Source: an uncultured Methylococcaceae bacterium
GTDB taxonomy: Bacteria; Pseudomonadota; Gammaproteobacteria; Methylococcales; Methylomonadaceae
Assembly: GCA_903934035.1 (NCBI GenBank)
Contig: CAIZMK010000038.1
Coordinates: forward strand, 1 to 32,949
Direction of reading: 5' to 3'
DNA length: 32,949 bases
The notes under the pieces were generated by a model. It was not told where the DNA came from, searched no databases, and saw nothing but the letters and a program-made list of their open reading frames with translations. Below, piece by piece: positions 1-32,949 of this stretch. Within the stretch, counting starts at the first letter, position 1. The number at the start of each line of letters is the position of its first letter. The position numbers and the translations under genes are program-made.

Positions 1-927
1 CGCTGGGAAGCAGGACAGCAACTCGCCAGCCAAATTATTTTTAATTTAATCGAAGATCAACATCAAGGACGCGCATTAGTTCTAAACCCAATTCTTGTTG
101 AGGCGTTTAAACAAATCATGGCGCAACAGCCAACTGATTTATCGTATTTATCGTTATTACTTAACTTACCTTCAGAAACTTATTTAGCCGAGCAAATGGC
201 TGTGATTGATGTGGTGGCAATTCATCAAGCTCGTGAGTTTGTCATTCGTTCATTAACCGAACAACTACAAGCACAGTTTACTAATTTATATAAGGCGCAT
301 CATCAAGATGAGTCGGGGCTATTTAGTGCCGATGCCATAGGTCGCCGTCGCATTAAAAACACCTGCTTGGCTTATTTAGGTCGCTTAGAACTTCCTGAAT
401 ATCAACAATGGGCGCAACAGCAATTTACCACCGCGAAGAACATGACGGATCAAGTTGCCGCCTTAGCAGTGATTGTTAATAATGCGCATCCTGCTAAACA
501 ACAATGCTTGGCTGATTTTTATCAGCAATGGCAAGCTGAGGCATTGGTAATCGATAAATGGTTTGCTTTGCAAGCCACTAGCCCTCACGCTGATACTTTT
601 TATAAGGTGCAAGACTTAATGCAACATCCAGCTTTTGATATCAGCAATCCTAATCGAGTCAGAGCCTTAATTGGCGCCTTTAGTCAGGCTAATCCTTTAC
701 ATTTTCATGCCGCTAATGGTCAAGGTTATCAATTTCTTGCTGACCAAATTATCAGCCTGAATAGCATCAACCCTCAAGTGGCTTCACGGATGTTAAGTGC
801 TTTAACAACCTGGCGCCGTTATGATGCCGATAGACAAGAGCTTATTAAAGCCCAGTTAAATCGGATTATAAACACTGAAGCCATTTCTAGAGATGTGTAT
901 GAAGTAGCGAGTAAAAGTTTGGCTTGA
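1..927 (+). CDS. pepN: Aminopeptidase N, C-terminal part (5' end outside window)
   Basis: The reading frame is open from base 1, so the gene enters from the left and only its last 308 codons are here. PepN is a cytoplasmic zinc metallopeptidase of family M1 that removes N-terminal residues from peptides. The visible part is the C-terminal helical domain, and its wording follows E. coli PepN closely: NNMTD-like KNMTD, VIDKWFALQATSP, SNPNRVRALIGAF, NPQVASR and RRYDADRQE occur in the same order, ending in KSLA. The catalytic HExxH and GAMEN motifs lie upstream of the window and cannot be checked. An internal ATG at 118 is not the true start because homology runs through it. The next gene is on the opposite strand and converges on this one. 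Confidence 0.96.
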   Translation, partial: RWEAGQQLASQIIFNLIEDQHQGRALVLNPILVEAFKQIMAQQPTDLSYLSLLLNLPSETYLAEQMAVIDVVAIHQAREFVIRSLTEQLQAQFTNLYKAHHQDESGLFSADAIGRRRIKNTCLAYLGRLELPEYQQWAQQQFTTAKNMTDQVAALAVIVNNAHPAKQQCLADFYQQWQAEALVIDKWFALQATSPHADTFYKVQDLMQHPAFDISNPNRVRALIGAFSQANPLHFHAANGQGYQFLADQIISLNSINPQVASRMLSALTTWRRYDADRQELIKAQLNRIINTEAISRDVYEVASKSLA

Positions 928-969
928 TGGCCGATATCTACTAAAATTTTATCGTTATCTCCCAATGCC

Positions 970-1060
970 GACCTGGGCTTGCAACCCCGGCCAAAACGTT
1001 TGGATACTTCAATAGCTTTCGAAACCTTAAACGTTAAGATCGGGATTGCAAACCCCGTCC
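970..1060. repeat. Imperfect long inverted repeat between pepN and ybiB
   Basis: The arm at 970-1002 (GACCTGGGCTTGCAACCCCG...) pairs imperfectly with the arm at about 1025-1060, whose complement begins GACGGGGTTTGCAATCCCG. Both arms run into ACGTTT. About three quarters of the positions pair by eye. It sits in the convergent gap between pepN and ybiB, where a bidirectional terminator or a dispersed palindromic element is plausible. No T-run follows either arm, so I favour a dispersed repeat. Confidence 0.5.
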
Positions 1061-1103
1061 CGCTTGGAGCAATGGGCAATAAAGCGCTGCGTACCCTATA
1101 TAG

Positions 1104-2135
1104 CTACTCATCAAACCCCGAATACTTTCGCTTATCTCTGCCCTGCCAATAAGCCAAAGCTAATTCATGCGCTTGTTGCTGGCTATCAGCCTTGCCCAAT
1201 AATTTAAGCGCTATTGCTGCTGTGCCAATAATAGAATTTTCGGCGAACTCGTCTTCAACTAGGCCTTGCCAAATTAATGCAAGCTGCTTAGGATCGAGGA
1301 CTTCATCCTTAACATGACGGCGAGCAAATAAAGCCGGCCAGTTTTCGTCTAATAGCTCTCCGTTGTGTACACTTTGCACTAAACAATCCATGTCAGGATT
1401 ACGTTCGGTTTCACCACCCTCACCCTTTAATACTGCGGCATGGGGCTGTTGTAACAAAGCCGCCGCTTGCTGATGAACAGGTCTATAACCGGGATGAAAG
1501 ATACCTTGGATGCTGTAATCAGCACTGAAGGGATTTAGCAAGCGCACCAAGGTATGCACAGGCGAACGTAAACCCAACAATGGCCGCAACTCTATAATCT
1601 CATGCAAGGTCGGGCAAAAGTGCTCTAGCGATAAATAACTAAAATGCTGTTCTTGCAACTGCTGTTTCGTTTGCTCTATCGACGTCGAATAATGCAGACC
1701 TAAGCACTTCAATACATCTTGGGTATAAACTCGATCTGCGCTAGGGCCGGTGGCACCATGCATAAATACCTTGATGCCATTGTTTGCCAATAACAGCGCT
1801 GACAATAAAAACCACGGTAAATGTCTGCGCTTTCCTGCATAAGATGACCAATCTAAATCGACTAAAGCTTTATCAGCAGAAAGATTGCAAGCTTGTCTAG
1901 CTGCCAACACAAAACCTGCGAGTTCTTCTGGCGTTTCTTCTTTAATGCGCATTAACATTAAAAAAGCACCTAACTGTACTGGAAGTACTTCGCCAGCTAG
2001 AATCATGCTCATCGCGCGATAGGCTTCGTCTTGCGTGAGCGGTCTGGAACCTTTTTTACCTTTGCCTAAAATGCGAATGAACTCTGCGAAAGCATGTTCG
2101 GTTGTTGCTGTTTGCTCATGGTGGGTAAAAGTCAT
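1104..2135 (-). CDS. ybiB: YbiB/TrpD2-family protein (anthranilate phosphoribosyltransferase-like fold)
   Basis: This 343-residue protein matches the E. coli YbiB (TrpD2) pattern. The N-terminal helical part carries ILGKGKKGSRPLTQDEAYRAM and LGAFLMLMRIKEE; the later part carries VFMHGATGPSADRVYT, LRPLLGLRSPVHTLVRLLNPF and the VLKGEGGETERNPD stretch. The fold is that of anthranilate phosphoribosyltransferase, but YbiB proteins are described as nucleic-acid-binding dimers, LexA-controlled in E. coli, rather than Trp enzymes. The glycine motif of true TrpD is not apparent. The start ATG overlaps the cyoE stop as ATGA, which implies co-transcription and translational coupling. I see no LexA-type box directly upstream, as expected for the second gene of an operon. 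Confidence 0.85.
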   Translation of the reverse strand: MTFTHHEQTATTEHAFAEFIRILGKGKKGSRPLTQDEAYRAMSMILAGEVLPVQLGAFLMLMRIKEETPEELAGFVLAARQACNLSADKALVDLDWSSYAGKRRHLPWFLLSALLLANNGIKVFMHGATGPSADRVYTQDVLKCLGLHYSTSIEQTKQQLQEQHFSYLSLEHFCPTLHEIIELRPLLGLRSPVHTLVRLLNPFSADYSIQGIFHPGYRPVHQQAAALLQQPHAAVLKGEGGETERNPDMDCLVQSVHNGELLDENWPALFARRHVKDEVLDPKQLALIWQGLVEDEFAENSIIGTAAIALKLLGKADSQQQAHELALAYWQGRDKRKYSGFDE

Positions 2136-3019
2136 AAAGTAAATCTAAAGTAGTGATCGATTAACAAAGCCGCAAACAGCACGGTGATATAAACTATCGA
2201 ATAAACAAAAGTTTTCATGGCGGTTTTATTATCTTTATTACGCATCATGAGTAAGGCGTAAAAAATAAAAACCAGATCCAACAATAAAGCTGATACCCCG
2301 TAAATTAGACCACTCATACCGGTTAAATAAGGCAATAAAGTCACTAACAGTAATAAGATGGTATAGAGCAATATTTGTAGTCGTGTAAATTCCACACCAT
2401 GAGTCACTGGCAACATAGGAATATTCACTTTAGCGTATTCTTCGCGCCTAGCTATCGCTAATGCCCAGAAATGTGGAGGCGTCCACACAAACACAATCAA
2501 AGCTAGTAATAAGCCATCAGCGTTAACGTCTCCAGTCATAGCACACCAACCTAATAAAGGCGGCGTGGCGCCAAATAAACCACCGATGACTATGTTTTGT
2601 GGCGTGGCTCTTTTAAGATAAAGTGTGTAAATGATCGCGTAGCCAAATAGTGATAAAAAAGTCAGTATTGCAGTTAAGGTATTCACCAATAACACCAAAA
2701 TTAGCATAGCACTCACCCCTAATACCAAGGCAAAACTAAGTACATTGGTGGCGCTTAACTCACCCATAGGCAAAGGACGTTTTTCGGTTCTAGCCATTTG
2801 CGCATCGGCTTTTCTATCAATAAAATGATTTATTGCAGCTGCTGATGAAGCGGCCAGCCCAATGCCAATGATGCCATATATAAACGGCTCCGCTTCAGGC
2901 ATGCCTGGTACAGCTAATAACATACCCACCACGGCAGTAAAAAGCATTTCCGCAACCACGTTAGGTTTACAGAGAGTAAGGTAGTTCTTCCATGAAAGCA
3001 CAGAGGATTTGCTAGGCAT
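2132..3019 (-). CDS. cyoE: Protoheme IX farnesyltransferase (heme O synthase)
   Basis: Heme O synthase is an inner-membrane UbiA-family prenyltransferase that joins farnesyl diphosphate to heme B, making heme O for terminal oxidases. The 295 residues match the family's usual length. The prenyltransferase motif is clear: NHFIDRKADAQMARTEKRPLP (N-x3-D-x3-D), followed by YTLYLKRATPQNIVIGG and FGATPPLLGW. About nine hydrophobic segments fill the rest. The gene is the first of a two-gene operon with ybiB and diverges from the M16 pair across a 98-base gap. Its usual neighbours, the terminal oxidase subunits or ctaA, are not here. The start ATG at 3019 has only a weak upstream GGAA. Confidence 0.96.
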   Translation of the reverse strand: MPSKSSVLSWKNYLTLCKPNVVAEMLFTAVVGMLLAVPGMPEAEPFIYGIIGIGLAASSAAAINHFIDRKADAQMARTEKRPLPMGELSATNVLSFALVLGVSAMLILVLLVNTLTAILTFLSLFGYAIIYTLYLKRATPQNIVIGGLFGATPPLLGWCAMTGDVNADGLLLALIVFVWTPPHFWALAIARREEYAKVNIPMLPVTHGVEFTRLQILLYTILLLLVTLLPYLTGMSGLIYGVSALLLDLVFIFYALLMMRNKDNKTAMKTFVYSIVYITVLFAALLIDHYFRFTL

Positions 3020-3117
3020 TGTTTAATAGGTTCCAACTTTTAAATTATTGTATAGAATACCGTGAACTATAGTTTATTGAAATAGTCCGACGCGCTTACT
3101 ACCATGAAAGAGGCTTT

Positions 3118-4470
3118 ATGAATCATCGCTTACTATGCACCGCTCTACTATGTTTACCCGCACTCACTTGCCATGCCGAAACAAAAGTAGCTGAACACAT
3201 TTTAGCTAATGGCTTAAAAATCTTAGTAAAAGAAGATCACCGATCACCCATAGCCGTGACTCAGGTCTGGTATAAAGTCGGCTCTAGTTATGAGCCAGGC
3301 GGTATTACTGGTGTTTCGCACATGCTAGAACACATGATGTTTAAAGGGACAGACAAGCATGCGGCCGGTGAATTTTCTCGCATCATTGCTGAAAACGGTG
3401 GTGATGAAAACGCTTTCACTGGACAAGATTACACCGCCTATTTTCAAACTATGGAAGCAACTAGGCTTGCAGTCAGCTTTGAATTAGAAGCCGATAGAAT
3501 GCGTAATTTGCATTTACTGCCCGAAGAATTAAAAAAAGAACTGCAAGTAGTAACTGAAGAACGCAGAATGCGGACTGACGATAATCCACAAGCTAAAATG
3601 CAAGAGCAGTTTATGTCGGTGGCTTATTCCAACAGTAGCTATAAACATCCAATCATTGGCTGGCCGTCAGATATTGCTAATTACACAGTCGAAGATTTAC
3701 AAGCCTGGTATCAACGCTGGTATGCGCCCAATAATGCTACTCTAGTCGTAGTTGGCGATGTACAGCCTGCCGCTGTATTTGAACTAGCCGATCACTATTT
3801 TGGCGAACTCAAAACCAGTGAAATTAAAGCCTTAAAACCGCAGTCTGAAATCGAACAATTGGGCGTACGCAAGATAACAGTAAAAGTCCCAGCAAAACTG
3901 CCGTCAATTGTCATGGGCTATAAAGTTCCGGTCTTAAAAACCGCGGCTAATGAAGAAGAAGTCTATGCTCTTGAAGTGCTTGCTGGCGTCTTAGATGGTG
4001 GCAATAGTGCGCGTTTATCGTCAGGTCTCGTACGCGGCAAACAAATTGCGGTATCTGCGGGTGCAGGCTATGAAATGGCGACCAGAATGTCTGGCTTATT
4101 TGAGCTAGAAGCAACACCCGCCGAAGGTAAAAATGTAGCCGACTTAGAAATTGCCTTGAAAGCAGAAGTCAAAAAACTACAACAAAGCTTAATCAGCGCT
4201 GAGGAATTACAACGTATTAAAGCTCAGGTTTTAGCCAGCGATATTTATCAACGTGATTCTAACTTTTATCAAGCTATGCAATTAGGCACCCTGGAAACTG
4301 TCGGTTTAGGCTGGCAAAAAATGGATGAATATGTACCTAAAATCAATCAAGTGACGGCAGAACAAGTGCAAAAAGTGGCCCAAAAATATCTCATTGAAGA
4401 TCATTTAAGTATTGCTTACCTAGAACCACAAACCATTACTACCAGCACTGCAAAAAAGGAAGCTCACTAA
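3118..4470 (+). CDS. M16 zinc peptidase, catalytic-type subunit, exported
   Basis: This 450-residue protein begins with a signal peptide (MNHRLLCTALLCLPALTCHA, probable cut after A20), so it acts in the periplasm. The inverted zinc motif HxxEH of family M16 is present as H68-M-L-E71-H72, and a third zinc ligand is expected at E147/E148 in VVTEERRMR. It is therefore equipped for catalysis. The second half-domain lacks the usual R-x6-Y substrate pair: the matching stretch reads VRGKQIAVS. AAGAGG-like AAGAGG at 3108-3113 is a good ribosome site for the ATG at 3118. Its stop codon shares one base with the start of the next M16 gene (TAATG). The substrate is unknown. Confidence 0.93.
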   Translation: MNHRLLCTALLCLPALTCHAETKVAEHILANGLKILVKEDHRSPIAVTQVWYKVGSSYEPGGITGVSHMLEHMMFKGTDKHAAGEFSRIIAENGGDENAFTGQDYTAYFQTMEATRLAVSFELEADRMRNLHLLPEELKKELQVVTEERRMRTDDNPQAKMQEQFMSVAYSNSSYKHPIIGWPSDIANYTVEDLQAWYQRWYAPNNATLVVVGDVQPAAVFELADHYFGELKTSEIKALKPQSEIEQLGVRKITVKVPAKLPSIVMGYKVPVLKTAANEEEVYALEVLAGVLDGGNSARLSSGLVRGKQIAVSAGAGYEMATRMSGLFELEATPAEGKNVADLEIALKAEVKKLQQSLISAEELQRIKAQVLASDIYQRDSNFYQAMQLGTLETVGLGWQKMDEYVPKINQVTAEQVQKVAQKYLIEDHLSIAYLEPQTITTSTAKKEAH

Positions 4471-5807
4471 TGCGTATTCATCTTTTAAAATCTTTAGGTT
4501 TAAATACTAACAGCGCCTATCTATTAGCTATTATATTATTGGCAACGAGCCAATCAGCAACTGCCGCAGCAAAAATTGAACACTGGCAATCTACGCAAGG
4601 TAGTCCTGTTTATTATGTACATACCGAAGGTCTACCAATGGTCGATATTCAGTTGGTTTTTGATGCCGGCAGTGCGCGTGATAATGAAAAATTCGGCTTG
4701 GCCTCACTCACTGCAGGATTATTAGAGACTGGTGCAGGCTCTTGGAATGCAGATGATATAGCCCAACGTTTTGAAAGTGTCGGTGCAAAGTTTAGCGCTG
4801 GCAGCTCTATCGATATGGCAACCTTGTCTTTACGCACCTTAACCGAAAAACCGTTATTTGATAAAGCTTTGGACACGATGCAAGTCATCTTAGCTAAACC
4901 TAACTTTAAAGAAGCTGACTTTAAGCGCGAAAAAAACCTTACTTTGGCTGGATTAAAGCAACAAGAAGAATCTCCCGGCGCATTAGCCAGCATTGCTTTT
5001 TACAACACCCTGTATGGCAATCATCCTTATGGCCATCCTGATTCAGGCGTTATTAAAACAGTGGCTGCACTTAAAAGCATTGATCTACGACATTTTTATC
5101 AGCAGTATTATGTTGCCGCTAACGCTATGGTTGTAATCGTTGGTGACTTATCTAAAGAACAAGCAGAACTTGCCGCAGAGAAACTGCTTTCTGGATTGCC
5201 GGCAGGTAAAAAACCAGAGCCGCTACCTGAAGTGACCATGCCCTTAACGGCAAGCGTTCAACATACCCAGTTTCCGTCCACACAAACTCATGTATTGGTT
5301 GGCTTGCCAGGTACTTATCGTAAAGATCCTGACTATTTCGACCTTTATGTAGGCAATCATATTTTGGGTGGCAGTGGCTTGGTCTCTAAGCTGTTCAATG
5401 ACATCAGAGAAAAACGCGGCTTAGTTTATGGCGTATCTAGCGCCTTCGTTCCTTTAAAAAAACCCGGACCGTTTTTGATCAGTTTACAAACACGTAATGA
5501 TCAAACTACCGAAGCACTACAAGTACTTAATAAAACCTTGGCGGATTACATTGAACTAGGCCCTAGCGAAGAAGAGCTCCTTGCCGCCAAAAAGAATATC
5601 ACTGGCGGTTTTGCGATGCGCTTTGATACTAACAAGAAACTGGCCAGCTATGTTGCCATGATTGGTTTTTATGATATGCCTTTAGATTACCTAGATACTT
5701 TCCAGGCAAAAGTAAACGCTGTAACCGTTGCATCAATCACTGACGCGCTAAAACGCCACGTTAATTTATCCTTATTACAAACTATTACTGTAGGAAAATC
5801 AGAGTAG
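4470..5807 (+). CDS. M16 peptidase-family subunit without the zinc motif, exported
   Basis: This 445-residue partner of the preceding gene starts with a signal sequence (MRIHLLKSLGLNTNSAYLLAII..., cut near ATAA). At the place of HxxEH it reads LASLTAGLLETGA, so the zinc site is missing and this chain cannot be catalytic alone. It keeps the C-terminal R/Y pair that grips the substrate backbone: FNDI-R313-EKRGLV-Y320. The first subunit has the reverse pattern. Two-chain M16B enzymes split this way are known, for example the Sphingomonas SPH2681/SPH2682 pair, so a heterodimer is the natural reading. It overlaps the first gene by one base upstream and rsmD by one base downstream (TAGTG). Confidence 0.92.
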   Translation: MRIHLLKSLGLNTNSAYLLAIILLATSQSATAAAKIEHWQSTQGSPVYYVHTEGLPMVDIQLVFDAGSARDNEKFGLASLTAGLLETGAGSWNADDIAQRFESVGAKFSAGSSIDMATLSLRTLTEKPLFDKALDTMQVILAKPNFKEADFKREKNLTLAGLKQQEESPGALASIAFYNTLYGNHPYGHPDSGVIKTVAALKSIDLRHFYQQYYVAANAMVVIVGDLSKEQAELAAEKLLSGLPAGKKPEPLPEVTMPLTASVQHTQFPSTQTHVLVGLPGTYRKDPDYFDLYVGNHILGGSGLVSKLFNDIREKRGLVYGVSSAFVPLKKPGPFLISLQTRNDQTTEALQVLNKTLADYIELGPSEEELLAAKKNITGGFAMRFDTNKKLASYVAMIGFYDMPLDYLDTFQAKVNAVTVASITDALKRHVNLSLLQTITVGKSE

Positions 5808-6361
5808 TGTCCAATAAACTTAGAATCATTGGCGGCGACTGGCGCAGTCGTTGCATTAGCTTTGTCGATGTACCTGGCTTAAGACCCACACCCGCGAGAG
5901 TTAGAGAAACCGTATTTAATTGGTTACGCAATGATATTATCGGTAGTCGTTGCCTAGATTTATATGCAGGTAGTGGAGCCCTAGGTTTTGAAGCTGCCTC
6001 TAGGGAAGCTAAGTTAGTTGTTCAAATTGAAAACAATAGCTTGGCCTGCAAAGCCTTAAAAGAAAACGCCAATCACTTAGCTGCAACCCAAATAAAAATG
6101 CTACAAAGCGATGTATTTCAATATTTGGCAGGCGCAGCTCAAGAGTTTGATATCGTCTTTATTGATCCCCCTTTTGCAATGGATCTAGCTGTAAAAACCT
6201 GTCTATTACTAGAAACTAACCACTGGCTAAGTAAACATGCAAAAATCTATGTAGAAACAGAAAGCACGTTAATCTTAACGGGATTACCTGAAAACTGGCA
6301 ACTATTGAAAAGCAAAGTCGCGGGAGAAGTCGGTTATCATTTATTCGGAAGAATGGACTGA
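5807..6361 (+). CDS. rsmD: 16S rRNA (guanine966-N2)-methyltransferase
   Basis: RsmD methylates N2 of G966 in 16S rRNA during 30S assembly. The 184-residue protein shows the family start (LRIIGGDWRSR then LRPTPARVRETVFNWL), SAM motif I DLYAGSGALGFEA at 51-63 and the catalytic motif DPPF at 120-123 in DIVFIDPPFAM. The length is close to E. coli RsmD (198 residues). The start is GTG, overlapping the TAG stop of the M16 gene by one base, and homology begins immediately after it. It is the last gene of the M16-M16-rsmD run. In many proteobacteria coaD follows rsmD, but here an AT-rich gap and an unrecognised gene follow. Confidence 0.94.
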   Translation: MSNKLRIIGGDWRSRCISFVDVPGLRPTPARVRETVFNWLRNDIIGSRCLDLYAGSGALGFEAASREAKLVVQIENNSLACKALKENANHLAATQIKMLQSDVFQYLAGAAQEFDIVFIDPPFAMDLAVKTCLLLETNHWLSKHAKIYVETESTLILTGLPENWQLLKSKVAGEVGYHLFGRMD

Positions 6362-6746
6362 ATAATGCTCTATCCAAATTTAGGAAATATTTTTCCTGGA
6401 AACATAGTTATCTGCACAAGTAAATGTCGTGCTATTTTAGCTGGGATGACGATTTGTGTAGATACGGATATTTTATAAACCCAATACTTCTGCTTTTTTT
6501 TGTTGGTTTAAGTTGTTTAAAATCTAAAAAACCGAACGCTATAAATAAAGCCTAATCTCAGCCTTATTCAGATGATTGATTAATTCAAATCCACGTATAT
6601 TCTTGTAGAAACAAACTCATAAACTTATGTTTTGTATTGTTTTATCTAAATACTGAGCTCTATCAATAGCTTTCTCTTTATTTATATAACTCATTGAATT
6701 AATTTTAGAAAATATTTAATTATATACCATTGCAACAGGTAATCTT
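6362..6746. other. AT-rich gap between rsmD and the 571-aa orphan
   Basis: I see no gene in these 385 bases. A small hairpin AGGAAA/TTTCCT with a four-base loop lies at 6382-6397, about 20 bases after rsmD. It has no clean T-run and is only a weak terminator candidate. At 6452-6469 the stretch TTTGTGTAGATACGGAT resembles the terminal repeat of the MITE family at 23340 and 31021 and may be a relic. The rest, especially 6590-6740, is very AT-rich and could hold the promoter of the next gene, but no convincing -35/-10 pair stands out. Confidence 0.5.
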
Positions 6747-8462
6747 ATGTCACTAAGTTATGAAGAATGGACAAACATGTTAAACAGCTATAAGCATGTG
6801 CATACTTCTTTTTTTGGAGGAAGACCTTACTATAAAAAGACAGTGGTACTTGCAAAACTTGATGCTGCTATAAAAGCTCAAACAGTAGAAACCATTCGCT
6901 TTGAATGTAATGTATTTTTCATGAAAAACCAGCCAGGTTCCACAGATTACAGAAAATACAGTACTCTTGTAAAGGATGTACAAGACAGATTCAGTTTCAG
7001 CAATAGTGCCGCTGAAAACCCAAGAAGCTCATCTTTTAATACATCATTTATAAAAATGGAAAATGTATTTAATTCTTCATTTGATGATAAAAAAGAAATT
7101 AGACCCTTTGCTGGCAAAGGTTATAAAGATGAAGAATTGCGGACGCTTGTCTCCGCACTTGAGCAAAAAGATCCTGAACTTGTTAAGCGCTTCAAAGACG
7201 CATTCAAAAACTATACTTTTTGTTATGGAACTTCTGGCAAAGGAGGTGGCGTCGCTAAGGTGGCAAATATTATGGCTCGCTCGATAGCACAAGGCGTCAC
7301 TTTAAAAACACGCAATCCATTAAAACGTGAATTTACCGAAGAAGGCGAACTCATAAACACTGGTGACACTAGAGGAGAGATTACTGGAGAAAGCCAAGCT
7401 TTTAGTAGTCGTGAAACAGATGAGGAAGGCAATCATAAGCCAGTAACTGCAATATTCCAAGCAGGAACCCGACAACATGTTCAGCGTTCGAATAATTTTC
7501 AAATGATGGATATGTATTATGGCGATGCCGGCAATGAAATTAAAGAAGATGGTAAATGGGTAGCATGGGCAGGCAATCTTGGGGAAAAAGCCGACCCAGA
7601 CATTTTAGAATTCGTTATGTATGCGATAAAGTTGAAATTTTTACCAGAGTGGGAAATTTATAATACTTGGGAAAAGAAACCTGGTCCAGGTAAAAATCCT
7701 TATGAAGTATTTCGCTCTATGCTTAAAGGTCCAGCATATTATACCGATCCCATTACCGATAAAATGTATGGAGACGATGATTGGTACCACTTAAAAATGT
7801 CAGCGACCAAAGAAATATCTAGAATTATTCGCTGGGGCATAGGTGAATACGGAGGTAACCTAATATTTGATGGTGCTGATGTTTATTACGACCAAGTTTT
7901 CAATAAAAAAGACAGATTAGCTGACACTGATCTTGAGGCAAGAGTATTATTTCAATATTTCAATTTAAAGGTTTCTCCAGAGAATACTACCCCACATGGC
8001 GAGTCTAAAGCTAATTGGGGGCGGGGTAACGGTACAGTGACATTTCATTGGCATGGTAAAGAAACCACACCATCAAAATTGCTTTTTCTAACATCATGGC
8101 AGTTTTCAATATTTGCAGGAGAACAATTTTACAAATTGATACATCCCGAAAATTTTGCTCCGCCTTTAGAAAAATTTAAAGATACTAATTACTCAATTTC
8201 GACTGATCAAGCTGCTGATAATAAATTTAAGAATTTTGGTAGCAAGTCTTTTCAACCTGCAAATAGCCATACCAAGCCTTATACATTCAGCTCTGACAGT
8301 GATTCTGACTCCATTGTGGACATAATTAATAGCTTTAAAGTAGAGTATATGGATCTTTGGGATAGCTTCCAAGTGCTTCCTAAGGGAGTTACCCCAGAAG
8401 GAGTAGCCAATTGGCTAAATAACATGGCTATTCCTGAAAACGAGCCGGAAAATGAGCATTAA
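6747..8462 (+). CDS. Unrecognised 571-residue protein
   Basis: I do not recognise a family. The frame is long, has ordinary codon use and starts at ATG, with AACAGG about six bases upstream as a weak ribosome site. There is no signal peptide or membrane segment, so it should be cytoplasmic unless it uses a dedicated secretion route. Visible traits: a Lys/Phe-rich N-terminal part; a glycine patch CYGTSGKGGGVAKVA near residues 155-170 that does not fit a P-loop; a central part rich in Trp, Tyr and Gly (DDDWYHLKMSATKE, RWGIGEYGGNLIFDGADVYYDQ); HFHWHGKE-like FHWHGKETTPSK near 433; and a Ser/Asp linker SSDSDSDS near 515 before an acidic tail (PENEPENEH). It stands alone with long gaps on both sides and is AT-richer than its neighbours, which suggests acquisition by transfer. 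An effector, an enzyme or a phage-type protein cannot be told apart here. Confidence 0.8.
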   Translation: MSLSYEEWTNMLNSYKHVHTSFFGGRPYYKKTVVLAKLDAAIKAQTVETIRFECNVFFMKNQPGSTDYRKYSTLVKDVQDRFSFSNSAAENPRSSSFNTSFIKMENVFNSSFDDKKEIRPFAGKGYKDEELRTLVSALEQKDPELVKRFKDAFKNYTFCYGTSGKGGGVAKVANIMARSIAQGVTLKTRNPLKREFTEEGELINTGDTRGEITGESQAFSSRETDEEGNHKPVTAIFQAGTRQHVQRSNNFQMMDMYYGDAGNEIKEDGKWVAWAGNLGEKADPDILEFVMYAIKLKFLPEWEIYNTWEKKPGPGKNPYEVFRSMLKGPAYYTDPITDKMYGDDDWYHLKMSATKEISRIIRWGIGEYGGNLIFDGADVYYDQVFNKKDRLADTDLEARVLFQYFNLKVSPENTTPHGESKANWGRGNGTVTFHWHGKETTPSKLLFLTSWQFSIFAGEQFYKLIHPENFAPPLEKFKDTNYSISTDQAADNKFKNFGSKSFQPANSHTKPYTFSSDSDSDSIVDIINSFKVEYMDLWDSFQVLPKGVTPEGVANWLNNMAIPENEPENEH

Positions 8463-8621
8463 TTATAATTAGCTGATATCCACCAACATCATTAAAAACA
8501 CGGTTATGAATATTTGCAATTAAAGGACATACTCCAAAATATAAGCGCGTAGGTTGATATTAGTTTGCTAGCAATATCAGCTTTTAAATATCAATCAATA
8601 CCTATAATTAAGTTTACTTGA

Positions 8622-8654
8622 ATGTTGGGGTTCGTACTTCACCCCAACCTACAA
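8622..8654. repeat. Dispersed hairpin of the GTAGGTTGGGGT type
   Basis: GTTGGGGT at 8624-8631 pairs perfectly with ACCCCAAC at 8641-8648 around a nine-base loop. Read on the minus strand it gives GTAGGTTGGGGTGAAGTACG, the same family as 19813-19846 on the plus strand (GTAGGTTGAGGTGTAGC). A related short form, GTAGGTTGATATT with AATATC, lies at 8549-8575. It follows the 571-aa gene but has no T-run, so it is not an obvious terminator. Confidence 0.55.
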
Positions 8655-8669
8655 CTACATCTTCAGATA

Positions 8670-10004
8670 TTAATATTTCAAGTGTTTTCCAAAGACATAG
8701 CCTATGTTAAAAATGACCGCATTGGATTCTGCTGTATCTAATAAACCCGAAGCGGCTAGCGCATTATCATTAAGTTGGAAATATTGATAGTTTCCTGACA
8801 ATTCAAACCCCGCCCCCATTTTCCAAGTAACGCCTGCTTGCGCACCAAAGACTGTAGAGTTTAATTTCTGGGTAACCGGATAAGAGCGATCTGCGTATGT
8901 TAGACCTATTTTCGCCGACCATTTAGGTGAAAAGGTGTGGGCCAAAGTAGCAGCATACTTGTCATACCCTACCAATACACCTCCTGGGCTTGGTATAACA
9001 GAACGACTACTTTCAAATGCCATGTCACTATGAGCATCGTTAACCAAATTAACCCGTTTGCTTAATTTGGCTAAATAAACATCTGAAAATGTATTACCTC
9101 TGTTTTCACCAATATGACTTACTACTGCACCAGTTGAGCTTAAAACATTATAGGCTTGAGAAGACTGAGAATTACTTTGAAAGCCGGCAGCAGCCGATAA
9201 TTTCAGCGTATCAGAAAACGAATAGTTTGCCCCTAGCATTGCAATTTCTGTATAAATTTCTTTTGTCCACTGCGGTGAACTTTGTAAAGCACCATTAGAA
9301 ACTAGCTTATCAGTCTCAGCTTCATGAACCAGCAAAAAATCTTTATAGAACATAGAACCTGTAAGCTGTAGGTCTTTGCTAAATTGATGACTGATATCTG
9401 CAGTTGTTGTATGACCTACGACATTTGGAAAAGGCACAGGCGCAAATTCAATGATTTTATCGTACTGGGTATCTCGATATTTATAGGCTAGATTGACTAC
9501 TGTCTTATCGGAAATATGATAAGTGTAATTTGGCTGAATCATCCTTGATACCCTTGGAATTCTTTGAAAAACAAAACCTAGTTCATCATCTGGATCGTCC
9601 ATTGCCGCAGAACTGGTATCCATATTGTATTGAGCATTAAAGCCAACACGGGACTTATTAAAGACATAGCTGTTTTTCATATCAAAAAGCTGATTGAAAT
9701 AATTTAGCTGTGATGCACCCTCATACATTCTATTATTGAAATTAGTATTAATATTGCTATCTAAGCCCCCCGCTTTCAATTTTGAACCCAAAACCACATC
9801 AACGCCCTGCCCCCAAGTATTTGTATGTGGAGCGGTTGTTAAAAATAAATTGCTATTGTATTCATTAACTTCTCTAGCTTCAGCTTTCAGATCTAAATCC
9901 ATTGCAAATACTGATAATGGATTCATTAATAATAAGAGCACTAGAATTTGAGTAGCGGATATTGGGAGGCTTTTAATATTTTTGTATTTCACTTTAGCCA
10001 CCAT
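8670..10004 (-). CDS. Outer-membrane beta-barrel protein (BBP2-like)
   Basis: From the ATG at 10004 the protein has 444 residues. It opens with a signal peptide (MVAKVKYKNIKSLPISATQI, hydrophobic LVLLLLMNPLSVFA, cut before MDLDL). The mature part consists of alternating short strands rich in Y, N, S and G (NLAYKYRDTQYDK, GLTYADRSYPVTQ, FELSGNYQYFQL) and ends in NIGYVFGKHLKY, an aromatic terminus suited to BAM-dependent barrel insertion. It resembles the putative beta-barrel porin families often found near exosortase/PEP-CTERM or capsule genes, but no such cluster is next to it. An in-frame TTG at 10121 would add 39 residues with a second hydrophobic stretch. I prefer 10004 because it places the signal peptide at the N-terminus. 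The cargo or function is unknown. Confidence 0.82.
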   Translation of the reverse strand: MVAKVKYKNIKSLPISATQILVLLLLMNPLSVFAMDLDLKAEAREVNEYNSNLFLTTAPHTNTWGQGVDVVLGSKLKAGGLDSNINTNFNNRMYEGASQLNYFNQLFDMKNSYVFNKSRVGFNAQYNMDTSSAAMDDPDDELGFVFQRIPRVSRMIQPNYTYHISDKTVVNLAYKYRDTQYDKIIEFAPVPFPNVVGHTTTADISHQFSKDLQLTGSMFYKDFLLVHEAETDKLVSNGALQSSPQWTKEIYTEIAMLGANYSFSDTLKLSAAAGFQSNSQSSQAYNVLSSTGAVVSHIGENRGNTFSDVYLAKLSKRVNLVNDAHSDMAFESSRSVIPSPGGVLVGYDKYAATLAHTFSPKWSAKIGLTYADRSYPVTQKLNSTVFGAQAGVTWKMGAGFELSGNYQYFQLNDNALAASGLLDTAESNAVIFNIGYVFGKHLKY

Positions 10005-10137
10005 AAAGACGTATAAATATTTATCTAATGCTAAACTAGCAACTATAAAAATCAAACTCCAAGAAATCAAATGAAATCTCGGCATTGGAGGCAAAATCAG
10101 AAAACCTTGTTTTAAAATCAATCATTCATTATGAACT

Positions 10138-10161
10138 ATGCTCCTAATAAAATAGGAGCAT
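10138..10161. terminator. Perfect 9-bp hairpin downstream of the DUF4239 gene
   Basis: ATGCTCCTA (10138-10146) and TAGGAGCAT (10153-10161) form a perfect stem with loop ATAAAA, in the gap between the DUF4239 gene and the barrel gene, both on the minus strand. No U-run follows in the minus direction, so it may equally be an operator or an mRNA-stability hairpin. Confidence 0.35.
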
Positions 10162-10202
10162 ATAAAATAGATAATTTAAGATTCACAAAAAAATAAAGAA
10201 CT

Positions 10203-11030
10203 CTATTCTTTTACTTTTACTTTTAGCTCATATTCAACCGCTGATGCATTAAGTTTTGAGATTTGGTTTGCAATCGCGTTCGACGATACAGCGGTTTGAC
10301 CTCGAAAAGGAGCATCTAACATGGCCAAAAGTGCAATAGCGATTCCAACTGTTGCCATGTGTGAGCCAATCAACAGACAATTAAGCTTGGTCAATTTATA
10401 ATGAAAATTGAATACCATGGAAACCAATACTAGAGAAATAATCATCACCCAAAATAATGCAGGTACTTGATTATTGGCTTTATCAATTACAGAATCACGC
10501 GATTTATGCAAAGCTTCTAGGTTAGTTTCTAAAGATACCTTGACAGCCTCTTGGTGCTTTGAAGTTGGCTTTAAGTTGTTTATTTCCTGAAATAAATTTC
10601 TTAACTCTGCATCTGTTTTTTGCGATCCAGCTGACGTTATTTCCGATAATAAAGGCCATTCATCATTGACTACGCTAGAAGCAAAATTAATTAATGCGTT
10701 ATGCGCAGCAATCGTTTCTTCATTACCATAAGAAAAAAGTAATTGACCAACATGCCTAATTTGGGACGCTTCTAAATCTACGGCATCGTTAGCCTTCGTC
10801 AAATTACTACGTGCATCACCTATTGAAAACGCCAATATTAACACAGCAAAGCCGAGCAAACTCGTTTGCACTTTTATAGCAAGATCAGCGCTTTCCTTCT
10901 CAAAGGTAAAAGAAACTAGTTTTCGACCAAGTATGAATATAAGAATACTCAAGAGGGCTGCAGTACCACCAAAAACTAATGCAATGATAGAATTTGGAGT
11001 GGAATTAAGAAATAAGTTAAGATAATTCAT
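10203..11030 (-). CDS. DUF4239 (bestrophin-like) membrane protein
   Basis: This 275-residue integral membrane protein has four hydrophobic segments arranged two and two: about 12-35, 52-70, 190-207 and 214-237. Between them lies a soluble helical region of about 115 residues. Following the second segment comes GDARSNLTKANDAVDLEASQIRHVGQLLF, the stretch typical of the DUF4239 family, described as bestrophin-like, and the fourth segment is followed by LDAPFRGQTAVSS, also characteristic (PF.G). A role as an anion channel is suggested for relatives but not established. The ATG at 11030 has no strong ribosome site. The gene reads toward the barrel gene but an 80-base gap with a hairpin separates them, so an operon is uncertain. 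Confidence 0.8.
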   Translation of the reverse strand: MNYLNLFLNSTPNSIIALVFGGTAALLSILIFILGRKLVSFTFEKESADLAIKVQTSLLGFAVLILAFSIGDARSNLTKANDAVDLEASQIRHVGQLLFSYGNEETIAAHNALINFASSVVNDEWPLLSEITSAGSQKTDAELRNLFQEINNLKPTSKHQEAVKVSLETNLEALHKSRDSVIDKANNQVPALFWVMIISLVLVSMVFNFHYKLTKLNCLLIGSHMATVGIAIALLAMLDAPFRGQTAVSSNAIANQISKLNASAVEYELKVKVKE

Positions 11031-11134
11031 AAGTGCTTTAGGGAAGTGGTTAAATAAAACTTAAATATATTACAGAATTTATGGACTGACAATTTTTCAT
11101 TTTAAAAATCATTAGTCTATTACTTTTACTCATT

Positions 11135-11947
11135 CTAAAACTTATCAGATTGAGCCTTAGCTTCTTTACTACCATTAAAATCACCTAACAACTCTCTTGT
11201 TCTAGCTATTAACAACCAGCTATGTTTTTTAAGAGCAGCATCATTAGTTGCCAACACTAAAGCTTTTTTGGCTAAATCTTCCGCCAGCTTTGGCTTAGAC
11301 TGCTTTAACCTTAGTACCGCTAATTTATAATACAAAGTTGCATTTCTCGGCTCTATTCTTATGGCACGCTCAATCGTGGTCGTTGCCGCCTCAAGATCCC
11401 CAGATTTAGAACTTTGATTAGCAGCCGACGCTAAAGCATTAACAGCCGGTGACAACGGAGCAAAAGAATCTAAGGGCGAAAACTTAGCCTGTTGCATAGA
11501 AGTAGAAGCAGCAGGAGACTCTATCACTTCTTGTTTTGGGGTCGGAATAGCTGAATTTTCTACTGGGCGTTCTACACGATTTTCTGAGGGCAAGGTATTG
11601 ATGTCTTGCTCAGACAATGTCGATTCTTGCTTTGTAGATGCTGCGACCTGCTCTTGCTGGATGGGTATTAAAGGTTCTATTGGAACATCTACTGGCGCCA
11701 AAGCTTGTATTGGCTCAGCAAGCGGCGTAGTCGTTAATACTTCAGGAATCTCCTGTTTTACAGGCGGCTGTTCTATCTGCTTAACAACTTTAGGTTTAGG
11801 CTTAACTTTGACTACTTTTGACGGCGGTTTACTATAAACCTTAGCGCCATTACCATAAACAGGAGCCGGTGGCTGCGTATCAAAAAAAGACGAACACCCA
11901 GCGATAAAAACAGACAAAGAGCCTATTAGTAAAAATCGTTTAAACAT
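11135..11947 (-). CDS. Lipoprotein with C-terminal tetratricopeptide repeats
   Basis: The 270-residue protein starts with a lipoprotein signal, MFKRFLLIGSLSVFIAGC, with lipobox IAGC and lipidated Cys18. Residues 24-170 form a low-complexity Pro/Val/Lys/Gln-rich spacer (PPAPVYG, KVVKVKPKPKVVKQ) without evident fold, probably spanning the periplasm. From about 180 there are two tetratricopeptide units: GDLEAATTTIERAIRIEPRNATLYYKLAVLRLKQSKPKLAEDLAKKALVLA in sense, followed by a degenerate third. It likely scaffolds an envelope complex, partner unknown. It lies 45 bases downstream of ssb on the same strand and may be co-transcribed with it. Confidence 0.86.
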   Translation of the reverse strand: MFKRFLLIGSLSVFIAGCSSFFDTQPPAPVYGNGAKVYSKPPSKVVKVKPKPKVVKQIEQPPVKQEIPEVLTTTPLAEPIQALAPVDVPIEPLIPIQQEQVAASTKQESTLSEQDINTLPSENRVERPVENSAIPTPKQEVIESPAASTSMQQAKFSPLDSFAPLSPAVNALASAANQSSKSGDLEAATTTIERAIRIEPRNATLYYKLAVLRLKQSKPKLAEDLAKKALVLATNDAALKKHSWLLIARTRELLGDFNGSKEAKAQSDKF

Positions 11948-11992
11948 ATCACCCCATTATTCGTTATATAAAGCAGTCTATTTACAACCCAA

Positions 11993-12490
11993 TTAAAATG
12001 GTATGTCGTCATCAAAATCATCATAAGTCGGTGGTGCTGGCGGCATATTACTAGCATGATTAGCTGGCTTCGCTGCTTGAGCTGAATAAGCTGGCTTGGG
12101 TGCCGAAGATGCAGAATAATCTGAAGGTGCTTGATCTCCGCCCATGTTGGCTGTACCGCCACTACGACTACCTAACATGTGCATTTCATCTGCCACTATT
12201 TCTGTAGTATAACGATCTAGTCCCGCTTGATCTTGCCATTTACGAGTTCGCAAATGGCCTTCTATATAAACTTGACTGCCTTTTTTTAAATATTCACCGG
12301 CTATTTCTGCTAAACGCCTAAAAAATACCACTCGATGCCATTCAGTAGATTCTTTTCTTTCACCGGTTTGCCTATCTTTCCAACGCATGGACGTTGCCAA
12401 GGTTATATTAGCAACCGCATCGCCAGTTGGCATATATTTCACCTCAGGATCAGCACCTAAGTTACCGATCAATGTCACTTTATTTAGCAT
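11993..12490 (-). CDS. ssb: Single-stranded DNA-binding protein
   Basis: SSB coats single-stranded DNA in replication, recombination and repair and recruits partners through its tail. The 165 residues begin [23 protein letters not shown] and continue with the OB-fold signature [36 protein letters not shown] and [11 protein letters not shown] (about 1-110). A Gly/Ala/Pro/Ser-rich linker follows, and the chain ends in the acidic tip DDDIPF that binds exonuclease I, PriA, RecQ and others. AGGAAT about eight bases before the ATG is a fair ribosome site. It lies between ispG upstream and a TPR lipoprotein downstream, not next to uvrA as in E. coli. Confidence 0.97.
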
Positions 12491-12507
12491 ACCTATTCCT
12501 ATAAATA

Positions 12508-12521
12508 GTCACTATCGTGAC
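12508..12521. promoter_or_regulatory. Small palindrome upstream of ssb
   Basis: GTCAC-TATC-GTGAC lies 18-31 bases before the ssb start codon. It could be an operator or a 5'-leader hairpin. It does not fit the LexA consensus (CTG-N10-CAG), so I make no regulator claim. Confidence 0.25.
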
Positions 12522-12588
12522 CATAATTAATCAAACAATTATTTAAGCTAATTTTAAACAGCCCTCATACAAATACGGTCGATATATT

Positions 12589-13812
12589 TTAAGATTTAAC
12601 TGAGTAATGCGATTCGATATAGCGTTGCACGATTTCTTGAAATTCTTCGGCAATTCTATCACCTTTAAGGGTGACTGTTTTTTCGCCATCTTCATAAACA
12701 GGGGCAACTGGTGTTTCTCCAGTTCCTGGCAAACTAATGCCAATGTTTGCACTTTTACTTTCACCAGGACCATTCACCACACAGCCCATCACTGCAATTT
12801 CCATGGCTTCAACACCAGGATACTGGTTGCGCCAAATTGGCATTTGATCGCGTAGATAGGTTTGAATATCCATCGCTAGTTTTTGAAAATAATCACTAGT
12901 AGTACGACCACAACCCGGACAAGAAATAACCATCGGTGTAAATGAACGAAAGCCCATAGTTTGAAGTATTTCTTGACCCACGATGACTTCTTGAGTTCTG
13001 GACGCGCCTGGCTCTGGCGTTAAAGAAATTCGGATAGTGTCACCGATGCCTTGTTGCATCAGTACTGATAATGCCGCAGCTGATGAAACAATACCTTTAG
13101 AGCCCATACCGGCTTCAGTTAAGCCCAAATGCAAAGCGTAATCACAGCGACTAGATAAGTCTTGATAAATATTAATCAGCTCTTGTACGTTACTAATTTT
13201 GCATGAAAGTATAATTTTGTTTTTAGCTAAACCAATTTCTTCAGCTTTAGCGGCACTTTCTAAAGCCGATAAAACGATAGCTTTACGAGTAATCGCAGGT
13301 AAAGATTCGGGATGTTGCAACAATCTATTGTCATCTAAAAGTCGAGTTAATACCGCTTGATCTAAACTACCACCATTAACACCAATACGAACTGGCTTAT
13401 CATATTGGCAAGCAAATTCTATCATTTGCTGAAATTGCGGATCACGACTCTTGCCACGACCTACGTTACCTGGATTAATACGATATTTATCTAAAGCCGC
13501 CGCACAATCTGGGTATTTCTCTAATAATTTATGGCCATTAAAATGAAAGTCCCCAACTATCGGGACTATGCAACCTTGCTGATTTAATTTATTTTTAATC
13601 TCTGCAACTGCTTTAGCCGCCTCTTCTGAATTGACCGTAATTCGAACCAGTTCAGAGCCCGCAGTCGCGAGTTCGATAATTTGATTGACCGTAGCAGATA
13701 CATTAGCAGTATCTGTATTGGTCATAGACTGGACAACAATAGGAGCGCCGCCACCGACTTTAACATCGCCGACTAAAACTTGATGAGTGATTTTTCTTAG
13801 GCTAATTGACAT
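12589..13812 (-). CDS. ispG: 4-hydroxy-3-methylbut-2-en-1-yl diphosphate synthase (flavodoxin/ferredoxin)
   Basis: IspG (GcpE) converts methylerythritol cyclodiphosphate to HMBDP in the MEP isoprenoid pathway, using a [4Fe-4S] cluster. The N-terminal TIM barrel shows [39 protein letters not shown] and the later [16 protein letters not shown]. Cluster ligands are visible: C298 and C301 (SCPGCGRT), C344 (GCVVNGPGE) and E351. The distance between the CPGC pair and the third Cys (43 residues) and the total length of 407 residues are longer than in E. coli IspG (372). This fits the longer form common in beta- and some gammaproteobacteria. The end IESHYSVKS is intact. It lies between mfnB (95 bases upstream) and ssb (98 bases downstream). 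Confidence 0.97.
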
Positions 13813-13846
13813 GGTCTGAATCTTTTAAAAAGTTGCAATTGAGAAA

Positions 13847-13852
13847 ATTATA
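13847..13852 (-). promoter_or_regulatory. Candidate -10 box for ispG
   Basis: On the minus strand the sequence reads GCGTATAATTTTC, with a perfect TATAAT about 35 bases before the ispG ATG. A -35 match 17 bases further upstream (TCTGCT) is poor, so the promoter is tentative. Confidence 0.35.
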
Positions 13853-13907
13853 CGCGATACCTTCTTTTGAGCAGAATTAAATCGTCTATTTAATAGCGCT
13901 CTATTAT

Positions 13908-14597
13908 TTACGATATACTTGCAGCCTGCATAACTTCTTTAATGGCGCTAACAGCCTGCACATTTAATTGCCCTACTCTATTATGTTCCTGACACAATGC
14001 GCCTCTAAAACCTAGATAGTCAGGATGATAAGCAATGAGTTCAGGTATGTCTCTTAATCTCAAGGAACCAGCCAATCCACACAGCAATTGTAGCTCTTTC
14101 GCTTGAGACACAAATGTTGCAATCTGCTCTGCCGCCAGCACTTGTGTTAATGAACCTTGTTGTTTGTCCATGGTATCCAGCATTACACCAACAAAGCCCG
14201 ATGCTTTTAGCGTTGCCAGAATAGTTAAATCGGGCTGAGTATCGGCGAATAACACAGCAATGAGTGCCTGTTTTTGTGGCACTAATGTACTTAGTTTTTT
14301 GAGCGTTCCCAGCCAATCATCACCCGGAAAAAAACCAATTTTTATATAATCCACACCGGTTTCGGCCATTGTGTGCACGGCATTAAAAACAATTTCAGGC
14401 TGCATAGGTAAATCACCAATGGTTGCACTAACGGGTCTACGCCCAGCAATGACTGCAACTATTTGTTTAATATCATCCAAGTCTAAGGCACCTAAAGCAC
14501 CTAAGGCCGGTTGCTTAAGATCAATAATATTAACCTCGGCGCTTAATACCAGCAAGGCTTCATCAACGCTATTTACACTAGCCAACATACCTGTCAT
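13908..14597 (-). CDS. mfnB: (5-formylfuran-3-yl)methyl phosphate synthase (DUF556 family)
   Basis: In methanogens MfnB makes the furan precursor of methanofuran from two molecules of glyceraldehyde 3-phosphate. Bacterial homologues occur in methylotrophs that use the tetrahydromethanopterin C1 pathway and its methanofuran-like carrier. The 229 residues form a TIM-barrel-type protein: MLASVNSVDEA at the start, EVNIIDLKQPALGALGA with K28, VDYIKIGFF with K86, MLDTMDKQQGSL and LLCGLAGSLR. K28, K86 and the Asp/Lys of LDTMDK sit where this family has its conserved catalytic lysines and aspartate, from memory of the archaeal enzyme. Its start overlaps the stop of the DUF447 gene as ATGA, so the two are coupled. 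This is the best taxonomic marker in the window for a methylotroph. Confidence 0.88.
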   Translation of the reverse strand: MTGMLASVNSVDEALLVLSAEVNIIDLKQPALGALGALDLDDIKQIVAVIAGRRPVSATIGDLPMQPEIVFNAVHTMAETGVDYIKIGFFPGDDWLGTLKKLSTLVPQKQALIAVLFADTQPDLTILATLKASGFVGVMLDTMDKQQGSLTQVLAAEQIATFVSQAKELQLLCGLAGSLRLRDIPELIAYHPDYLGFRGALCQEHNRVGQLNVQAVSAIKEVMQAASIS

Positions 14598-15157
14598 GCC
14601 AAACTTCCTACTTTATGTTGGGCTATTTTTGCCATCAACCATTCCCATGCTTCCCATTCTTTTGGCCCGGCTGTTTTTTCTACCGCTATGCGTAAATAAT
14701 CAATCTCAGTGTCTATTTTATCTATCGGCAGCCATTCTATTCGACTAATTAATATAGCCGCTTCTAAAACCGAATGTTGCGCACGATTGTAGCCTTTAAA
14801 AGGTGCATGATTGACACTATGTATTGCTTTACAGATTATGCGAGGGCGAACACTATCATCTTCTATTTTGATGACTTCAAGTTCCGCATGAGACAATGCA
14901 CAAGCTAAAACCTGTCCTTTGATTTGTTCTGCCTGAGTACTAGGCCAATCACGCCGTCCTGTTAAGCAACCTGCGAAAATACGGACATCATCAGTGTAAT
15001 TAAGTACCGCCACTTTGGTTTCAAGTAGATTATCAAGAGTCGTTGAGGGCTTAAATGGCAAGATAATGAAATCATCACCCTCGATATGCACACCCATCGG
15101 TGCAATATGCGTCACGCCTAAATTATTCTGCGTGGTCACTATGGTTTCTTGAATCAT
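14594..15157 (-). CDS. DUF447 family protein, linked to C1-carrier genes
   Basis: This 187-residue protein belongs to the DUF447 family, a flavin-reductase-like split-barrel group shared by methanogens and methylotrophs. Diagnostic stretches are ETIVTTQNNLGVTHIAPMGV at the N-terminus, the ILPFKPSTTLDNL segment, NYTDDVRIFAGCLTGRRDWP and FKGYNRAQHSVLEAAILISR. A helical C-terminal part follows (PKEWEAWEWLMAKI). Members are encoded in the methylotroph gene sets for tetrahydromethanopterin or methanofuran, but their exact reaction is not known to me. It is four bases downstream of cysH and overlaps mfnB by ATGA, so all three are probably one transcript. Confidence 0.85.
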   Translation of the reverse strand: MIQETIVTTQNNLGVTHIAPMGVHIEGDDFIILPFKPSTTLDNLLETKVAVLNYTDDVRIFAGCLTGRRDWPSTQAEQIKGQVLACALSHAELEVIKIEDDSVRPRIICKAIHSVNHAPFKGYNRAQHSVLEAAILISRIEWLPIDKIDTEIDYLRIAVEKTAGPKEWEAWEWLMAKIAQHKVGSLA

Positions 15158-15161
15158 TTTG

Positions 15162-15884
15162 CTAATCTTTTATGTTTGCAGCATGTAAGCCACACTCTTT
15201 TTTAGAACCCGACTCCCACCACCATCGCCCGACTCTTTCATGCTGATTAGGCAATACAGCACGAGTACAAGGCTCACAGCCTATACTGATATAACCTTTT
15301 TCATGCAATTCGTTATAAGGCACTTGGTAGGCTTCAATATAATCCCACACTTGAGCCGAGCTCCAGTTTAATAAAGGATTAAATTTAACGAGCGCTCGAT
15401 CATTAACAGAAAATGCAGCGTCTATTTGTACTTCAGGAATCTCTTGTCGTGTATCCAAACTTTGATCTTTACGCTGACCAGTAATCCAAGCGTCAAGTTG
15501 TGCTAGCTTACGTTTTAAAGGCTCGACTTTACGAATACCACAACATTGTTGATGACCTTCTTCATAGAAGCTAAACAAACCTTTTTCTTTTACAAAATTG
15601 TCCAACACCTCTCTATCTGGTGTTAATAATTCTATGTCTATTTGGTAATGCTTACGTACTTTTTCTAGATAGCGATAAGTTTCTGGATGCAAGCGTCCAG
15701 TATCTAAAGAAAATACCGATACGTTTTTACTGATTTTTAAAGCCATATCAATCAGCACCACATCTTCTGCACCGCTAAACGAAATAGCGATATTATCGAA
15801 TTGTTCTAAGGCTTTCTTTAAAATAGTGCGAGGATTTTTATCTGCTAATTCAGTTTGCAACAACTGTATATTGAAAGAAGTCAT
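15162..15884 (-). CDS. cysH: Assimilatory adenylyl-sulfate (APS) reductase, thioredoxin-dependent
   Basis: CysH reduces activated sulfate to sulfite in cysteine synthesis. The 240 residues show the nucleotide-binding [15 protein letters not shown] at 35-49 and [13 protein letters not shown] at 58-70. The pair C114-C115 (HQQCCGIRK) and C203-x2-C206 (GCEPCTRAV) are the four ligands of a [4Fe-4S] cluster, which marks the APS-using branch rather than the cluster-free PAPS reductase of E. coli. The catalytic Cys is C231 in KKECGLH. The gene sits between gshA (56 bases upstream) and the DUF447/mfnB pair (4 bases downstream). No other cys genes are in view. The link to C1-carrier genes is unusual. 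Confidence 0.95.
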
Positions 15885-15940
15885 GAATGTATTTGTTTTA
15901 AATTAATGGAGAGCTAAGGGTCTATTAACCCGCTTAGATT

Positions 15941-17527
15941 TTAGTGCTGTGCAAAATATTGCGCCAAGAAATCATCAAAAGGAATTTGTGGCTGATTTTC
16001 TATATCCTGCTGCTTAATAACAGAAGCCTTTGCTATGTCGTCAAACTGATCAGATAGGGTTTTATCTAACTTATTTTGTTTAAAATACTGCTCATGCTCC
16101 TTCGACTTAGTTAAAGCAAAGCGGCTAAAAGGTTGGCAGGTTTGGGTCATGCCTTCTAATATTCGTGCTGAAGCCGTTTTTTGTGGATCGATAACTAATG
16201 CCATCTGCTCATCTAAAGCGGCACTATAAGGCTTATCAACAATATCTTTATCGAGAATATTACAAACTGGGCGCATAGACTCTAAAATTTCCGTCGCCCA
16301 ATCCTGCAAGCCAATAGTCTGATCAGCTCTTTGCAATTGCAGTCCTGGCTTTCTACCCTCATTAGCGACCGCCAACTGATTAGCATTATTGACCTGATGA
16401 TCTTGATCTAAATTATAAGGACTGTCTTTGAGTAAACAGGTCAATAACAGCGCCTCAATAAATCGAGCTTTGCCTATGTCTATGCCGATAGGGTTAAATA
16501 AATCTAAATCCAAAGAACGCATTTCAATATAACGCACGCCTCGACGACTTAGCGCTAAGGTTGGCTTTTCACCAGAATTAATGATTTGCTTAGGACGAAT
16601 GGTGCTATAAAACTCATTTTCAATCTGTAAGATATTACTATTAAGCTGGCGATATTCACCCTGCACCACGACACCGATTTTTTCATACTCTGGATAAGGT
16701 GTAGCGATAGCATCACCCAAGCTCTTAACATAGCCCGACAATGAGTTGTAATCAATTTTTAGATTAGCTTGGTTTTTACTTTTATAACCGATATCACTCA
16801 TACGCAATGACGTAGCATAAGGATGATAAAGCGTACCTTTATCAAATTCTTCAAATTGCCGCATTAGTTCTGGGCGACTTTTAAAGAAGTTTTTACAGAT
16901 GGCTGGCGACGCGCCAAACAAATACAGGATTAACCAACCTAAACGCTGAAAATTCCTGATTAAACCAAAGTAAGCTTCTGAGGTAAACGCTTCTAAGCTA
17001 AGTTGACTAGACTCTTGTCGATGTAACTCAATTAACAAGGATTGGGGCACAGAGTAATTAAAATGAATACCTGCAATCGCTTGCATGGTTCTACCATAGC
17101 GATGCCATAGACCGTGTCGATAAACATGCTTCATACGTCCTATATTCGAAGGGCCATATTCAGCAATTGGTATACTTTCATCACCGTCAATGCCACAAGG
17201 CATACTGGCATTTAACAGTATTTCATCATCTAAATGTTCATAAACATACTGATGAACCTGATGCAAAGTGACCAAGGTATCTTGAATATCCGAAAAAGCA
17301 GGTGTAATCAATTCGATCAACGCTTCTGAATAATCGGTGGTTATAGTCGGATGCGTTAAGGCAGAACCTAAAGCTAAAGGATGGGGTGCTTGAGAAATCA
17401 AACCATTATTAGCAATACGTAGACTTTCTTTTTCTATGCCTTTAAGACCGCCACAGAGCAGGGCCTGAGGGTCATTAGCCAGAACTTTTTCTAGGCGAGG
17501 CATAAGCTGATTGTTAAATTGAGTCAT
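15941..17527 (-). CDS. gshA: Glutamate-cysteine ligase
   Basis: GshA joins glutamate and cysteine with ATP, the first step of glutathione synthesis. The 528 residues follow the E. coli-type enzyme (518 residues) throughout: GIEKESLRI, PLALGSALTHPTITTDYSEALIELITP, SMPCGIDGDESIPIAEYG, SNIGRMKHVYRHGL, HFNYSVP, YLFGASPAICKNF, LRMSDIGY, LQIENEFYSTIRPK, YIEMRSLDLDLFNPIGID and EGRKPGL. The C-terminal LAQYFAQH is intact. The ATG at 17527 gives the natural N-terminus but has no clear ribosome site. It diverges from recQ, and a minus-strand TATAAT at 17569-17574 lies 42 bases upstream of the start. It may run into cysH, 56 bases on. Confidence 0.97.
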   Translation of the reverse strand: MTQFNNQLMPRLEKVLANDPQALLCGGLKGIEKESLRIANNGLISQAPHPLALGSALTHPTITTDYSEALIELITPAFSDIQDTLVTLHQVHQYVYEHLDDEILLNASMPCGIDGDESIPIAEYGPSNIGRMKHVYRHGLWHRYGRTMQAIAGIHFNYSVPQSLLIELHRQESSQLSLEAFTSEAYFGLIRNFQRLGWLILYLFGASPAICKNFFKSRPELMRQFEEFDKGTLYHPYATSLRMSDIGYKSKNQANLKIDYNSLSGYVKSLGDAIATPYPEYEKIGVVVQGEYRQLNSNILQIENEFYSTIRPKQIINSGEKPTLALSRRGVRYIEMRSLDLDLFNPIGIDIGKARFIEALLLTCLLKDSPYNLDQDHQVNNANQLAVANEGRKPGLQLQRADQTIGLQDWATEILESMRPVCNILDKDIVDKPYSAALDEQMALVIDPQKTASARILEGMTQTCQPFSRFALTKSKEHEQYFKQNKLDKTLSDQFDDIAKASVIKQQDIENQPQIPFDDFLAQYFAQH

Positions 17528-17556
17528 AGAGTGGGCTAGTATTTACTGCTGTCCTG

Positions 17557-17574
17557 TATAATCGCCGTATTATA
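17557..17574. promoter_or_regulatory. Overlapping divergent -10 boxes for recQ and gshA
   Basis: In the 61-base gshA-recQ gap a perfect TATAAT lies on the plus strand at 17557-17562 (for recQ) and another on the minus strand at 17569-17574 (for gshA). Their -35 regions are poor matches. The two polymerase footprints would overlap, so the promoters should compete. Confidence 0.45.
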
Positions 17575-17588
17575 GAGGGTTTACCTCA

Positions 17589-19742
17589 TTGAAGAAATAT
17601 TATCGTAGTGAGGCACTCGTAGTGGACAAGAAGCCCCTAGAAATACTTAAGGCTGTTTTTGGTTATGATAGTTTCCGTGGCCAACAACTGGAGATTATTC
17701 AACAGCTCATAAAGGGGCAAGATGCTCTAGTATTAATGCCAACCGGTGGGGGCAAATCATTATGCTATCAAATCCCATCATTAATACGTCCGGGCGTAGG
17801 CATTGTCATTTCTCCGCTCATTGCCTTAATGCAAGATCAAGTCAGTGCCTTATTACAGTTGGGCGTTAAAGCCGCTTTCTTAAACTCCACTTTATCATCA
17901 GAAGCAACTAGAGAAATAGAACGACAACTCCTTAATAATGAGCTTGATTTACTGTATATCGCCCCAGAAAGATTAACCGCAACACGTACCGCAGCCTTAT
18001 TTTCGCGCATACAAATAGCCCTGTTTGCCATTGATGAGGCTCATTGCGTATCTCAATGGGGACATGATTTTAGAGTCGATTATTTACAACTATCGATGCT
18101 GCATGAACAATTTCCTAATATTCCTCGCATCGCTTTAACGGCGACCGCGGACGAAAAGACCCGCCAAGAAATTATTCAACGCCTACAACTAGAGCAAGCT
18201 CCACTTTATCTTAACGGTTTTGACCGCCCTAACATTCGTTATCGTATCGTTCAGAAACAAAATGCCAGACAGCAGCTAATCAACTTCATTCAAACTGAAC
18301 ATAATGGAGATTCTGGTATCGTTTATTGCTTATCTCGTAAAAAAGTCGATGAAACTGCAGAGTGGCTTCGATCAAAAGGCATTAAAGCCTTGGCATATCA
18401 TGCGGGCATGCAAAGTGACTCACGGGCTTTGCATCAACATCGCTTTCTAATGGAAGACAGCTTAGTCATAGTCGCAACCATTGCTTTTGGTATGGGTATC
18501 GATAAACCTAACGTGCGCTTTGTAGCGCATCTTGATTTACCTAAAAGTGTCGAGGCTTATTATCAAGAAACCGGCAGAGCAGGCCGAGATGGCTTACCTG
18601 CCGATGCTTGGATGGCTTATGGTTTACCAGATGTGATTACCCTAAGGCGTATGCTAGCAACTTCTAACGCTGATGCCGCTCATAAACGCTTAGAACTGCA
18701 TAAACTTGACGCTATGCTAGCACTCTGCGAACAAGTCCATTGTCGCAGACAAGCCTTACTAGAGTATTTCGGCGATCATCTTGAACAACCTTGTAATAAT
18801 TGCGACACCTGCTTAGAAACCGTAGAGACTTGGGATGGCAGCTTAGCCGCACAACAAGCATTATCGTGCATCTACCGGACTGGCCAACGATTTGGGGTAG
18901 GTTATCTCATTGAAGTTTTACAAGGTAAAACCACCGAACGAATCATTAATGCCGCCCATGATAAACAATCTACTTTTGGTATCGGCAAAGACCTTGATGA
19001 GCAACAATGGTCTTCTGTATTTAGACAACTAGTCGCTAGAGGCTTGGTCGCTGTCAATTTTGAACATTTTGGCATACTACAATTAACCGATAGTTGCCGC
19101 CCAATATTGCGTGGCGAACAACAACTGATATTACGTAAAGATATCAAACCTGAGAAAAGTAAATTAGGTAAAAAAACATCAACAGGGTCTACGCGCGTCA
19201 CCAGCAACACCGAACTTTGGGATGCCCTTCGCGCCAAACGCCGAGAAATTGCAGACAAGCAAGATTTACCGCCTTATGTTATTTTTCATGATGCAACGCT
19301 AATGGCTATGCTTGAAACCAAACCAGCCAACCGTCAACAACTAGCCTTAATATCAGGAGTCGGTGAACGTAAACTGGAACTATACGGTGATGAATTTTTA
19401 GCCGTAATCAACAACCATGCTAGTAACAATAATACGATAGCCGATACCGTAACAGAAACATTAGAATTATTTAGGTTAGGTTACAACGTAGCTCAAGTCG
19501 CTCAAAAAAGAGCCTTTAAAGAAGAAACCATTTACAACCATCTCTCACAAGCACTAGAACAAGGCCAACTAAAATTAGACGAGGTAATCGACTTGCCGAA
19601 ACAGGACATCAAACAGATAGAAGAAGCACTAATCAACTTACCTGAAGAACAACGAAATACTCTTAAGCCGGTTTATGAAGCGTTTGATGGGCAATATAGT
19701 TATGGAGTATTGCGCTGTGTTAGGGCGGCGATGTTGGGTTAA
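17589..19742 (+). CDS. recQ: ATP-dependent DNA helicase RecQ
   Basis: RecQ is a 3'-5' superfamily 2 helicase of recombination repair. Domains in order: helicase motif 0 [14 protein letters not shown], Walker A PTGGGKS at 51-57, motif II DEAH near 148 with the aromatic loop [19 protein letters not shown], and second RecA lobe with [22 protein letters not shown] and [10 protein letters not shown]. The RQC zinc site is C-x(16-18)-C-x2-C-x2-C in [10 protein letters not shown]...CNNCDTC. An HRDC domain begins near 543 ([24 protein letters not shown]). A C-terminal helix-turn-helix-like region follows ([20 protein letters not shown]), longer than in E. coli RecQ. The start could be TTG at 17589 (GAGG ten bases upstream) or GTG at 17622 (GAGG eight bases upstream); both precede the conserved region. 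Confidence 0.95.
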
Positions 19743-19812
19743 GTTTTATTTCTTATAGCTTTGATACTGTCAATAAACATTAATCACGACGACCGTAAGG
19801 CGGATAAATCTT

Positions 19813-19846
19813 GTAGGTTGAGGTGTAGCAAAGCGAACCTCAACAT
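19813..19846. repeat. Dispersed hairpin of the GTAGGTTGAGGT type
   Basis: GTTGAGGT (19817-19824) pairs with ACCTCAAC (19837-19844) around a 12-base loop. It is the same family as 8622-8654 on the other strand. The two copies differ by a paired change in the stem (GGGG/CCCC versus GAGG/CCTC), which keeps the pairing. Confidence 0.55.
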
Positions 19847-19928
19847 CTCATGCGCCACATTGAAGTTCGTTATCACTTACTCCCAACTTGCTAGCTTCTA
19901 TGCTGGGCGCACAAACAGCTTTATCGCT

Positions 19929-19960
19929 TGCCCACCATTTGCAAGCAAAAGTGGTGGGCA
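19929..19960. repeat. Hairpin TGCCCACCA/TGGTGGGCA
   Basis: A perfect nine-base stem at 19929-19937 and 19952-19960 encloses a loop that itself can pair (TTTGC/GCAAA). No T-run follows, so a dispersed palindrome is likelier than a terminator, although it lies about 190 bases after recQ. Confidence 0.45.
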
Positions 19961-20077
19961 GAAAAATGTTACCCACCCTAACTGACTAAAAATCGGCTAA
20001 TTATATGCAACATGCTTTGAATATACTTAGTCTCATTTATAATTCAACCTATACTTCATTTAAATCGAGAGGATGCA

Positions 20078-20467
20078 ATGGGACTTTTTATTACTCCAAT
20101 TTATGCGGCATTATTAGGCTTAATCTTTGTCGTATTAAGCGTAAAAACCATAATCATTAGAAGAAAAAATAAAGTGGCTGTAGGCGATGGGAATAATTTG
20201 CTACTGCAAAGAGCTATGCGTGTACATGCAAATTTTTCTGAATACACACCCCTTGCAATTATTTTAGTTGGGTTTGTTGAGAGCTTAAAGTACAACGCAA
20301 TTATAGTACATGTCTTACTCAGTGCTTTTTTGCTAGGCAGAATCATACATGCCTATGGCTTAAGTCAGATAGATGAAGATTTTAGATTTAGAGTTTTTGG
20401 CATGATACTGACGTTTAATGTAATTACAATTTCGTCAGCTTTAATTATTTTTAATTATTTAATCTGA
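20078..20467 (+). CDS. MAPEG family membrane protein
   Basis: This 129-residue protein has four hydrophobic segments and the MAPEG signature: an N-terminal helix (IYAALLGLIFVVLSVKTI), then the conserved LLQRAMRVHANFSEYTPLAIILVGFVE, the helix VHVLLSAFLLGRIIHAYGL and a final helix with FNVITISSALIIF. Human relatives are glutathione-dependent transferases or peroxidases such as microsomal GST, and bacterial members of this short type are mostly uncharacterised. It sits in the inner membrane. GAGAGG at 20067-20072, five bases before the ATG, fixes the start. It appears monocistronic. Confidence 0.9.
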   Translation: MGLFITPIYAALLGLIFVVLSVKTIIIRRKNKVAVGDGNNLLLQRAMRVHANFSEYTPLAIILVGFVESLKYNAIIVHVLLSAFLLGRIIHAYGLSQIDEDFRFRVFGMILTFNVITISSALIIFNYLI

Positions 20468-20657
20468 TGTAGATGGGGATGAACTAATTTATTAAGAATT
20501 GAAGATAGTTGATGTACGGGCAACTAAGCGGATTTCTTTAGGTTTGCATGATTAGCCATCCTATTACCTATATTTAAATCAAAATTAATAGCTTATTAGC
20601 GCAAGAACCTTTACCAATCCCCACAATTTTCATTAGCTATCTAATGCAGCACACACA

Positions 20658-21194
20658 ATGAACTACACCAAAATACTTGAAGAATTAAACCAAGCCTCAT
20701 TATTTGATCTACATCGATTACAGGCGGCTATCCATCAAGAATTATTGAATCCAAAGCGGAACAATCTAATTAAAGCCCAATTAAAAATTGGTCAATCCAT
20801 CAGTTACTTTGAGCCACAATTAAATGGCCTAGTTGATGCAGTGATTTTAAAAATTCAAAAAACCCGTTGCTCGGTAAGAAATGTAAAAGACAATAAAACG
20901 TGGAACCTGCCTTTTTATTATCTGAATCTCAATGGGGTAGACGCTGATATTCAACCGGCGCACAATGCCGTTGGCATTCCCAAAAGTTCTTTAAAAGTCG
21001 GTGCCAAAGTTGGATTTAAAGATAAAGACAATAACGACCTGTTTGGTGAGGTGATTCGCCTTAACCCCAAAAGAGCTACTGTTAGAATCAATGAACATTG
21101 CCAATGGCTAGTCCATTATAATAATTTGTTTTATGTGATTGAGGGAGAACTTGGCGATACTAAAGAACAAGCTGTTATTCCGTTTGATTTGTAA
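20658..21194 (+). CDS. Hypothetical protein with two tandem SH3/KOW-like repeats
   Basis: The family name is unknown to me. Of the 178 residues, about 1-40 are helical (ILEELNQASLFDLHRLQAAIHQEL). The rest is an internal duplication: LKIGQSISYFEPQLNGLVDAVI followed by RCSVRNVKDNKTWNLPFYYLNL, and then LKVGAKVGFKDKDNNDLFGEVI followed by RATVRINEHCQWLVHYNNLFYVI. Each unit starts with G-x-x-(V/I)-x-(F/Y) and contains a (D/G)-x-V-I turn, as in small beta-barrels of the SH3 or KOW kind that often bind nucleic acid or ribosomal parts. No signal peptide is present. The ATG at 20658 has a poor ribosome site. It converges on the multicopper oxidase gene across a 101-base gap with a perfect palindrome. 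Confidence 0.75.
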   Translation: MNYTKILEELNQASLFDLHRLQAAIHQELLNPKRNNLIKAQLKIGQSISYFEPQLNGLVDAVILKIQKTRCSVRNVKDNKTWNLPFYYLNLNGVDADIQPAHNAVGIPKSSLKVGAKVGFKDKDNNDLFGEVIRLNPKRATVRINEHCQWLVHYNNLFYVIEGELGDTKEQAVIPFDL

Positions 21195-21226
21195 CCTGCC
21201 CAAATGCATAAGAAGTTACAAGCATC

Positions 21227-21253
21227 GTAGGGGCGTATGCAATACGCCCCTAC
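21227..21253. repeat. Perfect palindrome, bare core of MITE family 1
   Basis: GTAGGGGCGTA and TACGCCCCTAC form a perfect 11-base stem around TGCAA. The arms match the core of the elements at 23204, 31083 and 32867. It lies between two convergent genes and could help end transcription on both strands, though no T-run is present. Confidence 0.7.
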
Positions 21254-21295
21254 CAATCATCACCACAACCTAATGACCCGCCTTTAACTTTAGAA

Positions 21296-23062
21296 TCATT
21301 TCTTAAGCAGTTTGCTACGGACAAGATCTACTAACTTCATTGCAAAATCCAGCAATGGTTTTCGTTTAACGACAATAAGGTAAGCCATCAAACCTAATAT
21401 TAAGCCATCAAATAAGCGAGAGAATGCCGAGGGCGCTTGTTGCTGGGCAACAATGGCAGCAGCCGCTTCTGATGGCTTAACAGGCGCCGCTTGCACAGCA
21501 ACTTTAGAGGGCTTGAATTCGGCTTTTAAATCGGGCAAACCTAAACTACCCCAGGTATCATAATCTTGCCAAATCGGGTACTTACCCTTCCATAAAGACT
21601 TGGAAAAGTAGGGAGCCAAACTCATTCCATGTGCTGAAGGAATACCTTTATCATCTACAAAGCCTTTGTAAACCACTAAACTAATATCACCGCCTTCGCC
21701 ATGACCATCGGTAGTAAATGATTTCTCAACGTGATCATGAAACATCCAGATACCTTGACCAAAACTATTTAAACCATCATCAACACCGCTTAATGATAGA
21801 TCAATACGTTGAGCAGGAACCATGCCATGGACATCACGCTGTATGTAAGAACCTGGGCCATTATCAACGCCATCATAATGAGTAATAGTCGGTTTATGAC
21901 CATGAATGTGCATTGCTAATGATTCGGTATGACCATTTAAAACACGAAGCTTAACCTCTTGATTTTCTTCCATGTGTATCAAAGACTCCCTTAAAGTATA
22001 AGGAAAAGATCGACCATTAAGCATGAAATAATCATCAGTGGCATTAGTGATGTTGTATTCAGTATTCATGTGTTTGGCAACCAAACGCGGATCATTGGCT
22101 GATCGTGCTACTAGCTCATGTAATTCTTTATCAGCAGACTGATAATGCAAATCATATTCTCTGGCATATTTTTCCAGTACAGCCACAGACGGATGACGAA
22201 CTTGACCTGCACCTACGTTTAAAGTTTGCACCCAATTATTAGGACGATTTTCTTCAACGACGAAAATCCCTTGCAAACCCATAGGAATATGAGTGTGTGG
22301 CTGAACATGGCAATGATAATACATGGTGCCAGGCTGCCTAGGCTTAATAACATAAGTTTTACTTTCGCCAGGCATGGTATCCATATTACTGGTTTGTGCG
22401 ACGCCATCATTACCAGCCCCGCCGTGATTCATAAAAGGATGATCAATACCATGCAAATGAATAGAATGCGGCAGATAATGGGTATTTTCTAAAATGATCC
22501 AAACCACATCATCTTGCTCAACACGAATAACCGGGGACGGTACCCGTAACATCGGATTAGCTTCCAGCTCATATAAACTTTTAGTCGACATATCACGAGT
22601 TTTAGGCGCATAAACCCAAAAAGTCGGCTGTATGCCTGGAGCAATATCATAGGTCGTGGTCGGATCTTTCATGTCAGGCGTATGACCATTAAGTTCCACA
22701 ACTTCTAACTTGATAACAATTTTATCTGGATCGCCATCACCGTCGATATCGTCGGATACAGTTACCGCATCGGCTGCCAATTGCGTTTGCATTAAGGTAT
22801 CCATAGAAATACCATTGGTGCCTTTAACAAAAGCGGCAATATCTGCTGGATTATCTGGATTACAAAGCTTAGATTCTTGTATGGCGACACCATCAATTGA
22901 TTGTGCTTTACGCCAAGCGGGATCTGTAAATTCTGAACAAACTTCTTCTATCGGCCCAGCATCAACCTTGATTGAAGGAGGCAAGTCAGTAGCAGCCTGA
23001 CTTCCTATGTTTATCAAGAGCAGTGCAGTAGCACCGACATAGGTAATAAATTTCTTACGCAT
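21296..23062 (-). CDS. Exported multicopper oxidase, T1 copper site only in the first cupredoxin domain, C-terminal membrane anchor
   Basis: Multicopper oxidases couple one-electron oxidation of a substrate to reduction of oxygen to water. The ATG at 23062 has GAGG eight bases upstream and opens a signal peptide (MRKKFITYVGATALLLINIGSQAA); an ATG 21 bases earlier is less likely. Residues 25-140 are an unusual N-terminal region with two Cys and a Ca-loop-like DIDGDGDPD near 105. Copper motifs: H202-L-H204-G, then H250-C251-H252-x3-H256-x4-M261, a complete T1 site; then H385-I-H387-G-H389, and H442-D443-H444, where Asp replaces the T1 Cys. This is the layout of type C two-domain oxidases such as the Nitrosomonas europaea enzyme, but those are much shorter. 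The C-terminus has a membrane segment (GLILGLMAYLIVVKRK). The substrate is unknown. Confidence 0.87.
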   Translation of the reverse strand: MRKKFITYVGATALLLINIGSQAATDLPPSIKVDAGPIEEVCSEFTDPAWRKAQSIDGVAIQESKLCNPDNPADIAAFVKGTNGISMDTLMQTQLAADAVTVSDDIDGDGDPDKIVIKLEVVELNGHTPDMKDPTTTYDIAPGIQPTFWVYAPKTRDMSTKSLYELEANPMLRVPSPVIRVEQDDVVWIILENTHYLPHSIHLHGIDHPFMNHGGAGNDGVAQTSNMDTMPGESKTYVIKPRQPGTMYYHCHVQPHTHIPMGLQGIFVVEENRPNNWVQTLNVGAGQVRHPSVAVLEKYAREYDLHYQSADKELHELVARSANDPRLVAKHMNTEYNITNATDDYFMLNGRSFPYTLRESLIHMEENQEVKLRVLNGHTESLAMHIHGHKPTITHYDGVDNGPGSYIQRDVHGMVPAQRIDLSLSGVDDGLNSFGQGIWMFHDHVEKSFTTDGHGEGGDISLVVYKGFVDDKGIPSAHGMSLAPYFSKSLWKGKYPIWQDYDTWGSLGLPDLKAEFKPSKVAVQAAPVKPSEAAAAIVAQQQAPSAFSRLFDGLILGLMAYLIVVKRKPLLDFAMKLVDLVRSKLLKK

Positions 23063-23555
23063 ACAAACTTCCTCAGAAAACATTCGGTTGAGAATGAGAC
23101 GCCGCCAAAGCGGATTATTTATTAATTTTTTCTATTTTAACGCAATAGTTTACTTAAGTCTTTTATGAACGTTAAAAGCGTCATTATAGGGTGGTGAAAA
23201 TCGTAGGGGCGTATTGCATACGCCCTAATAAAATATGCCCTATAAAATCGAACTTTCAATGTTCGGCGTATCCAATACGCCCCTAGGGTGTTTTTTTATC
23301 GTTTTCACGCAGATAAGAAACTTGTGTAGATACCGATGCCTCTATAGGAAATCCTATAAAAACTTTTAGTTTGTTATTGCTTCTTACCTTGATGTCAGCC
23401 CTCCAAAGAGCAAAATTAAACATTCACAAGCTAGTTCGTTATAAAGTAACACTAAGCTTTACCTATGCTTGTGGTTTTGAGATTATAGTCGGCATCGACT
23501 TAGCGATGAGGTTATCGACTAAGCCAATTTAATGACTTAAACATAACTCTAAATC
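23063..23555. other. Gap between the divergent copper oxidase and Hsp70-like genes
   Basis: The gap holds a left-truncated MITE (23191-23340, listed separately). The 130 bases next to the oxidase gene are AT-rich and should contain its promoter, with a weak minus-strand candidate TTGCGT followed by ATAAAT. The stretch 23341-23555 contains no gene or clear signal that I can support. Confidence 0.45.
23191..23340. mobile_element. MITE family 1, left-truncated copy
   Basis: Starting at GTGGTGAA, this copy runs through GTAGGGGCGTATTGCATACG, an AT-rich middle, ACTTTCAATGTT, GGCGTATCCAATACGCCCC, GGGTGTTTTTTTATCG and AAGAAACTTGTG to the terminal repeat TGTGTAGATACCGATGCC. The same order of motifs occurs at 31016-31209. 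The left end is missing: bases before 23191 do not match the other copies. No transposase is encoded, so it would need one in trans. Confidence 0.7.
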
Positions 23556-26336
23556 GTGAAAAATCAAGCTCCTCAATATTTAGTCGGTATCGACTTAGGC
23601 ACCACCCATACCGTAGTCGCTTATGCCAGCACTGAAAAGTCAACAACGGATATCCATTTATTTCACATTGAACAACTAATCGCCTTAGGCGAAGTCTCTG
23701 CTCAACCCTTACTACCGTCTGTGCGCTACCATCCAGCCGCTGGAGAACTATCAGCCGCTGACATAGCCTTTCCGAGCTACCATCAAGAAACAGAAATAGT
23801 CGGCGAAACGCCCATCATTGGGCTAGCTGCACGGTTATTAGGTGCGAAAAGCAAAGGTCGTTTTGTGACTAGTGCTAAGAGCTGGTTATCACACCCGTCT
23901 ATCGATCACAGTGCCGACATTTTACCCTGGGGCAGCGCTGATGATGTTAGCAAGGTCTCACCTATTGCCGCTAGCGCCAGTTATTTAGCCCATATCCGCA
24001 CTGTTTGGAGCCATCAATTTCCCAATGCACCTTTAGAGCAACAAACTCTAGTCATTACGGTACCTGCTTCTTTTGATGAATCTGCTAGGTCATTAACACT
24101 GGAAGCCGCTCGCATGGCGGGTCTTAAGCAAGTTCGCTTATTAGAAGAACCGCAAGCCGTTTGTTATGACTGGCTAAAACGCAATAGCAACACTATCAAT
24201 CAAGCTTTAGCCCAAGTCCATTTATTATTGGTTTGCGATGTAGGCGGTGGCACTACTGATTTAACATTGATTAAAGTAGAATCCGGCATAGATGAACCCA
24301 AACTAACGCGCATTGGTGTTGGCGATCATTTAATGCTGGGCGGCGATAATATTGATTTAGCCTTAGCGCATTTAGCAGAACAGCGCTTAATTAATGGTGA
24401 GCAACGCTTATCAGCGGCTGATTTATCACAGTTACTAGAGCAATGTCGTTGCGCCAAAGAACGATTACTCGCTGAAGATGCTCCAGAGCAAATGACCGTA
24501 ACCTTACTAGGTGGAGGTTCCAAACTCATAGGCGGCTCCCGTTCGGTCGTATTAACACGAGACGAAGTCAGAAGCATTGCCTTAGATGGCTTTTTCCCCT
24601 TATCTGGATTAGACGACCTACCCGACCGTAAGCGTAGTGGCGTTGTTGAATTTGGCCTGCCTTATGCAGCAGAACCAGCCGTCAGCAAACATATCGCCGC
24701 GTTTTTAAAGCTGCATGCCGCAGCCGCCAATGACGCCTTAAAAGGTGAAGGCAGAGTACCGGACGCCTTACTCCTTAACGGCGGTGTATTTCGTAGCCAA
24801 CCTATTACCCAACGCCTAATACAGTTACTGAACTCTTGGAGTACCAAACCACCGGTTTTACTGGAAAATAAACATCCTGAACTAGCCGTCGCTTTCGGTG
24901 CCGTAAGTTATGCAATGGCTAGGCGTGATAAACAACTCAAAATTGGTGGTGGTAGCGCACGCAGTTATTTTTTAATCATTGATACCGAGCACAACGCGGC
25001 TCAACAAGGTATTTGCATATTACCTAGAGGCAGTGAAGAAGGCGAAGAAGTTATCTTAAAAGATCGGCATTTTGCCTTGCGCTTAGGTATGCCTGTCCGT
25101 TTTCATCTTGCTTCTATCAGCAGTGATGCAATCTTTAAAGCCGGAGATGTGACTGAGATCAATGATTTATTTCATTCCTTGCCGCCACTGGCTGTAGCGC
25201 TTGAGGGCGACAGCAACACTCAGGATACCGAGGTGATTGTACAATTAGCAGTCACTCAAACAGAAGTTGGTACCCTTAAAATACAATGTGTTGCAATCAA
25301 TAACAATGATCAACGCTGGAATGTAGAATTTCAAATCCGCAAACAAGGCCGATCAAATTTACCTCAAGATACCAGCCTACCTCCCCAATTTGATGCTGCC
25401 GTTGCCAGCCTACAAAGCATTTTCGGCTCAAAATCTAAAGATATAGATCCCAAAGCCGTCAAAAATCTACGTGCTGATTTAGAAAAACAACTAGGCTGCG
25501 CACGTACAGAATGGAACACGCCCTTACTCAGAGCATTATTTGCAAACTTACTAGAAGGCTCAAAATATCGTAGACGTTCAGAAAGTCACGAACGCGTCTG
25601 GTTAAGTCTAGCCGGATTTTGCTTACGCCCTGGCTTTGGCTATCCACTCGATGACTGGCGAGTAGAACAACTTTGGAAAACTTACAGTCAAAGCATCCAA
25701 TTTGTTAATGACACTCAAAATTGGACAGAATGGTGGACACTCTGGAGACGCATTGCAGGGGGCTTGTCAAGTGCAGCCCAAGAACAGCTATTTGCAGACA
25801 TCTCTAAATTTATCAACCCTGCTGCTGCCAGACAAGCAGGTGTCGCCAAACTTATAAAAAACCGTGGCTATGATGACATGGTACGTCTTGCTGGCGTTTT
25901 AGAACGCTTACCCATCGATAAAAAAATTCAACTGGGCGAATGGTTATTAAAGCGCTTACAAAAAGCTGGCGAGCCTAACCAAACGTGGTGGGCAGTTGGG
26001 CGCATTGGAGCCAGACAACCTTTTCATGGCAGCAGCCATAATGTAATTCCCGCCGACAAAGTCGCAGACTGGTTAACTCAAATGCTAGCTGTCGATTGGA
26101 AAAAAATACCGCAAGCAGGCTTCGCGGCAACCCTCATTGCTCGCTTAAGTGGAGATAGAGTGCGTGATATTGATGACACACTACGCGAACAAATCATCGC
26201 TAAACTCAAACTAAGCAAAGCACCCGCCTCTTGGATAGACATGCTAGAACAAGTTAAACAGTTAGACGAAAAAGAAGAGCAGTTAATTTTTGGTGAAGCA
26301 TTGCCACCCGGCTTAAAGCTAATTGATTTGCCTTAA
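23556..26336 (+). CDS. Hsp70-family protein with long C-terminal region (DUF3731 type)
   Basis: The first 460 or so residues form an Hsp70/actin ATPase: phosphate 1 loop VGIDLGTTHTVVAYAS (D13, G15, T16, T17), TVPASFDESAR, LLEEPQAVCYDW, phosphate 2 loop CDVGGGTTDLTLI (228-235) and the adenosine motif LLLNGGVFRSQPI near 405. A short beta-rich region follows, then a helical C-terminal part of about 300 residues with RRRSESHERVWLSLAGFCLRP and FGYPLDDWRVEQLW, which I associate with DUF3731. The length, 926 residues, is normal for this group and far beyond DnaK (about 640). No J-protein or nucleotide-exchange partner is nearby. The start is GTG with a weak ribosome site. Client proteins are unknown. 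Confidence 0.88.
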   Translation: MKNQAPQYLVGIDLGTTHTVVAYASTEKSTTDIHLFHIEQLIALGEVSAQPLLPSVRYHPAAGELSAADIAFPSYHQETEIVGETPIIGLAARLLGAKSKGRFVTSAKSWLSHPSIDHSADILPWGSADDVSKVSPIAASASYLAHIRTVWSHQFPNAPLEQQTLVITVPASFDESARSLTLEAARMAGLKQVRLLEEPQAVCYDWLKRNSNTINQALAQVHLLLVCDVGGGTTDLTLIKVESGIDEPKLTRIGVGDHLMLGGDNIDLALAHLAEQRLINGEQRLSAADLSQLLEQCRCAKERLLAEDAPEQMTVTLLGGGSKLIGGSRSVVLTRDEVRSIALDGFFPLSGLDDLPDRKRSGVVEFGLPYAAEPAVSKHIAAFLKLHAAAANDALKGEGRVPDALLLNGGVFRSQPITQRLIQLLNSWSTKPPVLLENKHPELAVAFGAVSYAMARRDKQLKIGGGSARSYFLIIDTEHNAAQQGICILPRGSEEGEEVILKDRHFALRLGMPVRFHLASISSDAIFKAGDVTEINDLFHSLPPLAVALEGDSNTQDTEVIVQLAVTQTEVGTLKIQCVAINNNDQRWNVEFQIRKQGRSNLPQDTSLPPQFDAAVASLQSIFGSKSKDIDPKAVKNLRADLEKQLGCARTEWNTPLLRALFANLLEGSKYRRRSESHERVWLSLAGFCLRPGFGYPLDDWRVEQLWKTYSQSIQFVNDTQNWTEWWTLWRRIAGGLSSAAQEQLFADISKFINPAAARQAGVAKLIKNRGYDDMVRLAGVLERLPIDKKIQLGEWLLKRLQKAGEPNQTWWAVGRIGARQPFHGSSHNVIPADKVADWLTQMLAVDWKKIPQAGFAATLIARLSGDRVRDIDDTLREQIIAKLKLSKAPASWIDMLEQVKQLDEKEEQLIFGEALPPGLKLIDLP

Positions 26337-26343
26337 GGATATT

Positions 26344-26374
26344 GTAGGGTGTCAATAGCAAAGCGTATTGCACC
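26344..26374. repeat. Short dispersed hairpin after the Hsp70-like gene
   Basis: GTAGGGTGTCAATA, GCAAAGCG and TATTGCACC form a hairpin with one bulged base, beginning eight bases after the stop codon. It resembles other GTAGGG-type intergenic palindromes of the window. The rest of the 239-base gap before sbcC shows no gene. Confidence 0.4.
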
Positions 26375-26575
26375 GTATAATAAAAATTGCCTATCTTTTT
26401 ATAATATATGCCAATAAATAGGCTCGATCCCGCCTTGCTACATCAAGTCTATTTACTAGTCGTTTTAGTTCATGTCGATTTTTTACGGTGTATTTTCTCA
26501 AACAAGCGCATAGTGTATTATGTAAGCTCATGAAAAGTGTTCACAAAGTCACAGCATCGAAACAGCCCCTAACTT

Positions 26576-29500
26576 ATGAAGATACTCAACATCAATTTCA
26601 AAAACATCAATTCACTGGAAGGCGAGCATAGCGTCGATTTTGAAGCTGCTCCTTTCACCGACACCGGTGTTTTTGCGATTACAGGGCCCAATGGCTCAGG
26701 AAAATCGAGTATCTTAGATGTCATTACTTTGGGTTTATATGGTGAGACCTTTCGGTTTAATCGCCCGGCTGAACATGTGATGACTCAACAGACCGGTGAC
26801 TGTTTTGCTGCGATTGAATTTTCCCTAGACGGTGAAAAATATCGCTCTAGTTGGTCAGCTAGGCGGGCAGAAGATGATGCAAAACAAGCTTTACTTCCTA
26901 TAGAAATGAGTTTGTATCGTAGCTCTGATGGCGAAGTATTAGCCCAATCCCCACAACAAGTTTGCAATCAAATAGCCGAAATCACCGGCATGAATTTTCG
27001 TAGCTTCACGCGTTCAATTTTATTGGCGCAAGGTGATTTTTCTGCTTTTCTAAATGCGCTAGACAATGAGCGCATGGATATATTAGAAAAAATCATCGGC
27101 AGCGACATTTATGATGATTATAAAAAAGACTTATTTAATAAGGCTGAAAAATCACAAAAAATATTAGACCATCTAAAACAAGAGCTAGATAGCATTGCTT
27201 TTATGGATCCTGAGAAACAAGAGGCTTGTGAACAGGATTTGAATGATTTTAATGAGCAGTTAAACGAATTACGAGAAGATCAGCAGCATACAAAGCAGCA
27301 GCGTGGGCAATTGAAGGCCATCACTAGCTTACAAAAAAGCATTAGCGATCAAGAAAATGAACTTAAAACCGCTCAAACTCAACTTGAAAATCTACAACTC
27401 AAGCTTAGCAAACTCAGCGCGGGTAAAGATGCCTTAGCCTTTAAAGACGACATTAATGCTATTGCCGAAAAAGAACAGCTCATACAAGAAAAGCAAGCGA
27501 CATTAAAGGATTTTCAAGTCGAACTTAGCCAACTTAAAACCCGACTAGGTCCTGAACAGGCCGTACCTGAATCATTAGCTCAAAAATCATTAAATGATCA
27601 ACAGCAGACTTTAGATAATATTAAGGCTCAATTAAGCCAAACCGAGTTAAGTATTCAAACCGAAACCACGCAACGGCAATCTTTATCCGAACAGTACGGC
27701 GATAAACAGGCAACACTGAGCCAATTAGCACAATGGCTACAAGATCATGCCCTTGATGAAAGCTTGTTGACTGACTTACCTGAATTAGGTGTATTAAAAA
27801 AGTGTCGCACAGATTTACAACAAACCACCAAAAAACAAACGTCATTTGGTAAGCATTCAAAAAAAGCCCTAACAACTTACAAAAACAACACCAATTCTCT
27901 AGCCGTCGAACTTCAAAAACAAGCCGAACTCACTGAAAAAATACCCTTAGATGAGCAAGAATTGCTTGATCTAGCCCAAGGCCATAGTACCGATGACCTT
28001 GATGCAGTTCGTTTAGAACAACAAGAGCGCGTTAAAGACTTACAACAACTATATAAATTAGCTCAAAGACATCAAAAACTAGCAGCAGGCGGTGGGTTTT
28101 TCTCGTTATTTAAAGCCAGAGAACAACCCGATTTTGACATTGAAGTCTTGACTATAGAACTTGAACGCTTAAGACTTGAAATGTTACGTGAAGATAACAT
28201 TAAAAAAGTACTTGAAGATGCGATAGTCAATGAAGCCTTGTTAAAAAAAATGGCTCCCTCACGAATCCATTTAGTTGATGGCAAACCTTGTGCGCTTTGT
28301 GGCGGTTTACAACATCCTTATGCCAAGTTTCCACCCACACCCAGCAGCTCTAAACAAGCCTTAATTGACCAAAAAGCTAAAGTTCGGGCTTTAACAGAAA
28401 AAATAAGTACTGCTGATAGCCGTATCAACATTGCCCAAAAACAAATAGAAAGAAATTCTGCTCGAAATACACTACGCCAACAAATTAGAGCTGAATGGTT
28501 AAACTTATGTAATCGTCTTAACGTGGCCAGCCCTGATCTTGATATTACTAAGTTATCTTTAATGCAGGAGCTCATACAAAAAGAAAACGACGAACTTGCT
28601 AACACCGCTCTCTTTATCAAACGCTATCGCAACAAACAAGCCGAACTTAAAAAATCTAAGGCTCAACTCGTCACATGTACAGCGACTATTGAGCAATTAC
28701 AAATCAGTATTGAACAACTCGGTTCAAGTAATGAAGGCTTAACTCAAGAACAAATAGATATCAGCACAGAGCTCAGCGCTTTTGAGCAGCAAGAGAAACA
28801 ACTAGCTGACAAGATACTCACTCAACTGACCTTACTCGGCGAAAAAATGCCTAACTATGGTCAAGAAGATGTCTTATTCGATAAACTTAATGCCCGAAGA
28901 CAAGATTATCATGGCTATGCTTTCCGCCATAAAAGCTTAATTGAAGAATTAGCCACATTAGAAACTCAGCAAACTGCCTGCCAAGCAGAAATTTTGCGCT
29001 GCAATGAATTAATCACTATCTACAATGATCAACTGAAAAAAGAAGAGCATATCGCTCTTCATTTAGCCTTAATCGAAAAACAAAAATTAATCGCCGATAA
29101 AGAACTAGCGTTGGAAAATCTTGCTCAAGAAATTTCAGACTTACAGCGACACCTACAAGAAAAATTAGCCAAGACAGCCTTTACTAGCGTTCAAGAAGTG
29201 AGTGACTTATTGAGGACAATAGCTCAGCAAGCGGATCTTGAACATAGCAAAGCTGCATTAGAGCAACATATTGAAGTCCTTAATAGAACCCTAGCAGATA
29301 ATCAAAAGCAACTAGCGACTGACCTTGCTAACATAGATTTATCATTAAACTTGGTAGATTTAGACGTTCAACTAAAAAGCATTAATGAAAAAATAGCAAT
29401 CACTGAAATGGAAGTTCAGCACCTAGAGAAACAGCTTAATGATCAACAAGGCTTACAACAACACTATGAATCGCTAACATTGCAATTGAATCAACAAACC

Positions 29501-30019
29501 GCTATTTCTAAACCCTATTTTGCAGAAGTTGCTTTATTCGCTACGGAAAGTAGTGGCATGGCCTTTAGACGTCGCGTTCAACAAACCATGGCTGACCAAC
29601 TATTATCGCAAACCAATGCTTTATTAGAAAAAATCAGCGGTCGGTATTATTTACGCAAAGGTCATAGCGATCTAGGCTTAGCCTTAGAAATTGAAGATAC
29701 TTATCAAGCTAATAATCGCCGATTACCTAAGTCCTTATCGGGTGGAGAAAGCTTCATAGTCAGTCTAGCTTTAGCGCTCGGACTTTCTGAGTTAGCTAAT
29801 AACGGCCGTTCAGTCGAGTCTTTATTTCTTGACGAAGGCTTTGGCAATCTGGATGCTGATGCACTTTATACCGTTATTAGCACTTTAGAAAGCTTACAGA
29901 CTCATGGCAAAACTGTCGGTGTCATTTCTCATGTAGAAGCCGTACAAAAACGTATTAAAGCTCAATTACAAATCGTCAAAAAGCCTAACGGCATGGGCGA
30001 ACTTAGAAAAGCGTCTTAA
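26576..30019 (+). CDS. sbcC: SbcC, ATPase subunit of the SbcCD nuclease
   Basis: SbcC is the Rad50-like ATPase that, with the SbcD nuclease, cuts hairpins and blocked DNA ends. The N-terminal lobe begins MKILNINFKNINSLEGEHSVDFE and has Walker A GPNGSGKSS, followed by FTRSILLAQGDFSAFL. Two long coiled coils (about 190-560 and 600-980, rich in Q, E, L, K) flank the zinc hook C572-A-L-C575. The C-terminal lobe has YYLRKGHSDLGLALEI, signature LSGGESF near 1055, Walker B with catalytic Glu in SLFLDEGFGNLD near 1085, and VGVISHVEAVQKRI. The 1147 residues exceed E. coli SbcC (1048) slightly, mostly in the coil. sbcD normally precedes it but here an Hsp70-like gene does. The ATG at 26576 lacks a clear ribosome site. 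Confidence 0.95.
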   Translation: MKILNINFKNINSLEGEHSVDFEAAPFTDTGVFAITGPNGSGKSSILDVITLGLYGETFRFNRPAEHVMTQQTGDCFAAIEFSLDGEKYRSSWSARRAEDDAKQALLPIEMSLYRSSDGEVLAQSPQQVCNQIAEITGMNFRSFTRSILLAQGDFSAFLNALDNERMDILEKIIGSDIYDDYKKDLFNKAEKSQKILDHLKQELDSIAFMDPEKQEACEQDLNDFNEQLNELREDQQHTKQQRGQLKAITSLQKSISDQENELKTAQTQLENLQLKLSKLSAGKDALAFKDDINAIAEKEQLIQEKQATLKDFQVELSQLKTRLGPEQAVPESLAQKSLNDQQQTLDNIKAQLSQTELSIQTETTQRQSLSEQYGDKQATLSQLAQWLQDHALDESLLTDLPELGVLKKCRTDLQQTTKKQTSFGKHSKKALTTYKNNTNSLAVELQKQAELTEKIPLDEQELLDLAQGHSTDDLDAVRLEQQERVKDLQQLYKLAQRHQKLAAGGGFFSLFKAREQPDFDIEVLTIELERLRLEMLREDNIKKVLEDAIVNEALLKKMAPSRIHLVDGKPCALCGGLQHPYAKFPPTPSSSKQALIDQKAKVRALTEKISTADSRINIAQKQIERNSARNTLRQQIRAEWLNLCNRLNVASPDLDITKLSLMQELIQKENDELANTALFIKRYRNKQAELKKSKAQLVTCTATIEQLQISIEQLGSSNEGLTQEQIDISTELSAFEQQEKQLADKILTQLTLLGEKMPNYGQEDVLFDKLNARRQDYHGYAFRHKSLIEELATLETQQTACQAEILRCNELITIYNDQLKKEEHIALHLALIEKQKLIADKELALENLAQEISDLQRHLQEKLAKTAFTSVQEVSDLLRTIAQQADLEHSKAALEQHIEVLNRTLADNQKQLATDLANIDLSLNLVDLDVQLKSINEKIAITEMEVQHLEKQLNDQQGLQQHYESLTLQLNQQTAISKPYFAEVALFATESSGMAFRRRVQQTMADQLLSQTNALLEKISGRYYLRKGHSDLGLALEIEDTYQANNRRLPKSLSGGESFIVSLALALGLSELANNGRSVESLFLDEGFGNLDADALYTVISTLESLQTHGKTVGVISHVEAVQKRIKAQLQIVKKPNGMGELRKAS

Positions 30020-30116
30020 GTTGATAGACTGAAATAGTGTTGCTATTAAAGCCTACAGATTGCTTTTTACGAGTTAAATAAGTTGATATCGAGTAACCTA
30101 GAGGCCGATCGTAATA

Positions 30117-30142
30117 TAGGGGCAGGTCGCGACCTGTCCCTA
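30117..30142. repeat. Palindrome TAGGGGCAGGTCG/CGACCTGTCCCTA
   Basis: Two 13-base arms meet at TCGCGA with one mismatch. The arms share the TAGGGGC start with MITE family 1 but differ afterwards. This looks like a dispersed REP-type palindrome in the convergent gap after sbcC. Confidence 0.55.
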
Positions 30143-30192
30143 CGTTGTAAAATGTACAGATAATGCGAACTTACTTGTGAATATAGCTATGC

Positions 30193-30359
30193 GACTGTGA
30201 AAGTATTATGATTTTAGCTTCCCCCTTTGTAAAAGGGGGATCGAGGGGGATTTCATCAAGTCATAGGTTATTGATATTTAATAATAATTTTTTAATAGAT
30301 CAAATCTCCCCTAACCCCTCTTTGCTAAAGAGGGGAATAAAAAGAATACTTTCACAGTC
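30193..30359. mobile_element. MITE family 2, complete copy with 15-bp perfect terminal repeats
   Basis: The ends GACTGTGAAAGTATT (30193-30207) and AATACTTTCACAGTC (30345-30359) are perfect inverted repeats. Inside, CCCCCTTT/AAAGGGGG (from 30211) and CCCCTCTTT/AAAGAGGGG (30315-30335) form subterminal hairpins, and the two halves mirror each other around an AT-rich centre. CTATGC occurs directly before the left end (30187-30192) and again two bases after the right end (30362-30367), a possible target duplication. No open frame is present, so it is non-autonomous. Confidence 0.75.
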
Positions 30360-30439
30360 TCCTATGCTTTAAGATGTGAGTCGATAGCCCTTAGCATTCT
30401 AAAAATAGAGATTTACATGTTGATATCAGGATAAGGTTA

Positions 30440-30871
30440 CTATTTAGAAGCCTTATCTAACCGCATCACTGAACCATAACTGGTATCTCTATCAAAATTA
30501 TCCCATACATACGCTGGAGAAATGATAGGCTCAGTCGGTAATGGCAGAGTTATTAAGTCAGCAACACCACATCCCGTTCTGCCTAGCATATTAAAGATGC
30601 CTTTAAAAAATCCACCCACCAAGCCATAAAAGAAATTACTATGATTCATGGTATTAATCACATTTTTGGGTATTTCAAGTGAAGCTGTTGTTAAATTAGC
30701 GAAAGCATTAAGCCCTTTATCAGCAATCTTTTCGCCATAACTTAAGGTTGGCGAGACCGATGCTGTATTGACAGGATTTGATAGCATAAAACTATCAGCC
30801 TGAATCAGCGGTGTATAGACGATAAGCCAAATAGCACATAGCGCCATAGAAAAATACCAATTTTTATTCAT
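30440..30871 (-). CDS. Exosortase-associated protein, TIGR04073 type
   Basis: From the ATG at 30871 the protein has 143 residues. It starts with a signal peptide (MNKNWYFSMALCAIWLIVYTPLIQA) and continues with the family wording: SYGEKIADKGLNAFANLTTASLEIPKNVINT, SNFFYGLVGGFFKGIFNMLGRTGCGVADLITLPLPTEP and PAYVWDNFDRDTSYG. These were recognised from memory of the TIGR04073 family, small exported proteins found in genomes with exosortase/PEP-CTERM sorting; their function is not known. GAGGTGA directly before the ATG is a strong ribosome site and decides this start over one 108 bases upstream. No exosortase or PEP-CTERM gene is in the window. It is surrounded by mobile repeats. Confidence 0.85.
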   Translation of the reverse strand: MNKNWYFSMALCAIWLIVYTPLIQADSFMLSNPVNTASVSPTLSYGEKIADKGLNAFANLTTASLEIPKNVINTMNHSNFFYGLVGGFFKGIFNMLGRTGCGVADLITLPLPTEPIISPAYVWDNFDRDTSYGSVMRLDKASK

Positions 30872-30925
30872 ATCACCTCGACTATTTTTAATAAAAGGCT
30901 TTTGTTTGATGATAAAGACACCCCC

Positions 30926-31000
30926 CAATGTCATTAAGTTAAGGACCAGGGGAAAGCAAATAATCTGTAGGGGCGACAAATCCTTAACTTAATGACATTG
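30926..31000. repeat. Perfect 20-bp inverted repeat around a 35-base centre
   Basis: CAATGTCATTAAGTTAAGGA (30926-30945) and its exact complement (30981-31000) enclose 35 bases that include GTAGGGGCGAC. Runs of C flank both sides (CACCCCC and CATCCCCCC). It begins 55 bases upstream of the TIGR04073-type start codon. It could be a very small transposable element, joined insertion-sequence ends or a regulatory stem. Confidence 0.7.
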
Positions 31001-31015
31001 CATCCCCCCTTTGTT

Positions 31016-31209
31016 GCATGGGTATCTACACAAATAATTGTTAGCATTCCCACGCGAGAACGATAACATTGTGGTGAAGATCGTAGGGGCGTATTGCATA
31101 CGCCCTTATAAAATAAGCTCTATACCATTGGACTTTCAATGTTGGGCGGCCCCTACGGTGTTTTTTTATCGTTTCCACGCCGTTAAGAAACTTCTGTAAA
31201 TACCTATGC
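31016..31209. mobile_element. MITE family 1, complete copy
   Basis: The left end GCATGGGTATCTACACAA and the right end, read inward as GGCATAGGTATTTACAGAA, are imperfect inverted repeats. Both are followed by a version of GCG..GAACGATAA. Inside lie GTAGGGGCGTATTGCATACG, ACTTTCAATGTTGGGCG and a second CCCCTAC arm. The whole element is about 194 bases, AT-rich between the arms, and encodes no transposase. It ends 24 bases from the stop codon of the next gene. Confidence 0.72.
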
Positions 31210-31233
31210 CTTTGTTGAGAGAGGGCGGGCATA

Positions 31234-31848
31234 CTAAACAATAATTTTTGTAACAGGCGCGCAATAATCGGTAGTACCATCAACTGTTACAGCCGCGAAG
31301 CGAAATTTATAACGCTTCATAACTTCTAAATCATTCACCTCAAAATTAGCGCGAGTACTACTGCCGATAGCAATCCAAATTAGTTCCGTTCCCGCTCCGT
31401 CGTCTATAGCCATTTGCCAAAGATAGGCTACGGCTCCCAATAAAGCTTTAGCCACTAATCTAACACTACCTGAATGATCCCCATCAACAGCGGCCAACTC
31501 AGCTTTAGGTGTTATAACCGGTTGTTTAGAAATATGAAAGCCACTGCTTAATATACTAGTCTCATCACCTGCGGCGGTGCGATCTACATAGTTGGCTAAT
31601 TTTCTATAAATATCATTGACTCGTTTTTCTGCATCATGCATCGCCGAAATAGCCGTATGCCCACCATCTTTAGCCGCCAAAATTGCAGTTTCTAAAGCAT
31701 CGACAGCCGCTTTTGCATCAACTAAAGTCACATCAGGCGCAGGATAAAGTGCATTGCCGAAGAGTTTGTCATTTACATTGCGACAAAAAGTCACTTTTTC
31801 CGAAACTGCATAAGGGATAAAGTCTAAAACTACAGTGATTTTTTTCAT
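31234..31848 (-). CDS. Hypothetical protein with a fibronectin type III-like C-terminal domain
   Basis: The 204-residue protein starts at an ATG with AGGTC about six bases upstream. Residues 1-115 are mostly helical (FCRNVNDKLFGNALYPAP, AVDALETAILAAKDGGHTAISAMHDAEKRVNDIYRKLANYVD). Residues 120-204 read like one Fn3 unit: a GSVRLVAK strand, AVAYLWQMAIDDG, LIWIAIGSSTRANFEVNDLE, YKFRFAAVTVDG and APVTKIIV. I recall similar architecture in hypothetical proteins of Bacteroidetes, which would suggest transfer, but this needs a search. There is no signal peptide. The gene is isolated between a MITE and a tandem array. Confidence 0.75.
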   Translation of the reverse strand: MKKITVVLDFIPYAVSEKVTFCRNVNDKLFGNALYPAPDVTLVDAKAAVDALETAILAAKDGGHTAISAMHDAEKRVNDIYRKLANYVDRTAAGDETSILSSGFHISKQPVITPKAELAAVDGDHSGSVRLVAKALLGAVAYLWQMAIDDGAGTELIWIAIGSSTRANFEVNDLEVMKRYKFRFAAVTVDGTTDYCAPVTKIIV

Positions 31849-31964
31849 GATATTGACCTATTAAGTTAAGGGTGATTGATAGAGATATTACTCAAAGTGG
31901 CCATACCCTATAGTCACTTGATAAGTTCTTGCTGCAAGCTAAAAGCTTGTTTTACCGATTAAGT

Positions 31965-32216
31965 CTGATTTTTGATCTAGTCGCCTTACTCGGCGCCTTA
32001 TTCAGTCGAATTGTCTTCCGACTCCCTGTACTTGGAGACCAACTCAGCCTATTTGTCTTCCTAGTCACCGTATTCGGACACCAATCCAGCCTATTTGTCT
32101 TCCGATTCGCTGTACTCGGATACCAATCCAGTCAATTTGTCTTCCGATTCACCCTACTCGAACACCAATCCAGCCTATTTGTCTTCCGATTCGCTGTACT
32201 CGGACACCAACCTAGT
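31965..32216. repeat. Tandem array of six 42-bp units
   Basis: Units begin at 31965, 32007, 32049, 32091, 32133 and 32175, with a partial seventh at 32217. The common core is TTTGTCTTCCGATTC, CTGTACTCGGACACCAATCC. The middle units are nearly identical and the outermost left unit is most decayed. A plus-strand frame stays open through all units and would give a 14-residue hydrophobic repeat (LFVFRFAVLGHQSS). However, many differences between units fall on first codon positions of that frame, and there is no ribosome site, so I treat it as a non-coding or formerly coding minisatellite. Confidence 0.8.
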
Positions 32217-32761
32217 CAACTTGGCTTGTAACTGCTTAAATTGTAATAGAAACTAAGCGACTAAGGTGACAAAGCTCAGGTATAGCAAACAAAGTTGATG
32301 CTACTACCGCCCAATAACATACGTTAGGTTGAAAAGTTGACAAGCTATGCAATTAAATCTGCCACCTAGGTCATCAAACCCAGTCGCAATAAACATGGCG
32401 CGAGGCAAGAGCCAAACAACTAATAAGATAGCAGTCACAAAACTCATTCAAATCGTGGCACTAAAAGGAAATAAGCTTAAAAAATATCTAGCAATAAATC
32501 TAAGTTTTTTAAGTATTACACAAAGAAAATAACTAAACAAACTATATTTTCAGTACCGTTAAAAACATAGCTCATTTTTGAAAACATTAATAGATAATAA
32601 TGTAAGTTATTTATTACAATAGACTTATATTTTTTATTACAGTGTATTGATAAAATCATTATCAAGTGATGAGAGCAACTACAATTGCATAACCCATACA
32701 CAGCAGCTTATTTAAATCGCTAATATCATATAGTCGAAGCATATATGGATAGAGTGATATA

Positions 32762-32797
32762 GACCGTGAAAGTATTATTTTCATGCCCTCCTCTTTA
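32762..32797. mobile_element. Fragment of MITE family 2
   Basis: GACCGTGAAAGTATT followed by TTTTCATGCCCTCCTCTTTAG closely follows the right end of the element at 30193-30359 read inward (GACTGTGAAAGTATTCTTTT, then CCCCTCTTTAGC). It stops where the MITE family 1 copy begins, as if cut by that insertion. Confidence 0.6.
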
Positions 32798-32949
32798 GCC
32801 ATAGGTAGCTACACAAATAATTGTTAGCCTTCCCACGCAAGAACGATAACATTGTGGTGAAGATCGTAGGGGCGTATTGCATACGCCCTTATAAAATAAG
32901 CCCTATAAAATGGGACTTTCAATGTTGGGCGTATGCAATACGCCCCTAC
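32798..32949. mobile_element. MITE family 1 copy, cut by window end
   Basis: It starts GCCATAGGTAGCTACACAAA and follows the 31016 copy nearly base for base through TAATTGTTAGC, CCCACGC, GAACGATAACATTGTGGTG and GTAGGGGCGTATTGCATACG. The full palindrome core with CGCCCCTAC follows. The right terminal repeat lies beyond the window. Confidence 0.72.

Follow-up and report, generated by a model that had tools for sequence, protein, structure and literature searches.

Introduction

Homologues of pmoD have been noted near multicopper oxidase (MCO) genes (PMC6189053; PMC6688271), and PmoDs with a Cx8M motif are commonly encoded close to them (PMC6189053). For gammaproteobacterial methanotrophs, with Methylococcus as an example, pmoD is reported to lie outside the pmo operons (PMC6189053). 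One homologue of M. capsulatus, MCA2130, adjoins an MCO gene and is down-regulated in the absence of copper (PMC6688271), a response that fits a joint role with pMMO. The M. capsulatus transcriptome paper PMC4831470 makes no mention in its main text of "multicopper", MCA2128-2130 or pmoD. The activity of pMMO is lower in isolated form than in whole cells (PMC6189053), and type B and type C classes of MCOs have been described (PMC3192119).

This study concerns an MCO encoded on a 32,949-nucleotide stretch of DNA (the window) from an uncultured Methylococcaceae bacterium. Its two best matches among solved structures are 3g5w, a blue copper oxidase of Nitrosomonas europaea, and 2zwn, a metagenome laccase, both of which we take to be type C two-domain MCOs. 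Copper nitrite reductases also consist of two cupredoxin domains, with the T1 copper in domain 1. Methanotrophs need and encounter much copper.

Results

Domain organization and copper ligands

The reading frame was found to be translated without stops into 588 residues (Table 1). An in-frame ATG further upstream, at 23083, would give 595 residues, but the start at 23062 was retained because homologues such as L033 have that Met as their first start codon. In the Pfam scan, multicopper-oxidase models alone matched, with Cu-oxidase_3 and Cu-oxidase_2 above cut-off, and the NCBIfam models for nitrite reductase, CopA, ascorbate oxidase, CueO and laccase scored far under theirs. Two specific identities were rejected: a copper nitrite reductase (TIGR02376, 41.6 against a cut-off of 296.3 bits, with all eight trinuclear histidines present) and a three-domain CueO/CopA (TIGR01480, 33.8 against 478.95; CueO model, 23.3 against 525).

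Table 1. Features of the MCO gene and its product, in window coordinates
Feature	Coordinates	Strand	Basis
Type C two-domain multicopper oxidase, clade A, 588 aa	21296..23062	-	Open frame, Pfam, closest solved relatives 3g5w/2zwn
Signal-peptide-like N terminus, residues 1-24, boundary approximate	22991..23062	-	Hydrophobic stretch to SQAA, by eye
N-terminal extension, residues 25-113, with Cys42 and Cys67	22724..22990	-	Both Cys in 109/109
DIDGDGDPD calcium-type loop, residues 105-113	22724..22750	-	D105/D107/D109/D111/D113 in 109/109
Cupredoxin domain 1 with T1 site, residues about 114-275	22238..22723	-	Domain start by eye
HSIHLH, residues 199-204: T1 His199, trinuclear His202/His204	22451..22468	-	109/109; roles by homology
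HCHVQPHTHIPMGL, residues 250-263: trinuclear His250/252, T1 Cys251 and His258, axial candidates Met261/Leu263	22274..22315	-	Homologue conservation and register against 3g5w/2zwn
Inter-domain linker, residues 276-341	22040..22237	-	Between the two stretches matching 3g5w/2zwn
Cupredoxin domain 2, residues about 342-480, without T1 site	21623..22039	-	Second 3g5w/2zwn stretch
His385-x-His387, trinuclear centre	21902..21910	-	109/109
His442-Asp443-His444: trinuclear His pair, Asp at T1 Cys position	21731..21739	-	109/109
C-terminal hydrophobic segment, residues 547-565, then basic tail	21368..21424	-	Kyte-Doolittle mean 1.83 over 19 residues

Conservation was read from 109 distinct homologues, which remained of 145 matches aligned over more than 400 residues once identical ones had been dropped. 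All 109 retain the T1 ligands H199, C251 and H258, the four HxH pairs (H202/H204, H250/H252, H385/H387 and H442/H444) that make up the eight histidines of the trinuclear centre, D443, the loop aspartates 105/107/109/111/113, and C42 and C67. The invariance of all eight trinuclear-centre histidines is what an O2-reducing MCO would show, and the enzyme probably reduces O2. H258 is the likelier T1 histidine because H256 is variable, being kept in 95/109 homologues. Position 261 is a Met in 107/109 and position 263 a Leu in 108/109; in the profile alignment it is L263, not M261, that pairs with the Met in the "GMWG" segment of 3g5w and 2zwn. Judging from these alignments, the axial T1 ligand could be either Met261 or Leu263, and a Leu in that role would point to a T1 site of high potential.

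The structural relatives were retrieved with a profile built from 25 members of the MCO family, which matched 193 PDB sequences. Among these, 3g5w came first (E 1.4e-40) and 2zwn second (E 7.6e-37), both matching in two stretches, and the match of domain 1 to both spans about residues 173-275. The window MCO shares with them a T1 site in domain 1, an Asp where domain 2 would otherwise have its T1 Cys (D443 aligns to their Asp), and the four His-x-His pairs. In contrast to both, it carries an additional N-terminal extension of about 90 residues with the invariant calcium-type loop and two Cys, a longer inter-domain linker and a C-terminal hydrophobic anchor; the loop at the axial position is one residue shorter, and there is a cupredoxin partner gene. 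The extension lies outside the best-scoring stretch of every one of the 60 PDB matches listed, so that a third cupredoxin domain within it appears unsupported. It is a trait of the whole MCO family rather than of the window protein alone, and its DIDGDGDPD loop, going by the motif, may bind calcium.

AlphaFold2 models were of low confidence, with a mean pLDDT of 37.3 for the full-length protein (shallow alignment, 75-96% identity to the window protein) and of 41.5 for the core, residues 98-482 (shallow alignment, 85-98% identity). Foldseek nonetheless ranked 2zwn (E 1.5e-10) and 3g5w (E 3.5e-10) at the top for this low-pLDDT core model, with a TM of just 0.24.

At the C terminus, 84/110 family proteins contain, within their last 90 residues, a 19-residue window with a Kyte-Doolittle mean of at least 1.6. 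A further 23/110 score 1.18-1.60, L020 is truncated, and two proteins of family f8 score 0.74 and 0.42. The MCO is probably exported and membrane-anchored.

Most of the original prediction withstood this comparison. The type C layout, with H199/C251/H258 in domain 1 and D443 replacing the Cys in domain 2, was borne out in 109/109 homologues, and a T1 ligand set elsewhere in domain 2, named there as one contrary outcome, was not seen in that domain. The length of about 588 residues and the N-terminal extension with its loop were likewise confirmed, and the hydrophobic C-terminal segment supports the suggested membrane anchor. The proposed T1 set, HCH...H...M, stands in its Cys and His ligands, which are invariant, but not in M261 as the axial ligand, since L263 is the residue that aligns with the Met of 3g5w and 2zwn.

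Distribution of the MCO family

Members of the family were found in 300/311 genomes of the host's order (E 1e-20), in 11/369 genomes of a class-wide draw (E 1e-40), of which 4 belong to the same order, and in 2/299 genomes of a phylum draw (E 1e-40). By their titles, the best 80 of 208 named loci, which were the ones kept, are from Methylococcales members or an "uncultured proteobacterium"; they include Methylobacter tundripaludum SV96, Methylovulum miyakonense HT12, Crenothrix polyspora and Methyloglobulus morosus. A plasmid search returned 259 records, none of which covered 80% of the MCO query; all 15 of those listed carry a multicopper oxidase domain annotation. No relative of the MCO was found in a scan of viral contigs. 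The genome of the window also encodes a second paralogue (type B, 55% identity) at G000:C256:2701-4161 (L147), with its own cupredoxin gene directly behind it.

Co-occurrence with copper membrane monooxygenases

The window's genome encodes the MCO on contig C38, pmoCAB on C56 and a pmoD-cupredoxin pair on C40, in agreement with the methanotroph host presumed from the start. In the class draw, PF02461 (AmoA/PmoA) was detected in 11/369 genomes, 9 of which are among the 11 MCO carriers. Outside the host's order, this draw has 5 genomes with both, 2 with the MCO but not PmoA, 2 with PmoA but not the MCO, and 356 without either (Fisher p 8e-9, with kinship ignored). The exceptions are G338 and G522, with PmoA and AmoC and no MCO, and G354 (99% complete) and G473 (87% complete), with the MCO and neither AmoA nor AmoC. 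G354 has a PmoD-MCO-cupredoxin arrangement (L144) although AmoA and AmoC were undetected, and this could be a relic, belong to a divergent copper membrane monooxygenase (CuMMO) or have another use.

Within the order, PF02461 was found in 240/311 genomes: 239/300 with the MCO, leaving 61 MCO-bearing genomes with no match, as against 1/11 without it. AmoC (PF04896) is present in 5/11 MCO-less genomes, the PF02461-positive one included, and three of these five are less than 90% complete. A co-loss statistic from PF02461 alone is consequently overstated, and a genome can have a CuMMO with no MCO detected. When either AmoA or AmoC is counted in family f7, CuMMO genes occur in 13/13 MCO-bearing and 1/5 MCO-less genomes (p 0.0016, kinship ignored); AmoC was sought in 19 chosen genomes only, which within f7 were the five MCO-less ones and G048. 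The MCO family thus occurs mostly together with a CuMMO, with exceptions.

A co-evolving cupredoxin partner

A single-domain T1 cupredoxin of 185-357 residues, with the first start codon taken, was found in 25/26 genomes searched. By eye, its N terminus is rich in Met and His and its C terminus hydrophobic; no Met-rich segment was seen in the MCO itself. In the numbering of the A-type partner of the window's genome (L159), the T1 ligands H111, C155 and H160 are present in 33/33 homologues and M165 in 32/33. Two of four partners pass a Pfam cut-off (Copper-bind or Cu-oxidase_2), and the PDB matches of one cupredoxin are marginal (two-domain laccases, E 0.07 or worse).

Trees of the two proteins for 32 pairs place the same 16 rows in clade A in both (support 86/82 and 81/87). 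The Mantel r of these pairs is 0.856, with a maximum of 0.264 over 500 shuffles. When the A and B partners of a genome are swapped, r falls to 0.64-0.80 for one genome at a time and to 0.41 for all four. Species relatedness adds to the Mantel r, and the swap test is the more telling of the two.

Gene neighbourhoods

The order pmoC-pmoA-pmoB-pmoD-MCO-cupredoxin was found in families f8 (L136, L137), f7 (L151) and f18 (L139). In f145 (L138) the arrangement is A-B-D-MCO-cupredoxin, with the PmoC match absent, and in f3 (L168) PmoD-MCO-cupredoxin-VTT-like lies 3.2 kb upstream of pmoC-pmoA on the same strand. Same-strand clusters of the MCO with pmo/amo genes therefore occur in f3, f7, f8, f18 and f145; in f18 and f145, the AmoA-like proteins stay under both the AmoA and the PmoA curated cut-offs.

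Frequencies were taken from 26 MCO copies, namely the fetched neighbourhoods minus the A-type ones of the window's family and minus near-duplicates. Adjacent on the same strand are the cupredoxin in 25/26, PmoD in 15/26 and the VTT-like gene in 10/26, shares which are not unbiased rates because some loci were fetched for a known nearby pmoA. The only copy lacking an adjacent cupredoxin, L025, has just 1.3-1.5 kb of flank. A pmoA is located within 6 kb of the MCO in 6/26 copies, and none within that distance in 20/26. The VTT label refers to a Pfam match slightly under cut-off (31.5 against 33.9 bits).

For five PmoDs the best PDB match is the solved PmoD 6cpd, with E values of 8.9e-20 (L136), 2.8e-13 (L151), 5e-12 (L139), 6.8e-12 (L153) and 4.6e-4 (L159, the window's genome). 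The CuA-forming Cx7MxH motif, sought anywhere in the protein, was found in 0/25 distinct PmoD homologues, and a Cx8M motif somewhere in 5/25.

At L142 (genome G631, about 2347-6986), an MCO-cupredoxin pair lies, by eye, beside norCB-like and nor accessory-like genes; this genome has three PmoA/AmoA copies.

The locus in the lineage of the window

In families f3, f4, f5 and f6 the clade A MCO sits in a PmoD-MCO-cupredoxin arrangement. In the window's genus, 7/7 A-type cupredoxin loci read have PmoD-cupredoxin-VTT-like without an MCO; that of the window's genome (L159, G000:C40, 6600-8799) encodes PmoD, the A-type cupredoxin and a VTT-like gene. Conversely, a cupredoxin, PmoD or pmo gene was seen in the flanks of 0/80 named MCO-A loci (the best 80 of 208), flanks that measure at least 3 kb on both sides in 55 loci and less than 500 bases on one side in 6. 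From these two results, it is most likely that, in the window's lineage, the MCO gene moved out of the cluster. The window copy itself exhibits no linkage to CuMMO genes.

Several other features of the surroundings were recorded. A divergent Hsp70-like gene (926 aa, window 23556-26336), scoring far under the DnaK and HscA cut-offs, lies upstream of the MCO, and such a gene is found at most two genes upstream of MCO-A in 27/70 eligible named loci. The REP-like near-palindromic repeat GGGCGTATTGNATACGCCC matches the genome exactly at 112 forward and 121 reverse sites (0 for the backwards control); its copies in the window are located at 21231-21249 and 23207-23225, which flank the MCO gene, and at 31087-31105, 32870-32888 and 32927-32945. 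Positions 30440-30979 encode an exosortase-system-associated TIGR04073 protein (70.7 bits, cut-off 50).

Discussion

We estimate a probability of about 0.5 that this type C MCO belongs to a copper module of CuMMOs of the pMMO/AMO type, in which it would serve the oxidation or loading of copper. The fullest form of the module would comprise PmoD, the MCO, the single-domain T1 cupredoxin and the VTT-like membrane protein, beside pmoCAB in some lineages. Copper handling is favoured because the family is linked to pmoD, the cupredoxin and pmo/amo genes. What the sequences contribute to this proposal is the T1 His/Cys/His set, the four His-x-His pairs, the T1 motif of the partner, the linkage and the parallel phylogenies.

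In the proposed mechanism, the MCO would be a trimer like its solved relatives, and its T1 copper would take in either electrons or the Cu(I) bound by the Met/His-rich cupredoxin. They would pass to the trinuclear centre, where O2 would be reduced to water. This putative cuprous oxidase activity would serve to adjust the oxidation state of the copper in the periplasm, which PmoD and the cupredoxin may hand to the CuMMO. The MCO gene would have moved off the cluster in the window's genus, with a cupredoxin of the matching type still in the genome.

Several observations count against such a module: the window copy is unclustered, there are CuMMO genomes without the MCO and MCO genomes without a CuMMO, PmoD is missing at 11/26 copies and pmoA at the 20/26 mentioned above, the CuMMOs of f18 and f145 fall below the cut-offs, the PmoDs lack Cx7MxH, and the MCO has no Met-rich segment.

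A more specific form of the copper module is offered tentatively, as we hold it to be rather doubtful: PmoD, the MCO and the cupredoxin could form a dedicated, ancestral, O2-driven complex for CuMMO maturation or redox control, which would fix the copper state during loading, or drain or supply electrons. If this were true, an ancestral complex would still be clustered with pmoCAB in some lineages and be dispersed in the window's genus and its relatives.

The ligand set of the partner leaves room for a different role, in which electrons drawn by the cupredoxin from a membrane donor would go on through the MCO to O2, as an electron or oxygen sink beside the CuMMO with copper as just a cofactor. 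Its full H-C-H-M set is that of the usual electron-carrier kind, the hydrophobic C-terminal segments of both proteins (by eye in the cupredoxin) are in line with such a route, and so is the pairwise co-evolution. However, the Met/His-rich N terminus of the cupredoxin, seen by eye, and the linkage to pmoD point to copper handling instead, and no recurring cytochrome gene was noticed by eye among the neighbourhoods listed, where a c-type-cytochrome-like gene near L149 and the norC-like gene near L142 are single cases; we regard electron flow as somewhat unlikely. That the enzyme is a general periplasmic copper-detoxification oxidase of the CueO/CopA kind, merely common in copper-loving methanotrophs, is improbable. 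CueO and CopA belong to the same superfamily and may have Cu(I) oxidation in common with it, the copper demand and exposure of methanotrophs would suit such a role, as does the MCO fold, and RND-pump-like genes were seen by eye near two copies (L142 and L153). Against this stand the two domains in place of three, the CueO and CopA scores far under cut-off, the presence of PmoA/AmoA in 9/11 family-bearing genomes of the class draw, and the neighbourhoods listed, in which no recurring copper-efflux gene was noticed by eye.

A laccase-type oxidation of phenols or metals (Mn, Fe) is very improbable: 2zwn has been called a two-domain laccase and an axial Leu263 would point to a high-potential T1 site, but the restricted distribution and the linkage to CuMMO, PmoD and cupredoxin genes would be unexpected for such an enzyme. 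We give the least credence to a nitrite reductase or nitric-oxide-handling enzyme. The two-domain layout is common to copper nitrite reductases, and the norCB-like genes beside the pair in G631 (by eye) would fit, yet the MCO has, unlike those reductases, a full eight-His trinuclear centre (invariant in 109/109), the TIGR02376 score of 41.6 bits is set against a cut-off of 296.3, and nor-like neighbours were noticed at one locus only. Of the two roles suggested by the original prediction, copper handling is favoured by the family's linkage to pmoD, cupredoxin and pmo/amo genes, whereas nitrogen-oxide chemistry is disfavoured by the eight histidines and the TIGR02376 score.

With regard to published neighbourhoods, pmoD was found near MCO genes here, as in PMC6189053 and PMC6688271. 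In contrast to the arrangement given for gammaproteobacterial methanotrophs in PMC6189053, families f7 and f8 of the window's order exhibit pmoCAB-D-MCO-cupredoxin clusters. The cupredoxin partner goes unmentioned in the accounts of pmoD-MCO neighbourhoods in PMC6189053 and PMC6688271. The adjacency of PmoD and MCO has been published already; the pmoCAB-D-MCO-cupredoxin module was not found in the open-licence literature searched, which covers few subscription journals.

The copper and electron supply of pMMO and AMO is an open question. An oxidase that is near-universal in the order, linked to CuMMOs and accompanied by a cupredoxin of its own is a concrete candidate for a component that is still missing. 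Close relatives in records titled Methylobacter tundripaludum, Methylovulum miyakonense and Methyloglobulus morosus make cultured methanotrophs usable for testing it. CuMMO is a key greenhouse-gas enzyme, and the MCO probably helps to handle its copper or its electrons.
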